Source of the DNA: Candidatus Zixiibacteriota bacterium
Lineage (GTDB): Bacteria; Zixibacteria; MSB-5A5; GN15; FEB-12
Direction of reading: 5' to 3'
DNA length: 64,000 bases
Assembly: GCA_022571985.1 (NCBI GenBank)
Contig: JACZWU010000004.1
Coordinates: 1 to 64,000, forward strand
Shown here: positions 1 through 64,000 of the stretch, one piece after another
Numbering within the stretch: position 1 is the stretch's first letter
Layout: every line of letters begins with the position of its first letter
Program-made: the position numbers and the translations under genes
The notes under the pieces: model-generated
The model's input: only the letters and a program-made list of their open reading frames with translations
Told to the model about the DNA's origin: nothing
Databases searched by the model: none

Positions 1-609
1 AAGAGCCCGCCGGCAAACAACTGGTTGTCATAGACAGCGAGGGCAATAACTCCAGCTGACATCCCCGTATTCATCCCCGTTTGCAGATGTGACCAGGAGG
101 TGCCGTCCCAGGAAGCAATACGACCAGCTGCCACACTCCCGGCAGTATCAAACTGCCCGCCGGCTATCAGCTGATTGTTATAGACTGTGAGGTCATAAAT
201 GATGTCATTCATCCCCGTTCCCAGAGCCGACCAGGAGGTGCCGTCCCAGGAAGCAACATAGTTGGCAGAATCACCTCCTGCATTGGTAAACCGTCCCCCG
301 GCAATCAGCTGGTTGTTATAGACTGTGAGGGCCGAAACAAGACTATCCATCCCCGCTCCCATAGCCGACCAAGATGTGCCGTCCCAGGAAGCTATATAGT
401 TGGCAGACACACCCCCGGTAGCAGTAAACTCTCCCGCAGCAATTAGATTGCTATCATAAACTGCTATCGCATAAACTGCCCCGTTTACACCCAGAAGAGA
501 AGGAGAAATGTTATTATCCCAGTAAATATCATCCGGGTCTGATGGTGACGACGACGAAGCTGAGATGTGCACCAGCGGCCCACCTGTCTTAGGGTCAATG
601 GAGTATGTC
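1..609 (-). CDS. C-terminal part of secreted 46-residue-repeat (Rax2/propeller-like) protein, partial and out of frame with its N-terminus
   Basis: The minus-strand frame is open from about 609 to the window edge, so the C-terminus is missing. It encodes at least three tandem 46-residue repeats, spaced exactly 138 bp, each with the core SWDGTSWSALGTGM followed by VYNNQLIAGG. This pattern resembles the beta-propeller-like repeats of the Rax2/'cortical protein marker' type common in large secreted bacterial proteins. The first residues (DPKTGGPLV, then DDIYWDN) look like the natural continuation of the short ORF that ends in a stop at 595. That ORF is in another frame, so this is most likely one gene interrupted by a one-base shift near 595-605. 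The molecular function is unknown; an extracellular role is inferred from the signal peptide on the adjoining fragment. Confidence 0.7.
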
Positions 610-798
610 AAATCCGTCCAGATCAAGAGGCCCCTGATATCCGCTCTTTCTTACCGCCTCAATGTCAATGCGGCCATCCGGCAAAACAAACTCCTCGATG
701 CTTTTCTTCTCAGCTGTGTCACCAGCACTATCAGCTGCCAGGACAGGTGCTGACGATAGTAATAAAAAAATGATGATAAAATATTTAAGAGCTTTCAT
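595..798 (-). CDS. N-terminal signal-peptide part of the frame-disrupted repeat protein
   Basis: The best start is the ATG at 796-798, which has an AAGGG Shine-Dalgarno just upstream; the open frame itself extends to 888 without better support. The product starts with a clear Sec signal peptide (MKALKYF, hydrophobic stretch, cleavage near VLA-AD). A short acidic linker follows, then RKSGYQGPLDLDGFDILH and a TGA at 595-597. Directly after the stop, the neighbouring frame continues with DPKTGGPLV and then the 46-residue repeats. The sequence therefore looks like the secretion leader of that repeat protein. The break could be a real pseudogene lesion, a +1 frameshift at CAT-TGA-C, or an assembly indel; the sequence alone cannot decide. 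Confidence 0.65.
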   Translation of the reverse strand: MKALKYFIIIFLLLSSAPVLAADSAGDTAEKKSIEEFVLPDGRIDIEAVRKSGYQGPLDLDGFDILH

Positions 799-911
799 AT
801 TTTTGCCCTTCCAATCCAATATTCTGTGACGGACCTCTAACGAATCTGAGTATCCAATAGAATATACAAGATTTGTTGTTTCAGTCAAGAAACAAGGCGA
901 GCAGTAGTTAA

Positions 912-1913
912 TTAGCTCTTGTTTACTCGCCAGATGGCGTCGCAGAAATATTTTTTTGAATCAAATAGATTTATCAGTTCATCAAAACCTGTATCAGCAG
1001 CAAGATTGTGAATATCTGAAAGCAAATATTTGTAAGAATACTCGGTGTGAATCGGTTCCCATTCGTCAAAGTGAAACGCGCGGCCTATCTGGTCAATCGC
1101 TACTTCCTGATTTTCTAAACTGACCAGATAACTTTCCATAGCGCCTGTAAAAACATCGTAGGTGCCAAAATGCCGGAATTTGGATTTATCAAACTGTCCG
1201 CCCAGTTCTTTGTTAATGCGGTCAAGGACATTCAGATTGAACCGGCTGGTTATTCCTTTAGAGTCATTGTAGGCCGACAGCAGCAGTTCAATATCTTTTT
1301 TCAAATCAAAACCAATAAAAAACAGATCATCCCGGTTAAGACAAGTCCAGACATTACGCAAAAAAAATCTGGCTTCGGCGAAATTAAAATTACCGATACT
1401 TGAGCCTAAAAAAGTAACCAGATTGCGACTCGTGAAACGCTCGTTGAACCATTTAATGCCCACAAAATAATCCGAGACCAGTCCGTTGACTTCTATATCT
1501 GGAAAAGATTCGTTCATTGAGTCTCTCAGGCCAATCATAGCTGATTCGGAGATGTCTATTGGTACATACTGGAAATCGAGCTTTGCCTCAGAGAACTTCT
1601 CCAGCAGAATTTTTGTTTTCCGGCCGAATCCGGCGCCGAGTTCTATTAAATTGAACGGCTCATCTTTTACCGTATCGATAATTTTGTCAGCTTGATTGGA
1701 AAGAATATCTATTTCGCAGTTAGTCAGGTAATATTCGGGCACGAATGTAATTTCGCTGAATAGTTTGCTGCCGTTTTCATCATAGAGATATTTTGAGGGT
1801 ATTCGTTTCGGTTTATCTGAGAGACCTACCAGAATATCCAGAGCAAAGGCGTGGGTTGGCCCGAATGATTCGGCGTAATCTTTTTCCTGAAGAATTTTAT
1901 AATTTGCCGGCAT
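912..1913 (-). CDS. egtD: EgtD-like L-histidine N-alpha-methyltransferase
   Basis: This is a SAM-dependent methyltransferase of the EgtD/DUF2260 family. Characterised members trimethylate histidine to hercynine, the first step of ergothioneine synthesis. The 333-residue length fits the family. Visible family features are PSKYLYDENGSKLF near residues 39-52, PEYY near 59-62 (substrate-binding Tyr region), the SAM loop LGAGFGRKT near 92-100, and TEYSYK near 290-295, matching the conserved Glu and Ser that hold the histidine amino group. No EgtB-type sulfoxide synthase is visible in the window, so the product could be hercynine alone or the partner gene may lie elsewhere. It lies downstream of an OpuC/EgtUV-like importer on the same strand but has its own consensus promoter at 2016-2043. 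Its ATG has only weak Shine-Dalgarno support. Confidence 0.85.
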   Translation of the reverse strand: MPANYKILQEKDYAESFGPTHAFALDILVGLSDKPKRIPSKYLYDENGSKLFSEITFVPEYYLTNCEIDILSNQADKIIDTVKDEPFNLIELGAGFGRKTKILLEKFSEAKLDFQYVPIDISESAMIGLRDSMNESFPDIEVNGLVSDYFVGIKWFNERFTSRNLVTFLGSSIGNFNFAEARFFLRNVWTCLNRDDLFFIGFDLKKDIELLLSAYNDSKGITSRFNLNVLDRINKELGGQFDKSKFRHFGTYDVFTGAMESYLVSLENQEVAIDQIGRAFHFDEWEPIHTEYSYKYLLSDIHNLAADTGFDELINLFDSKKYFCDAIWRVNKS

Positions 1914-2015
1914 TATAATCTAAGTCTGATTTTTTTGAATTTAATTGTCTTTTTTCTTCAGTCAGCATGATTACACCTGTCTGTTCTTATAGAATTACTT
2001 TTAAAATCAGGAATA

Positions 2016-2043
2016 ATTATAGCACACTTGGTAATAGTGTCAA
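2016..2043 (-). promoter_or_regulatory. sigma70-type promoter of the egtD-like gene
   Basis: On the minus strand a perfect TTGACA (2038-2043) and a perfect TATAAT (2016-2021) are separated by 16 bases. Transcription would start near 2009, about 95 bases before the methyltransferase start codon. The methyltransferase can therefore be expressed separately from the transporter upstream. Confidence 0.7.
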
Positions 2044-2072
2044 CCATATAAGAGAGATAGTGATTTTATGGT

Positions 2073-3590
2073 TTATTCGAAAATGTTTTCTGCTAAGTAG
2101 TCGGCAGCCTTTTTAGTAGGCGCTTTGTCAATATCTACCATCATATTAGCCTGCTGCATCAGCTGGTTACTAATACTGCCTATTATCGGAATCAGGGCTT
2201 TGATTAATTTCTGATTTTCTGAAGCCTGAGGGGACAAAAGCAAAACCGCATCGTAAGGTGGCAAAGCCTGCTTCGGATCTTTTAATATAACCAGGTCATG
2301 GGCTGCAATGCGGCCGTCGGTAGAGTAGGCGGTGACGACGTCGATTCTATTGGCGTCGATAGCCGCATACATCAGCGCATGGTCCATCGAAACCGTTTCA
2401 TAAAACTGTAGATTGTAATTGTCGCGTATGGCGAACCATTCGGGACGAGAGAAAAATTCGTAGTCACTGCCTATCAGCAAATCGGAAGAATGTTTTGACA
2501 AATCTGCAATCGACTCAAGTTCGAGCGACTTTGCCAGATCTTTCTTAACCGCCAGAGCATAAGTGTTTTCAAAACCGAGTGCGCCCAGGCAGAGAACGTT
2601 ATGTTTTTCTTGCAGCCAGTCTGTCATCTCCTGCAATACGACATCGGGTGACTTAGTGTCCTTACGTTTCATATGGTTGGCCCAGATGGTGCCGCTGTAA
2701 TCTATGTAGCAGTCAACCTCGTTATTTTTTAAGGCATCAAATAAAATAGTTGAGCCCATGCTCGAGCGCGTGTCGATATTAAATCCGCTATTTTTAAGCA
2801 TAGTTGCCATCAGGTCGCTCAAAATATATTGCTCGGTAAAAGTCTTGGCGCCGATCGAAATTATTGGTCTGGAATCGCCTGAGTTAAACTTAAAAGCGTA
2901 CGCTGACAGACCGCCAAAAAGTACAATTATCAGACCAAGCGCGGCCAGGCCGCCTTTAAAAGCATTTCTCTGAGTGACGGCTATTTCACTGAGTCGAATC
3001 AAACCGTCAAGAATAATGGCCAGCAGAGCCGCGGCAATACAGCCGACCAGTACCGAAGTATGATTCTGAGTATGCAAACCGCTGAAAATATAGTTGCCCA
3101 AACTTTTTGCTCCGACAGCAGTGGATAGAGTGGCTGTACCCACCACCCAGACAGTCGAGGTTCTTATGCCGGCAATAATTATCGGCAGCGCCACCGGCAG
3201 TTCAACTTTCCAGAGCATCTGATTTGAGGTCATACCCAGTCCGCGGGCAGCCTCGATTAATGACGGGTCAACTTCGGAAATTCCTGTAACAGTGTTTCGC
3301 AGTATCGGCAGCATGCTGTACAGAAATAGCGCGACCAAAGCTGGTACAAAGCCAATCTGCCCCAAAAGCGGCACCATCAGAGCCAACAGGGCGATACCGG
3401 GAATTGTCTGCATGACACTTGCAAACGAAAGTACCGGCCAGCGCAGTTTTTTTATGCGCGTGACTGCAATGGCAGTAGGCAGACAGACAATAATACCCAG
3501 TGAAAGAGCCGAGATTGTAATAAGCAGATGGCTGCCCAGATAATCCGGCAAAAGCTGCAGTTGCCGTATAAGATTTTCACTCATGGCCAT
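2073..3590 (-). CDS. ABC importer permease fused to substrate-binding domain (OpuC/EgtU type)
   Basis: This is a two-domain fusion of 505 residues. Residues 1 to about 210 form a BPD-type permease with several membrane helices and an EAA loop (EAARGLGM, near residue 113). After another membrane helix near 222-242, residues about 250-505 form an OpuAC-type periplasmic binding domain (starts IISIGAKTFTEQYI). Such permease-SBP fusions import betaines or choline, and one branch (EgtU) imports ergothioneine. The neighbouring EgtD-like gene makes a trimethylated histidine or a thiol derivative a reasonable substrate, but this is inference; glycine betaine or choline remain possible. The start overlaps the end of the ATPase gene by 14 bases, so the two are translationally coupled. 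ATG codons at 3590 and 3584 are both possible. Confidence 0.85.
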   Translation of the reverse strand: MAMSENLIRQLQLLPDYLGSHLLITISALSLGIIVCLPTAIAVTRIKKLRWPVLSFASVMQTIPGIALLALMVPLLGQIGFVPALVALFLYSMLPILRNTVTGISEVDPSLIEAARGLGMTSNQMLWKVELPVALPIIIAGIRTSTVWVVGTATLSTAVGAKSLGNYIFSGLHTQNHTSVLVGCIAAALLAIILDGLIRLSEIAVTQRNAFKGGLAALGLIIVLFGGLSAYAFKFNSGDSRPIISIGAKTFTEQYILSDLMATMLKNSGFNIDTRSSMGSTILFDALKNNEVDCYIDYSGTIWANHMKRKDTKSPDVVLQEMTDWLQEKHNVLCLGALGFENTYALAVKKDLAKSLELESIADLSKHSSDLLIGSDYEFFSRPEWFAIRDNYNLQFYETVSMDHALMYAAIDANRIDVVTAYSTDGRIAAHDLVILKDPKQALPPYDAVLLLSPQASENQKLIKALIPIIGSISNQLMQQANMMVDIDKAPTKKAADYLAENIFE

Positions 3591-4416
3591 TGCCGTCTTT
3601 TCTGTCTAATAATTCGTCCAGCTTTTCAAACTGCGAGCGCGGTGTCTGCATCAGGCTGCTGACATAAGGGTCGTCTTTCATCGACATCATTTCATGAGGT
3701 GTGCCGACAGCTACAATCCGTCCCTTTTGCATGACTGCAATCCTGTCAGCAAGTAGCAGAGCTTCCATAATGTCATGCGTAACTAAAACGACTGTCAGCT
3801 TAAGTTCCCGGCGGAGCTTGCTGAATTCCTGCTGAAGTTCGTTGCGGGTAATAGGATCAAGCGCACCGAACGGTTCGTCCATCAGCATAATCTTTGAACC
3901 CGCAGCCAGCGCCCGTGCCACGCCGACACGCTGCTTTTGTCCGCCGGAAAGTTCAGCCGGCTTTCTGTCTTTGTATTCGGTGGCCTCTAAGCCGACTAAA
4001 GAAAGAAGTTCATTGGTTCTTTCTCTTATTTTGCCTTTCTCCCAGTTCAGCAGCTCAGGCACGATAGAAATATTTTCAGCGATTGTCATATGCGGGAAAA
4101 GACCAACCCCCTGAAAAACATAACCAATCTGCCGCCTCAGAGTTACCGCATCAAGCGACGTTATATCTTTACCTTTTACTGATATTTTGCCGCTGCTCGG
4201 TTCAATCAGGCGATTTATCATTTTCAGGGTAGTTGTTTTGCCGCAGCCGGATTTTCCCAAGAGAGCCAACAGCTCCCCTTCGGCGACTTTCAAGGAAATA
4301 TCTTTGACCGCCTCGGTCTGGCTATTACTGTAGGATTTGGTTACTTTTTGAAGTTCTATCATAACTGTTTTAGGACCGTTACTCATCAAAATTTGACGAT
4401 TAGCTTCAAATATCAA
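3577..4416 (-). CDS. ABC importer ATPase (OpuCA/EgtV type)
   Basis: This is the ATPase that powers the overlapping permease/binding protein. It carries Walker A GKSGCGKTT, signature LSGGQKQR, Walker B IMLMDEPFGALDP and the THD H-loop. At 279 residues it lacks the C-terminal CBS pair of osmotically regulated OpuCA proteins, which agrees better with short EgtV-like or simple betaine ATPases. The upstream-most start is a TTG at 4414-4416 with a GGAG Shine-Dalgarno about 7 bases before it. Homologues usually begin at the internal MIELQ (4362), which has no good ribosome site here. It is divergent from folE, with about 98 bp between. Confidence 0.88.
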   Translation of the reverse strand: MIFEANRQILMSNGPKTVMIELQKVTKSYSNSQTEAVKDISLKVAEGELLALLGKSGCGKTTTLKMINRLIEPSSGKISVKGKDITSLDAVTLRRQIGYVFQGVGLFPHMTIAENISIVPELLNWEKGKIRERTNELLSLVGLEATEYKDRKPAELSGGQKQRVGVARALAAGSKIMLMDEPFGALDPITRNELQQEFSKLRRELKLTVVLVTHDIMEALLLADRIAVMQKGRIVAVGTPHEMMSMKDDPYVSSLMQTPRSQFEKLDELLDRKDGNGHE

Positions 4417-4443
4417 GCAATTTCTCCGAAAGCAAAAAATCAG

Positions 4444-4473
4444 TTGAAATAGCTGTTCGATTGTTCATATTTA
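4444..4473 (+). promoter_or_regulatory. candidate promoter of folE
   Basis: TTGAAA at 4444-4449 and TATTTA at 4468-4473 are separated by 18 bases, ahead of the folE start at 4515. The match is moderate, and the element lies in the divergent gap shared with the transporter operon. Confidence 0.35.
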
Positions 4474-4514
4474 GCAGCTTGATAGATATTTGAAAGAAAT
4501 AGCGGAGATATATA

Positions 4515-5072
4515 ATGGAAGATCTGTACAGAAAAATAATCGAAGAGATCGGCGAGGATATCACTCGTCCCGGTCTTGAAAAAACTCCCGACAGGGCTGC
4601 CAGGGCCATGAAATTTATGACCAAGGGCTATTCGGAAGATATCGAAAAGATTGTCAATAACGCCGTCTTTCCGTCGGACACCAGCGAAATCGTACTGGTC
4701 AAAAATATAGAGATGTATTCACTCTGTGAGCATCATATGATGCCTTTTATCGGCAAATGCCATGCGGCTTATATTCCTAACGGCAAAGTGCTGGGCTTGT
4801 CAAAAATTGCGCGGATTGTTGATGTCTTCGCACGCCGTCTGCAGATACAGGAAAGGCTCACCAAAGAAATTGCCGAAACGATTCAGAAATTTACCGATGC
4901 CTCCGGCGTGGCAGTGGTTATTGAGGCGAAGCATTTGTGCATGATGATGCGCGGAGTGGAAAAACAAAACTCGGTCATGACAACTTCCTGTGTACTCGGC
5001 GATTTCAGAACAGACCCCAAAACGCGTTCAGAGTTTTTCAGCCTGCTGAGACTCGGCCTGCACACGGAATAG
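4515..5072 (+). CDS. folE: GTP cyclohydrolase I
   Basis: This enzyme converts GTP to 7,8-dihydroneopterin triphosphate, the first step of folate and tetrahydrobiopterin synthesis. The 185-residue length is normal for the core enzyme. Zinc and active-site residues are visible: C71 and H74 in LCEHHMMPF, and C142 in HLCMMMRG, with [11 protein letters not shown] between them. The start ATG follows GCGGAGATAT. The PTPS-like gene begins 3 bases after the stop, so the two form an operon. With that gene, the nearby SDR and the phenylalanine hydroxylase, the likely role here is pterin cofactor supply for aromatic amino acid hydroxylation, although folate synthesis is not excluded. Confidence 0.95.
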
Positions 5073-5075
5073 CCA

Positions 5076-6311
5076 ATGTATCTGATATTAAACAAAAGAT
5101 TCCGCTTTTCTTCATCACACAGGCTTCATGTAGAAAGCTGGTCGGACGAAGAGAACGCCCGTTTTTTTGGGGGAGAGAGCGGCGGCAAATATGGCCACGG
5201 TCATAATTTTGAAACCTGGATGGGTATTCATGGTCCGGTTGATGAAAAGACCGGCATGATTGTGGAACTGGGGGCGCTCAAAGATAAAATCAACACTCTC
5301 ATTGACTCACGCTACGACCATAAGTATCTCAATGTCGACACGCTGCCGTTTCACAGACTTAACCCCACCCCTGAAAATATAGCAGGGCAGCTGTTGGCCG
5401 AAGTGGCCCCGCTTTTGACCGATGAACCTTATGAACTTATTAAATGTCAGCTTATTGATACTCCCGAAAGCAACGCCGTAAGTTTCGTTGACAAGACTTG
5501 CCAGCGTACCTTTGCCGCCTCGTTTTCGGCCGCCAGAGTGACCTCTTCGCCACATCTCTCAGAAGCAGAAAACCGCCAGATGTTTGGACTCTCTGCCAAC
5601 CCGGAAGGGCATGGGCATAATTATAGAATAGAAATTATTCTGGCAGGCAAGCCAAACTCTAAACACGGGCTGATAAAGAGCGAAGTTGATACCTGGCAGG
5701 AGCTGAAGGAATTTGTCAAACGCTGGGATCACAAGAACCTTAATAAAGAAGTCAGCGATTTAAAAAATATTCCTATAACTACCGAGTGCATGGCCAGAGT
5801 CATATTTGAAAAACTCTCAAGCAAGCTGCCGCTTAAGAAAGTGCGTCTGTATGAACGAAACGATTTTTTTGCCGAGTATCACCGGGGCGGACGATTTACG
5901 ATGGGTATCAAAGCTTCGTTTAATGCCGCCCACCGTCTGCACAGTAGCGAACTAACAGACGCCGAAAATGTTGAGCTGTACGGCAAGTGCAACAATCCTG
6001 AGGGGCACGGTCACAATTACGATGTCGAGTGCGTGGTGACGGGCGAGCTTGACGAAAAATCAGGTGCACTTTACGATCTGGTGAAATTACAAACAGGCCT
6101 GGATAAAGTATTATCTCTCTGGCATTTTAAACATCTTGATTTAGAGACCGAAGAGTTTAATAAAATACCCAGTACAGGTGAAAATATTGTTTCTGTATTG
6201 TGGGATAAGCTTTCCGAAACGCTAGCTGCTGAGCTGTGGAGTGTAGACTTGTGGGAGACAGAAAGCAATTTGTTCCAGATTCAGCGTGAAAAACCAAATG
6301 GAGCTCTATAG
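5076..6311 (+). CDS. Triple-domain 6-pyruvoyltetrahydropterin synthase (PTPS/QueD) family protein
   Basis: PTPS enzymes turn dihydroneopterin triphosphate into 6-pyruvoyltetrahydropterin and are normally 120-150 residues. This protein has 411 residues and three consecutive PTPS-like domains (about 1-138, 139-267, 268-411). Domain 3 is canonical: H286 in AAHRLH, catalytic-type C305 in GKCNNPEG, H311 and H313 in HGH, and a C-terminal WETESN. Domain 1 keeps the zinc histidines (H15, H41, H43) but has no Cys before GHGHN. Domain 2 has R154 where the first zinc His should be and S/A in place of the Cys, although it keeps GHGHNY. So one domain is probably active and two are degenerate, perhaps structural. 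It follows folE directly and is the likely second step of a biopterin-type pathway. Confidence 0.85.
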   Translation: MYLILNKRFRFSSSHRLHVESWSDEENARFFGGESGGKYGHGHNFETWMGIHGPVDEKTGMIVELGALKDKINTLIDSRYDHKYLNVDTLPFHRLNPTPENIAGQLLAEVAPLLTDEPYELIKCQLIDTPESNAVSFVDKTCQRTFAASFSAARVTSSPHLSEAENRQMFGLSANPEGHGHNYRIEIILAGKPNSKHGLIKSEVDTWQELKEFVKRWDHKNLNKEVSDLKNIPITTECMARVIFEKLSSKLPLKKVRLYERNDFFAEYHRGGRFTMGIKASFNAAHRLHSSELTDAENVELYGKCNNPEGHGHNYDVECVVTGELDEKSGALYDLVKLQTGLDKVLSLWHFKHLDLETEEFNKIPSTGENIVSVLWDKLSETLAAELWSVDLWETESNLFQIQREKPNGAL

Positions 6312-6312
6312 T

Positions 6313-6367
6313 AGTCATCCTGAGCGGACGAAGTCCCGAAGCGTTGTCGAGGGAGTCGAAGGATGAA
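6313..6367. repeat. Short palindromic intergenic repeat (GTCATCCTGAGCGG type)
   Basis: Begins GTCATCCTGAGCGGA and ends AGTCGAAGGATGAA. The outer TCATCCT and AGGATGA are perfect inverted arms (6315-6321 and 6360-6366). This is a REP/BIME-like non-coding element just after the PTPS gene. Confidence 0.6.
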
Positions 6368-6440
6368 CAACCGAATGGGGCATTGGTAAAACGGTAATTA
6401 GAGAGTATCTAAGTGAAAAGCAAAGCGGGTCGATAGAAAA

Positions 6441-6527
6441 GTCACCCTGAGCGGAGTCGAAGGGTTATCCAGTTGAAGATGGTTCGACCCTTCGGCTTCG
6501 CTCAGGACAGGCTCTGCTCACCATGAC
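6441..6527. repeat. Inverted pair of the same REP-like family
   Basis: GTCACCCTGAGCGGAGTCGA on the left is mirrored by CCCTTCGGCTTCGCTCAGGA on the right, and the element ends in ATGAC. It lies between the PTPS and SDR genes and could fold into a long hairpin that partly separates their transcripts. Confidence 0.6.
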
Positions 6528-6605
6528 TATTAATTCCTTGTCGAAACCATCCGCCTGTGGCGAGATCTCGACCTACTCTATAATTCATTTAAGTGGGAGA
6601 ATTAA

Positions 6606-7298
6606 TTGCAAAACATATTAGTTACCGGTTCAAGTAAAGGCATAGGGCGGGCCATAGCGATAGCACTTGCCTCTGATAAAACTCATCTTTTCATTCACGG
6701 ACGCGATAGAGATGCCCTTGCAGAAACAGAAAAACTGGTCAAAGATAAAGGCAGCAGCTGCAGTCAGATTGTTGCAGATATAAGCACTACCAGCGGCTGT
6801 GAGAAAATAGTAAAAGCAGTCGGCGAAAAGTCGCTAAGTGTCTTAGTTAACAATGCGGCTATTGCGACAGTTGCCCCGGTCGAAGAGCTGACGCTTGATG
6901 ACTGGAACAGGACCATAGCAGTAAATATCACCGCGCCGTTTATTCTGACCCAAAAATTTCTGCCTCAAATGAAAAAAGGCAGCTCTATTGTAAATATCTT
7001 GTCAAGTGCTGCTAAAAATGCTTACACCAACTGGAGCAGCTACTGTATGAGCAAGTTTGCTTTGCGCGGTTTTTCTGAAACACTGCGCGAGGAACTCAGG
7101 CCGCGCGGTATCCGGGTTATTGCAGTTTACCCCCGTGCTGTAGACACGCCTATCTGGGATTCTGTCCCCGGTGACTGGCCCAGAGAGAAAATGATGAAAG
7201 CAGAAGAAGTCGCGAAAGCTGTCGCATTCGCCGTCTCCTGCCCGCCAGATGTCTTGATAGAGGATATCACCCTGGGCAACTTGGCGGGGACGTTGTAG
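6606..7298 (+). CDS. Short-chain dehydrogenase/reductase, candidate sepiapterin-type reductase
   Basis: A classical 230-residue SDR with a Rossmann fold. The cofactor motif TGSSKGIG is at 7-14, HGRD follows beta-2 (Arg suggests NADP preference), NNAA is at 82-85, and the catalytic Ser is near 133-134 with Y146 and K150 in YCMSK. The start is a TTG at 6606 with GGGAG about 5 bases upstream. Its position after folE and the PTPS gene makes the final reduction to tetrahydrobiopterin (sepiapterin or pyruvoyl-pterin reductase) a sensible guess. SDR substrates cannot be read from sequence, and about 295 bp with REP elements separate it from the PTPS gene, so it may be an unrelated oxidoreductase. 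Confidence 0.8.
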   Translation: MQNILVTGSSKGIGRAIAIALASDKTHLFIHGRDRDALAETEKLVKDKGSSCSQIVADISTTSGCEKIVKAVGEKSLSVLVNNAAIATVAPVEELTLDDWNRTIAVNITAPFILTQKFLPQMKKGSSIVNILSSAAKNAYTNWSSYCMSKFALRGFSETLREELRPRGIRVIAVYPRAVDTPIWDSVPGDWPREKMMKAEEVAKAVAFAVSCPPDVLIEDITLGNLAGTL

Positions 7299-7329
7299 AG
7301 TTAGAAACATTAATTTATAGAGTTTTCTT

Positions 7330-8136
7330 ATGGATACAATTTATTTACCTGAAGTTGATACTGTTGTTGGGAATGTTATTGACACAATCTTTTTAGTTAT
7401 TCAAGACACATCTGCTGCCCAGGCTACTCAGGTTTGGTGGAAATATAGTTGGTTTTGGTCATTGGTAGTTGGTGTGGCAGCATTAATTAGTGCACTTGCG
7501 TCGCTGTACAGCGTTTCCATCTCGAAAAGATTATTTCAACATTCAAAGCAACTAACGGAAAAGACACAAAAGCAGGTAATAAATTCGGAATGGTCAACTT
7601 TGATTTCTAAGAAAAGTAAGTTATGGGAGAGAGTAAAAATAGGTTACACCATTTGGCTGCAAGAAATTAAGTGGGGAGACTTGGAAAGTGAGAAAAGGCC
7701 ACCAAAAGCGCTAGTCGATTTGTTAGATAAGGCAGGCGTTCCAGAAGGTATCGAAAATTTTGAGGATATTGATCGCTTTTGGCGAGACGTTGGGAATAGC
7801 GATAATTCAGAGATAGCGTGGTTGCACAAATTCTTTTGTCGAGTACATCCTCCTATGGGGCGCTATACATCATCCGTTATTTTTGAATCGAGACATGAAA
7901 GAACTAAGGATTGGAATGAATTTTATGAGGCAAGGGCCACGGTCACAAGCAGCCTTAATGGGTGGGGGGAATCAATTTCAATGGACTATTTGGTTGATCG
8001 CTTTCAGAATCAAAGAATTGAAATTATACTTTTTGCATGGTTGGAATTGTCACTATTTAATTCCAATGACAAAGAATGGTTCAACAAGCCACATTTTTTC
8101 GAACTTGCTAGCACAATTGACAAAATAAATAAGTAA
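7330..8136 (+). CDS. Hypothetical membrane-anchored protein
   Basis: I do not recognise this 268-residue protein. A short N-terminal segment is followed by one strong membrane helix (about residues 43-63, LVVGVAALISALASLYSV). A basic, Lys/Gln-rich stretch comes next, likely coiled coil, then a soluble domain rich in Trp and aromatic residues (for example FEDIDRFWRDVG). The base composition is more A/T-rich than the preceding SDR gene. It begins 31 bp after the SDR stop on the same strand with only a poor ribosome site, so co-transcription is possible. No enzymatic motif is visible. Confidence 0.55.
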   Translation: MDTIYLPEVDTVVGNVIDTIFLVIQDTSAAQATQVWWKYSWFWSLVVGVAALISALASLYSVSISKRLFQHSKQLTEKTQKQVINSEWSTLISKKSKLWERVKIGYTIWLQEIKWGDLESEKRPPKALVDLLDKAGVPEGIENFEDIDRFWRDVGNSDNSEIAWLHKFFCRVHPPMGRYTSSVIFESRHERTKDWNEFYEARATVTSSLNGWGESISMDYLVDRFQNQRIEIILFAWLELSLFNSNDKEWFNKPHFFELASTIDKINK

Positions 8137-8256
8137 TGAAACTCATAATTAGTTTACTAAATCAATGAAGTGCCGGTGTATGAACTGTATGACCGATAAC
8201 ATAGGTAACCTGTCCGGGAGTTTGTAGCTCAAAGTAGAATTCTTGGTTAAAACAGC

Positions 8257-9966
8257 CTAACCTACGCGTTTGGAACGAATCTTAGCCGCCCGTAGTTCTA
8301 ACGCTTCGGCTTCTTTGTCACGCTTCATGGCTCGATATAACACTGCCAGGTTGTTCAGGCTTGTGGCCACATCAGGATGGTCCGGGCCGAGGGTCTTTTC
8401 TCTAATCGCCAGTGATCGATTGTAAATTGGCTCAGCCTGTGCGTACTGGCCTTGGGCGTGATAGAGCGCGGCCAAGTTATTTAGGTCTCTTGCCACATCT
8501 GGGTGATTGAGACCAAGGGCTTTCTCGTCAATCGCTAGCGCTCGCTTGTAGAGCGGCTCGGCCTGCGCGTACTTGCCCTGGTCGCAGTAGAGCGTGGCCA
8601 TGTTGTTCAGGCTTGTGGCCACATTGGGATGGTCAGGCCCGAGTGTACTTTCTATGATAACCAACGAACGATGGTAAAGTGGTTCAGCCTGCCCATACTG
8701 ACCTTGATCTTGGTAGAGCGACGCCAGATTGTTCAGACTCGCGGCCACATTGGGATGGTCAGGCCCGAGTGTACTTTCTATGATAACCAACGAACGATGG
8801 TAAAGTGGTTCAGCCTGCCCATACTGACCTTGATCTTGGTAGAGCGAGGCCAGATTGTTCAAGCTCTGCGCCACATCAGGATGGTCCGGGCCGAGGGCCT
8901 TCTCGACAATCGCCAGCGAACGACTGTAAAGTGGCTCAGCCCGCGAATACTGACCCTGAGCTCTGTATAACACCGCCAGATTGTTCAGGTTCGCGGCCAC
9001 ATCGGGATGGTCCGGTCCGAGGGCCTTCTCGTCAATCGCCAGGGCACGATTGTAAAGCGGCTCAGCCCGCACGTACTGACCTTGAGTATAGTAGAGCCCC
9101 GCCAGGTTGTTCAGGCACGTGGCCACATTGGGATGGTCCGGGCCGAAAGCTTTCTCGTAAATCGCCAGTGAGCGATTGTAAAGTGGCTCAGCCTGCGCAA
9201 AATGCCCCTGAATATGGTAGAGTAAAGCCAGATTGTTCAAGCTCTGCGCCACATCAGGATGGTCCGAGCCTAGAGCCTTCTCGAAAATCGCCAGGGCACG
9301 ATTGTAAAGCGGCTCAGCCTGCACGTACTGACCTTGGTCGTGGTAGAGCGAGGCTAAGTTGTTCAGACTCGTGGCTACATCAGGATGATCCGGTCCGAAA
9401 GCTTTCTCGTAAATCGCCAGTGAGCGATTGTAAAGTGGCTCAGCCTGTTCATAATGACCTTGTTCTTGATAGAGCAATGCCAAATTGCTCAGGATGGTGG
9501 CAACAGACAGATGGTCCGGTCCGAGGGCCTTCTCATTAATCGCCAGGGCTCGTTCGTAAAGCGGCTTAGCCTGTAAGTATCGGCCTTGAGTGTCGTATAG
9601 CAAAGCCAGATTGCTTAGGTTCGTAGCCACAGTCGGATGGTCCCGTCCGAGTTCCTTCTCATTAATCGCCAGGGCTCGTTCGTAAAGCAACTTAGCTTGT
9701 TCATACTTGCTCTGAGCATAAAATAGCAAAGCCAGATTGTTCAGGCTCGTGGCCACAGACGGATGACCAGATCCGGCGTTCTTTTCCGCTATCTTGAGGG
9801 ACTTCTTGGCGACGACTACAGCACTGTCATATTTGCCCTGTTGATAGAGTGATTCCACTTCCCGATTGAGGATCTCCCATTCACTTACAGCGCCTTGCTC
9901 TGACACACACGATGCGAGCAGCATCAAGAGTAAAAAGGCCGATATTAATGTCAGTATCTGTTTCAT
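8257..9966 (-). CDS. Tetratricopeptide-repeat lipoprotein (kinesin-light-chain-like TPR)
   Basis: The ATG at 9964-9966 is preceded by GGGAGG and opens a lipoprotein signal peptide (MKQILTLISAF, lipobox LLASC). The mature protein is a run of about twelve 42-residue TPRs of the TPR_12/kinesin-light-chain type. The recurrent pattern is LNNLALLYxxQGxYxQAEPLYxRSLAIxEKxLGPDHP. Such arrays are protein-interaction scaffolds, here probably facing the periplasm from a membrane. Two adjacent repeats are nearly identical at DNA level (105 identical bases, shift 126), which shows recent unit duplication. The open frame extends 24 bases upstream to 9990, but that start would lose the ribosome site. No partner can be inferred from the neighbours. 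Confidence 0.88.
   Translation of the reverse strand: MKQILTLISAFLLLMLLASCVSEQGAVSEWEILNREVESLYQQGKYDSAVVVAKKSLKIAEKNAGSGHPSVATSLNNLALLFYAQSKYEQAKLLYERALAINEKELGRDHPTVATNLSNLALLYDTQGRYLQAKPLYERALAINEKALGPDHLSVATILSNLALLYQEQGHYEQAEPLYNRSLAIYEKAFGPDHPDVATSLNNLASLYHDQGQYVQAEPLYNRALAIFEKALGSDHPDVAQSLNNLALLYHIQGHFAQAEPLYNRSLAIYEKAFGPDHPNVATCLNNLAGLYYTQGQYVRAEPLYNRALAIDEKALGPDHPDVAANLNNLAVLYRAQGQYSRAEPLYSRSLAIVEKALGPDHPDVAQSLNNLASLYQDQGQYGQAEPLYHRSLVIIESTLGPDHPNVAASLNNLASLYQDQGQYGQAEPLYHRSLVIIESTLGPDHPNVATSLNNMATLYCDQGKYAQAEPLYKRALAIDEKALGLNHPDVARDLNNLAALYHAQGQYAQAEPIYNRSLAIREKTLGPDHPDVATSLNNLAVLYRAMKRDKEAEALELRAAKIRSKRVG
8617..8847. repeat. Recent tandem duplication of a 126-bp TPR unit
   Basis: Bases 8617-8721 are identical to 8743-8847, offset by exactly 126 bp (42 codons). 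The other units of the array have diverged, so this is the youngest duplication in it. Confidence 0.85.
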
Positions 9967-10189
9967 TTCACAAATTTCCTCCCTAATCACTGCAAAAAAC
10001 TTTACCCGACCTTAGTTACCATGATTAGAATACAACTTTACCCCGATCATCCCAATCAAACAATAGATTTATCTTTTTCTCTGTCTGCATATTGCAAAAT
10101 CACTACAAATCCTGTTAACCAAAAAGTGAAATATGACAAAACGAACCCAATTTTAGCCTTGGTGGATTTGCCGTAATGTGATGAAGCAT

Positions 10190-10600
10190 AATTGTATGCA
10201 AAGAAAAGATGGATTCCAGCCTACGCTGGAAAGACAAAATCGGCTCCAAGGTCGCCTATCGCTTGCGGCAAGGTCCCGAGCGAAGCCGAGGGGTGGGATC
10301 ATAACGGCTATATGAAGATGGATTTCCGCCTTCCCCGAGACCTTACTCGGGCCGGGTCGCCCACTGCTTGCAGTGGGATCTAAACATACAAAATCAAATA
10401 CCTCAATTTTGCTGCTCGTATTAAGCGCTGGATTCCACGTCAAGCGTGGAATGACGGAAAAAGCTGTAATGACAGAGGGCGTGGAAATTTCGTGGGCGGC
10501 AGACGTCTCGTCTGCCCCATGTGAACAGAAGATGGATTCCCGACAACAAAACTCCCCGTGAATACACGGGACTAAAGCGGGAATGACAAATTCGATAGCC
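10190..10600. repeat. Cluster of short palindromic intergenic repeats
   Basis: This non-coding stretch lies between the TPR lipoprotein and the hydroxylase 3' end. It holds several small inverted repeats: GATTCCAGCC/CGCTGGAA near 10208-10232, CCCGAGACC/ACTCGGG near 10337-10350, CCACTGC/GCAGTGG near 10360-10377, TTCCACGT/GCGTGGAA near 10433-10450, and CCCGTG/CACGGG near 10554-10570. The recurrent pattern GATGGATTCC ... GGAATGAC is typical of REP/MITE-like elements. Bases 9967-10189 show no gene. Confidence 0.6.
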
Positions 10601-12406
10601 CTACTTGGCGGCGAACTCGCTGGCGGAATAGGTTTTCGATATGATTCTAAGACCGTCGTTAATCAACTTGGTGACTTCTTTATCAGACTTGGCCAGATTC
10701 TCCAGGAACTCCCGGATTTCTTTCTGGATTTCAGGATATAATTCGTTCTGTAATAATAATTCTAATAGTTCGAGCGGCGAAAGCCATTTGTCAGAGTATT
10801 CGTCTCGCAAAGTTTCCCAGACCTGGGGAAGTTTTGAATAATCGGCGTTGTTATCGCGGCAGTCGCGGATTGTCTGATAAAGTTCATAGAGTTTGCGGTC
10901 TTTTTCGCTGCGGTCAGCTTTAACCGTACGGGAGCGGGAAACTATCGAGGGCTGCTCATAGGCATCTTTGTCGGCGGCGCCGTGGAAAACCGAGACAATT
11001 TTTTCACCGACTGTCATATCATAGGTACCCCAGGAGGGCTCAAACAGGACAGCGCCGTTATAATTTACGCTGCAATCACCGAAGACCATTAAAATTAGTT
11101 TGCCCTCTTTCCTCTCACAATTATCGAGGCGGCCTTTGACAACTACGCCGCTTTCAAAATGAAGCGTGACAGTCTTGCCGGTAGCAATCCCAAGCTCAGC
11201 CATATCACCATCAGTCATATCTTCGAGCGGCTTGGAGCTATTCTTTAGTTTTCCGACAGGTGAGCCGAAGCCGTCTTTGTGGTAATTTTTGTCATGTCCG
11301 GGAAGTTCTTTGTCAGCAAATGCCAGACTTGATGGTCCGCTGGTTTTCAGATAAACCGGCTGATTGGCGCTGTCGGTCAGGACTTCGGTAAAGACACCCG
11401 AGAGCTGAATGCCGGAACTGTACTGGCAGGTGCTGGGGTTTTTGCATTCGATAGCTTTGTTAATACTTTCAACATCGGCTTTGCGATAGGCCATATCTTT
11501 GGCGAAATCTTCGAGCACATCTGTCAGATGCTGGAAACTCGGTGTAACAAACAGGTGCGGCTGTTCGGCTGTGATATCAAAGACATAGTCGGCCGTATCA
11601 AGATTGTAAGGAATTTTCTTAATATCTGGCGACAGACAGCGATACGATTCGCCGATCGACGAAAGCAGTCCGGCGCCGTACAATTCGAAATTGTCGAGTT
11701 CGCCTATCAGACCATATTCGACAGTCCACCAGTGCAAGCGGGACAAAAGCGCCATCTCAGACGGATCACCCAGATTGTCCTGTTTGTAATGAACTTCTTT
11801 TTCAGATTCTTCGACTACTTTTGGGTCGGCGTCGTGCGTTTCTTTTATGATAGAAAGTCTTCTTATGGCTTCGTACAGTTCAAAATCTTTGCGTGAGGAC
11901 ATAGCTTTGGCGCCGGCTGCTCCGATACAACGCAGGTATTCGGCATATTCCGGCTCTGCAATAATAGGCGCATGTCCGGCAGCTTCGTGAATAATATCCG
12001 GAGCGGGAGTGTACTCAATATGATTTATCTGCCTGATGTCTGCCGCTACAACCAGTACCCGAAAGGCTTGAAAAGCCATAAATGCTGCCGGTGGAATAAA
12101 ACCGTCAACATTGACTGCCGCCCAGCCAATCTTGCCAAGAATCCTGTTCATATTTTCAATACTGGGGATTTTGCCGAGGTCAATACCGGTCTTTGAAAGC
12201 CCCTCAAGATAAGCGCGGTGGGCATGGTTTTTTAAGAAATCAATGTTTTGCCTCATGACATAGCGCCAGATAGAGTGATCCTGCGGAGTGTAGGATTTGT
12301 AGTTTTGATCGACTACGAACTGTTTCAAATATAGCGGAAGGTTGGCGAGGACTACGTTTGCATCAAGCGGGCTGCTCTTGGTTACTTCTTCGACCTGTGT
12401 GGCCAT
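10601..12406 (-). CDS. phhA: Phenylalanine 4-hydroxylase with long C-terminal extension
   Basis: A pterin-dependent aromatic amino acid hydroxylase that converts phenylalanine to tyrosine. The iron triad is visible: H140 and H145 in PDIIHEAAGHAP, and E230 in WWTVEYGL. The catalytic domain ends near residue 310. About 290 further residues follow that are absent from ordinary bacterial PheH (about 260-300 residues in total). This extension contains a beta-rich segment (near 385-460) and a helical tail. Long forms of this kind occur in some FCB bacteria. The start is the ATG at 12404-12406 with AGGAG 7 bases upstream; a GTG two codons earlier overlaps that site. It is the last gene of the tyrosine-degradation operon, and its pterin cofactor is probably made by the folE/PTPS/SDR genes. 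Confidence 0.93.
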   Translation of the reverse strand: MATQVEEVTKSSPLDANVVLANLPLYLKQFVVDQNYKSYTPQDHSIWRYVMRQNIDFLKNHAHRAYLEGLSKTGIDLGKIPSIENMNRILGKIGWAAVNVDGFIPPAAFMAFQAFRVLVVAADIRQINHIEYTPAPDIIHEAAGHAPIIAEPEYAEYLRCIGAAGAKAMSSRKDFELYEAIRRLSIIKETHDADPKVVEESEKEVHYKQDNLGDPSEMALLSRLHWWTVEYGLIGELDNFELYGAGLLSSIGESYRCLSPDIKKIPYNLDTADYVFDITAEQPHLFVTPSFQHLTDVLEDFAKDMAYRKADVESINKAIECKNPSTCQYSSGIQLSGVFTEVLTDSANQPVYLKTSGPSSLAFADKELPGHDKNYHKDGFGSPVGKLKNSSKPLEDMTDGDMAELGIATGKTVTLHFESGVVVKGRLDNCERKEGKLILMVFGDCSVNYNGAVLFEPSWGTYDMTVGEKIVSVFHGAADKDAYEQPSIVSRSRTVKADRSEKDRKLYELYQTIRDCRDNNADYSKLPQVWETLRDEYSDKWLSPLELLELLLQNELYPEIQKEIREFLENLAKSDKEVTKLINDGLRIISKTYSASEFAAK

Positions 12407-12531
12407 ACTCACACTCCTTTAATGTTCAATCTGTCAAAAGCTGGCATGCTCATATTTATCAGCGTCAAATATATGAGTTGTTGAGGAGAGGTGCAACTAT
12501 GATTACGGCTGTCTTGTAAAGCGCTGAAATT

Positions 12532-14487
<1,956 letters not shown>

Positions 14488-14506
14488 GATTTGCTCCGGT
14501 TTAGAA

Positions 14507-15469
14507 TTAGCTGTTGTCTGTCCGAATTAGCAGAGCTTTCCAGGCAAAGTCTAAATCTTTTTCTGCTAAAGCTACTTTTACACTTTGCTCGATTTTTTCA
14601 TACATGCTTTCGTTTTCAGAAAGTGCGGCAGCTAACATTGATTTGTAATCGTCTTTAGAAGCATATTCGTCAAATTCTGTCGGTTCGATTTTCGATTTGC
14701 ACAGTTCTGCTCTGAATGCTTCAACTTCGTCATCATCAGGAATCGTTTCAATTCCGCCAAGCTGTCCCAGGTTATTCGCTGATAGAATCTTTGATTCTTT
14801 GATCACATCAGGAATCTGGTCATAGCCGACGCCAATTTTTAGCCCCGGTTTTTCAACTTCAAAAACGGCCTCACCGGAAGCGCGGCAATAAAAATCCGCA
14901 CCCATGCGAGCTACCAGATCGATTTTCTGCGGGTCGATTCTGTCGCCGTCACATATTTTTTCAGCGATATGAAATTTGACGACTTCGCAGATGGCCAGAT
15001 TCCCTGACGACGGACCATTGCCAAGTTCGATCATCTGCTGCATTTTGCATTCCATCTGAAACAAAGACTCGGCAACTCTGGGCGGTTTAACTATATCTGA
15101 AGCCACTGGTGTTAAGCCGGACTTCGTAAATTCATCAATGCTGACATCGTATTCTGTCGAAGCCAACGAAACCTGCTCTACCATATCATATGAAACCATC
15201 TGCACCACGCATTCTTTGGTGGCTATCAGATTATGGTAGGTGTCTTTGTTGGTTCCATCCCGACCGCGCCGGCTGGGGGCGAAAGCCACCATGGGGGGGT
15301 TGGCGCCGAAGGCATTAAAAAAGGAAAATGGAGAAAGATTTTTGATGCCGTCGGCGGAAAGCGTCGAAACCAGCGCAATCGGCCGCGGTACTACGCCGCC
15401 TAACAGATAAGAAAAGACTTCACGAACCTCTACATCTTTTGGTTCGATATGTCGCATCTTGTCGCTCAT
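14507..15469 (-). CDS. Flavin reductase-like (FMN-binding split-barrel) protein
   Basis: The N-terminal 200 residues match the flavin reductase / DIM6-NtaB split-barrel family. PRPIALVSTLSADGIKNL is the flavin-binding strand region, followed by SPFSFFNAF and the PPMVAFAPSRR loop. At 320 residues it is longer than the usual 160-200, with an acidic, helical C-terminal tail of about 100 residues. Genes of this family are found in homogentisate clusters, but no biochemical step in the pathway is assigned to them. A role in supplying reduced flavin, or a non-enzymatic role, is inference. It sits between the fumarylacetoacetase (9 bp gap) and aacS (19 bp gap), clearly within the operon. Confidence 0.8.
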   Translation of the reverse strand: MSDKMRHIEPKDVEVREVFSYLLGGVVPRPIALVSTLSADGIKNLSPFSFFNAFGANPPMVAFAPSRRGRDGTNKDTYHNLIATKECVVQMVSYDMVEQVSLASTEYDVSIDEFTKSGLTPVASDIVKPPRVAESLFQMECKMQQMIELGNGPSSGNLAICEVVKFHIAEKICDGDRIDPQKIDLVARMGADFYCRASGEAVFEVEKPGLKIGVGYDQIPDVIKESKILSANNLGQLGGIETIPDDDEVEAFRAELCKSKIEPTEFDEYASKDDYKSMLAAALSENESMYEKIEQSVKVALAEKDLDFAWKALLIRTDNS

Positions 15470-15478
15470 ATTTTGGAT

Positions 15479-16513
15479 TTAAGCTAAGGCAGATTCTTTC
15501 TTTTTGGCAAGTATTGAACGGTCCTCAGATGCTTTGACGATTCGATTCTTGAGTTTGCCCAGGCCGCTTATTTCAAGCTCAATCTCGTCACCGTCCTCAA
15601 GCCAGACCGGGCTGCTGGTTTCGCCGCGCTCTTTGGCTTTTAATGCAGCGGTTCCGTTCAGCTCCAGATAGCAGCCGGTGCCGACTGTGCCCGAGCCAAT
15701 GACATCACCGGGGCGAATTTCGACTCCGTATGAAACACGTTCAATTATTTCTGCAAAAGTCCAGTTCATATCTTTGAGATTACCTTCAGAGACGAGCTTG
15801 CCGTTGTGATGAGCGGTCATTGTCAGTTCATATTTATTGCCATAATCCGAATCAATCCGGTACTCTTCGATTTCATCTGGCGTCACCAGCCAGGGACCAA
15901 TTGTAGTCGCGAAATCTTTACCTTTGGCCGGACCTAGGCTGAGTTTCATCTCTTCCATCTGAAGTTTCCTGGCCGAAAGGTCATTCATAATCGTATAGCC
16001 GGCGATATAATCATCGGCCTCTGAGCATGAGATGTTTTTGCCGCGCCTGCCGATTACGATAGCGACTTCGAGTTCGAAATCCAGTTTATGTAAATGGTCG
16101 CTTTCGACAGTTATCTCGCCTTCGCCAAAGACAGCATTATGATTCGTAAAATAGAAAACCGGAAACTGGTCAAATTCCGGTATCATCTCAACCCCGCGGT
16201 TGCGTCGGGCTGTGGCAACATGCTGGCGGAAAGCGTAGGCGTCACGGCAGGAGGGAGGATGAGGTACAGGGGCAAGCAAAGGAGTCACTTCACTCAGGCT
16301 GATACCGGCATCAAGCTTACCAGCTAAGATTGCCTCTTCGACTTTTCTGGCTATGTCCATATTCTTGTCGCCACCACCCAAAAAGCTGTTCATGGCTGAT
16401 GGCAAAGACAACGACAGCTTCTCGGCGCTGCTATTTAGATCTATTATATTTTCATTGATGTACAGCCCGGTTCGTTCTTCACCAGCTTTGTTTTTGTACG
16501 AAACTAACTTCAT
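15479..16513 (-). CDS. Fumarylacetoacetate hydrolase family protein
   Basis: Probable fumarylacetoacetase, which splits fumarylacetoacetate into fumarate and acetoacetate. It has the FAH-fold signatures: FELEVAIVIG (metal Glu), NDLSAR (metal Asp), GKDFATTIGPW (catalytic-region Lys) and GSGTVGTGC. The 344-residue length fits the bacterial FAH family with its N-terminal domain. The ATG follows an AAGGA site. The FAH superfamily also includes related dioate hydrolases, so the specific call relies on the flanking homogentisate dioxygenase, HPPD and acetoacetyl-CoA synthetase genes. No maleylacetoacetate isomerase gene is adjacent. Confidence 0.88.
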   Translation of the reverse strand: MKLVSYKNKAGEERTGLYINENIIDLNSSAEKLSLSLPSAMNSFLGGGDKNMDIARKVEEAILAGKLDAGISLSEVTPLLAPVPHPPSCRDAYAFRQHVATARRNRGVEMIPEFDQFPVFYFTNHNAVFGEGEITVESDHLHKLDFELEVAIVIGRRGKNISCSEADDYIAGYTIMNDLSARKLQMEEMKLSLGPAKGKDFATTIGPWLVTPDEIEEYRIDSDYGNKYELTMTAHHNGKLVSEGNLKDMNWTFAEIIERVSYGVEIRPGDVIGSGTVGTGCYLELNGTAALKAKERGETSSPVWLEDGDEIELEISGLGKLKNRIVKASEDRSILAKKKESALA

Positions 16514-16517
16514 ATAC

Positions 16518-17654
16518 TTAAGTCCTTACTGTGTTTTTATTCTCTATTTCAAACTTCTCAGACAACGCTTCATAAACTTGTTCAATAACCGCAACGGCAA
16601 ACTCTGTTTCATCTTCTGTGCCGGAATTTATTCTTATAGCCTCAGGGATTCCAAAAGATTTTACGTGCCGGACTATCAGGCCGTGTTGGAGGCACTGTTC
16701 ATTAAACTCTGTGGCGAACTCTTCTGACGGAAACAGCATCAGAATAAAATTTGCTGCCGTTGGCATATGCTTTATGCCAAGCTTATCGCAACAGGCTTTC
16801 AGACTTGTTAGTGACTTTCTATTGGTGTCAACTGTCTGCCTCAAGAAGTCATCATCAGCAAGTGCGGCTTCGGCTGCAATCTGAGCCGGATAGTTTGGCT
16901 CAAAAGGAAGTTTCACTTTGTAGATTTCTTTTATAATTGCCGGCGGCGCAACTGCAAAACCTACTCTTAGAGCGGCCAGCCCGTAGGCTTTGGAAAATGT
17001 GCGGGTGACTATCAGGTTCTGATAGTTGTATTCGAAGCCGTTGGGATAGTCGCTGTGTTCTTCGGCATAAACAGTGTAGGCTTCGTCTAAAATAACCAGA
17101 ATCGAATCGGGCACCACGCTCATAAACTTTTCAAATTCAGCTTTGCCGAACATGCTGCCGGTCGGGTTATTAGGATTAGCCAGGTAGATGAGTTTCGTCT
17201 TTTCAGTTATTACGTTGGCTATTGCGTCAAGATCGTAACCGTAATTTTTAAGAGGAACTTTTACTAACTTGCGGCCGAATTTCAGAACATTTACATAAAT
17301 ACCGATAAAAGTGCCCTCTGATGTAAGAACTTCATCATTATGGTCTGTGAAAGCGTTAACGATATAGGCCAGTATGGAATCAGTGCCGTGGCCGCAGACT
17401 ATTTCATGTTGGCTCTTACCATACTTTTTGGCAATGGCCTGAACAAGCAGGGGCGATGAGGGGTCAACATAGCGATGCGACTCTGCCAGAATACTATCAA
17501 GCGCCAGGAGTGCTTTTGGCGATGGACCCAGCGGGTTTTCGTTTGAGGCAAGCTTGACGATTCGCTTGAGATTTTTTTCGCGGGCTAATTCATCAATCGG
17601 TTTACCGGCCACATAAGCTTTCAGCGCGCGAATATATTCAGGGACATCAACCAA
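16518..17654 (-). CDS. HisC-family PLP aminotransferase, likely for tyrosine/phenylalanine
   Basis: A 378-residue class I/II aminotransferase of the histidinol-phosphate aminotransferase family. Visible are SNENPLGPSP near the N-terminus, NPNNPTG in the middle, LDEAYTVY (Asp for the PLP nitrogen), the PLP lysine in TFSKAYGLAALRVG, and the C-terminal RINSG arginine. The family includes both HisC and broad aromatic aminotransferases. No histidine biosynthesis gene is nearby, and it lies 4 bp before the fumarylacetoacetase gene and 12 bp after homogentisate dioxygenase. Conversion of tyrosine to 4-hydroxyphenylpyruvate is the most likely role. The start is a TTG at 17652-17654 behind a GGGGG ribosome site. 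Confidence 0.85.
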   Translation of the reverse strand: MVDVPEYIRALKAYVAGKPIDELAREKNLKRIVKLASNENPLGPSPKALLALDSILAESHRYVDPSSPLLVQAIAKKYGKSQHEIVCGHGTDSILAYIVNAFTDHNDEVLTSEGTFIGIYVNVLKFGRKLVKVPLKNYGYDLDAIANVITEKTKLIYLANPNNPTGSMFGKAEFEKFMSVVPDSILVILDEAYTVYAEEHSDYPNGFEYNYQNLIVTRTFSKAYGLAALRVGFAVAPPAIIKEIYKVKLPFEPNYPAQIAAEAALADDDFLRQTVDTNRKSLTSLKACCDKLGIKHMPTAANFILMLFPSEEFATEFNEQCLQHGLIVRHVKSFGIPEAIRINSGTEDETEFAVAVIEQVYEALSEKFEIENKNTVRT

Positions 17655-17666
17655 GTGATACCCCCG

Positions 17667-18830
17667 TTATTCCAGCCATGACCGGGAGTAGCCTTCGTCA
17701 AGAGTATCTTTTACGTTAAGGGTCGGCCGAAGCGGCGTAAAAGTATCTACCATGACCGCATACTCATCGGTTCCCTTTTTGCCGATTGATTCTTCGGTCT
17801 TGCCCGGCTGCGGACCATGGGGCATTCCGCCCGGGTGCAGAGTGATAGAACCTTCTTTGACTCCCTTTCTTGACATAAAATCACCCGCGACATAGTAGAT
17901 GACTTCATCGCTGTCGATATTTGAATGAAAATAAGGCGTAGGAATTGCTTCCTGATGAAAATCAAACGGACGCGGAACAAAATTGCACAAAACAAAATTT
18001 TGCGTTTTAAAACAGAGGTGAGTTGGCGGAGGCAGATGAATACGGCCTACTTTGGAATGGTAGCTTTTGATATTCAGCGCAAAGGGATACAAAAAACCGT
18101 CCCAGCCAACTACATCAAAAGGATGGTGGGGGAGGAGATGCTCAAAATATTTTTTGCCTGCTTTAAGAATCACTTTGAAATCACCTTTTTCGGAAATCGC
18201 AGGCAGATTGTCAGGAATAATAAAATCCCGCTCGGAGTAAGGTGCGTTTTCGGTCAGTTGCCCATAGTCATTGCGGTAATTCTTTGGTATTTCAAAAGCG
18301 GTATCGCTTTCGACCAGTAACAGGCGGTTGTTATCATAGTTGTCAAATTTCAGCTGGTAGGTGGTGCAGCGCGGGATTATTAGCTGGTCACCCTCCACAA
18401 ATTTGAACGAGCCATACTCACTTAAGAAGTTCCCCTGGCCGTGATGTATAAAAATATATTCGTTGTGAAAGGCGTTGCGGAAAAAGATATCCGTATCTTC
18501 GGTTACTTTGGCAGTAGCCATGGTAGTATGTTCGTTTTGAAGGAAGACCGTTCTGCTTTTAATAAAGTCGCCGCTGCTTTCTTTATCGTAAGTGAAGAAA
18601 TGATAAAAAAGCACCTGAGCATCTTTCCATTCTTGAAAGTTATTTGGGCTGGCAATGGGCCGGGAGTCTTTTAAGGCCGTTGGCAGGAAGTGGTGATATT
18701 TATTAGAATAGACGCCGCTGAAACCCTTGCTCGATGCCAGCTCTTCGCGATAGAGCGATTTTCCGTCAGGCTTGTAGAAAGTAGTATGTTTTACTTTCGG
18801 CAGGTCTCCAAGTTTATGATAAAACGGCAT
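17667..18830 (-). CDS. hmgA: Homogentisate 1,2-dioxygenase
   Basis: Ring-cleaving dioxygenase that opens homogentisate to maleylacetoacetate. The cupin core motifs are visible: HLPPPTHLCF, FCHxE-like FHSNIDSDEVIYY with the metal His and Glu, and HPGGMPHGP with the distal His. At 387 residues it is a little shorter than the mammalian enzyme and typical of the shorter bacterial branch. The ATG has AGGGA 7 bases upstream. It lies 29 bp after the HPPD gene, whose product is its substrate. Confidence 0.95.
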   Translation of the reverse strand: MPFYHKLGDLPKVKHTTFYKPDGKSLYREELASSKGFSGVYSNKYHHFLPTALKDSRPIASPNNFQEWKDAQVLFYHFFTYDKESSGDFIKSRTVFLQNEHTTMATAKVTEDTDIFFRNAFHNEYIFIHHGQGNFLSEYGSFKFVEGDQLIIPRCTTYQLKFDNYDNNRLLLVESDTAFEIPKNYRNDYGQLTENAPYSERDFIIPDNLPAISEKGDFKVILKAGKKYFEHLLPHHPFDVVGWDGFLYPFALNIKSYHSKVGRIHLPPPTHLCFKTQNFVLCNFVPRPFDFHQEAIPTPYFHSNIDSDEVIYYVAGDFMSRKGVKEGSITLHPGGMPHGPQPGKTEESIGKKGTDEYAVMVDTFTPLRPTLNVKDTLDEGYSRSWLE

Positions 18831-18859
18831 AATTCAGTCCCTATTTTTAATTCCGTAAA

Positions 18860-19999
18860 TTAGCAGGGCGGCAAAACTTCCTGAACTTCTTCATCCAGAG
18901 CGCCGCGAAGTTTCTGGTCAAGCTCTATTGACTCAAACAGAGCTTTGAAATTCCCCTTACCGAATCCCTGGCTGTCGCCTACCCGCTGAATAAATTCAAA
19001 GAAGAAAGTAGGACGGTCACCTATCGGTTTGGTGAACAGCTGCAGCAGGTAGCCATTGCCTTCAATATCGCACAAAATTCGGTGTTTTTGCAGGTCATCT
19101 ATGTTTTCATCTATCTTTACGTCTTCGCGCTTGCGGAGCATGTCATAGTAGGTGTCTGGAATTTCAAGAAACTCGATTCCATTTTTTCTAAGTGCCTCAA
19201 CTGTGCTGACAATATCTTTGGTCGTAATTGCAATGTGCTGCACCCCGGAGCCGTTATACTGTTCAATGAATTCCTCAATCTGTGATTTCTTCATGCCTTC
19301 GTAGGGTTCATTGATGGGGTTTTTGATTACATTGTCTTTGGAACGGACAACTTTGGATAATAGCGATGAATATTTGGTGCCGATATCTCCTGCCTTGAAA
19401 TCCACAAACGTTTCAAAGTCCATGGTGTTGTTGAAATAATCCGCCCAGAGATTCATTTCGTTCTCGCGGACGTTGCCTACGATGTGGTCAATTCCCTGAA
19501 TGCCTGTCTCATCGCTGTCCACATTTATCAGCCGCTTTGGTTCACAGAAATTCGGGCGGAACAAATGCCGGTAGTTGTCACGGTTGACATAAACCAGTTC
19601 CGTGTCATCGTAAAGGCGAATCGCCGCTTCGTCGACATAGCCATGATGGTTTTCCGTTCGTTTCGGTTTGCTGACCATTATGGCGCCTCGCTTGGTGGCG
19701 TGTCTAAAGGCTTTCTCGACATCGTCAACTTCAACTGCCCAGCGCTTGACTCCATCTCCATGGCGGGTGATAAAATCGTAGACCTCCCAGCATGAGGGCT
19801 CGAGAGGCGAAGTCACTACAATCTTGAGATTGTTCTTAGTCAGGTAAAAAGACATCCGGTCGCGGACGTTCATCTCCGGTCCGGAGTAGGCGGTTATCTT
19901 CATGCCCAGAGCCTTGGCAAAGAAATAGGCCGTAGCCTTAGCCGAGCCGACGTAGAACTCTACGTAATCATAGCCCCTGATTCCCATATTATCACTCAT
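18860..19999 (-). CDS. hpd: 4-hydroxyphenylpyruvate dioxygenase
   Basis: A two-domain vicinal-oxygen-chelate enzyme of 379 residues that converts 4-hydroxyphenylpyruvate to homogentisate. Iron ligands are visible in the C-terminal domain: His in GIDHIVGNV, His in GVQHIAITT, and Glu in FFEFIQR. The C-terminal gate helix region GFGKGNFKALFESIE is also typical. It is the first gene of the minus-strand operon; the ATG has GGAG upstream. About 180 bp of A/T-rich sequence ahead of it probably contains the promoter, but I could not pick a convincing -35/-10 pair. Confidence 0.96.
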   Translation of the reverse strand: MSDNMGIRGYDYVEFYVGSAKATAYFFAKALGMKITAYSGPEMNVRDRMSFYLTKNNLKIVVTSPLEPSCWEVYDFITRHGDGVKRWAVEVDDVEKAFRHATKRGAIMVSKPKRTENHHGYVDEAAIRLYDDTELVYVNRDNYRHLFRPNFCEPKRLINVDSDETGIQGIDHIVGNVRENEMNLWADYFNNTMDFETFVDFKAGDIGTKYSSLLSKVVRSKDNVIKNPINEPYEGMKKSQIEEFIEQYNGSGVQHIAITTKDIVSTVEALRKNGIEFLEIPDTYYDMLRKREDVKIDENIDDLQKHRILCDIEGNGYLLQLFTKPIGDRPTFFFEFIQRVGDSQGFGKGNFKALFESIELDQKLRGALDEEVQEVLPPC

Positions 20000-20178
20000 C
20001 TCTTATCTCCATAACTCCAAGCGTTACTATAATTTATAACTACTTATCAAGGTAGCGGTTCCAATGCTCTATGCGCACCTGAATAAGCCGGTTTATTAAT
20101 AATAATTGTACTATAAGGCAGGCGCAAGGCTTTTGATATTAAAACATTTGGATGAGAAAAACCGATATTAGACTGTAA

Positions 20179-20398
20179 CTAAAGGGATGCTTTTAGCTTC
20201 ACCAGTCTCTCTTTCGCATCTTCGACTGATTCGAGTCCCCCATCGGCGTTTTTCCAGACATCTAGAAAGGATTCGTATTGCTCTATCGCATCCTGCTTTC
20301 GTCCGGCCCCCTTCGTGCGCCTGCCCGAGATAGAATTGTCCCGTCACTGCTTCGGCCAGCCGCCCGAATCTATTGACATCCCCTATCGAAAATCGCTG
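20179..20398 (-). pseudogene. 3' remnant of a Ser/Thr kinase-TPR gene
   Basis: On the minus strand this stretch encodes QYESFLDVWKNADGG and then ESVEDAKERLVKLKASL followed by TAG (20179-20181). This is nearly the same as the C-terminus of the intact kinase at 25488-28652. Upstream, GQFYLGQAHEGGR continues the homology in a different frame (extra base near 20310), and stop codons TAG TAA appear at about 20398. It is a broken piece, and its 5' counterpart is at 22132-22707. Confidence 0.8.
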
Positions 20399-20419
20399 TT
20401 ACTAGTAACCGAGAAAAAT

Positions 20420-20980
20420 TTAGAACGTCTTAAATTTGCAAACTAAACTAGCTGTCCACTTCCATTCGTTACCAGCTGACCCATCATACATTCCCTCTTT
20501 ATATCCATCCTCTGAATTTTCAAGAGTCCAAATCCCGTTTTTTAAGTGAATGCGGTAAAAAAAATATAGGCTTGAATCGGTGGTTACATTTTTGTTCATC
20601 AAGGAAACAAACGCTTTTATTTTTATTGTTCCATTGTTGATATTCGGAATAGTGAATATGATATCCTCATTTATGTCATAAATGAATTCCTTATGCTTAC
20701 TTGTTTCAATCCCAACTCTCGAAAATGACTTATCATTTAAGTCGCCCTCATATTGAATAGGATTATAGTTTTTGCCTTGTAAAACTTTGACCACTACCTT
20801 AATAATAAAAATAGAAGGCTCGTCGGGACACATGTGGCAGATTGTTACATTGAGTTTCTCAAATGTTAATTGTGCAACAGTTTGCCCTGGTTGCGCCATT
20901 AGATTCGTAGCGCCGAAGCTGATAAAAAGATAGGCAGCAATTATGCAAGTCGCAAAAATTACTCGAAAAGGCTGATTCAT
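20420..20980 (-). CDS. Hypothetical secreted protein
   Basis: A 186-residue protein with an N-terminal Sec signal (MNQPFRVIFATCIIAAYLFI, cleavage near LMA-QP). The mature part is beta-rich with a CHMC pair near residues 48-51. I do not recognise a family. The start is well supported by AAAGGAGGGAATA immediately before the ATG. It lies inside the segment that separates the two remnants of the broken kinase gene, so it may have arrived with that segment. Confidence 0.65.
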   Translation of the reverse strand: MNQPFRVIFATCIIAAYLFISFGATNLMAQPGQTVAQLTFEKLNVTICHMCPDEPSIFIIKVVVKVLQGKNYNPIQYEGDLNDKSFSRVGIETSKHKEFIYDINEDIIFTIPNINNGTIKIKAFVSLMNKNVTTDSSLYFFYRIHLKNGIWTLENSEDGYKEGMYDGSAGNEWKWTASLVCKFKTF

Positions 20981-21567
20981 TATTCCCTCCTTTTGTTATA
21001 TTCAAATTCAAATCAGAATAACACAAAAACTGATCCAAATAATTCCAAAAATCCAAACTTTCGTTACTCGTAATAGTCAACTAAACTCTGATTTTCTCCA
21101 TTCTTCAGTGTCTACCAAGATGGGCTGTTGAGCACATCCTAAATCCCTAAGTGCTTTGTCGGTCTCATCTGCAAGGGGTCGAAAAGCGAGATGCAGTGAA
21201 TTGTGAATATCCCTTTATTATAATAATCAAAATAGAAATTTCGATCAATTTTGTCAATAGGTGTGGACCTGTTCATAGAACAATATTACATAATTCTATG
21301 ACAATAGATGTCATTGTATTTACCATATAATACCAGAATCTGTCAGTCATATCAGTCATTGAGATAAATGTTATAATATTTACAAAATCCACCATGGGCG
21401 TTTGTATATTTCGCTCGAGACAAAGAAGAGGATGAACTCATACCGGAAAACAATTGCAAATCAGAAATCTGTGACTTAACTTCTACCAGAGACGTGTCCA
21501 CTTTATCTGACGACATAAAAGCTTATGGAGGAATATCATCGCAAAGGTCCATAAAAAGGTTCAAGAA
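20981..21567. other. A/T-rich spacer within the inserted segment
   Basis: No complete gene is visible. The stretch contains a perfect 8-bp inverted repeat (TCATAGAA at 21273-21280, TTCTATGA at 21294-21301) and TGACA/TGTCA arms just after it. A frame open from about 21386 to 21664 has protein-like content but no usable start codon. Confidence 0.5.
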
Positions 21568-22071
21568 ATGGAGAAATTGGCCCACTTACGTATCAAGTTC
21601 GCGTCTATTGACGAGCGGGGTTACGTCGGAGATTCCCACGAAGAATACAACGAAATCTTTATAAAACTTCCCTCAGGCTGGACATGTAAGGATACGGGGT
21701 TAATCGAGACTCGGCGCGAGGGAAGTCGGCGCTCATGGCTTCTCAAGTGCGACGAAGTCGTTCTCGGTGCTGTTGAGCATGAGACGGGACTGGAGATCCT
21801 TGCGATTAACGTCGCTACGGGGTTGGTGACTGCCGCGCTTCTTGGGCTCGCGGGCTTTCTTTGGAAGAAGTGGAATTCATTACGTGCTGGGAAGCCTAAT
21901 AAAGTCACTTCTTCGCTAGAATTGGAGTATGAAACGCGGCTATCTGACGGCTCCACGCGCAGAGTTAGGATCTCGTACTCTGGGCCCTTGGATCAGAATC
22001 AAATTAATGATCTGCTAGTAGCAGCCACGGCCGAGGCGTACAACATCCCGGATTCCGAGGACCAATTTTAA
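21568..22071 (+). CDS. Hypothetical protein with one membrane helix, cassette-like
   Basis: A 167-residue protein of unknown function. Residues 1-70 form a small soluble part. One membrane helix is near 72-95 (INVATGLVTAALLGLAGFLW), followed by a Lys/Arg-rich turn and a C-terminal part that looks like a short beta domain (YETRLSDGSTRRVRISY). It is on the opposite strand to all its neighbours, and its G/C content looks higher than the A/T-rich sequence before it. Its stop codon runs straight into a sequence resembling half of an integron attC site. The 5' kinase remnant begins about 60 bp later. Acquisition by transfer is likely but not proven. Confidence 0.55.
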   Translation: MEKLAHLRIKFASIDERGYVGDSHEEYNEIFIKLPSGWTCKDTGLIETRREGSRRSWLLKCDEVVLGAVEHETGLEILAINVATGLVTAALLGLAGFLWKKWNSLRAGKPNKVTSSLELEYETRLSDGSTRRVRISYSGPLDQNQINDLLVAATAEAYNIPDSEDQF

Positions 22072-22098
22072 CTCGCCGTTGCATCCGACCGAAATCGC
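22069..22098 (+). other. Possible half attC (integron cassette end)
   Basis: TTTTAACTCGCC directly at the stop codon, followed by GTTGCATCCGACCG, resembles the left half (R''/L'') of attC sites from environmental integrons. The complementary right half with GTTRRRY is absent; kinase homology begins at about 22132. This is recognition by resemblance only. Confidence 0.25.
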
Positions 22099-22131
22099 CA
22101 GTCGTAATCTTGACCTGGTGTAGATGTCACT

Positions 22132-22707
22132 TGCCTGCTCCGGGGACATATAGCCGACGGTACCAAGTGTCGAGCCGGTCTTGGTAAGTTTCTCTTCACC
22201 CGACAGAGTCGCCAGACCAAAATCTAAGATGCGAGGCTTGTCTTTCGTGTCGATAATGATGTTGCCCGGTTTGATATCACGATGTACGATACCGGCGTTG
22301 TGGGCTTCATTTAAGCCCTCACAGATTTGTATGCAATGGTCAATTGCTCCCTGTACAGATAGCTTGCCCTGTTTTATAACTTCACGAAGCGACTGCCCCT
22401 CTATATGAGCCATGGCAAAAAACGGCCTGCCCTGATGCTCTCCGACTTCGTGAACCGGAACTATATTGGGATGGTCAAGTTTGGCGGCAGCTTTGGCCTC
22501 ACGCGTGAAACGGGAGCGGCTGGTTTGGTCCTGACTGAGGTGAAAAGAAAGAAACTTGAGTGCTACTTTGCGGTCCAGCTTGGTGTCGTCGGCCAGATAG
22601 ACTTCGCCCATGCCGCCGGCGCCGATTTTAGAGATAATCTGGTAGTGCGCTACTCTCGTACCGGCAGTCAGCTGAACAAATGATTGAGTGTTGTCGTCGT
22701 TTTGCAT
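22132..22707 (-). pseudogene. 5' remnant of a Ser/Thr protein kinase-TPR gene
   Basis: The N-terminal 190 or so residues of a Hanks-type kinase: GAGGMGEVY loop, VALKF lysine, HRDIKPGN catalytic loop, DFG and the GYMSPEQ activation-segment end. They are almost identical to the start of the intact kinase at 25488-28652. Homology stops at about 22132, just after SPEQA. The open frame then runs through unrelated sequence to a stop at 22015, so helices of the C-lobe, the membrane anchor and the TPR region are lost. A truncated product would lack half the kinase fold. Starts at ATG 22707 or GTG 22716 are possible. The matching 3' end is at 20179-20398. Confidence 0.85.
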
Positions 22708-22772
22708 TAATTGCACCCGATTAAAAGAAATCTACGACAATCAATTTCAATTTACAACTGATACTATCACAC

Positions 22773-25400
22773 TTACATAATAATAACCAGTTTGCCGATC
22801 TGAACATCACCTGTCTGAGTATTCTCGACTGTCCAGTAATATAGACCTGATACTACCGCCTGCGTGTTGCGGGTTATCAAATCCCAGGTGTTGTGGGAAG
22901 CATTAGGGTCTAAAATATTTTTGTCATGAAATATCTCGCGCACCAAATCACCGTCCAGAGAATATATGCTGATAGTGCACTTTGCCGGAAGATTGGCAAA
23001 GTGAATTCTTCGGGACCGGTTATCAGATCGTTGATTTCGGGTTAAGCGCTGCCCCAGAGTATCCAGACCCTCAAAACCCCGCTGGCGATAGTTCTGGTCA
23101 ATACGATAAGGATTCGGATAAACAAAAACTTCCAGGTTCTTCTGAGCAACTCCTTCCGCCGTCTCAAGTGGATAGACATTTGCTGTGTTGAGCGTCACAC
23201 TCGTTTCAAGTGGCGGTAACCCGGAACTTGGTGAGCCAAAGTCAAAAGCTGTCACACTTATCCAGTAGGGTACAGTCGGCAGCAGGTTTTCTAAGGTATG
23301 TTCATACTCAAAATAACGCGGTAAGCCTTCGGGAGTTTTCTCTGCCTCAGGCAAAGAATCTAATACCAATGTGCTCGGATAGGGCTGATTCGGGTATACT
23401 TTGATAATTCCGTCAGGGTCGGTCAGACTTGATATATTAAATCCCTGACGCTCAAAATAAAACTGTGAATCTGCCGGAAATAAAGGATGACGATAGGGTC
23501 TGACGCGAGTGAATGCCAAAGGATCAAATGTCGAATCTCCAAAAGCATATAAGTTGAACAATTCATCATAAGTAAAAGGATTATCTATTAGTTCGAAAGT
23601 GGGAGGCAAAACATTTTCATTAAATGTCCATTTATTATAGTTTTCTCTGTCATAAGTAGCCAACTGACTGTAACTGGTAGAGCGGTCATCGCGAGCGACA
23701 TAAATTCGGTAACCTTCAAAATCCACAACCCTTGTGAAAGGGTCTTTGGTGGTTTCTGATTTATAACCGTTAAAGTGGATTCGAAGCTTGCCTACGCTCG
23801 GTTCCACAAAAAGCTTTGGCGCCGGAGGCGGAGAGGCACCTCTGAAATCCGGTACGCCATCACCGGATGCGAAGGTAGTATCAACTTTCAAATAAGTGTA
23901 GACTGTATCCCAGGGAGTTACAGAACTATCAACTGATTCAATGGCACTGTCAATAGCGCAGAATCTCATTTCACCGTAATAGCCATCGCCGTCGGTATCT
24001 ACACCGGGATTATCGTATATCCAGCCGGCCCAGCGGGCGTTAACCAGAAAGTTTTTGAAATTTAAGTTCTCGTAAAACGCTTTAGGGTTCAGGGGCAGAT
24101 TTTCCAAGTTATTCGAGTTATCGTGAAAGTTTAAGCCGGCAACATAGGCAAACGAAATAGGCAGCTCTTCTCCGGGATGAATTTCGAAAGGGCCGAAAGA
24201 CAGCAGATAGCGAGTGTCATACCCGACCGGAATTTCATCCTTTAGTTTCTGAGTGGGGGGGAGCCAGATAGAATCTGTACTTTTAATTACACCGGTGAAG
24301 GCTTGATCGTAGTCATTTTCCTGGTTTCGCATCAGATAGTACTTGGTCCTGTCACCTTCAGGCGTTCCTAAACCGCCGGTGCCAAAATCACGGAACGGTT
24401 CTTTGAGTTTTCCCACTCCCGGCCTTTCACGCGGACCAAAATCCAGAGAGGCATCGCCATTACTGACCCACCAGTTGAAAGAAACTTCCAGAGACTCAGC
24501 GGGTGTCCGCACGATTCGTGTTCCGGTAACATTTGGAGCGGGCTGAGTCCCGGCATTAAAGTCACCGTCGTTATCTGCAATCCAGGCCAGGTTGGTAACA
24601 TCTACATACTCACAGGTCAGGTGTGTATCTATAAAGCTCTGAGCGAATCCGCACAGGTCATCCTGATAACGGTCCTGCGGCTCAGCTCCTACATCTGCAT
24701 CAACATAGATACCCATATATACTTCTCTGATAGGATTGGGTCCGATATTTTTAATTCCATAATCAAACAACACAAAATTTTCGGCATATTCATAAGACCA
24801 GGCATAAGAGCGCTGTGTGATTTCTACACCAATAGGAAAATGTGGTCGACCATCAAAAAAATCAGAAGCGATACCGGCCGTAACTGTATCTGTATATACC
24901 GCGATATAATCTTCTTCGGATATTGCGCCTTCAAACATTTCAACATCAGAAGGGTCAATAATCGACCTCTTTTTCATGTCTCCCTTTGGCGAAGGGTCAG
25001 GAAGCATTTCCTGGATTTCGAAATGCCAGCCGTCGTGTCCTACCGAAACCAGAGTATCACGACCGACCACAGCTCCTATCCAGAATGAGGCGATATGGAT
25101 ATGTTCGACTCCGCTGTTCTTGGGAACTTCGCAGCCAAGACCCAGTGGCCTGCCCGTAAAGCAGTCAACGCCGGAAGTCGACAAATGCTCCGTTCCAAGC
25201 CTGCCGCTATTTGTAACCGCCAGGGTCATATTGCCAATCCTGTGCGTGGCCGCACAATGGGCCGGGGGAGCATGATCCAGGCGCTGATTGCTCGTAAACT
25301 TATCACGGTCCTTTGCTTCATAAAGATCACGTGATTCTATGGCAGAGTGAAAAAACAGGGGAAAAGTAATAAATAATATAATGTTTCTTAAAAAGTTCAT
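22773..25400 (-). CDS. Large secreted protein with FlgD-like C-terminal domain
   Basis: A secreted multidomain protein of about 875 residues. The likely start is the ATG at 25398-25400 (MNFLRNIILFITFPLFF signal peptide); an ATG at 25409 is an alternative. The N-terminal half has the FWIGAVVGRDTLVSVGHDGW segment and an RDFGTGGLGTPEGD segment, shared with the two dockerin proteins at 46-53 kb. Fibronectin-like or beta-sandwich regions follow. The last 110 residues form a FlgD/T9SS-like domain: VYPNPYRIDQNY, FANLPAKCTISIYSLDGD, GLYYWTV and IGKLVI. Such C-terminal domains occur on secreted proteins of FCB bacteria. Function is unknown. It lies between the broken and intact kinase genes on the same strand. 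Confidence 0.8.
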   Translation of the reverse strand: MNFLRNIILFITFPLFFHSAIESRDLYEAKDRDKFTSNQRLDHAPPAHCAATHRIGNMTLAVTNSGRLGTEHLSTSGVDCFTGRPLGLGCEVPKNSGVEHIHIASFWIGAVVGRDTLVSVGHDGWHFEIQEMLPDPSPKGDMKKRSIIDPSDVEMFEGAISEEDYIAVYTDTVTAGIASDFFDGRPHFPIGVEITQRSYAWSYEYAENFVLFDYGIKNIGPNPIREVYMGIYVDADVGAEPQDRYQDDLCGFAQSFIDTHLTCEYVDVTNLAWIADNDGDFNAGTQPAPNVTGTRIVRTPAESLEVSFNWWVSNGDASLDFGPRERPGVGKLKEPFRDFGTGGLGTPEGDRTKYYLMRNQENDYDQAFTGVIKSTDSIWLPPTQKLKDEIPVGYDTRYLLSFGPFEIHPGEELPISFAYVAGLNFHDNSNNLENLPLNPKAFYENLNFKNFLVNARWAGWIYDNPGVDTDGDGYYGEMRFCAIDSAIESVDSSVTPWDTVYTYLKVDTTFASGDGVPDFRGASPPPAPKLFVEPSVGKLRIHFNGYKSETTKDPFTRVVDFEGYRIYVARDDRSTSYSQLATYDRENYNKWTFNENVLPPTFELIDNPFTYDELFNLYAFGDSTFDPLAFTRVRPYRHPLFPADSQFYFERQGFNISSLTDPDGIIKVYPNQPYPSTLVLDSLPEAEKTPEGLPRYFEYEHTLENLLPTVPYWISVTAFDFGSPSSGLPPLETSVTLNTANVYPLETAEGVAQKNLEVFVYPNPYRIDQNYRQRGFEGLDTLGQRLTRNQRSDNRSRRIHFANLPAKCTISIYSLDGDLVREIFHDKNILDPNASHNTWDLITRNTQAVVSGLYYWTVENTQTGDVQIGKLVIIM

Positions 25401-25487
25401 ATTTGACATAGCCTTGGCATGTTTTCTCCAATTATTACTGACGACTAGAATCCAACTTCTGTTCAATGTACCTCTAAAACACCAACT

Positions 25488-28400
25488 TTACAACTTACTT
25501 TTCAGCTTCGCCAATCTCTCTTTCGCATCCTCGACAGATTCAAGTCCCTCATCGGCGTTTTTCCAGATATCAAGAAATGTTTCGTATTGCTTAATGGCGT
25601 CATCGTATCTCCCGGCTGCCTCGTATGTCTTGCCAAGATTATAGTAAGTAATCACCGACAAGGCCGGCCAATCAGCCCGACCCCTCCCCAGGGCCCCGCT
25701 CCGATCGTACCGGTTGATCATCTTTTCATACAATACTATGGCATCTTCAATGCGCCCAGCGCGGAAGTAGCATCCGGCAAGTATCTGTCGATTTTTATGA
25801 TCAGGTCGTGCGTTTAACATAACCACCCTTTCAAGATTGGCAATGGCGCTGTCGAAATTACCCTTTTCAAGCTCGACCCTGCCGGAAATAAACCAAAAGG
25901 AATAATAGGACCTTGGGCCATATCTGTCAAAGTTGACTTTATATTCCTCAATAATTTTATCCGCTATTTCGAAATTGCCTCTCAGAGCATGACTATATCC
26001 TATGCGAGCCTGGGAGGAATGAAGAAGTTGGGCGTTGGGGGCAATGTCTTTCAATAATCTGATTACTTTTTCATATTCTGCGATGGCCGAGTCATGCTCA
26101 TGCAATATTTCCTGAAAAGTAGCGGCTCTCCTGAATATGCCCTCTACCAGACGAAAGTCATTGATGGAATCAGAAATTGCCTCATCTTTTAGTTTGTCCA
26201 ATAAGACCAGCGCCAATTTGAACTTTCCCTGATGCAGAGGCAATTGCGCCAGCGACAAACGGCCCTCGGCGCGCCAGTACTTGTCGGAGTAAGACGCCAC
26301 AATCCGGTAGAGGCTGTCAGCTTTGCCATATTCCTGCATAAACATATACACATTCCCCATCTTCAAAATGGAGCCGACATAGTCAGGTTTCAATTGCAGA
26401 GCTTGGGCAAAAGAGACTACAGCACTATCAAGCATTCCGTTGTCGGCAAAGATATCCGCCCGGGTATCAATCGCACTGTATTTGTCCGGCAGCAATTCTA
26501 TAGCCTTGTTGGCCGCCCAAAGTGCTTTGTCGAAATTTCCAATCTGACTGTATATATATGCGAGATCATGATAGGCATTTAGATTAACCTCGACAGCTTT
26601 CTCAGACAGGCTGATAGCTTCATCATTTCTGCCCATGTTCACCAGTAAAATCGACAAGGCACTGGATGTCCACTTTGGATCAATTTCAAGTAAACGATGG
26701 TAGAGTATCACTGCCTCTTCCAATTCCAGCGACAGCCACTTGTTAAGCGCCCGGTTGTAATTAAGAGGCTTCGACATAGGATTCAACTGGTAAGCTATCT
26801 CCTCTTCTTTAATCTTATCCTGGTACCTTGCCGTCTCCTGCAGTACTATCGAGTACCAGAAATGAGCCCAGTGGTAACCGGGATTGAGTTCGATTGATTT
26901 CTGAAATTCCCTCTCAGCTCCTTGCAGGTCCGACTCTTTCCAGAGTATGAGTCCCAAAGATGCGTGAGCCTCGGCCAAATTCTCATCAATTTCTATCGCT
27001 GTCTGGGCCGCCTCTCTTGCTTTCTTCAGAGCTTCGGTTTTGGATACTGCTCGTCCTCCGGTAAAGTCTAATGCCTGTCCGCCACCAATAGCCCAGGCGT
27101 CGGCCAGACCGGAATAGGCCAGGGCATAATATGGGTCGAGTTCAATAGCTCTTTCGAAATGTTCGATTTGTTGGAGTAAGTTCACATAATCACGTTTGGT
27201 CCACAATTGGCGGCCCCGCATATAAGAATCAAAAGCCTCAATATCTTTCGTATAGCGGCGGGAAATAGATTTTGCACCTTCATCAAACAGCTCAATTCTC
27301 ATTGCATTTACAATAGCCTGAGAAATATCATCCTGAATATCAAAGATGCTTTCAAGCTCGCGGTCGTAGGTTTGTGACCAGATGTGTGCGTCATCTGATA
27401 CATTAATCAACTTCGCCTGAACACGAAGCCTGTTGCCCTCAAGCTGAATGCTGCCTTCGAGGATCGTGTTGACCTGCAAATCATGACCAATCTTTCTCAA
27501 ATCTCTATCGGGGTTCTTATAGCGCATTACTGAGGTCATAGAGATAACTTTAAGATTTTTGATGCCCGAGAGTTTGCCGATAATGGCATCGGTCATACCG
27601 TCTGAGAAATATTCCTGGTCTTGCCCTGAGCTGAAATCTCTCAACGGCAGAACGGCTATTGAGTTGTCCCAGCCTTTTTCGACTGCGCGGTCAGTCAGTA
27701 CAAATCTGTCAACAATGAAATAACCGGCTGCCAGAACAACTACCGCTGCCGTAATCCACAGGCCAATTTTGCTTGGAGGCGTAGGCGCCGGTTCAGTCTT
27801 GAGCCTCTTCAGGTCAGACAGCATCCCGTCCGCGTGCTGGTATCGGAGAGAGACATCTTTGGATAAGGCTTTATCTACGATCTGCTGAAGCTCCCCTGAA
27901 ACGCCGGACTTAAACCGCGAAACTGGCTCTGGGGCAGCATCGGTGATGGCTTTGACGACCGCCGCATCGTTGTCTCCTTCGAACGGCCGGCGACCGGTTA
28001 ACATCTCATATAGAATCACACCGATTGAGAAAATGTCAGAACGACGGTCAACATTTTCCCCTGTTATCTGCTCAGGTGACATATAGCCGACAGTTCCAAG
28101 AGTCGAACCGGTCTTGGTCAGTTTCTCTTCTCCCGACAGAGTAGCCAGACCAAAGTCCAGAATACGAGCACGACCCTCGGTATCTATGATGATATTACTG
28201 GGCTTAATGTCACGATGAACTACACCCGACTCATGCGCTTTATGCAACCCCTCGCAGATTTGCATGCAATGGTCAATAGCTCCCTGTACAGATAGGTTGC
28301 CCTGTTTTATAACTTCTCGAAGCGACTGCCCCTCGATATGAGCCATGGCAAAAAACGGCCTGCCCTGATACTCTCCGACTTCATGGACAGGGACGATATT

Positions 28401-28652
28401 GGGATGGTCAAGTTTGGCAGCGGCTTTGGCCTCCCGTGTAAAACGGGCGCGGCTGGTTTGGTCCTGACTGAGATGAAAAGAAAGAAACTTGAGCGCTACT
28501 TTTCGATCCAGCTTGGTATCATGAGCCAGATAAACTTCCCCCATCCCTCCGGCACCGATTTTAGAGATAATCTGGTAGTGCGCTATTCGCGTACCGGCAG
28601 TCAGCGGGGTGAATGATCTGGTTTGACCATCGTCAAAACCCTGTGCTGTCAT
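25488..28652 (-). CDS. Membrane Ser/Thr protein kinase with TolB/FlgO-like and TPR domains
   Basis: A 1054-residue Hanks-type kinase. The kinase domain spans about 25-290: GAGGMGEVY P-loop, VALKF lysine, HRDIKPSN catalytic loop, DFG, SPEQ and RRSDIFSIG. One membrane helix lies near 297-318. A module near 330-455 (SIAVLPLRDFSSGQDQEYFSDG ... LEGSIQ ... LINVSDDAHIWS) is typical of TolB-like/FlgO-like regions found behind such kinases and CadC-like regulators. The rest (about 500-1054) is a long TPR array. The predicted topology is a cytoplasmic kinase and an external sensor/scaffold part. The start ATG has AAGGA upstream. A perfect inverted repeat sits 30-54 bp ahead of the start and might be an operator. 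A broken paralogue is nearby. Confidence 0.92.
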   Translation of the reverse strand: MTAQGFDDGQTRSFTPLTAGTRIAHYQIISKIGAGGMGEVYLAHDTKLDRKVALKFLSFHLSQDQTSRARFTREAKAAAKLDHPNIVPVHEVGEYQGRPFFAMAHIEGQSLREVIKQGNLSVQGAIDHCMQICEGLHKAHESGVVHRDIKPSNIIIDTEGRARILDFGLATLSGEEKLTKTGSTLGTVGYMSPEQITGENVDRRSDIFSIGVILYEMLTGRRPFEGDNDAAVVKAITDAAPEPVSRFKSGVSGELQQIVDKALSKDVSLRYQHADGMLSDLKRLKTEPAPTPPSKIGLWITAAVVVLAAGYFIVDRFVLTDRAVEKGWDNSIAVLPLRDFSSGQDQEYFSDGMTDAIIGKLSGIKNLKVISMTSVMRYKNPDRDLRKIGHDLQVNTILEGSIQLEGNRLRVQAKLINVSDDAHIWSQTYDRELESIFDIQDDISQAIVNAMRIELFDEGAKSISRRYTKDIEAFDSYMRGRQLWTKRDYVNLLQQIEHFERAIELDPYYALAYSGLADAWAIGGGQALDFTGGRAVSKTEALKKAREAAQTAIEIDENLAEAHASLGLILWKESDLQGAEREFQKSIELNPGYHWAHFWYSIVLQETARYQDKIKEEEIAYQLNPMSKPLNYNRALNKWLSLELEEAVILYHRLLEIDPKWTSSALSILLVNMGRNDEAISLSEKAVEVNLNAYHDLAYIYSQIGNFDKALWAANKAIELLPDKYSAIDTRADIFADNGMLDSAVVSFAQALQLKPDYVGSILKMGNVYMFMQEYGKADSLYRIVASYSDKYWRAEGRLSLAQLPLHQGKFKLALVLLDKLKDEAISDSINDFRLVEGIFRRAATFQEILHEHDSAIAEYEKVIRLLKDIAPNAQLLHSSQARIGYSHALRGNFEIADKIIEEYKVNFDRYGPRSYYSFWFISGRVELEKGNFDSAIANLERVVMLNARPDHKNRQILAGCYFRAGRIEDAIVLYEKMINRYDRSGALGRGRADWPALSVITYYNLGKTYEAAGRYDDAIKQYETFLDIWKNADEGLESVEDAKERLAKLKSKL

Positions 28653-28681
28653 GAAAATGTTCCTTAGCTTAGATTGGGCGT

Positions 28682-28706
28682 TATCTTAATAACTTTTTAT
28701 AAGATA
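28682..28706. promoter_or_regulatory. Perfect inverted repeat upstream of the kinase
   Basis: TATCTTA (28682-28688) and TAAGATA (28700-28706) are perfect 7-base arms with an 11-base spacer, 30 bp before the kinase start. They could be an operator or a weak hairpin; no regulator is identified. Confidence 0.3.
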
Positions 28707-28813
28707 GTTCTTACAATCCATGCAGGCAAACTCTAATCTGTATAGCAATATCAGGATATGAATTCGGCCTGTCTCACTCCCGCAAATTATTGAATTCAGT
28801 CAAGAATTTAATC

Positions 28814-28842
28814 TTGACATCTTTTCAAGAACTGACTTTATT
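28814..28842 (+). promoter_or_regulatory. Candidate promoter for leader ORF and ABC exporter
   Basis: A perfect TTGACA at 28814-28819 and TTTATT at 28837-28842 are separated by 17 bases, about 70 bp before the leader ORF. The -10 match is partial. Confidence 0.45.
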
Positions 28843-28911
28843 TATTTGAATTAGGATAATAATAAGATGAAAAAATTCCTTTTACAACCCGTAACGGAGG
28901 TGCTAATCAGT

Positions 28912-28986
28912 ATGAATAGATTTCGCATAGTGACACTAATGCCGTCTAGCCCAAAGTTAAGCGGGGAAGAAGGAATTACTTTGTAA
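28912..28986 (+). CDS. 24-residue leader peptide of the ABC exporter operon
   Basis: The short frame MNRFRIVTLMPSSPKLSGEE followed by GITL and TAA has an unusually strong ribosome site: CGGAGGTG 8 bases before the ATG. It ends about 27 bases before an intrinsic terminator that precedes the two ABC exporter genes. Its codons 16-18 contain TAAGCGGG, which can pair with the 5' arm of that terminator, and its stop codon overlaps another switching arm. This is the classic layout of a translated attenuator leader. The idea that ribosome stalling on it controls the exporter is inference, by analogy with the bmrB leader of B. subtilis bmrCD. Confidence 0.6.
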   Translation: MNRFRIVTLMPSSPKLSGEEGITL

Positions 28987-29046
28987 AAAATTTCACAAAG
29001 AGTTCTTTGTAGCCCGCTTATACCAGATAGATAAAGCGGGTTTTTT
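28958..29046 (+). promoter_or_regulatory. Attenuator with mutually exclusive hairpins
   Basis: Arm A TAAGCGGG (28958-28965, inside the leader ORF) is complementary over 8 bases to arm B CCCGCTTA (29013-29020). Arm B also pairs with arm C AAGCGGG (29034-29040), which is followed by a T run, giving a terminator. Between A and B, CTTTGT (28979-28984) can pair with ACAAAG (28995-29000), which can instead pair with CTTTGT (29005-29010). A ribosome at the leader stop codon would mask A and the first CTTTGT and favour termination. A ribosome stalled early would free A to pair with B and allow read-through. Confidence 0.55.
29013..29046 (+). terminator. Intrinsic terminator before the ABC exporter genes
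   Basis: A 7-bp G/C-rich stem CCCGCTT/AAGCGGG with a 14-base loop is followed by six T. It lies 38 bp ahead of the first exporter gene, so it must be bypassed for expression. Confidence 0.75.
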
Positions 29047-29083
29047 ATTGACCAAATTTTGATAAAATAAAGGCTTTCAGATA

Positions 29084-30901
29084 ATGAATAAGGAATTATA
29101 CGAAGACGAACAGATTCACAGCAGCGACTTAAGCATTGTTGCTGCCTTCAAGAACCTGCTGCCGTTCTTAAGAGCACATAAAAAAAGGCTGTATGCTGCT
29201 CTGGCTCTTCTGGGCGGAGTAACCGGCCTGTCGCTGCTCTGGCCGATTTTAGTGCAGCAGGTGATAGACGCTCAACTGGTCAGACAGCTGGAACTTGAGC
29301 CAGCTTTGCGAGAGTTTCAGCCTATCATAGTGCTCGGCCTGGCGATTGTTGCGATTCAGTTTGCGACAATAGTAATGCAATATTATCAGAGAGTTATGCT
29401 TGAAACTGTCGGTCAGGATATCATGCTCGATTTAAAAAAGAAGCTGTTTGAGCATGTGCTGTCACTTGATGTTTCGTTTTTCGACAAGAATCCGGTCGGA
29501 CGGCTAATGTCCCGCATAGAATCTGATACAGAGTCGCTGCGTCTCTTGTTCACCAATACGGTCGTGCTGGTGATTGGTGATCTGCTTTTGATATTCGGAA
29601 TTTTTGCTGTCATGTTTTACAAAGAGTGGCGGCTGGCGCTGGCCTTACTAACTGTCATGCCCGTACTAATTATAATGATCTGGATTTTTCATAAATTAAC
29701 CAGCCATCGATTTTTGATAGTGCGCAAAAGGATGGCCGAAGTTACCGCTACTCTTACAGAATATCTGCACGGCATGTCAATCGTTCAGATTTTCCACCGC
29801 GGCGAGTATACCAGGAAGAAAGTGTACGATGCCAACCAGCGGAAATTCAAAGAAGATGCTTTCGTGAATATGTCGGTCGTGCTCTTTTTTAATCTGCTCT
29901 TCTATATGGAGTACGTAAAAATTGGTTTGGCGCTTCTTTTGGGTTCCTGGCTGGGAGTCTCACCCGGGATCATAGTCCTTTTCATATTACTAATTTGGCG
30001 CGAGTTCGATCCGATAGCCAGAACCGCCGACCAGTTAGGGAATTTCCAAAAGGGCTTAGCCGGCGCCAGAAGGATATTCGGGCTTCTGGAGATTGAACCT
30101 CGCCTGACTGATGCGGACAATCCAGCAGCTTGGCCGGGACTAAAAGATGCCATTCGTTTTGAAAACGTTTGGTTCTCATATAACGATGATGACAACTATG
30201 TGCTGAGAGATGTCAGCTTTGAAATACCGGCCGGTTCGCGGGTGGCGCTGGCGGGCGTTACCGGCGGCGGTAAAAGCACAATTGTTAATCTGATGTTCAG
30301 GTTTTATGACCCTCAAAAAGGATGCATCACTATTGATGGCGTGGATATCAGGACTATCGCAACCTCGGAGCTGCGCAGGAGATTTGCTTTGGTGCTGCAG
30401 GACATAATTCTTTTTCCGGGGGATATCGCCGAAAATATTGGCCTTGAGGCTGAAGAAATCGACAGAGACAAAATCGAAACCGCTGCTAAAACTGTAGCTG
30501 CTGATGAATTTATCGAAAAGCTGCCGGACAGGTACAATACAAAAGTTTCTGAAAAAGGAGCCAATTTCAGCCGCGGCGAAAGACAGCTTTTGTCTTTTGC
30601 GCGGGCTTTAGCGTTTGACCCGGAGCTGTTGATCTTAGATGAAGCGACAAGTTCAGTCGACCCGGAAACAGAACGGACAATTCAGAATTCGCTTAAGAAA
30701 TTAACCAGCGGACGAACTTCGATTATTATTGCCCACCGTTTGTCGACGATTCTCGATGTCGACCAGATTTTAGTGATTCGTAAAGGTGAAATCGTCGAGC
30801 GAGGCAGACATACCGAGTTGATACTCGCAGGTGGCTACTATTCAAAACTGTTCCATCTGCAATTTAAGAATAAAAACGGAGCGCTGACTAATGTTAAATA
30901 A
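29084..30901 (+). CDS. ABC exporter subunit 1 (heterodimeric, BmrC/BmrD type)
   Basis: A half-transporter of 605 residues: six membrane helices in the first 340 residues, then an ATPase domain. Walker A is GVTGGGKST and Walker B LLILDEATS has the catalytic Glu; the H-loop is IIAHRLS. The signature motif is degenerate (FSRGERQ instead of LSGGQ). The partner gene overlaps its 3' end by 11 bases and has the opposite defect, as expected for a heterodimeric exporter with one consensus and one degenerate ATP site. Such exporters move drugs, lipids or peptides; the substrate here is unknown. Expression is probably set by the leader ORF and terminator just upstream. Confidence 0.92.
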   Translation: MNKELYEDEQIHSSDLSIVAAFKNLLPFLRAHKKRLYAALALLGGVTGLSLLWPILVQQVIDAQLVRQLELEPALREFQPIIVLGLAIVAIQFATIVMQYYQRVMLETVGQDIMLDLKKKLFEHVLSLDVSFFDKNPVGRLMSRIESDTESLRLLFTNTVVLVIGDLLLIFGIFAVMFYKEWRLALALLTVMPVLIIMIWIFHKLTSHRFLIVRKRMAEVTATLTEYLHGMSIVQIFHRGEYTRKKVYDANQRKFKEDAFVNMSVVLFFNLLFYMEYVKIGLALLLGSWLGVSPGIIVLFILLIWREFDPIARTADQLGNFQKGLAGARRIFGLLEIEPRLTDADNPAAWPGLKDAIRFENVWFSYNDDDNYVLRDVSFEIPAGSRVALAGVTGGGKSTIVNLMFRFYDPQKGCITIDGVDIRTIATSELRRRFALVLQDIILFPGDIAENIGLEAEEIDRDKIETAAKTVAADEFIEKLPDRYNTKVSEKGANFSRGERQLLSFARALAFDPELLILDEATSSVDPETERTIQNSLKKLTSGRTSIIIAHRLSTILDVDQILVIRKGEIVERGRHTELILAGGYYSKLFHLQFKNKNGALTNVK

Positions 30902-32687
30902 ATTAAAGTGGCTGTTGCAGTTCTATCGCGGTCACCCGCTGATTCTGTCAATTTTATTAATACTTACGCCGCTGCACGCCTTTATCAATGTCGGCATTCC
31001 GCTAATGCTCGGCTTTTCAGTAGACTACACCCGCAGCGGTCAGGTTCCGGCACATTGGCTGGCGCAGCTGGTTGTCGATCTCGGCAGTCGCTTAGATTTA
31101 GAACCGGGGACTTCGTTTGGGCTGGTCTTTATATTGGGAGGGTTGATTACATTCAGCCTTTATGCCTGCTTTCAGTCGGCCAGAGCCTGGATGAACTGCC
31201 GTCTGGAGTGGAAGTTTCGTCAGTATTCTTTTGACGGTGTGACCAAAAAAGGTCCGGATTTCTTCGGCCGCTTTCGCACCGGAGATTTAATTACCCGCAT
31301 GACCGACGATGTGGCCGACAAACTTTCCTGGTTTGCCTGCTCGGGAATTTTCCGCACCTACGAAGCGCTGCTTCAGATAACGTTTATACTGGCCATGATG
31401 ATGACAATCGATCCGGTTCTGACGCTGTGGACAGCCGGGCCGTTGCCTCTTTTGATTTTGATTTTCTTTTTCACAAGTTCGATTTTGGAAAAACGTTACG
31501 ATGCGCTGCAGGCCACAATTTCTAAATTTAATGATGTCATGGAAGCCTGCTTCTCGGGAATACGAGTTGTCAAAGCTTATGTGAGAGAGAACGTACAAAA
31601 GAAAAAGTTCGCCGATACAGCAATGGAGCGCCGCAATGCTGAAATTATATCTGTCAAAGCGACCACAGTTGTTGATTCACTCTATGGTTATATCTGGCAG
31701 CTGGGGGTGGTTATAGTACTGCTGGCAGGCGGCTACAAAGTGCTCTTTTCCGATCTGACACTGGGCGGGATGGCCACATTTATTTATTACGTGGTCTGGT
31801 TAGTATTCCCGATGTTTGATATAGGACAGTTTTTGGTGAAGTCACGGCAGTCGGCTGTTTCTATTAATCGGTTGTTAGAGTTAGAAAATGTGCCGGCTAT
31901 GATAGAAGATAAGGGAACGAAAGAAATCGGCCTGGATGTGAAAGCACAGCTTTCTTTTGAATCTGTCCATTTTGCCTTTCCTGATTCAAGGAATCCGATT
32001 TTGACCAATATAAATTTTGAAATCAAAGCCGGTCAGACAGTAGCCTTAGTCGGACGGCTTGGCTCCGGCAAAACCTGGCTGATAAACTTAGTGCCTCGGT
32101 TAGTTGACCCGACTGAAGGGTCTGTCAAATTAGACGGCATAGATTTACGAGAATATAAGCTCGAAGAACTCAGGCGTATTGTCGGCTATGTGCCGCAGGA
32201 ACCGGCTTTGTTCAGCGACAGTGTCAGAAATAATATAACTTTTGGCCGCGAAGGAATCAGTGAGACGCTGCTTGAATGGGCCATAGATGTTGCTCAGTTA
32301 AGAAGCGATATTGAATCTTTCCCTGAGGGGATGGATACTGCCATCGGTACTCGCGGCATGGCTATCTCCGGCGGACAAAAGCAGCGGTTAGCGCTTGCCA
32401 GAGCTTTGGTCGGCAAGCCCAGGATACTAATACTCGACGACTGCACTTCGGCGCTTGATTCTGCTACCGAAACGGCTTTGTGGGAACGCCTGCATCAGGT
32501 AATGCCGGATATGACGGCATTGCTGATTACTCATCGTCCCGACACTCTGCAGGGCGTGGATATGATTTATGTTTTTGAGAACGGGCGCATCATTGAAACA
32601 GGCAAGCATGACAAATTAATTGCCAGCGGCGGCGAGTATGCTAAAATCTATCGTCGTTATGAATTGGAAGAGCAGGTCAGCGCTTAA
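30891..32687 (+). CDS. ABC exporter subunit 2 (heterodimeric)
   Basis: A 598-residue half-transporter with six membrane helices followed by an ATPase domain. Walker A is GRLGSGKTW and the signature ISGGQKQRLALARAL is canonical. Walker B ends ILILDDCTS, with Asp where the catalytic Glu should be. Combined with the degenerate signature of the first subunit, this places one inactive site (this Walker B with subunit 1 signature) and one active site (subunit 1 Walker B with this signature) in the dimer. The start ATG lies inside the end of the previous gene, so translation is coupled. A REP-like element follows the stop. Confidence 0.92.
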   Translation: MLNKLKWLLQFYRGHPLILSILLILTPLHAFINVGIPLMLGFSVDYTRSGQVPAHWLAQLVVDLGSRLDLEPGTSFGLVFILGGLITFSLYACFQSARAWMNCRLEWKFRQYSFDGVTKKGPDFFGRFRTGDLITRMTDDVADKLSWFACSGIFRTYEALLQITFILAMMMTIDPVLTLWTAGPLPLLILIFFFTSSILEKRYDALQATISKFNDVMEACFSGIRVVKAYVRENVQKKKFADTAMERRNAEIISVKATTVVDSLYGYIWQLGVVIVLLAGGYKVLFSDLTLGGMATFIYYVVWLVFPMFDIGQFLVKSRQSAVSINRLLELENVPAMIEDKGTKEIGLDVKAQLSFESVHFAFPDSRNPILTNINFEIKAGQTVALVGRLGSGKTWLINLVPRLVDPTEGSVKLDGIDLREYKLEELRRIVGYVPQEPALFSDSVRNNITFGREGISETLLEWAIDVAQLRSDIESFPEGMDTAIGTRGMAISGGQKQRLALARALVGKPRILILDDCTSALDSATETALWERLHQVMPDMTALLITHRPDTLQGVDMIYVFENGRIIETGKHDKLIASGGEYAKIYRRYELEEQVSA

Positions 32688-32711
32688 GGGGCTGTTGAAA
32701 AAACCCGTTAA

Positions 32712-32790
32712 GGTCATTGCGAGGAGCGAAGAGACGAAGCAATCTCCAGTGCCTCAACGATTGAGATTGCCGCGCTGCGCTCGCAATGAC
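32712..32790. repeat. REP-like element with perfect 11-bp ends
   Basis: GTCATTGCGAG (32712-32722) and CTCGCAATGAC (32780-32790) are perfect inverted ends around GAAGCAATCTC and GAGATTGCCGCG. This sequence type recurs between genes in many bacteria. It separates the exporter operon from the convergent lgt-like gene. Confidence 0.75.
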
Positions 32791-32816
32791 TGATATGGAA
32801 CTTTTTCAGCAAGCGC

Positions 32817-33626
32817 TCAGGTTCTAATCTGCTCTTTGGCTTTTTTACCGTGATAGTAATAAATTCCAGCACCGAGTATGAAGAGCCCTATTGAAACAAC
32901 TTGATTGTAAGTTGGCTCAAGAGAGCCCAGGCTGAAATACATGGCGTCTTCGTAGTAGCGCACATACTCGAGTGCGAACCTGAACATTGCCTCGACCATA
33001 AAGAGAATGGCTACCGCCTGTCCATGGAACTTTTTATTTTTCAAAATGTAATGGAGAATTCCAAACAGTATCAACCCGTAGATGGATGAATAAATCTGTG
33101 CCGGGTGCAAGTGTTGACTCCCAAAGACATAAAATGGCAAAGAACCGTCGGGGAAAGAGACTCCCAGAAAAGAATCAGTCGGCGTCCCGAAGCAGCAGCC
33201 GTTTAGAAAACAGCCGATGCGGGTAATGCCCAAGCCAAGCCCCAGAGTAGGTGCGAAATAGTCGAAGACTTCCAGGACATTCATCTTTTTCATACGGCAG
33301 TAAGCCCATGAGGCGACTATTGCCAGCAGCACGCCGCCGTATAGATTTAATCCGGCAATACCAAAGTCGTCCGAACTGAAGGGATTAAAAGTATCCAGCC
33401 ATCGCCCCGAGAAGTCACTCAAATGCAATAGAATATATGATAGCCGCGCCCCTATTATGCCGCCGATTATCAGGATATAAGCGATATTTAGAAACGGGTC
33501 GAACGGTATATTGTCCCGCGCAGTCGTTTTTTTGACATAGAAAACTGCCAGAAAGAAAGAAATCGCCAGGGTCAGACCAAAACTTCGGATAGGAAAGGGG
33601 CCAATGCTAAATAATTCAGGACACAT
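32817..33626 (-). CDS. lgt: Prolipoprotein diacylglyceryl transferase family protein
   Basis: A polytopic membrane enzyme of 269 residues with about seven membrane helices. Lgt transfers diacylglycerol from phosphatidylglycerol to the lipobox Cys of prolipoproteins. Typical features are the N-terminal FGLTLAISFFLAV helix, GARLSYIL, the RIGCFLNGCCFG motif (variant of the GRxGNFxNGE signature) and LEYVRYYED near the C-terminus. The Cys-containing variant belongs to a divergent branch usually annotated as Lgt, so a related lipid transferase is possible. It overlaps the preceding PAP2 gene by 11 bases. Lipoproteins in the window that would need it include the TPR protein and the prohibitin-like protein. 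Confidence 0.85.
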   Translation of the reverse strand: MCPELFSIGPFPIRSFGLTLAISFFLAVFYVKKTTARDNIPFDPFLNIAYILIIGGIIGARLSYILLHLSDFSGRWLDTFNPFSSDDFGIAGLNLYGGVLLAIVASWAYCRMKKMNVLEVFDYFAPTLGLGLGITRIGCFLNGCCFGTPTDSFLGVSFPDGSLPFYVFGSQHLHPAQIYSSIYGLILFGILHYILKNKKFHGQAVAILFMVEAMFRFALEYVRYYEDAMYFSLGSLEPTYNQVVSIGLFILGAGIYYYHGKKAKEQIRT

Positions 33627-34530
33627 AATCAGCTTTCAGTTTTTGTTCGTCTAGTAACTTATACTCCTCAGCAGTCCAGGCCGGATATTTTATCCGTACA
33701 ATATAATAAGCAGCTATCGCGATGGCCGCGCCAACATAAACATCACTTACATAATGAAACCGCCCCCAGACAGTTCCTAAAGAAAGTCCGATTACAATCG
33801 GCAGCAGGATTTTCCCCCAGAGCGGGTAATACTTGAAACAGTACATCGTTATCAAAATTGCGATGCCGGTATGCGATGAGGGCATGCAGCCGCCTCTGAC
33901 AGCGCCGTTATCGATGACAGCTTCTACAAGATAGCGAAAGAAGTAGCCATCAATTTGATTCAGATATTGTCCGGCAAAATGCCAGCGCGGCCCTTCGACC
34001 GGATATAAAAAGAAAAGAATAAAAGACGCGAAATAGGTCAGGGATGCTGCTGCCAGAAAATGTTTGAGAATATCGTAATCTTTCTTAAAAAACAGGGTAA
34101 ACATGAATACCGGCACCATGGGATAGTAGCAGAAATAACTGAATGATAAAATTTCGGTCACGACCGGTGTCAGCAGATGTTCATCAATATAGAATGTCGG
34201 GCTTAAGCCAAAGATAGCTCGTTCAAATCCGATTATCTGATAATCCAAAAAACCATTAAAGAGCAAAAACATAGTTCCGCCGGTAATCCTGTAAAAAAGA
34301 GCGAACAAAACACCGCTATATATCAGCCTGACCATTATAGCCCAGCGCCCTTTTGACTCATCTACAAACATGGCAATCAGAAATGAGACAGCTGCGGCCA
34401 GCAGGTACAATAATATTACGTCAGTATAATCTGACAGAGGCTGTGCGAAAGTGATGATTATGAGAACCATCAAAAGCGCATAGATGATTATAATTTTATC
34501 GAAGGGGTAGAATTTATTTACAAAAGTCAT
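33616..34530 (-). CDS. PAP2-family membrane phosphatase
   Basis: A polytopic protein with the phosphatidic-acid-phosphatase/PAP2 (Aur1-like) catalytic pattern: GCMPSSHTGIAI for the middle motif and GRFHYVSDVYVG for the C-terminal His-Asp motif. These enzymes dephosphorylate lipid phosphates or exchange inositol-phosphate head groups; the substrate here is unknown. I choose the ATG at 34528-34530 (MTFVNKF). The frame extends to a TTG at 34572, which would overlap rsmI more deeply. The gene overlaps both rsmI upstream and the lgt-like gene downstream, so the three are co-transcribed. Confidence 0.82.
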   Translation of the reverse strand: MTFVNKFYPFDKIIIIYALLMVLIIITFAQPLSDYTDVILLYLLAAAVSFLIAMFVDESKGRWAIMVRLIYSGVLFALFYRITGGTMFLLFNGFLDYQIIGFERAIFGLSPTFYIDEHLLTPVVTEILSFSYFCYYPMVPVFMFTLFFKKDYDILKHFLAAASLTYFASFILFFLYPVEGPRWHFAGQYLNQIDGYFFRYLVEAVIDNGAVRGGCMPSSHTGIAILITMYCFKYYPLWGKILLPIVIGLSLGTVWGRFHYVSDVYVGAAIAIAAYYIVRIKYPAWTAEEYKLLDEQKLKADYVS

Positions 34531-35236
34531 TTTTCTTTTTAGAACCTTTTTGCTCAATCTTTCCTTCGACAACGATAACTATCTCACCCTTAACTGTCAG
34601 GTTTGAAAATTGTTCTAAAATTCCAGAAATCGTACCCCGTGCAAACTGTTCATGTATCTTGGTCATCTCTCTGGCAACACAAGCCCGGCGGTCACCCAGA
34701 ATTTCGTGCATGTCGTTTAATGATTTGATAAGCCTGTGCGGCGATTCAAAAAATATAAGCGTGTGAGAGAGTTCTTTTATTTCTTCCAGCTTGTTTTTGC
34801 GTCCGGAAGATTTGTGCGAAAGGTAGCCCTCGAAAAAGAAGCGGTCGATCGGCAGTCCTGACGCCGTCAGGGCAGTAATGACGCTGCATGGACCCGGCAG
34901 AGGAACGATTTCAATATCATTTTCAATGGCAGTTCGTACAATCCGATAGCCCGGATCGGAAATTCCGGGAGAGCCGGCATCGCTCACGACCGCCACTGAT
35001 AGTCCTTCGTTGAGACTAGTCAGGAGGTGGTCGGCTCTGCTACTTTCATTATAATCATGATAGCTGATAAATTTCTTTTTTTTGATTTTGAGCCTGCTCA
35101 ACAGCTGTCCGGTGCGGCGGGTATCCTCGCAGGCGATAATGTCAACTTCGCCTAAAATTCTCATCGCCCGGTTGGTGATATCTTCGAGATTGCCAATCGG
35201 AGTTGGAACTAAATAAAGAATTCCTTTGGATGGCAT
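34514..35236 (-). CDS. rsmI: 16S rRNA 2'-O-ribose C1402 methyltransferase
   Basis: A tetrapyrrole-methylase-fold SAM enzyme of 240 residues that methylates C1402 in the ribosomal decoding centre. Family features are LYLVPTPIGNLEDI at the N-terminus, EDTRRTGQLL, SDAGSPGISDPG (SAM loop), FEGYLSHKSSGRK and FFESPHRL. It lies 3 bases after nadE and overlaps the PAP2 gene. Confidence 0.95.
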   Translation of the reverse strand: MPSKGILYLVPTPIGNLEDITNRAMRILGEVDIIACEDTRRTGQLLSRLKIKKKKFISYHDYNESSRADHLLTSLNEGLSVAVVSDAGSPGISDPGYRIVRTAIENDIEIVPLPGPCSVITALTASGLPIDRFFFEGYLSHKSSGRKNKLEEIKELSHTLIFFESPHRLIKSLNDMHEILGDRRACVAREMTKIHEQFARGTISGILEQFSNLTVKGEIVIVVEGKIEQKGSKKKNDFCK

Positions 35237-35239
35237 TTT

Positions 35240-36064
35240 TTACTCTGAAAGCTCTATGTAATCAGGTACTTGTCCGCGTCCTAAAGGAGCCACATCGGGC
35301 TGGCGGCGCTTAAACGAATTTAGATTTAAGAGCGAAACAACCCGGCTTATATCCCGGCTGTCAAAGCCTTCTTTTACCAGTGATGAGATAGACAAAAAAT
35401 CTTCATCCACGATTCGTTTCAATATTTTGTCAATGGTGTCATAAGTCACGCCTATTTCATCTTCATCTGTCTGACCCACCCAGAGATCGGCTGATGGGAT
35501 TTTGGTTATGATTTGCTCCGGCAGGCCGAGCAGTTCAGCCATCGCCCGAATTTCGGTTTTGTACAATTCTCCGACAGGATTTATGGAGCAGGCAGAATCT
35601 CCATACCAGGTAGTGTAACCTAAACAAGATTCCGTGCGGTTGCCGGTACCAAGTACCAGCCGACCGGTTTTCTGTGCGATATCAAAGAGGATTGCCATGC
35701 GCTCTCTGGCCATTTTGTTGCCGGCACGTATTTTCTGAGAATCATCAATATTGGAAAAATAAGCGTCGATCATTGCTGATATATCAACTTTGCGATAATT
35801 TATACCCAGATGCTTAACTAAGAGTTCAGAGTCGGTTATCGAACTTTCTGACGAAGTTTTATAAGGCATCATGATGCCCAGAACTTTATCAGGTCCAACA
35901 GCTTCAACGGCCAGAGCCGCTGCCAGCGAGGAGTCCACTCCTCCAGAAAGGCCCAGCACATAGCCGTTTGAACCAGCCTGTAAGAGCTTCCCCTTAATGA
36001 AGCGTCTGATGGTGGTTCTGGCTGTTTCCAGATCGATTATATTTTGCTTTTTAGCTTCGTTCAT
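35240..36064 (-). CDS. nadE: NH3-dependent NAD+ synthetase
   Basis: Amidates nicotinic acid adenine dinucleotide to NAD+ using ammonia. The 274-residue protein has the PP-loop ATP motif SGGVDSS and the segment GTGNRTESCLGYTTWYGD. PSADLWVGQTDEDEIG at the C-terminal side is characteristic of the short, ammonia-using NadE. No glutaminase domain is fused. The ATG at 36062-36064 is preferred over a TTG at 36076; neither has a strong ribosome site. Confidence 0.93.
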   Translation of the reverse strand: MNEAKKQNIIDLETARTTIRRFIKGKLLQAGSNGYVLGLSGGVDSSLAAALAVEAVGPDKVLGIMMPYKTSSESSITDSELLVKHLGINYRKVDISAMIDAYFSNIDDSQKIRAGNKMARERMAILFDIAQKTGRLVLGTGNRTESCLGYTTWYGDSACSINPVGELYKTEIRAMAELLGLPEQIITKIPSADLWVGQTDEDEIGVTYDTIDKILKRIVDEDFLSISSLVKEGFDSRDISRVVSLLNLNSFKRRQPDVAPLGRGQVPDYIELSE

Positions 36065-36176
36065 GGTGATTGCCAACTATATGATATCACAAGTTTTGAT
36101 TCAAGTGAATTATGGGGTTGCCTAAAAGCCGTTATTCCCTCATATTATAAGTTCACATATTTAAAAGAGGTTAGTT

Positions 36177-36611
36177 ATGAGTGTAAACAAAGTAATTTTA
36201 CTGGGAAATCTTGGTAAAGATCCCGATTTGCGTTATACCCCTTCGGGCAAGGCGGTCGCGACATTTTCCCTGGCTACAAGTGAGCGCTGGACTTCTCAGG
36301 ATGGTCAGAAACAGGAAAACACTACCTGGCACAACATAGTTGCCTGGGGTAAGCAGGCTGAAACGATGAAAGAATACCTGTCAAAGGGTAGACAGGTCTA
36401 TATCGAAGGCCGGATAGCCAATCGTTCTTACGAGGATAAAGAGGGGAACAAGAAGTATATTTCTGAAGTTGTCGTGCAGAGTTTCAGCTTTGTAGGTAAC
36501 AAGGGTTCCTCCGGCAATGGCGGCGGACAGACAGCACCGACTGAATCGGCCGAGCCGGCTGCTGATACAGCTTCTGGCTCTGGTCAATCCGACGACGACC
36601 TGCCGTTCTAA
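36177..36611 (+). CDS. ssb: Single-stranded DNA-binding protein
   Basis: A 144-residue SSB with one OB fold (residues about 1-105, beginning MSVNKVILLGNLGKDPDLRY). A Gly/Ala/Ser-rich linker follows, then the acidic C-terminal tip DDDLPF that recruits replication and repair proteins. The ATG follows AAAGAGG. It is monocistronic: a strong terminator lies 32 bases after the stop. Confidence 0.96.
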   Translation: MSVNKVILLGNLGKDPDLRYTPSGKAVATFSLATSERWTSQDGQKQENTTWHNIVAWGKQAETMKEYLSKGRQVYIEGRIANRSYEDKEGNKKYISEVVVQSFSFVGNKGSSGNGGGQTAPTESAEPAADTASGSGQSDDDLPF

Positions 36612-36642
36612 AAGTTCTATAATTGACAAGCAACAACGACTT

Positions 36643-36672
36643 AGCCCTCTTATGCTTATAAGGGGGCTTTTT
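36643..36672 (+). terminator. Intrinsic terminator of ssb
   Basis: An 11-bp stem AGCCCTCTTAT/ATAAGGGGGCT with a GCTT loop (one G-U pair) is followed by a short T run. Confidence 0.88.
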
Positions 36673-36800
36673 GCTGTTCAAAAATTGAACAGGTGCTTGC
36701 AAAGATTAATCTAATTTTTCGGGTCTCAGATTCCGATTTTATATCTAATAGGCGGGTAAGCGCCTGATTTTATTGAATTTTTTTATTTAAGGAGATGACT

Positions 36801-37376
36801 ATGTCTATGGGATTGGCTCAAGCCATTTCAGGCAAAATGCCTTTAGAAACAAAGGCGCTTTTTAGAACCATAGGAATTCTTGGCTTTTCAGCGGTTACTC
36901 TTTCAGCTGCTGTCATAGCATATTTCAATGGACTTTTCTTAAACGACGGCATTATAAACGTCATGGGGCAAATAGAGTTGCTGACAACATCAGTCATGCC
37001 TTATTTGATATCAGCCGTCATCGCGGCCATAACGGCCTCGTCGATAAATACAATAATTCCATTCTTTAAAATTCTTTCCGTCCAGGCCCAGGTGTACAAT
37101 CGTCTGGAGCTTCTGGCCAAAGGAGACCTTTGTTCAAAAATTCCTGCCGGGCGGGGACAGGCTGCGAAAGTAGCTCACTCTCTTAATGATGCAGTTGACC
37201 ATCTGGCCAGCAGAGTATCTCAGCTCAAAGCGATAAACCACAAGCAGTGGGATTTGGCGGAGAGTATCAGAATGTCAGCCAAAAAAGGGGATTGTTCTAT
37301 CGTGCTGCAGGCAGTTGACCAGATGGAAGAAAACTGGAAAAGAGCCTCGAAGATAGAAGATCAGTTATCGACCTGA
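36801..37376 (+). CDS. Hypothetical two-helix membrane protein, HAMP-like
   Basis: I do not recognise the family of this 191-residue protein. Two membrane helices (about 23-45 and 70-95) are followed by a cytoplasmic helical segment with a HAMP-like look (LEKLAKGDLCSKIPAG-type pattern, read here as LELLAKGDLCSKIPAG) and a coiled-coil tail. It could be a truncated sensor or chemoreceptor-like scaffold without an output domain. The start at 36801 is favoured because AAGGAG lies 6 bases upstream; an ATG at 36795 overlaps that site. Its 3' end overlaps the convergent lpxD gene by 12 bases. Confidence 0.65.
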   Translation: MSMGLAQAISGKMPLETKALFRTIGILGFSAVTLSAAVIAYFNGLFLNDGIINVMGQIELLTTSVMPYLISAVIAAITASSINTIIPFFKILSVQAQVYNRLELLAKGDLCSKIPAGRGQAAKVAHSLNDAVDHLASRVSQLKAINHKQWDLAESIRMSAKKGDCSIVLQAVDQMEENWKRASKIEDQLST

Positions 37377-38414
37377 TTTATCTTTTAGTTTTTTTTCGAG
37401 CTCTTTGACTCGCTTGAGTAAATCAGGAACTTTAGACAAAGAAGCTTCTTTTTTCAAAACGCTTTTCATTTCTCTGGCGGGGCAGCCAAAATAAATTTTA
37501 TCGCCGGCCGGGATAGATTTGGTGACGCCAGACTGTCCCCCGACAGTAACGCCATCTCCTATAGAAATGTGACCCTGGACGCCAACCTGTCCGGCCAGTG
37601 TTACATTATTTCCGATTATAGTAGATCCTGATATACCAACCTGAGAAACTATAAAACAATTTTGTCCTATCTGAACGTTGTGAGCTATCTGAACCAGATT
37701 ATCAATTTTGGTGCCGCGTCCAATTCTGGTCGCTCCCAGGGCGCCGCGGTCGATTGAAACATTTGAACCAATTTCAACATCATCTTCTATCTCAACCCAG
37801 CCGATCTGCTTAATTTTTTTAATCCCCGTTTCAGAGGGAGCATAGCCAAAGCCGTCAGACCCTATGACACTCGAAGAGTGTATGATGACATTGTTGCCTA
37901 TCTTGCAGTCGCTTAAGATAACAACTCCGGGGTAGATAAGGCAGTTTTTGCCGACCGCAGCATTTTTGCCGAGATAGACCGAAGTCATAAGGCGGGAGTT
38001 TTGTCCAACCGAGGCGTCAGATTCTAAATGGCAATGAGGGCCGATAGCTGCGTTCTTAGCTACTGCTGCTGACTCATCAACAATGGCGCTTTGGTGAATG
38101 CCGCTGGTGGCGGTCTGGTCATCGGGGTACAAGAGATCAAGAATCCTGGCAAAGGCCAGATACGGGTTGGGATGACGCAGGACAGTTTTGCCCCGACCGT
38201 CCATTTCGTTATTTAAAACAACAGCACCTGCCTTTGAAGAAGAGAGGTGCTTTTCATACAAACTATTAGCTACAAAACTTATTTGATCGGGGCCTGCCGT
38301 TTCAACAGGGGCAGCGCCGCAAATCAAAAGCGTCTTGTCACCCTCAAGTCTTGCGCCTATTTTTTCAGCAAGCTGAGCGGTTGTCAGGCTGACGTTATTC
38401 CGGGTTGTCTTCAA
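37365..38414 (-). CDS. lpxD: UDP-3-O-acylglucosamine N-acyltransferase
   Basis: The third enzyme of lipid A synthesis, adding the N-linked hydroxyacyl chain. The 349-residue protein has an N-terminal uridine-binding domain and then a long left-handed beta-helix of hexapeptide repeats. The active-site region is IDNLVQIAHNVQIG (catalytic His) and the typical GSDGFGYAP segment is present. The start appears to be a TTG at 38412-38414 that overlaps the end of the OmpH gene by 20 bases. It shows that the organism makes lipid A. It is the last gene of the rplU-bamA-skp-lpxD row. Confidence 0.93.
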   Translation of the reverse strand: MKTTRNNVSLTTAQLAEKIGARLEGDKTLLICGAAPVETAGPDQISFVANSLYEKHLSSSKAGAVVLNNEMDGRGKTVLRHPNPYLAFARILDLLYPDDQTATSGIHQSAIVDESAAVAKNAAIGPHCHLESDASVGQNSRLMTSVYLGKNAAVGKNCLIYPGVVILSDCKIGNNVIIHSSSVIGSDGFGYAPSETGIKKIKQIGWVEIEDDVEIGSNVSIDRGALGATRIGRGTKIDNLVQIAHNVQIGQNCFIVSQVGISGSTIIGNNVTLAGQVGVQGHISIGDGVTVGGQSGVTKSIPAGDKIYFGCPAREMKSVLKKEASLSKVPDLLKRVKELEKKLKDKSGR

Positions 38415-38934
38415 GGTATTTGATTACCTTGTCTGTAACGTCAAACTCTTCTTTGATATAGGCCAGTCCGCTCTGCAAGGTGAATATGATGTCGTAGTTG
38501 CCTTCTATCGCTACAGCTTCGATAGCTTTGTTTACACTTTCAAGTAGCGGTTCCAGAAGCCTGGACTGTTTTCTTTCGGCTTGACCGTTCGGGCCATAAA
38601 TCTGCCTGGTAAATGCATCGAGAGCATCTTTTTTGGCATTAATGGCAGCTTCTCTTTCTCTTTTTTTGTCATCAGACAAAATCAATTTTTGCTTTTCGTA
38701 TTCCGTCAGCAATTCTTCGAGTTCCTGCTGCTTGGCCAGAGCTTCATCTTCCCAGGCTTTGGCGTCGATATTAAATTGTTCCTGCGCTTTAGCCCAGGGC
38801 TTGAATTCCTTTTGAATGCGTTCGTCGCGGACGTACCCAATCTTCATCCCCTGTGCTGACAGGCTGTCAGGCATAAGAGGCAGAAGCATCAGCCCCAGAA
38901 GCAAAGCCAGTAAAAATTTCTTTTCTTTCTTCAT
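38395..38934 (-). CDS. OmpH/Skp-family periplasmic chaperone
   Basis: A secreted helical protein of about 179 residues (start ATG 38932-38934 with GGAG 5 bases upstream). It has a signal peptide (MKKEKKFLLALLLGL, cleavage near LSA-QG), a short GYVRDERI beta segment, and a long Lys/Glu-rich coiled coil typical of the Skp tentacles. It then has the C-terminal segment YDIIFTLQSGLAYI. Skp binds unfolded outer-membrane proteins on their way to BamA, whose gene lies just upstream. Confidence 0.88.
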   Translation of the reverse strand: MKKEKKFLLALLLGLMLLPLMPDSLSAQGMKIGYVRDERIQKEFKPWAKAQEQFNIDAKAWEDEALAKQQELEELLTEYEKQKLILSDDKKREREAAINAKKDALDAFTRQIYGPNGQAERKQSRLLEPLLESVNKAIEAVAIEGNYDIIFTLQSGLAYIKEEFDVTDKVIKYLEDNPE

Positions 38935-38960
38935 ACTATTCTCCATGTGCAAATAAATTG

Positions 38961-41450
38961 TTATCTAAAAGTTGTGCCGAGCTGGAAATGCGGTCTCCAT
39001 TTCTTTTCCTGCCCGTCAAGATTGTCCAGCGGATAGCCGAAGTCAAACCCTATAGTCCCGATTCCGGGCACCGCTATTCTAAATCCGAAACCGTAACTTT
39101 TATAAAGAGTCTTTGGCAGTTTGATATCAGACTTATGCAGCCAGGAATTTCCGGCATCAAAAAATGCCAGAGCATATATCTGCCTTTCGACCAGTGGAAA
39201 CTGCAGTTCGAGGTTTGTAATCAGCATGTATTTACCGCGCACTCTGGTCTTAAATCCTCCGGCGACAGAAGAGCTGTCCAGCGGCAGCGAAGCAGAATCA
39301 GCCGCTCGGCCGGTATAATAATTGGTAATGTCCGAGCTGGAAACAATTGAGTCCGGTGTCAAAGAGCCGTCGCTGTAGCCTCTTACTACCCCGTCGTAGG
39401 CCGTGCCACCGGGTATAAATCTCTCTGAAATCAGTATTCTGTCATCTCCCTGGGGAGAAGTAATCACATTATACTGAACTCTTGCTGCCAGTGCCAATTT
39501 ACCGATGAGGGGAAAAAATTTGGCGATACTTATTTTATGTTTTTGAAATTCCCAGAAGCCGCCTAGAATGCCTCCGTTGAGAGAGAAAGTGTAGGATAAA
39601 TCTGCTCCCGCGGTAGCGAACTCAGGCAGGTTTCTGGAGTCCCGACGGACGGTAAAAGAAAATCTCGAAGAGGCGTTCCAGGCTTCGTTGTATTGAATAA
39701 TAGTACCCGGATAGGGATCGCCAACAGCGACAACTGTTTCTGAGGCCGGTTCGCCGAGAGTGTCGGTGTAACTAAAAAGGCTAATCGATTTGTAAGAATT
39801 GTTTTCTACAAAACTTTGGTCAAAATCATTGAACCGGGTTTCTTCGAGACGGTAGGTGGCAAACACTCTAAAATAATTGTCCGGCCAGCGCAGCCTGCGG
39901 CCTAATCTTAAAGAACCTCCGCGTCTGCCTTCAGTGTAATCGCTGAACCACCTCCGGTTTAGTGCAAAAATATCGGTGCCCAGCAATGTCGGGCGGTCAA
40001 AAAGCCAGGGTTCTGTAAAAGACAGAGAAAATGAATTTCTGCGGCTGCCAAATTCTATATTAAAAGAAAGTCTTTGTCCTATGCCTCTGAAATTAGGAAT
40101 GGACATGCCGACATTACCGACTAATCTGTCCCGGCTGTTATATCCGGCACCTGCCATGATTTCGCCTGTTTGCTTTTCCTTAATGTCAAAAACTACATCT
40201 ACATCGCCGTTTGGCAAATCAACTAAGTCAGGAATAGCATTAGCAAAGTAGTTGAGGGACATTATATCACGAACCGATCTGATCAGCCTGGTGCGGTTGA
40301 AGACTTGTTCGGGCAAAGAAGAAATTTCACGCCTTATAACTTTATCTTTGGTCTTGGTGTTGCCGATTATTCTGACCAGATTTATAAGTGAAGGCAAGCC
40401 TTCGGAAATTTCGTAGGTAATATCGATTATAGAATCGTTGCGGGTTTTCTTTTCGTCGGTAACCTGAATATGCAGATGGCCGATATCCTGATAGGCAGTA
40501 TAAAGTTCTACGATTGATTCCTGATATTTTTCCGCATCAAAGATGTCCGATTCTTTAAACTTCATTTTGCTGTAGAGGTAGCCGCTCGGCAGCTTCTCAG
40601 TTCCTTTTATTTCCAGCTTGCCAAAGTAATAGAGCGGGCCTTCGTAGATTTCGATATGAATGATCATCAGGTTGCTGGTGGTATCGATTGAGATTGAATC
40701 GGAAATCAAGTAGGCATCGCTGAAGCCGCGTTTGTGAAGTTCTGCAATTACCTTTTCTTTGTCCTCGGCGTATTTCTCCTGAGCAAAGTCTGAGCTTTTT
40801 AAGAAGCCGCGCTTGCGGTTGCGCATTTTATTGACCAGCCTTTTTGGCTCGACTCGCTGGCAGCCGGATATTATGACTTCGGTGACTTTGACCTTGGACT
40901 TTTCGTCTATTTCGTACTTTAAGATTGCTTCGGAAGAGTCTGCGCTATACTGCAGAGAAGATTCTATCTCTGCCTGAAAATAACCCTTGTCGGCATACAT
41001 TTCAGATATTTTTTGCCGGCCGCGATGAGTCAGGTAGGGTGAGATATATCCACCGACACCCAGCCCGATACTTTCTTTCAATTCCGAAGAATTTATTTTA
41101 TTGTTGCCGGAAAATTCTATACCCGACAGACGAGGCAGTTCATCGACCACTATAAAAACTTTGAGGCCGCCGGTCACTTGTTCGGCTTCGATTGAAATGT
41201 TAGAAAAAATCCCCAGCCTGTAAAGACGGCGGATAATGTCTGATATTAAGTTGGGCGCCAGGGACATGCCCGGCTCCAAAGCAGCCACGCCGGTTATCAA
41301 AGAAACAGTAGCAATCTTGTTTCCTTCGACAACAACTTCTACAATATTGTAGCCCGGTGTGGTTTGAGCTGCAGGAACCGGCGCCAGTAAGGCGACAAGC
41401 AGAATTAGACTGGTTAGAAAGAGCGAGAGCTTAAGCAGATACTTCTTCAC
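38961..41450 (-). CDS. bamA: Outer membrane protein assembly factor BamA
   Basis: The Omp85 protein that inserts beta-barrels in the outer membrane. After a signal peptide (VKKYLLKLSLFLTSLILL) come five POTRA domains (about 40-425) and then a 16-strand barrel region. The barrel starts with GEIMAGAGYNSRDRLVG, includes the conserved VRGY motif (GVVRGYSDG), and ends in ...QLGTTFR with a C-terminal aromatic. Start choice is uncertain. The GTG at 41448-41450 gives a normal signal peptide; a TTG at 41477 would add nine residues. It overlaps the end of rplU by about 20 bases, and the skp gene follows 26 bp after. Confidence 0.93.
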   Translation of the reverse strand: MKKYLLKLSLFLTSLILLVALLAPVPAAQTTPGYNIVEVVVEGNKIATVSLITGVAALEPGMSLAPNLISDIIRRLYRLGIFSNISIEAEQVTGGLKVFIVVDELPRLSGIEFSGNNKINSSELKESIGLGVGGYISPYLTHRGRQKISEMYADKGYFQAEIESSLQYSADSSEAILKYEIDEKSKVKVTEVIISGCQRVEPKRLVNKMRNRKRGFLKSSDFAQEKYAEDKEKVIAELHKRGFSDAYLISDSISIDTTSNLMIIHIEIYEGPLYYFGKLEIKGTEKLPSGYLYSKMKFKESDIFDAEKYQESIVELYTAYQDIGHLHIQVTDEKKTRNDSIIDITYEISEGLPSLINLVRIIGNTKTKDKVIRREISSLPEQVFNRTRLIRSVRDIMSLNYFANAIPDLVDLPNGDVDVVFDIKEKQTGEIMAGAGYNSRDRLVGNVGMSIPNFRGIGQRLSFNIEFGSRRNSFSLSFTEPWLFDRPTLLGTDIFALNRRWFSDYTEGRRGGSLRLGRRLRWPDNYFRVFATYRLEETRFNDFDQSFVENNSYKSISLFSYTDTLGEPASETVVAVGDPYPGTIIQYNEAWNASSRFSFTVRRDSRNLPEFATAGADLSYTFSLNGGILGGFWEFQKHKISIAKFFPLIGKLALAARVQYNVITSPQGDDRILISERFIPGGTAYDGVVRGYSDGSLTPDSIVSSSDITNYYTGRAADSASLPLDSSSVAGGFKTRVRGKYMLITNLELQFPLVERQIYALAFFDAGNSWLHKSDIKLPKTLYKSYGFGFRIAVPGIGTIGFDFGYPLDNLDGQEKKWRPHFQLGTTFR

Positions 41451-41778
41451 TCTTTGTTTTCTTGGCAGCTTTTTCAATTTTGCTAATTTTTATTTCCGTA
41501 TAATCCTGACGGTGCCCCTGGCTGCGGCGGTATTTGGTGCGCCGTTTATATTTGTAAATTCTTACTTTGTCGTCTTTACCCTGGTCCTGAACAACTGCCA
41601 CGACTTTGGCGCTGGCAACAAAAGGATTGCCAATTTCAACTTTGTCCTTGTCTTTAAGCAAAAGAACCTCGGTAATTTCTATCTTGGCACCCTTTTCTTT
41701 GCCCAGCAGAGGGACGCGCAAAACGTCGCCTTTCTCGGCTTGAAACTGTTTGCCAGCTATTTGAAATACGGCGTACAT
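41431..41778 (-). CDS. rplU: 50S ribosomal protein L21
   Basis: L21 (MYAVFQIAGKQFQAEKGD start, KRRTKYRRSQGHRQDYTEIKI end of the core) with an added Lys-rich tail of about 12 residues, 115 residues in total. GGAGG lies just before the ATG. In most bacteria rplU is followed by rpmA (L27). Here the next gene is bamA, overlapping the rplU stop. Confidence 0.96.
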   Translation of the reverse strand: MYAVFQIAGKQFQAEKGDVLRVPLLGKEKGAKIEITEVLLLKDKDKVEIGNPFVASAKVVAVVQDQGKDDKVRIYKYKRRTKYRRSQGHRQDYTEIKISKIEKAAKKTKSEEVSA

Positions 41779-42039
41779 CTAATCCTCCGAAAATACTAAA
41801 GTTGTTAGTCAGCTTATAGTTAAGCCAACCAAACTAATAGAATCAGAACTTCAGTCAAGATAATTCTTTCCGTTTATGGCATCTTTAGTCAAATTATTAA
41901 ACTACCGAGCCTTAAAGCGGTTCCATTGTTGAAACTTAGTCAGGTCTGGTTGATTGTGATTGAAAATTTTGCTAATTTAGCACAAATTTTAACTTATGAG
42001 CAAATTGATACTTATCTTTGAATTACAAATAGGGGCCAG

Positions 42040-44064
42040 GTGGCAGTGAACTCAAAAAATGGCTCAAAATTCCGGCTTACTAACAGCCTGACTCCCAAGG
42101 GCGACCAGCCCGGCGCCATCAGGGAACTTTGCCAGGGTCTGGCTGCAGAGAGCAGCAAGCAGACCTTATTGGGAGTGACCGGTTCCGGCAAGACTTTTAC
42201 AATGGCCAATGTGATAGCCCAATATGGCCGGCCGACTCTGGTAATTTCGCATAATAAGACTCTGGCTGCCCAGCTATACGGAGAATTCAAGGCCTTTTTT
42301 CCGGAAAACGCGGTCGAATTTTTTATCAGCTATTATGACTATTATCAGCCCGAGGCCTACCTGCCTACCACCGACACTTATATCGAGAAAGATACTTCGA
42401 TAAACGAAGATATTGACCGGCTGCGGCTTAGAGCCACAGCTTCGCTTTTGGAGCGCGAGGATGTCATAATAGTCGCCTCGGTATCCTGCATTTACGGGCT
42501 GGGCTCGCCAGCGGAATATAAAAAACAGATGGTTATGCTGAGTCGGGGAGAAAAGATAGACCGCGACGACGTTATCGACAGACTGATAGCCACCCACTAC
42601 AACCGCAATGAGATTGAATTTACCCGCGGCAATTTCCGGGTACGGGGAGATACCATAGAACTGATTCCGGCTTATTATGATAAGGCTTTACGCCTGGAAT
42701 TCTTTGGTGATGAACTTGAAAGAATTACAGAAATTGATCCCTTGACCGGCGAAATAATCTGCGAAAAAGAGAAGATAGCCGTATATCCGGCCAAGCATTT
42801 CATAACTTCCCGCGAGGCATTAGTGAGGGCAATTAAAAATATAGAAATCGAACTAAAGGAAACACACGACAGATTTATTTCTGAAGATAAGCTCTTAGAA
42901 GCCCAGCGAATCGAGAGCCGCACCAATTATGATCTGGAAATGCTTAAAGAGATAGGTTACTGCGCCGGCATTGAAAATTATTCACGGCATATGGCCGCAC
43001 GACAGCCCGGAGAGCGACCGTCTACCCTGATTGATTTTTTCCCGGATGATTTTCTGACATTTATAGATGAATCGCACCAGTCGATTCCTCAGGTGAGAGG
43101 CATGTTCGCCGGCGACCGCAGCCGCAAAGAGACGCTGGTCGCGCATGGTTTCCGGCTGCCTTCGGCTCTTGATAACCGGCCTTTGCAATTCGACGAATTT
43201 GACAGCATGATAAAAAAAGTAATTTATGTCTCGGCCACTCCCGCTGATTATGAGATTGAACAGTCCGAAGGGGTAGTGGTAGAGCAGGTAATCCGCCCGA
43301 CTGGTCTCTTAGACCCGCAGATAACAGTTCTGCCTCTGTCTACGCAGGTCGATGATTTGATGGAGCAGGTCAGGCTGCGTCTTGAGCGAGGCGAGAGAAC
43401 GCTGGTTACTACTTTGACTAAAAAGATGGCTGAAGACCTGGCTGATTACTTAGACCGTTCTGGAATTAAGGTCCGCTATCTTCACAGTGAAATTATTACA
43501 ATTGAAAGAACTGAAATTATCCGGGATCTTCGGCTGGGTGAATTTGACGTGCTGATAGGAGTAAATCTGCTGCGTGAGGGCCTTGATTTGCCGGAAGTCT
43601 CGCTGGTGGCGGTAATGGATGCTGACAAAGAAGGCTTCCTACGCTCGGCCAGGGCTCTTATTCAGACCGCCGGACGTGCCGCCCGTAATAAGAACGGCGA
43701 AGTCATTTTTTATGCGGATAAAATTACTGACTCCATGAAAAAGGCTATCGACGAAACCAACCGCCGCCGAAAAAAGCAGGCAGCCTATAACAAAGAGCAT
43801 AATATCAACCCGGAGACGATTTTTAAGACCCGAGATGAAATTTTGCAAAGTACCGGTTTCGCCGACACCCGCACGGTTAAACAGAAGAAATTTGAATTGC
43901 CGGGGCGCTATGAAGAACTCGATCGGGATGGCAAGATTTCGTTTCTTATGGGCTCAATGATGAAAGCCGCCGAGAACCTTGATTTTGAAACAGCCGTCCT
44001 GTTTCGTGATGAAATCAAGCTGCTGCAGGGCCGGCCGGGCAAAAAAAGTCATAAAAAGCGCTGA
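42040..44064 (+). CDS. uvrB: Excinuclease ABC subunit B
   Basis: The damage-verification helicase of nucleotide excision repair, 674 residues, which is normal. Walker A is GVTGSGKT, the beta-hairpin region is [12 protein letters not shown], and the helicase motifs IDESHQ and SATPADYE are present. [10 protein letters not shown] gives motif VI, and a C-terminal UVR motif ([13 protein letters not shown]) for UvrC contact is present. The start is a GTG at 42040 or 42046 behind AGGGG. It stands alone on the plus strand with no partner gene nearby. Confidence 0.97.
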
Positions 44065-44167
44065 AAGCGGGTTATAGTCAGTTATTGAGTTTTTCTTGTT
44101 GTCTTAGCGGCTGTCTTTAGGCAAATTAAATTAAACTGAATTCAAAATATTTTAACAGGGAGTAAAA

Positions 44168-44986
44168 ATGCAGAAGCAAAAGATTAAATTCTTGCCGCTA
44201 TTACTGATTATGGTTATGGCCTTAACAGCAGTTGGCTGCGGCACAAAAATTTCATCGGGTCACCGGGGAGTTTTCTATGCTACTTTCGGTGACGGTACCG
44301 AGTTCGGAACGATTTACGGAGAAGGTTTCAACTGGCATCTTCCGTGGAACAAGATGATTGTCTATAAGATTCAGCTGCAGGAACGTAAGGAAAACCTGAC
44401 CGTGCTGTCATCCGACGGCGCCACCATACGTATGGATGTTTCGATTTTATATCGTCCAAATGTCACCAAGTTAGATTCTTTGCAGGTAGAAATCGGCCAA
44501 AACTACTATGATGTAAAAGTTGCCCCGACCATAAGGGGAATCGCTCGTGGAATTGCGGGCAGGTACAAGCCGGAAGAAATTTATTCTACCAAACGGGAAC
44601 AGATGAATGAAGAGATTGAACAAGGATTAAGAGAGGCTATGGCCGGAAACCACATTGAAATTACGAATGTGTTGATCCGTGACATTACCATTCCTGAAGA
44701 AATTTCACGGGCTATCAATTTCAAACTGACAGCCGACCAGGAAGCTCAACGGATGAAGTTCACCATTGCCAAAGAAAGGCTTGAGGCGGACAGAAAACGT
44801 ATAGAAGCCAAAGGAATTGCTGATTTCCAGAAGATTGTCAGCGCCGGAATTACGCAGTCGCTACTCAAGTGGAAAGGGATAGAAGCAACGCTGGAAATTG
44901 CCAAATCCAACAACACCAAGGTGGTAATTATTGGCAGCGGCAAGGCGGGTCTTCCGATTATATTGGGAGGGGATGTCGGAAAATAG
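44168..44986 (+). CDS. Prohibitin/SPFH-domain lipoprotein
   Basis: A 272-residue band-7/SPFH protein. It begins with a lipoprotein-type signal (MQKQKIKFLPLLLIMVMALT, lipobox AVGC). Next come GHRGVFYATFGD and a prohibitin-like core (EGFNWHLPW, LSSDGATIRMDVSILYR, ITNVLIRDITIPEEI), followed by an Ala/Glu/Lys-rich coiled coil. Prohibitin homologues form large membrane-associated ring assemblies. A lipobox in place of the usual membrane helix means the anchor is probably in the periplasmic leaflet. GGGAGT lies ahead of the ATG, and a bidirectional terminator follows. Confidence 0.88.
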   Translation: MQKQKIKFLPLLLIMVMALTAVGCGTKISSGHRGVFYATFGDGTEFGTIYGEGFNWHLPWNKMIVYKIQLQERKENLTVLSSDGATIRMDVSILYRPNVTKLDSLQVEIGQNYYDVKVAPTIRGIARGIAGRYKPEEIYSTKREQMNEEIEQGLREAMAGNHIEITNVLIRDITIPEEISRAINFKLTADQEAQRMKFTIAKERLEADRKRIEAKGIADFQKIVSAGITQSLLKWKGIEATLEIAKSNNTKVVIIGSGKAGLPIILGGDVGK

Positions 44987-45011
44987 GTCTGAGTTAGAAA
45001 TATGAACGAAT

Positions 45012-45047
45012 AAAAAAACGGCAGCATTTACGGCAGCCGTTTTTTTT
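45012..45047. terminator. Bidirectional terminator between convergent genes
   Basis: AAAAAAACGGC/GCCGTTTTTTT arms (45012-45022 and 45036-45046) surround a 13-base loop. The A and T runs on both sides let it terminate the prohibitin-like gene on the plus strand and the acyl-CoA dehydrogenase gene on the minus strand. Confidence 0.85.
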
Positions 45048-45062
45048 ATGGTAGATGCTCTC

Positions 45063-46217
45063 TTAATTATCTGTGTATTCTTTTAACAGTTCGCGGGCAA
45101 TAACTATTCGCAGAATCTGGTTGGTTCCTTCAAAAATCTCGCATAACCGAACATCACGATAAATCCTTTCTACATTGTATTCGTGGGTGTAACCATAACC
45201 GCCGAGTATCTGAATAGCACTGTGGGCAACTTCGGTACCCATCTCCGACGCCATCATTTTGGCTATGGCTGCTTCTTTGATGGCAGCTTTGCCTTCAGAT
45301 TTAAGCCAGGCGGCCTGATATACAGCTAATCTGGCGGTGTGGATTTTGGCTTCCATATCTGCCATCATAAACTGCAGCCCCTGAAATTCAGATATCTCTT
45401 TACCAAACTGCTTGCGCTCTCTGGAATATTTGGCGGCAATTTCAAGAGCTCTTTGAGCCATGCCGACCGCTTGCGCCCCGATAGAAATGCGGCCATGGTT
45501 CAGAGTCTCCATAGCAATGTTGAAGCCTTTGCCAACTTCGCCTATCTGATTCTCTTTGGGCACTCTGTAATCAGTAAAAATAATTTCGCTGGTAGGCGAG
45601 GCCTTATAGCCCATTTTATCTTCATTTTTACCGACAGCAAAACCAGGTCTGTCAGTTTCTATCACAAACGCTACAATACCTTTGGTGCGCAATTCGGGAT
45701 TAACGGTGGCGAAGAGGATAATGTAATCTGCATCGGCTCCATGAGTTACCCAGAGCTTGGTGCCGTTTAGGACATAGCTATCGCCGTCTTCGGTAGCCAG
45801 CAGCCTGAGAGATACGGCATCAGAACCAGAGCCTGCTTCGGATAACGAATAGGCTGCCATTTTATCGCCGGCGCAAACAGGAGGGATATATTTTGCTCTC
45901 TGCTCTTCGGTTCCGTATTCCAGTAAAGGAAAAGTAAACAGGGAACCATGTACCGCCGCCACTAAAGCATGCGAGGCACAGCCGCGGGCAAGTTCTTCCA
46001 GTGAAATAACATAGGCCAGTTCGTCCAGCCCGGTTCCGCCGTATTTTTCGGGTACTTTGACGCCCATCAGCCCCAGCTCGGCCATCTCTTTTATAACGCC
46101 CCGGTCTAATTTAGCATTTTTGTCAAATTCCCCGGCATGAGGAAAGAGCCTTTCGTCGGCAAATTTGCGGGCTACATCTTTTACATATTGCTGTTCTTCA
46201 GTGAATCCAAAATTCAT
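45063..46217 (-). CDS. Acyl-CoA dehydrogenase
   Basis: A 384-residue FAD enzyme of the short/medium-chain acyl-CoA dehydrogenase family, which makes the first oxidation of beta-oxidation or branched amino acid catabolism. Motifs are AYSLSEAGSGSD (FAD/substrate), LNGTKLWVTHG, the C-terminal QILGGYGYTHEYNVERIYRD segment, and FEGTNQI, with the catalytic Glu in the butyryl/short-chain position. The exact chain-length preference cannot be read. No partner ETF or thiolase gene is adjacent. Confidence 0.93.
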   Translation of the reverse strand: MNFGFTEEQQYVKDVARKFADERLFPHAGEFDKNAKLDRGVIKEMAELGLMGVKVPEKYGGTGLDELAYVISLEELARGCASHALVAAVHGSLFTFPLLEYGTEEQRAKYIPPVCAGDKMAAYSLSEAGSGSDAVSLRLLATEDGDSYVLNGTKLWVTHGADADYIILFATVNPELRTKGIVAFVIETDRPGFAVGKNEDKMGYKASPTSEIIFTDYRVPKENQIGEVGKGFNIAMETLNHGRISIGAQAVGMAQRALEIAAKYSRERKQFGKEISEFQGLQFMMADMEAKIHTARLAVYQAAWLKSEGKAAIKEAAIAKMMASEMGTEVAHSAIQILGGYGYTHEYNVERIYRDVRLCEIFEGTNQILRIVIARELLKEYTDN

Positions 46218-46356
46218 CTCAATCCTCTATTTCTACACTTAGTAAGAACAGAATTTAGAAGATTGCGCCCGAGTAGGCAAGCGCTTAGGCTGACAAGAAT
46301 TTCAAGACAGAGATTAAAGCAATCTGCCATAATCAAATTATTGGCTTTCTAATGTC

Positions 46357-49300
46357 TTACAGCGGCTTTCCTCTGAAGATATAGTCTACCAATTTGGTCA
46401 GATCTAAGATATTTACTGAGCCGTCATTGTTGACATCCGACAGTTCCAGAGGCTCAGGTAACTGGCCACTTCTAAACAGAAAATCTACCAGCAGTGTCAA
46501 ATCGGCAACGTTAACTGTACCATCCCGATTTGAATCACCCCGCAAACGTCCTTTAATCGTTATGAAACCTGATGCTCGTAATGTTCTTTCATCAGTCAAT
46601 GCCCCTGATACAGAAAATGTTGCTGACAGGGTATCCCAGACTGGTTTATAACCGGACAAGAACTCAGCCCTGGAGACGTTAAGTTTTAATACATTTCCTT
46701 CGAAATCAGGGTGAGAAGTCAGTAACTCAGTGTAGTATGGCAGGATAGTTCGGTTTACTCTTAGTCGCTCTGTATCAATCTGATTTACACCGATTCCCCC
46801 CCCAATGTTGCCTAGATATATGACTGATGTATCAGAAACGATTACATCAGCTTCTTTAATATGATAAATACTTGGTTCAATTGTTGTCTTGGATTCCAGT
46901 GAAGCTCCCGATTCAGATAATATAGCTTCAATCAATGCTCTAGCGTCGGAACTATCCATATACCAGAGATGAAAGCCAAACGTATATGTTTGCGTTTGCA
47001 ATCCGGGCCAATCTTTTCTGAGGCCAACAATATGTTCTTGCTGTAATGATTTGTTCGGGTGAATCGAATGGAAATGATGAGTAGCTACCACACCCTCTTC
47101 CGGGATGAATGTTGCCACGCCAGGTGGTGTAACCATTGGCCAAATTTCTCTGAGTCTTGGTTTAAACGGATCTCGCGTTGTATCCAAGTTTAATGACGGT
47201 AGTGAACCAGCGATTTGCTGTGCCCTGGTGAAGCCAAATAGTGTATCCACATAGGGGATGGAAGAGTTGAATTGATAGAACCTAGGACCACTTGCGAACA
47301 TCTTTTTGATTCCAAAAATATCTCCAAAAAAGTCAATTAGACTAGCGTGATACTGTGGTTGACCATCAATAATTGCCATTCCATTATAGATCTTGTCAAA
47401 TTTTCCGAAATACAGAATCTTTCCGCCGTACGCAAGAAATCTGGAAAATATATCTAACTTTTTACTCGAAGTCTGCAGCATAAACTCGTTGAGCAAATCG
47501 TCGATTATTATCACTTTGAAGCGCAAGAATGGGCGCCAATCTATACATTCAATACTTGGGGGACTACATTGAAGAAAGCGGACGGAATCATGAAAGTCGT
47601 AAATCTCATAATCGTGTCCATTCAAGAGCGAATTATAATAAGATAGAATGGAGTCCATATATGTATATCCAAAAAACGATGGGAAGAGGCTATGTGTAAG
47701 TAGCAAAATTTCCCGATTCATTTCGGGAACAATATATGACACGATTGGGTCAGTAAATTCTGATTCAAAACCAAATTCATCAACTGAAGTAATTATGTAG
47801 GCACCACTGTCAATGAATGCCGGGTCAATAAATTCAGAATCTCCTGGCGGAACAACTGCGAAAGGTTCCATGGCATAGTAGTAATAGAATTTGCCATCAA
47901 ACAATATAGAATCAGTAGCGGGATTAAATTGAGCATTATAACCTTGATCATAAAAGATATGATAGGCGTCAGCTGCTCCTGTAGAGTCAGGGAATTTGTA
48001 AATATTGTAATGGTCTATGCTGTTTTTATCAGCCGAATTCCATCGTAGAGTTATTGGCTGGCCGACGGTCGTAAGTGCATAATTGGAGTATGTTTGTGGG
48101 GCAGCTGTACGTGGAATAACTCTAAAGGTTATTGGTGCGCCTAACTCGCCTCTTCCAGCAGAGTGAGAATGTGCTATCTGAGCCAGGTAGATGGTATTCG
48201 GGTCAAGGTATTCGATGTTTAGTTTGTGAGTTGGCTCGACCGAATTTGATGGTTCACTTAATGACGGTTCCCACCAGGGCGGAATAGCGCCGGGTTTGGG
48301 TAGCTGGCTTAAGTCGGCTGCTTCAATGAATAGATCGTAGCCTGAAACATCATCAAAAGCCCAGGAGTCCCATTGAAGTTCAGGTTCTCCTATGCTGTTT
48401 CTTACAAATTGTAACCCTAGAGGCGGCAGATTTGGATCCAGAAGAAGCTGGCTGAGACTATCAGATAAAGCTGCGTTTGCGAGAACATCATCGAAATTAT
48501 AAACCGGTGGTGAAGATAAATCGTCCGAAACAATAGAGTTTGAAACGTGAACTGAATCACCTGTAAATGTTGCATACAGCACTCGTATGCTGGAATCTGG
48601 CTTTAGTGTAAATGGTCCTAATGTTAATAAAAACCTGGCGTCGCCCCAGCGCAGAAAAATGTCATCTGGAGGAGGAGTCCAGATTGAATCAAGAGAGTCA
48701 GTATTACCAATCAAAATTTGATCATAATCCCATTCATTGAAACTCATGACATAATATTTGTTCTTGTCTCCATTGGGGGTGCCAGTTCCGCCAGTACCAA
48801 AGTCTCTAAGCGGGTGTTCAGAAGTGCCCAGTAGTCGGGGGCCGTAATCTTTATCGGGGTTGCCGTTAGATAGCCACCATGCAAATATTGAATCGGTAGC
48901 GGCAAAAGAGCTTGCTGTAAATTTTCCCGCAAAAGCCTTTGGCGCATAATAATTCTCAGGTTCCCTGTAATCTGCGTCGTAATCTAGAATGTATGCAATG
49001 CCTTTTTCTTTAATTGATCCAGCCAAGTCGTCAGCATATGACACTTCCGGTTTTAAACCGATATCAGCATCCATTAAAAGCCCTATTCGTCCTTCTTCAA
49101 TAATTTTGGCACCGATATTAGTGACAACAATATCATAAATTATTGTTCCATTTTCCGGATCTGAATGCCAGGCAAAAGACCTGTTAGAAACTTTTAGGTA
49201 AAGCGGTATGGATATCAAAGTATCATTAAATTCAGAGCGATATGAAACGTCGGCGATATATTCGACGGGAACTACTGTCCCCCTTGAAGGAGATTGCCCG

Positions 49301-49725
49301 AATACTGTGGCAGAGAACTCCCTTATGCCAGACCAACCATCATGACCGACTGTAACAAGCGTGTCACCTTCTACTATTCCGCCAATCCATAGCGCTCCTC
49401 CATATAAATATTCAATTCCTGATTCAGCCGGGGTAACAAAAGATACGGCAGGGCTGTCTGGATAATCGTATGCCGCTGAAGCGAAATTGAACCCAAAAAC
49501 TCCGAAACAACTAAAAGATGCTTTTATCTCACCGGTGCTATGCACGCCGTGGAAAAGTGGCCAGTTTATCAAATGGGACGGGACAGAGTCCTGCACGAAA
49601 TTAGTTTGAGGGAGGAAATTCGAGTCATTTGGCTCTTCTCCACCTAAGTCTCTCGCCATTATTGTTGAAGAAAAACTCAAAAATGAAAAAATGAAAAATA
49701 GGCAAAAGTTGAAAAATCGATTCAT
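46357..49725 (-). CDS. Large secreted protein with C-terminal type I dockerin (paralogue A)
   Basis: The ATG at 49723-49725 with GAGGAA upstream opens a signal peptide (MNRFFNFCLFFIFSFLSF). The mature protein has an N-terminal beta-rich region with LWIGGIVEGDTLVTVGHDGW and RDFGTGGTGTPNGD. Fibronectin-III-like segments follow near residues 450-640. A Rossmann-like region near 700-970 (FKVIIIDDLLNEF, GGKILYFGKF) recalls glutamine-amidotransferase or peptidase-like folds in secreted proteins. The last 65 residues form a type I dockerin: two Ca-binding loops, DSNRDGTVNVADLTLL and DVNNDGSVNILDLTKL. It is a paralogue of the next gene and of the N-terminal half of the protein at 22773-25400. Function is unknown. 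Confidence 0.83.
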   Translation of the reverse strand: MNRFFNFCLFFIFSFLSFSSTIMARDLGGEEPNDSNFLPQTNFVQDSVPSHLINWPLFHGVHSTGEIKASFSCFGVFGFNFASAAYDYPDSPAVSFVTPAESGIEYLYGGALWIGGIVEGDTLVTVGHDGWSGIREFSATVFGQSPSRGTVVPVEYIADVSYRSEFNDTLISIPLYLKVSNRSFAWHSDPENGTIIYDIVVTNIGAKIIEEGRIGLLMDADIGLKPEVSYADDLAGSIKEKGIAYILDYDADYREPENYYAPKAFAGKFTASSFAATDSIFAWWLSNGNPDKDYGPRLLGTSEHPLRDFGTGGTGTPNGDKNKYYVMSFNEWDYDQILIGNTDSLDSIWTPPPDDIFLRWGDARFLLTLGPFTLKPDSSIRVLYATFTGDSVHVSNSIVSDDLSSPPVYNFDDVLANAALSDSLSQLLLDPNLPPLGLQFVRNSIGEPELQWDSWAFDDVSGYDLFIEAADLSQLPKPGAIPPWWEPSLSEPSNSVEPTHKLNIEYLDPNTIYLAQIAHSHSAGRGELGAPITFRVIPRTAAPQTYSNYALTTVGQPITLRWNSADKNSIDHYNIYKFPDSTGAADAYHIFYDQGYNAQFNPATDSILFDGKFYYYYAMEPFAVVPPGDSEFIDPAFIDSGAYIITSVDEFGFESEFTDPIVSYIVPEMNREILLLTHSLFPSFFGYTYMDSILSYYNSLLNGHDYEIYDFHDSVRFLQCSPPSIECIDWRPFLRFKVIIIDDLLNEFMLQTSSKKLDIFSRFLAYGGKILYFGKFDKIYNGMAIIDGQPQYHASLIDFFGDIFGIKKMFASGPRFYQFNSSIPYVDTLFGFTRAQQIAGSLPSLNLDTTRDPFKPRLREIWPMVTPPGVATFIPEEGVVATHHFHSIHPNKSLQQEHIVGLRKDWPGLQTQTYTFGFHLWYMDSSDARALIEAILSESGASLESKTTIEPSIYHIKEADVIVSDTSVIYLGNIGGGIGVNQIDTERLRVNRTILPYYTELLTSHPDFEGNVLKLNVSRAEFLSGYKPVWDTLSATFSVSGALTDERTLRASGFITIKGRLRGDSNRDGTVNVADLTLLVDFLFRSGQLPEPLELSDVNNDGSVNILDLTKLVDYIFRGKPL

Positions 49726-49867
49726 ATGATTCCTCATGGATAATTGATCAAAACTAAAGGTACTTAAGAAGAACCGATGTGTCAACTCTTGCTTATCTGC
49801 CTGCAAAAAGGATATCCGCTTTAATCCAGCCAGCGCCTTTCAATAGTTATGTGATAGCGTAAATTAT

Positions 49868-52800
49868 TCACAGAGAGAACCCTCTGAAGATATAGTCTAC
49901 CAATTTGGTCAAATCCAGGATATTGACTGAGCCGTCATTGTTGACATCCGACACTTCCAGAGGCTCAGGCAACTCGCCACTTCTAAACAGAAAATCTACC
50001 AGTATCGTCAAATCGGCGACGTTAACTGCACCATCCTGATTGACGTCACCCCGCAAATGCCCAGTAAGAGTAAACGATCCCAGGGCTCTCACAGATCGTT
50101 CACCTGCGGTAGCCGCAGCTATCGAGTAAACAGCAGTAATAGTATTCCAGACCGGAGAGTACTTTTCAAAAAGATTTCTTAAGGGAACCTCAAGTTTTAG
50201 CACTTTCCCATCGTAATTCGGAAACGAACTCAAAATCTCAACAGAGCTTGGAACGGTTGAGCTGTTTACAATTATCGAACTTTGATTTATAGAACTTACA
50301 TCAATCTCCTGCTCAATATTGCCCATGTATATGGTTGTATAAGCTGGTTGTATCGTAAAGGACTCGTACACGTGAAATTGGTCTCTGTCAATTGTTGTTT
50401 TTGCAGCAAGTGAAAATGGTGATGAGGAGAAAATGGCTGCTATCAGTTCTCGGGCGTTGACATAATCCATGTACCAGAGATGAAATCCAAAGGCATAGGT
50501 GCTGGCGTTGAGCTGCGGCAAGTGGTTTCTTACTCCGACTACTCTGCCTTGCTGGACAGAAGTTCCGGCATAAACAGATCTGAAGAGATGAGTAATTTCG
50601 GCTCTGTCATTGGGGACAAAAGTAGCTACGCCGGGAGGTGTGGGCATGGTCCAGACATTTCTAAGTTTGGGCGTAAAGGGATCACGGGAAAAGTTGAAAT
50701 ACGCCGAAGGCAAACTGCCATCTTGCTGCTCTGCCAGTTTGAATCCGAAAAGAGAGTCAACGTATGGCTCCGAGGTATTACTGTAGTAATATTTTTCTCC
50801 CCCAAAAAATAGCGAATCAATCCCAAGGAATTCTTTGACAAAAGAATGGCCGATATCAACGTAGCCGGGTGTGCCATCATGGTAGGTAAGCCCCCAGCCA
50901 AATCCGCCAAACCGGCCGAAATATGCAAACTTGCCCCCGTTTGCTATATACCGTTCGAAGCCAGCGGTGGAGTCCTGGTAGTTGTTACTGAAAAGCGACT
51001 CGGTCAGGCGGTCATCAACTATCACAAGTCTGTATGACATAAAGTCGTGCCAGTCCATGCAGCTTATTGAGCGGTCGGGGCAGTTGGTCAGTTTGGTCGA
51101 GTCGCGATAATTATAAATGTCATAGTCGAATCCTTGAAGAATGTTGTTATAAAAAGAGAGGATTGAATCAAGATAAACGTAGCGATGAGGCGTCAGAGCC
51201 AGGCTGTTGGTGATCAGTAATATGTCCTTTGTTTTTTCGGCCACGATGCTGGAGATAATAATTTTTGAAAATTCGGACTCAAAACCGTACTGGTCAGAAG
51301 TCGCTATAAGATACGCCTCGCCTTCAGTTACATTACTATCGACAAAAGATGTATCCGTTCCTGATAACACTGCGTATGGTACCATGGCATAAAAATAGTA
51401 AGTCTTGTCATCGACAAAGAATGAGGTAACCGGCTGAATAAACTGTGCCCGGTAACCCCTGTCATAAAAGGCATGATATCCTCGGGCTGCTTCGGCTGAA
51501 TCTAAGAATTTGTATACATTTATATGATCAATAGCTGCTTTTTCTGGTAATTGCCATTTGATTTTAAGCGGACTGTCCGAATTGGCAAAAGCATAGCGGG
51601 AGGCCAGCTGCAACGGGTTTGGTCTTGGGTCTAACTTAAACTGAATTGGTTCACTTCTTGCACCTGTTTCAGAGAATGTCTTATGTGCTATCTGCACCAG
51701 GTAATGCTTCTGCCTGTCAAGTGTATCCAGAGAAAAGCGATAGGTCCTGTCTGTTACATTGGGCAAATTGCCCGAAGGAGGAGACCACCAGGGCGGAACC
51801 GCTCCCGGATAAGGCAAAGAATCCAGCGGAGCTTCAGATATATATAAATAATATCCGTAGACATCCTGATAAGTCCACGGATCCCATTGGAGCTCTACTG
51901 CGCCCAAACTGTCCTTAACGAGCTGTAAACCAAGAGGCGGCAAAAGAGGATCTAAAAGCAAGTCTGCCAAATTTTCTGAAACAGCTGCGGTCGCAATCAA
52001 ATCATCGAAATACAGTTGCGAGAGATAGATATCAGGAAAGTCGGGCAGATAGTGAATCGGACCGGCGCCGGGGTGAACATATTCTCCTGTAAAGGTAGCG
52101 AAGAGAACTCTGGCACTGGAATCAGGTTTTAAATTAAACGGACCAATAGACATCATAAACCTGGTATCAAAGCCCTGACTGAAATCCGATGCGATTGACG
52201 AATTAGGTGTCAGCCAGACAGAACTCGTATCTCCAATGATGCCTGTAAATATCTGGTCGTAGTCCCACTCATCAAAACTCATAATATAGTATTTATTGGC
52301 GTCACCTTCGGGTGTGCCAATGCCGCCGGTTCCAAAATCTCTGAATGGGTTTTCTGAAGTTCCTCTTTGGCGAGGGCCAAAATCTCTGGTGGAGTCACCG
52401 TTACTCAGCCACCAGTTGTAGTTTGTATCCAGAGCTTGAAAAGAAGTTGATAAGAATTTGAAAGCGAAGGCTCTATCTGCAATTTCATATTGGAAGTCGC
52501 CATCGTCGTCAATTATATAGCCAATACCGTGTTCTTTAAGCGACCCTGTCAGGTCATCGGTATATGCTGTAAACGAGTAGTTGCCTACGTCGCAATCGAA
52601 GTAAAAGCCGGCATAACCATCTTTTATAGTTTTGTTTTCTACATTTGTTATGACCAAATCATAAATAATGGTTTTATTTTCTGGAGAAGATTGCCAACTG
52701 AAACTTCGACTGGCTACTTTTATGTTCAAAGGCCGGTGGTAGAAATCAAAAGGGTCATGGTTAGTTCGCGGGTTTTTAACAGTATCAGCGAATTCTGCTC

Positions 52801-53287
52801 TATAAGATTTGTCAGCGATATAGTTAACTAAATTGACAGTTCCCTTTCCCTCAGGCTTTTTGAAATTTGGCGGGAAAAACTCATAAATAGCCTGCCAGCC
52901 GTCCCCTCCGACGCTGACTAAGGTGTCTCCATCGACAATTCCGCCAATCCATATCGCTCCTCCCCAGAGATATTCTGGACCGGACTCAGGTGGTGTTACA
53001 AATCCTGAAGGGTAGGTTGGGTCGGGGAAATCATAAAGAGCCTGTGAAAAGGCGTTACCAAATGAACCAAAGCAGTTAAAAGTGGCATCAATTTGACCCG
53101 TCCTGTGAAGACCGTGATATAACGGCCAGTTTATCAAGTGATCGGAATTTCCGATTGCAATGCTCTGAGCAGAATGCTCAAATAATGTTTTTTTGCCGAA
53201 GCTGCCAAGGTCTCTGGCTGAGACTGCAGAAACGGCGCTTAAAATGACCGGCAACAAAAGAATCAGAGTGTTTTGTAGGATTTTCAT
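49868..53287 (-). CDS. Large secreted protein with C-terminal type I dockerin (paralogue B)
   Basis: A 1139-residue paralogue of the previous gene with the same domain order. It has a signal peptide (MKILQNTLILLLPVILSAV, cleavage near VSA-RD), a WIGGIVDGDTLVSVGGDGW segment and RDFGTGGIGTPEGD. Beta-sandwich domains follow, then a Rossmann-like region (YRLVIVDDRLTESL, GGKFAYFGRFGG), and a C-terminal dockerin with loops DVNQDGAVNVADLTIL and DVNNDGSVNILDLTKL. The dockerin codons are almost identical to those of the neighbour, pointing to tandem duplication or gene conversion at the 3' ends. GGGGAGAATGA precedes the ATG. No cohesin partner is visible in the window. Confidence 0.85.
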   Translation of the reverse strand: MKILQNTLILLLPVILSAVSAVSARDLGSFGKKTLFEHSAQSIAIGNSDHLINWPLYHGLHRTGQIDATFNCFGSFGNAFSQALYDFPDPTYPSGFVTPPESGPEYLWGGAIWIGGIVDGDTLVSVGGDGWQAIYEFFPPNFKKPEGKGTVNLVNYIADKSYRAEFADTVKNPRTNHDPFDFYHRPLNIKVASRSFSWQSSPENKTIIYDLVITNVENKTIKDGYAGFYFDCDVGNYSFTAYTDDLTGSLKEHGIGYIIDDDGDFQYEIADRAFAFKFLSTSFQALDTNYNWWLSNGDSTRDFGPRQRGTSENPFRDFGTGGIGTPEGDANKYYIMSFDEWDYDQIFTGIIGDTSSVWLTPNSSIASDFSQGFDTRFMMSIGPFNLKPDSSARVLFATFTGEYVHPGAGPIHYLPDFPDIYLSQLYFDDLIATAAVSENLADLLLDPLLPPLGLQLVKDSLGAVELQWDPWTYQDVYGYYLYISEAPLDSLPYPGAVPPWWSPPSGNLPNVTDRTYRFSLDTLDRQKHYLVQIAHKTFSETGARSEPIQFKLDPRPNPLQLASRYAFANSDSPLKIKWQLPEKAAIDHINVYKFLDSAEAARGYHAFYDRGYRAQFIQPVTSFFVDDKTYYFYAMVPYAVLSGTDTSFVDSNVTEGEAYLIATSDQYGFESEFSKIIISSIVAEKTKDILLITNSLALTPHRYVYLDSILSFYNNILQGFDYDIYNYRDSTKLTNCPDRSISCMDWHDFMSYRLVIVDDRLTESLFSNNYQDSTAGFERYIANGGKFAYFGRFGGFGWGLTYHDGTPGYVDIGHSFVKEFLGIDSLFFGGEKYYYSNTSEPYVDSLFGFKLAEQQDGSLPSAYFNFSRDPFTPKLRNVWTMPTPPGVATFVPNDRAEITHLFRSVYAGTSVQQGRVVGVRNHLPQLNASTYAFGFHLWYMDYVNARELIAAIFSSSPFSLAAKTTIDRDQFHVYESFTIQPAYTTIYMGNIEQEIDVSSINQSSIIVNSSTVPSSVEILSSFPNYDGKVLKLEVPLRNLFEKYSPVWNTITAVYSIAAATAGERSVRALGSFTLTGHLRGDVNQDGAVNVADLTILVDFLFRSGELPEPLEVSDVNNDGSVNILDLTKLVDYIFRGFSL

Positions 53288-53560
53288 TCATTCTCCCCAC
53301 GCCAGGTATTAGCTCTTACCAGGAATTTATAATATTTTCAAAATTCCAAAAGCATTAAATGACAGAGGTTTTAAGAACCCCTGCCTTTAGAGGCCAAAAT
53401 TGAGGGGAGGCTGCAAAAGCAGTCATATTTTGGCCTATTTTGTTCACCCATAAGACGGCTGAATGATCAATCTGTTCAATATCAAGAGTAGTTTCTGCGC
53501 TTTAAATTCTACTTTCAATTGGTCTGCATATTGCATTGGGGGACAATGCCCTGTCTTCCC

Positions 53561-53588
53561 TTGACAATCAGGGCTGAAAGGATATATT
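53561..53588 (+). promoter_or_regulatory. Promoter of the giant repeat-protein gene
   Basis: A perfect TTGACA (53561-53566) and TATATT (53583-53588) are separated by 16 bases. The start codon lies 374 bp downstream, so the transcript would have a long leader. Confidence 0.6.
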
Positions 53589-53594
53589 TTGGGT

Positions 53595-53940
53595 GTACAA
53601 CAGGTAACAAGCGTACTACATAAGGCTTCTACCTTACATCACCTGATTCTTTTATAGAAAAAGAGTTTAAGTACTGGCACTTGGCTGGCCGGATGAATGA
53701 TTAAAGAGCGCAATTAGGCGCTAATCCAATAAGCAGGTTTGCTTGATATTTGGCCGCCTTAGGATTTTAGACTTAATAAGCTTAAGTCAACCAATGTGGA
53801 GGAAAGAAAACGGCAAGAGGTGACTCTTTTGCCAGGGTATCATTTGCAGGGCTATGAAATTTTCCTGCAACTGTTTACCTGAGCAACTTACCTGAATCAT
53901 AAGTATGAATTCCACTTTTCTTACTAAATATAGAGATGAG
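53595..53940 (+). promoter_or_regulatory. Hairpin-rich 5' leader of the giant gene
   Basis: No gene is seen here, but successive perfect hairpins are. CAGGT/ACCTG (53601-53605, 53641-53645) encloses TAAGG/CCTTA (53621-53625, 53632-53636). AGCGC/GCGCT spans 53707-53722. AATCC/GGATT (53723-53727, 53762-53766) encloses AAGCA/TGCTT (53731-53744). GACTTAA/TTAAGTC spans 53770-53788, an 8-bp stem spans 53812-53833, and TTGCAGG/CCTGCAA spans 53844-53870. I do not recognise a known riboswitch consensus. Confidence 0.4.
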
Positions 53941-53961
53941 CTTTACCAAAAAGGAAAGTAA

Positions 53962-56900
53962 TTGAGAGAGAATTTTGGCCAAAGTTTGAAATTTGCCATA
54001 GTCTTAACTTTTGTGTTGATAGTGCCAATTTTTGGGAGCGCTTCTGCAATAAGTCTTGCTTGTGACACTACCAAAGTCACCAGTCATTTTACCCTGATAT
54101 TTGAGGGAGTGACCTATGATACCTCAGCCGGTACCTCAAAGTGGGATTATTCTTTGCAATGGGACGGACACCCGCCTGAACTGAGCCACTTTTTTTTAGA
54201 ACTATGCTCATTAATTACAGATCAGAATTTGGTTGCAGTTGAACCGGGTTTCGGGACTATTGGCAAGAATGGCAATTCGAAGCTATGGGGCATAAAGTGG
54301 GATGACATTGAAAACTTTCCATCTGATACTTTATTCACCTTCAGTTTCACCCTGGATCAACTGCTGGCACTGGACCATACCCAATTTGCTCCCAAAGCAG
54401 GTGTTAATAAAAACATTGCTACAATATGTGGTCCTTCAGTTTTCTGTAGAGGACTTGAAGACCTATGTATTGGCAATATCCGACCCGCCGCATTTTGTCC
54501 CTCGGATACCAGTATATTTCTCTGCGAACTACAGCCAGTCTGTATAAGCAGCTTCGGTGCGACTGACCCGGATAATAATTTAGCCTCAATTGAAATTTCA
54601 GGCGGAGTATTGAGCGGCGACACAGTCTGTTTTATGCCTGTCGAAGGCACTAACACTATTACTTTGATTGCCACCGATAGCTGCGGTGTGGCTGACACCT
54701 GTACAACTATTGTAACTGTCTCTTTGGGGCAGCCGCCATTTATCACAGCCAGTGCGCCAGCAGAAATCAATCTCTGTCTGCCTGAAACAATTTGCATCAA
54801 TTTTACCGTAGGTGACCCCGATAACGACATTGATTCTGTCTGGACGAATCTTGGCCGCATAGAAAATTATAGAGTCTGCTTTGAAGCTGATTCCACCGGC
54901 TTATATCAGCTGGTATTGACAGTCGTGGATTCCTGCGGATTCAGTGCTGTAGATAGTTTTGAAATTTTCATAAGTATTAACGAACCGCCCGTAATAGTTG
55001 CTATAGATACAACCGACAACTATTTCTGCGAAGGTGCCAACCAGGTTTGCGTAAAATTGACCATCAACAATCCGATTGGCGGCTTGACCGGCAGCAGCAA
55101 CCTGGGCGTGTTTAACGCCTCAGACAGTACGGTCTGCTTCTATGTCGACAGCTCTGGCCGTTACTGCGATGAAGTCATAATAACTAATAGCTGCGGGTTG
55201 TCGGACACAATTTCTTACTGTATTGATGTTATTGTCAACAGACCTCCGGTGGCTGTTTGTCCTGCGAATGATACAATCAACACCTGCGAACCCGGGAAGA
55301 TTTGTCTGCCGGGATTTGCGGCCACAGACCAGGATGGAAACATTGCCGAAGTAATAGTAATTGGCGGAAATCTGTCAGGCGATACTGTCTGCTTTAGTGC
55401 ACAGCAGGGCAACAACCTCATTACTTTGATAGTCACAGACAGCTGCGGACTTTCCGACACTTGCACAACGATTATAACAGTAGATAACAACGGAACTCCC
55501 CCGATAGTTGTTTTTGATTCTCTGCCGGATATTTCTCTTTGTCAGCCGGAATCTCTCTGCGTGACTTTTTCTATTAATGATCCGGACAGCAATGTTGATT
55601 CTATCTGGTCGGATTTTACATATTATGAAAACTCTTCTGAGATCTGTTTCTATGCCGATACATCTGGCAGATATGACATAAATGTATTTGTCCGTGACCT
55701 TTGCGGGTTTATAGCTTCGGATACTATTTCAGTTTATGTCGAACTAAATTCTTCGCCGATTGTCAACCTGCCTGACAGCATAAATTCAAATTTTTGTTTA
55801 GTACAGACGGTCTGTCTCCCTGTTGAAATCATTGATGAAAATATTGCATCTATTAGCTCGAATTATGTATTGATAAATGATTCTATCTGTTTTAGTCCAG
55901 ATACAGCTGGAACGTATTTAGTCTGGGTTGAAGTTACAGATAGTTGTGGACTAATAACCGCTGATACAACAATAGTAACTGTAGCTAAAAGCGGTACTCC
56001 ACCGGTAGTTACTTTTGATCCTCTCTCAGATATCAGTCTCTGCCAGCCGGAAGCTCTCTGTTTGAGCTTTGGGGTAACAGACCCTGATAACGATATTGAT
56101 TCGATCTGGTCTGATTTTACTTATACCGGAAATGCGCCACTCATATGTTTCTCCGCCGATACAACAGGAACCTATGTCATAAATGTTTTTGTTCGTGACC
56201 GCTGCGGGTTCATAGATTCAGACACAATCTCTGTTTACATAGAAATTAATGCTCAGCCTATTGTAACATTACCCGACAGTATAAGTATCGATTTTTGTTT
56301 TGAGCAGGCGATTTGTATTCCGGTAGAAATTATCGATGACAATATCAGTTCTATCAATTCAAATTATGCGATTATAAATGACACTATCTGTTTTAATCCG
56401 GATACCACCGGGACTTTTCTGGTCTGGGTTGAAGTCACCGATTCCTGCGGACTTATTGCCGCTGATACCACGGTAGTAACTGTTTTAGTATCGCCGCCGC
56501 CTGTATTAGAACTTGGTGATGATTTTGCGGCTGTTATTTGCGGGCCGGGAACTTTCTGCATCAAAGCAGACACGATAAAATATTATGATTCGGTTTATGT
56601 CAACTATGGGACTTTTGATTCCGCGACAAATCTATTTTGTGTAACAATCGATAGCTCAATTTCTGATTATTTGATAGTAGAGATAACAGATTCCTGTGGC
56701 CGGGTAGCCAGAGACAGTCTCTGGTTTGATATTGTGGTTAATCCGCCTCTCCTGGTAAAACAAGCCATGCCCGACACCACCATTTATCTTTGCGGTCCGG
56801 CCTATGTCTGCCTGCCGCTTGAAATTGGCTATGATAATATCAGTCTGCCGGATTCAAATATAACAGTCAGCAGGGGGCAATATGAAAATGGCCAGGTTTG

Positions 56901-59900
56901 TTTCGTGCCTTATGACAGCGGTAATTATACCATCATTGCAACTGCCACTGATTCCTGCGGCAACATAGTCGCTGATACGGCAGTCGTTAGAATTCTGACC
57001 GACCAGTTTGTCGATCTGGCCTGTCCGCCTGATACTTCGATTTTTATATGTCAGCCGGAAACGCTCTGCTTCCCTCTGGGAAATATTCCAGCCTGGGCGG
57101 ATATCGAAGTCAGCGGTATTGCTACCTGGTATGATGCAGAGAATAACCAGGTTTGTTTTTATGCTGAATGCGGGGTTCGCAACCGGATTATTGTCAAGGC
57201 CATCACGCCCTGTGATACTATAAGTTGCGAGTTTACTGTAGATGTCCAATGTAACGTGACACCTCTGGTATTTCTGCCCGGGGACAGTTCGATTGCCCTG
57301 TGTATGGCGGACACAGTTGCTATTCCTGTTGGGATAATCGACCCCAATGGCAATATCAGCAGTATAGTGCTGCCCGACTGGGTCAGTTATGACGAATTTG
57401 CCGGTCTGCTTTATTTTATGGCCGATACCAGCGGTTTGTATGAAATAATTGTCACAGTAACTGATAGCTGTGATGCTTCAAAATCCGATCGCATAATAGT
57501 AAGCGTAACAATTGATGAAGCTCCGGTCTGCCAGTTTCCGTCCGATACAAGTTTCTTCCTCTGTGGTCCGGCTGAAATATCTCTTCGGGTGGGTGCACAT
57601 GATAATAATGATCGAAATCCTATTTGTAGTTTATTAAGCGGTCCCGGCATAATTTTCAAAGACAGCTGGATCTATCAGGCTGATAACAATGCCGTACTTG
57701 ATGTCGTAATAGAATGCCGTGACAAGTGTGATAATGTCTGTATTGATAGTTTCAGAGTAACTATTGATATCAATGAAGCGCCTGTCTGCGATGTTCCATC
57801 AGATACTGTCTTTAATCTTTGCGATGTTACAGAAATCTGCCTGCCAATTCTGGGCACTGATGTTGATGGCAACCTGCTCGGATGTGAAATTGTCTCCGGG
57901 CCGGGAAGTTTAGGTGGAGCCAGCGGCAAGAATGCAATTGCTTCTCAAGCCTCCTCAAACACAACCAGTCTATTGTGGTGTTACACTCCGACCAATGATA
58001 CAACTTTTGAAGTTGTCATCCGCTGCAGCGATAGTTGCGGTGCTTTCTGTGAAGACAGCTTTACAGTTACTATTAATCTAAACGAAGCTCCGGTAGTTGT
58101 TTTACCCTCAGATACCAGCATATTCCTTTGCAGCGCTGACTCTGTCAGTATTCCCATAGTAATTAGTGACGCCGAAAATAATATCACTTCAATTGAACTG
58201 CCAATCTGGACAAATTATGATGAACTCTCAGGCCTCTTATCATTCTACTCAGACACAAGCGGAGTCTATGAGATTTATGTCAGAGCTACCGACAGCTGCA
58301 GTTTGTTTTCAGAAGATACAGTTGTCGTAACGGTAGCCGTAGAAGAGCCTCCGATCTGCCAGCTTCCGGCCGACACAAGTTTCTTTATTTGCGGCCCGAC
58401 AGAAATATCTTTGCCGGTAGCCGCATTTGATAATACTGATCTACTGCCTACCTGCAGCGTAATAATCGGCCCAGGAACTGTTATTGATGGGAATTGGGTT
58501 TATCAGGCAGACTCCGATGCAGTAATAGATGTAGTAATAGAATGCCAGGCCACCTGTGGTAATTCATGCGTAGATAGTTTCAGTGTTACAATAGACTTAA
58601 ATGAAACTCCTGTCTGCGATATTCCAACGGACACGACTCTTAACCTTTGTGAAATAACAGAAATATGTCTGCCTCTGTTTGGTAGCGATGCCGACGGCAA
58701 CTTGCTGGGCTGTGAAATTATCTCCGGCCCGGGAAGTCTGGTGGGGCCAGACAGCAAGAATTCAATTTTTTCTCAGGCCTCCGCAAATACAACCAGTCTA
58801 TTATGGTGCTATACACCAACCAAAGATACGACTTTTGAAGTAGTAATACGCTGCAGCGACAGTTGCGGAGCTTTCTGCGAAGACAGCTTCACCGTTACCA
58901 TAAACTTAAACCAGGCTCCTGAAGTGTTCTGCCCGGCAGACAGTTCAATGTTGCTCTGTGAATTAACGGAAATTTTCCTGACAGGTTTTACGGCTACCGA
59001 TATAAACGGTGATGAACTTACGCTCTCAGTAAATATAGGAACGTTGTCAGGGGATACGCTGTTTTTTACTCCTGTCGTTGGTGAGAATCTTATCACATTT
59101 ATTGCAACGGATTCCTGCGGTTTATCCGATACCTGCCAGACTCTTATAATTGTAGATACAAATTCTGCTCCAGTATGTAACTTAGTTAGCGATACGACTA
59201 TAACCAGCTGCGTTACCGAGCAAATTTGTCTGCCCGTTGGCGGCACAGATATAGACGGAAATCTAATCAGCTGCGAGATCGTCAGTGGTCCGGGTGTAAT
59301 CGAAAACGGATTCTGGTGCTATACGCCGCAGGCGAAAGATACTATTGATGTTACTTTCCGTTGTACCGATGAGTGCGGAAAATTTTGTGAGTCGTCTCTC
59401 AGAGTCATAATCGATGCCGGCGTAGCGCCGGTCATCGCAGACCAGTTCTACTCATTCAAATATTGCGCAGAAACGTTTAACAAAGAGCTCAATATTTTCG
59501 CAACCAATGATTCTGCTGACCCGACAATTTTTGAACTTCTCTCAGGAGCCGGTTTTATTGATTCTCTTTCAGGTCTTATCACTTATCTGCCGGATACACC
59601 GGGTGTATATGGTTTCGAAGTAGCCGTAAGTAATTCCTGCGGCAGCGATACTGCCACCATTGCAGATACCATAATATTTAATCGTGCACCGGAAGTTATT
59701 GTTTTTGATACGACAATTCAGCTATGCAGCACAGAAGAAATCTGTTTCGATGTCTTTGCTTTTGATGCCGATGGCGACTCACTTCAAATTACTCTTGTCC
59801 AGGGTCCCGGACAGTTTACTCAGTTGACAGACAATTCCGGACAGCACTGTTTCACGCCGAATAATATCGATTCAGCAACTTATCTGTTTGTTTATGAGGT

Positions 59901-62900
59901 CTCGGATTTGTGCGAGAACGGAGTTAACCGCCAATCCAACTCGACTGAGACAATCTCAATTACGGTTATTACTAACGAAAAACCGACAATAACCTGCTCG
60001 GATGTTTCGCTGACATTATTCTCCTGCGGTGATTCGGTTTGCTTTACCGTCTCAGCTACCGACCCTGACAGTGATTTGTTGATATTTGAAGTCCTCTCCG
60101 GTAACGCTATTGCCAACGATAGTATAATCTGTCTGACAGGTGACAGCTCCGGCACCTACGAAGTGACCATTTTATGTATAGACAGTTGTTTGAACAGCGA
60201 CACCTGTACTGTAATCGTGAATGTAATCAGGAATTCGCCACCTGCAATAGAGTTAGGTGCCGATTTCTCCGTAGAGGGTTGCAGCGAACAGGAAATCTGC
60301 CTGGGATTTTTTGCAAGCGACCCCGATAATAATCTTGAGTCTCTGTTCTCAAATATCGGGTTGATTGTAGGCCAGGACAGCCTCTGCTTTATAGCGGATA
60401 GTTCGGGCGTCTACCAGATAATTGTTACAGCGGTTGACTCCTGCGGTGCGGAAGACCTGGATACAATAAATGTCACCGTTACTCTTAATACGCCGCCGAT
60501 AGTAAGTCTTGGAGCTGACACAACCCGTCAGATATGTGCGGGGGATTCTGTTTGTCTGTCCGTCACAATAGATGACGACAACATTTCTTCGATAGCATCA
60601 AACTATCAATTAATTGATAACGTAGTTTGTTTCAGCGCAGATACAGCCGGCGTCTATGAAGTGTGGGTTTCTGTTACTGATTCCTGCGGAATCGAAGTAG
60701 CAGACACGGCTTATGTCACCTTGACTATACCGTTACCTCCTGTCTTAGAACTCGGGGAAGACTTTTCGATCATACTCTGTGATACAGGAACTTTCTGCTT
60801 CATTGCCAAGACGATTGAAAATTATGATTCAGTCTATTCGAATTACGGAGTGTTTGACACACTGTCAAAACTCTTCTGCGGGACAATAGATAGCTCGATA
60901 GCCGACTACTTTATTGTCGAAATATTCGATCTCTGCGGTCGCTCAGCCAGAGACAGTATCTGGTTTGATATTAGAGTCAATTCTTCTCCGTTTGTAGACC
61001 TTCCGATGTTAGACACAAATGTTTATTTCTGTGAGTCTGATAGTATCTGTCTGCCGCTATTGTTTTCAGATAATGAACAGGTAATTACTGACGGAAGTAT
61101 ACAGGTTAACTACGGCAGATACTCGAACGGTCAAGTTTGCTTCATGCCAGATAGCAACGGAACATATTTGATAGTAGCATCTGCAACGGATCCTTGTGGG
61201 GCAGTGGTGGCAGATACTGCTGAAGTAATCGTGACACTTAATTCTTCTCCGCTCGTAATTGTGGATTCTATTGGACCTCTCAAGCTCTGTCCCGGTGAAA
61301 AGGTCTGTTTGTTGGTGACTATTGAAGATGACAATATTTCTTCGACTTCATCAAATTTTGAATTGCTGAACGATTCAGTCTGTTTCAGCGCAGATACAGC
61401 CGGAACTTATGAGATTTGGGTTTCAGCTATAGATTCCTGCGGAGTAGAAGCTGCCGATACTGTCTATGTCACAGTTATTTTTCCTCCTGCTCCTTTCGTA
61501 GAACTTGGTGAAGATTTTGTGGCGGTTATTTGCGAGCCGATCCAAATCTGTATTGACCCTGATACTATTGCAAATTTCAATTCGATAACGGTCAATTACG
61601 GACAGTTCGACCCGATCACCAATCTATTCTGCGTTAATATAGATAGCAGCATTTCGGACTATCTGATTGTTGAAATAACCGACTCTTGTGGTCGCGTAGC
61701 CAGAGACAGCTTGTGGTTTGATATCAAGCTCAATACTGCGCCGGTCGTTGAAGTTGCAATGCCTGACACTACCGTTTATCTCTGCGGTCCGGCATATATT
61801 TGTTTGTCGCTTTTATTCTCAGACTTTGAAGAGCAATTTGCAGATGGAGATATTTCGGTTAATTACGGAAATTATGCAAACGGCGAAATTTGTTTTGTAC
61901 CTTATGACAGCGGAACCTATACGATAATAGCTTCCGTCACAGATTCCTGCGGTGAAATTGCTGCCGATACAGCTGTTGTCACAGTCCTTACAGACCAGTT
62001 TGTTGACCTCAGGTGTCCGAGTGATACTTCCATCTTTATCTGTCAACCGGAAACTCTTTGTTTCCCTCTGGGAGATATTCCTGTCTGGGCTGACATTTCT
62101 GTCAGCGGTATCGCCACCTGGTATGACTCAGAAAATAATCAAGTCTGCTTTTATGCCGAATGCGGTGTTCGCAACCGGATAATTGTTAAAGCTATTACAC
62201 CTTGTGATACAATAATTTGTGAGTTTACTGTCAATGTTGACTGTAATCAAACACCGGTAGTTCTTTTACCCGGTGATACCAGCTTTGTATTGTGCGGGTC
62301 GGATTACGTAAGTTTCCCGGTCGGAATCGGTGACCCTGATAATAATATTGAGACGATAAATATTGATAGCTGGGCTGCCTATGAGCCGATTAGCAGCAGG
62401 ATTAGCTTTGCAGCAGATACCGAAGGTGTTTATATTCTGAATATTTCGGCGACAGATTCATGCGGCGCTCAGGCCTCGGCTCAAATAGCCGTAACAGTAC
62501 AACTGAATGAAGCACCTGTCATAACTTTTGGACAATCGGATTCGGTCTATGTAATCTGTGTCTTTGGCGAAATTTGTCTGCCGCTTGATATTTTTGACCG
62601 CGAAAACAGCATCGTAAGTGTGGTGCCTTCAATAGGGTATTTCGATGCTGCCAATCAGCAGATTTGCTTTACGCCGACAGACACGGTTGGTTTATATTGC
62701 ATCGATGTAATAGCCACAGATTCCTGCGGTCTGGCTGACACCACGACTAAGTGCCTGAGCATAGAAAGTGATCGGGCTATTGGACTTGACTGTCCTTCGG
62801 ACACCCTTATAACCAGTTTATGTTTCCCAGGTGTGGTCAGCAGATTTATAGATATTTCCGGGCAGCCTGATAGTATCATTACAAGTTTTGGATATTTTGA

Positions 62901-64000
62901 TGAAAGCGAAATCTTTTTCTCGGCAGACACCAGCGGATTTTATACAATAGATTTAAGCGTCTATTCGCCATGCAGTACTTTGAACTGCCAGTTATACTTT
63001 GATGTTACGATTGTGGATTCAGTTGACATAATCTGTCCGGCAGATGACTTTGTTACAATCTGCGGACCGGATACACTCTGTTATCCAATTATAAAATCTA
63101 ACTCGGTACAGTCTCTGAGCGTAAATGCTCCGGCCTTTATTGACGGTGACTTTGTTTGTCTGCCGGTAAGCAACTCCGGAACATATAATTTAACTATTAT
63201 TGGTGTTGGCGAATGCGGCGCAGATACTTGCGAATTCAGCATCACAGTCGAGGTCAATTCGGCTCCGGTCTTAGTTTCAGCGGCTGATACAACTTATGAT
63301 GACTGTATCATTACTGAGATTTGCGTGCCATATACTGTAACAGACGCAGACAATAACATAGATAGTATCGTTGGTCCGGACGGCCTTTTGACCGGCAATG
63401 AGTACTGCTTTACTCCGCCGGTACCTGGCCTCTACAACCTTGTCTTTACTGCCTACGATTCTTGTGGAGCAATCGGCTCTGATACCACTGCTATAAGAAT
63501 TACTATATCATTGGCAAATATTACCTGTCCGTCAGGAACGCAACTTCGTACGGTCTGCAGTGGTGATTCTGCTACGGTATCAGTGCTAATATCTCCTTTT
63601 GATGCAATCGTAACAGTATTCTTAGACGACCAGCCAAACGGCTATTATGACTTTAGTCTGGGACTGGTTGTTGTTTTCCCGGAAGTATCAGGTACACATG
63701 ATGTGATGGTAGTTGCCGAAGCGAAATGTATAACAGACACCTGCTTATTTGTCCTGGATGCTACCGTACAGGAACCGCCCATTGTTATCTGTCCTGCCCA
63801 GATTGACACCAACGTTTGTCTCAATGACGGCAACACTATCTGCTTCCCGGTATCTGTTAGCGGTACAGGTGTCGAACTTTCAGTAAGTGATAATGCCGTC
63901 CTCACAGATAGCACCGTCTGCGTAAGTGTCAGTCAGGATGGCACAATTCAAGTTATTACTTATGCTCAGGGCGTCTGCGGCATAGACAGCTGTATTACAA
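53962..64000 (+). CDS. Giant secreted Cys-rich repeat protein, 3' end beyond window
   Basis: The frame is open for at least 3,346 codons to the window edge with no stop. The start is a TTG at 53962-53964 with AAGGA 6 bases upstream, opening a signal peptide (LKFAIVLTFVLIVPIFGSAS, then ISLAC). A unique N-terminal region of about 165 residues is followed by about 37 tandem units of roughly 85 residues. Each has the pattern DTSIFLC, ICLP or VCF, a DPDNNI-like acidic turn, and TDSCG near the end. The paired Cys suggest disulfide-stapled beta-sandwich (Ig/cadherin-like) domains, and the acidic turns suggest calcium binding. A giant surface adhesin or fibre is the likely role, by analogy with other long repeat proteins. 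The C-terminal anchor cannot be seen. Confidence 0.85.
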   Translation, partial: MRENFGQSLKFAIVLTFVLIVPIFGSASAISLACDTTKVTSHFTLIFEGVTYDTSAGTSKWDYSLQWDGHPPELSHFFLELCSLITDQNLVAVEPGFGTIGKNGNSKLWGIKWDDIENFPSDTLFTFSFTLDQLLALDHTQFAPKAGVNKNIATICGPSVFCRGLEDLCIGNIRPAAFCPSDTSIFLCELQPVCISSFGATDPDNNLASIEISGGVLSGDTVCFMPVEGTNTITLIATDSCGVADTCTTIVTVSLGQPPFITASAPAEINLCLPETICINFTVGDPDNDIDSVWTNLGRIENYRVCFEADSTGLYQLVLTVVDSCGFSAVDSFEIFISINEPPVIVAIDTTDNYFCEGANQVCVKLTINNPIGGLTGSSNLGVFNASDSTVCFYVDSSGRYCDEVIITNSCGLSDTISYCIDVIVNRPPVAVCPANDTINTCEPGKICLPGFAATDQDGNIAEVIVIGGNLSGDTVCFSAQQGNNLITLIVTDSCGLSDTCTTIITVDNNGTPPIVVFDSLPDISLCQPESLCVTFSINDPDSNVDSIWSDFTYYENSSEICFYADTSGRYDINVFVRDLCGFIASDTISVYVELNSSPIVNLPDSINSNFCLVQTVCLPVEIIDENIASISSNYVLINDSICFSPDTAGTYLVWVEVTDSCGLITADTTIVTVAKSGTPPVVTFDPLSDISLCQPEALCLSFGVTDPDNDIDSIWSDFTYTGNAPLICFSADTTGTYVINVFVRDRCGFIDSDTISVYIEINAQPIVTLPDSISIDFCFEQAICIPVEIIDDNISSINSNYAIINDTICFNPDTTGTFLVWVEVTDSCGLIAADTTVVTVLVSPPPVLELGDDFAAVICGPGTFCIKADTIKYYDSVYVNYGTFDSATNLFCVTIDSSISDYLIVEITDSCGRVARDSLWFDIVVNPPLLVKQAMPDTTIYLCGPAYVCLPLEIGYDNISLPDSNITVSRGQYENGQVCFVPYDSGNYTIIATATDSCGNIVADTAVVRILTDQFVDLACPPDTSIFICQPETLCFPLGNIPAWADIEVSGIATWYDAENNQVCFYAECGVRNRIIVKAITPCDTISCEFTVDVQCNVTPLVFLPGDSSIALCMADTVAIPVGIIDPNGNISSIVLPDWVSYDEFAGLLYFMADTSGLYEIIVTVTDSCDASKSDRIIVSVTIDEAPVCQFPSDTSFFLCGPAEISLRVGAHDNNDRNPICSLLSGPGIIFKDSWIYQADNNAVLDVVIECRDKCDNVCIDSFRVTIDINEAPVCDVPSDTVFNLCDVTEICLPILGTDVDGNLLGCEIVSGPGSLGGASGKNAIASQASSNTTSLLWCYTPTNDTTFEVVIRCSDSCGAFCEDSFTVTINLNEAPVVVLPSDTSIFLCSADSVSIPIVISDAENNITSIELPIWTNYDELSGLLSFYSDTSGVYEIYVRATDSCSLFSEDTVVVTVAVEEPPICQLPADTSFFICGPTEISLPVAAFDNTDLLPTCSVIIGPGTVIDGNWVYQADSDAVIDVVIECQATCGNSCVDSFSVTIDLNETPVCDIPTDTTLNLCEITEICLPLFGSDADGNLLGCEIISGPGSLVGPDSKNSIFSQASANTTSLLWCYTPTKDTTFEVVIRCSDSCGAFCEDSFTVTINLNQAPEVFCPADSSMLLCELTEIFLTGFTATDINGDELTLSVNIGTLSGDTLFFTPVVGENLITFIATDSCGLSDTCQTLIIVDTNSAPVCNLVSDTTITSCVTEQICLPVGGTDIDGNLISCEIVSGPGVIENGFWCYTPQAKDTIDVTFRCTDECGKFCESSLRVIIDAGVAPVIADQFYSFKYCAETFNKELNIFATNDSADPTIFELLSGAGFIDSLSGLITYLPDTPGVYGFEVAVSNSCGSDTATIADTIIFNRAPEVIVFDTTIQLCSTEEICFDVFAFDADGDSLQITLVQGPGQFTQLTDNSGQHCFTPNNIDSATYLFVYEVSDLCENGVNRQSNSTETISITVITNEKPTITCSDVSLTLFSCGDSVCFTVSATDPDSDLLIFEVLSGNAIANDSIICLTGDSSGTYEVTILCIDSCLNSDTCTVIVNVIRNSPPAIELGADFSVEGCSEQEICLGFFASDPDNNLESLFSNIGLIVGQDSLCFIADSSGVYQIIVTAVDSCGAEDLDTINVTVTLNTPPIVSLGADTTRQICAGDSVCLSVTIDDDNISSIASNYQLIDNVVCFSADTAGVYEVWVSVTDSCGIEVADTAYVTLTIPLPPVLELGEDFSIILCDTGTFCFIAKTIENYDSVYSNYGVFDTLSKLFCGTIDSSIADYFIVEIFDLCGRSARDSIWFDIRVNSSPFVDLPMLDTNVYFCESDSICLPLLFSDNEQVITDGSIQVNYGRYSNGQVCFMPDSNGTYLIVASATDPCGAVVADTAEVIVTLNSSPLVIVDSIGPLKLCPGEKVCLLVTIEDDNISSTSSNFELLNDSVCFSADTAGTYEIWVSAIDSCGVEAADTVYVTVIFPPAPFVELGEDFVAVICEPIQICIDPDTIANFNSITVNYGQFDPITNLFCVNIDSSISDYLIVEITDSCGRVARDSLWFDIKLNTAPVVEVAMPDTTVYLCGPAYICLSLLFSDFEEQFADGDISVNYGNYANGEICFVPYDSGTYTIIASVTDSCGEIAADTAVVTVLTDQFVDLRCPSDTSIFICQPETLCFPLGDIPVWADISVSGIATWYDSENNQVCFYAECGVRNRIIVKAITPCDTIICEFTVNVDCNQTPVVLLPGDTSFVLCGSDYVSFPVGIGDPDNNIETINIDSWAAYEPISSRISFAADTEGVYILNISATDSCGAQASAQIAVTVQLNEAPVITFGQSDSVYVICVFGEICLPLDIFDRENSIVSVVPSIGYFDAANQQICFTPTDTVGLYCIDVIATDSCGLADTTTKCLSIESDRAIGLDCPSDTLITSLCFPGVVSRFIDISGQPDSIITSFGYFDESEIFFSADTSGFYTIDLSVYSPCSTLNCQLYFDVTIVDSVDIICPADDFVTICGPDTLCYPIIKSNSVQSLSVNAPAFIDGDFVCLPVSNSGTYNLTIIGVGECGADTCEFSITVEVNSAPVLVSAADTTYDDCIITEICVPYTVTDADNNIDSIVGPDGLLTGNEYCFTPPVPGLYNLVFTAYDSCGAIGSDTTAIRITISLANITCPSGTQLRTVCSGDSATVSVLISPFDAIVTVFLDDQPNGYYDFSLGLVVVFPEVSGTHDVMVVAEAKCITDTCLFVLDATVQEPPIVICPAQIDTNVCLNDGNTICFPVSVSGTGVELSVSDNAVLTDSTVCVSVSQDGTIQVITYAQGVCGIDSCIT
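57515..58910 (+). repeat. Three-domain higher-order repeat inside the giant gene
   Basis: Sequence from about 57515 recurs from about 58343 with an offset of exactly 828 bp (276 codons, three domains). For example CCTGTCTGCGAT occurs at 57781 and 58609, and the segment around TGCGGTGCTTTCTG near 58040 recurs near 58868. A second duplication with offset 4992 bp links the region around 57001 to that around 61993. Confidence 0.75.

Follow-up and report, generated by a model that had tools for sequence, protein, structure and literature searches.

Control of a heterodimeric ABC exporter by a translated leader has been described for bmrB, which precedes bmrCD in Bacillus subtilis and contains a terminator/antiterminator switch: ribosome inhibitors raise read-through, whilst an untranslated leader results in low, uninducible expression (PMC4191407). 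In the accessible part of the report by Naville and Gautheret (2010, PMC2965389), predicted antiterminator attenuators before ABC operons (the ABC-leaders) are given for Firmicutes and Gammaproteobacteria and include a multidrug export operon in lactobacilli, with no leader peptide or stall motif described in that part. Trp-type attenuators, such as E. coli trpL, rely on four arms that pair as 1:2, 2:3 and 3:4, with about 16 nt between the control codon and arm 2, which is soon followed by the stop codon. In the leaders of ermC, ermB, ermD and msrD, as well as at XP(X) sequences, a peptide motif stalls the drug-bound ribosome and the RNA refolds, although several of these macrolide-dependent leaders control translation and not transcription (PMC6238534, PMC10314930). 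The exporter leader analysed here shares features with each of these systems.

The exporter locus and its leader

The window, by which we mean the whole stretch of 64,000 nucleotides that was analysed, originates from the 2.9 Mb genome of a Candidatus Zixiibacteriota bacterium and contains an ABC exporter operon together with its putative attenuator. The gene upstream (25488–28652, minus strand; kinase/TPR) is divergent from the exporter operon, and the terminator can hence serve this operon only. The two exporter genes overlap, and by sequence their products are a heterodimer of the TmrAB/BmrCD/TM287-288 type with one degenerate ATP site; this resemblance places the exporter in the multidrug type but does not fix its substrate, and for the exporter subunits nothing lay above the curated NCBIfam cut-off among the matches listed. 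The gene order differs from that of bmrCD, where BmrC is followed by BmrD, in that the BmrD-like subunit is encoded first. Transcription is expected to start near 28849, downstream of a probable promoter that in most relatives reads TTGACA-N17/18-TATATT at the equivalent place; nearly all relatives have a TTGACA-type promoter sequence ahead of the leader. The elements assigned to the locus are as follows:

28814–28842, plus strand: probable promoter, from sequence (TTGACA 28814–28819, 17-nt spacer, weak -10 TTTATT 28837–28842)
28876–28896, plus strand: arm Z (anti-antiterminator), adjoining the leader ribosome site; pairs with arm A and its 3' flank (28957–28977)
about 28896–28902, plus strand: leader ribosome site GGAGGTG, from sequence
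28912–28986, plus strand: leader ORF of 24 codons, MNRFRIVTLMPSSPKLSGEEGITL, with ATG at 28912 and stop codon TAA at 28984–28986; 23–30 codons in relatives
28942–28944, plus strand: predicted control (stall) codon CCG, Pro11, 16 nt upstream of arm A, from Pro enrichment in relatives
28958–28965, plus strand: arm A (antiterminator 5' arm), TAAGCGGG, inside the leader ORF, from A:B covariation
28979–29000, plus strand: stop-codon hairpin CTTTGT/ACAAAG (28979–28984 with 28995–29000), from sequence and folding
29005–29010, plus strand: third arm CTTTGT, alternative partner of 28995–29000, present in L001–L003 only
29012–29020, plus strand: arm B (terminator 5' arm), GCCCGCTTA, common to A:B and B:C, from covariation and folding
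29034–29046, plus strand: arm C and T-run, AAGCGGGT, intrinsic terminator, from B:C covariation and a terminator at 50/50 loci
29084–30901, plus strand: ABC exporter subunit with intact catalytic site (ILDEATSSVD), relative of TmrA, BmrD/YheH and TM_0288
30891–32687, plus strand: partner ABC subunit with degenerate Walker B (ILDDCTSALD), relative of TmrB and BmrC/YheI

The core of this region agrees with what the initial annotation had proposed: a 24-codon ORF with its ribosome site, eight bases inside this ORF that are complementary to the terminator 5' arm (A, 28958–28965, with B, 29013–29020) and a terminator shortly before the exporter. The exporter ATG lies at 29084, 37 nt beyond the terminator. 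The terminator stem is made up of B:C (29012–29019/29034–29041), followed by the T-run at 29041–29046. Folding had been put forward as a check, and for 28900–29060 it gave z = -3.4, with 0/200 shuffles as good. The likeness to bmrCD that had been drawn stands as a functional resemblance but does not extend to the layout: the bmrB terminator lies inside a 54-codon ORF (PMC4191407), whereas here the ORF ends (28986) before the terminator (29012–29046).

Conservation of the leader and covariation of its arms

A search of the 60 nearest relatives turned up a related exporter gene in each, with a few of the best matches being paralogues or fragments, and upstream regions were extracted from 50 of these relatives: an intrinsic terminator precedes the exporter gene at every one of the 50 loci. 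Using a strict filter, a leader ORF of 20–32 codons that has a ribosome site and ends just before the terminator is present at 31/50 orthologous loci, compared to 1.35 ± 1.2 loci in dinucleotide shuffles. If each locus is represented by its best ORF and weaker ribosome sites are allowed, with leader starts picked by ribosome-site strength, a leader of 23–30 codons is seen in about 46/50. The stop codon lies mostly 20–29 nt before arm B, and about 17 nt separate it from the 3' end of the preceding arm A: relatives retain the leader length and the distances between A, stop codon and B, whilst the peptide drifts.

Covariation was counted on a MAFFT alignment of 38 sequences that was not fitted to the structure. 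A:B is paired in 91.7% of cells, with double changes at 6/9 pairs (32 double-change cells vs 9.4 in shuffles), and B:C in 97% of cells, with double changes at 5/8 pairs (25 vs 6.1); since the loci are related by descent, these shuffle counts are not read as probabilities. The same B columns vary jointly with A and with C, for example GAC/GTC/GAC replacing GGC/GCC/GGC, and each A is on average better suited by its own B than by the B arms of other species. The covariation of A, B and C proposed as a check is hence present in relatives, and so are the leader ORF and the arm complementarity, whose lack of conservation the initial annotation had named as grounds for abandoning its proposal. Given that the leader ORF is conserved at the level of order to class and that both A:B and B:C covary, sequence comparison strongly supports the interpretation of the leader region as a translated transcription attenuator of the exporter operon.

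Arm Z did not feature in the initial annotation. When leaders were folded from the expected start site, A was paired upstream in most relatives (0.63, vs 0.34 after shuffling the 5' UTR alone), with its upstream partner peaking 20–25 nt before the start codon (near -22), beside the ribosome site. Z:A duplexes formed by a leader's own arms have an energy of -13.65 kcal/mol compared to -11.06 ± 0.34 kcal/mol for permuted ones (0/5000). In the nascent leader of the window (28849–28975), Z:A reaches 0.72 per nt, to be displaced when B emerges: an anti-antiterminator in the untranslated state is found for the family, and in the window only in nascent RNA. With Z:A, A:B and B:C all present, the four-arm logic of trp-type attenuators is complete.

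An in-frame ATG at 28867 would provide a 39-codon leader; the stretch 28867–28911 covers arm Z, and translation from this ATG would disturb Z:A. It is found in this genus only and 23–30 codons are normal in relatives, for which reasons it was rejected and 28912 is the likely leader start. The conserved peptide C-terminus RGGxGVS was likewise rejected as a peptide signal: it is mainly an RNA arm, since L009, L012 and L013 read that stretch in another frame. On the 3' side of arm A, a purine-rich GGAGAGGTGTATCT (alignment columns 26–37) is kept in most relatives, also in those that read it in a different frame, and may act as an internal ribosome-site-like pause.

The predicted Pro-x-Gly control site and the probable inducing signal

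A second element missing from the initial annotation is Pro-x-Gly, the sole motif left in leader peptides that have otherwise drifted beyond alignment. Pro is located 13–18 nt upstream of A in 23/45 leaders (4.8 expected), an interval that was picked after a scan, with 12/31 later-added leaders also carrying the motif; Gly is located 7–12 nt upstream of A in 23/45 (6.0 expected). The enlarged set gave Pro in 35/76 leaders (8.4 ± 2.6 expected) and Gly in 31/76 (8.7 expected), with 15–17 nt for Pro and 9–11 nt for Gly as the typical places. All four Pro codons and all four Gly codons are used at the motif, and CC at the control distance occurs 35 times in frame, the other two frames having 9 and 8 (for GG at its distance, 34 compared to 7 and 12), so that selection acts on the peptide and not on RNA pairing. 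About half of the leaders have no Pro at the control position but rather Leu, Ile or others, and stalling may thus be partly independent of sequence. The window itself exhibits Pro-Ser-Ser-Pro without the Gly, the second Pro codon being at 28951–28953. As the toeprint distance of a stalled ribosome is 16 nt (PMC13410324), arm A would remain just uncovered if the control-site Pro occupied the P site.

We hold it to be likely that the exporter operon is governed by a four-arm (Z-A-B-C), ribosome-controlled attenuator, in which a Pro stall would lead to read-through and the inducer would probably be a translation-blocking compound; conservation, covariation, fixed spacing and Pro-x-Gly selection are observations, from which we infer folding order, stall, inducer and export substrate. 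During normal translation, the ribosome would come to rest at the leader stop with its footprint between A and B, reaching from near the 3' end of A past the stop codon and leaving little RNA before B: A:B could not close, B would pair with C and transcription would terminate 37 nt before the exporter. The RNA downstream of a ribosome at the stop codon does fold into B:C in the window. A ribosome stalled with Pro in the P site would have its front edge just at the first base of A, such that Z:A is blocked, A is free, A:B can form and RNA polymerase would read into the exporter genes. On a leader free of ribosomes, the first pairing would be Z:A and the next B:C, again giving termination. The earlier prediction of termination upon full translation and read-through upon early stalling fits this geometry, to which a specific stall codon can now be added.

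Folding energies bear on these states in different ways. For the majority of relatives, a leader without a ribosome folds at equilibrium into Z:A plus B:C, and folding from A onwards only also favours B:C at equilibrium; read-through in these relatives must hence depend on A:B closing before C has been transcribed, as it does in other attenuators. In the window the states are near balance (A:B -50.1 vs B:C -47.7 kcal/mol) and the full leader at equilibrium prefers A:B over Z:A; termination without translation would there rest on folding order.

Turning to the signal, E. coli ribosomes that have bound erythromycin stall at XP(X), Pro then occupying the P site (PMC6238534), and on this analogy drug induction of the exporter is likely: the cell probably senses blocked translation in order to turn on the exporter, the likely inducer being a compound that blocks translation and, in the manner of erythromycin in E. 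coli, halts ribosomes at X-Pro-X. The macrolide-dependent leaders themselves exhibit other motifs (PMC6238534, PMC10314930). More tentatively, and with somewhat less than even confidence, the leader could be a phylum-wide, hard-wired sensor of ribosome-targeting compounds, with Pro-x-Gly as a dedicated drug-dependent arrest motif placed with nucleotide precision relative to the antiterminator arm, through which a trp-type attenuator of four arms would drive a multidrug exporter. If the operon is drug-induced, its inducers would reveal which ribosome-targeting compounds these environmental bacteria meet.

The same attenuator anatomy could instead serve a general translation-rate sensor, differing from the stall-codon reading in the specificity of the signal: any slowing, be it through drug, starvation or cold, would open the switch and Pro-x-Gly would only set a basal pause. 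The wide variation of the peptides and the lack of Pro from the control site in half of them speak for such a sensor, as does bmrB, where the response is mediated by rare codons and a general slowing (PMC4191407). Selection of Pro-x-Gly at a fixed distance from A, however, exceeds what a rate sensor needs and is also a difference to bmrB, itself from a different phylum; we regard a pure rate sensor as rather unlikely.

An A-B-C covariance model matched 108/132 phylum genomes at E <= 0.1 and 79 genomes at E <= 1e-4: among the strong class-level matches examined, those outside amino-acid operons lie before the orthologous exporter, and weaker matches before other genes include clear amino-acid attenuators. 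Two Zixiibacteriota trpE operons (L120, G039:C126:10244-10336; L123, G052:C114:6548-6640) have classical Trp attenuators with leaders ending in ...ARNWWWWSIPDTGSG and ...YWWWWPMSYIGSG, respectively, both carrying WWWW. Tyrosine-run leaders (YYYRYYYAF in L125, G079:C81; YYRYYYYY in L129, G039:C113; YYYQYF in L119, G131:C8) are positioned before chorismate mutase/DAHP synthase/prephenate operons and are probable Tyr/Phe attenuators. The last control codon is about 16–17 nt before A in L120, L123 and L129 when read by eye, with arm A of L120 and L123 also assigned by eye and not by automatic calling. The exporter leaders share the four arms and the spacing of control codon and stop with these trp-type attenuators, and differ in having one Pro within Pro-x-Gly in place of a run of control codons and in preceding an exporter.

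The Pro of the exporter leaders thus occupies the same place as the tandem Trp codons of the phylum's trpE attenuators, and selection of a single amino acid exactly where Trp and Tyr attenuators hold their control codons would be expected if scarce charged tRNA-Pro stalled the ribosome and the operon exported or handled a related compound. We nevertheless consider proline starvation improbable: there is usually a single Pro, encoded by four different codons and present in half of the leaders, whereas the true amino-acid attenuators of the phylum use runs (WWWW, YYYRYYY) and no control-site run of one amino acid's codons was found in 76 exporter leaders; furthermore, the gene controlled is a multidrug-type exporter and not a biosynthetic one. 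The stall-codon reading would combine the geometry of an amino-acid attenuator with a selected nascent-peptide motif, and, judging by the distribution, attenuation of a drug-type exporter by ribosomes seems to be an old trait of this whole uncultured phylum, beyond the Firmicutes; in the literature searched, no paper linking Zixibacteria with leader peptides was found. The roughly 80 diverged leaders constitute a natural library in which mainly stall codon, arm spacing and arm pairing have been retained and with which the stall-site rule can be put to a direct test.

The stop-codon hairpin and further copies of the element

A second trio of arms (CTTTGT, ACAAAG, CTTTGT) had also been described, and all three are present in the window, with the first CTTTGT (28979–28984) overlapping the leader stop codon. 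The third arm was found in L001–L003 only and is rejected as a general feature, being specific to the genus, whereas the first two arms represent, in the window, a stop-codon hairpin seen in about half of the relatives. There it takes the form of a palindrome, TGTGA-N6-TCACA, over the leader stop with constant spacing (e.g. L016, L027, L030) and identical to the CRP consensus; it may act as a pause hairpin. Given its occurrence at about half of the loci and its weak covariation, the hairpin was rejected as a core element and kept as an accessory one.

The match to the E. coli CRP consensus at constant spacing in many lineages might point to a DNA site of a CRP-family regulator, with a protein and not folding controlling the operon, yet half of the loci are without the palindrome, some carry other palindromes and the A:B, B:C and Z:A covariation and the ORF would be left unexplained; as the 2.9-Mb genome contains 3 such sites and the reversed pattern used as a control occurs once, meaning no genome-wide excess, the operator was rejected and is very improbable. 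Equally slight is the chance of a ligand-binding riboswitch, or of a plain terminator with a chance ORF, which would account for the terminator and the alternative pairing but not for a leader ORF and ribosome site conserved far above shuffles, for frame-dependent codon selection and spacing fixed to the stop codon, for the divergent upstream gene or for 0 matches to Rfam families at gathering score in the window.

Within the genus of the window, ACAAAG would pair with the first CTTTGT when no ribosome is present and with the second when a ribosome covers the stop codon, a refinement to the attenuator that is absent from other genera. Weak covariance matches in other phyla (G136, G175, G211, G276) were not counted as exporter leaders; the one in G175 (L148, G175:C97:7477-7566) is a similar element with a Trp-rich leader (...DSWWGW...). 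L115 (G029:C1:818225-818320) is a second strong copy of the attenuator (MNIISTTNQIVPLGKLRGGGIAPSL), located before a truncated exporter copy of 320 aa that is followed by an unrelated gene.
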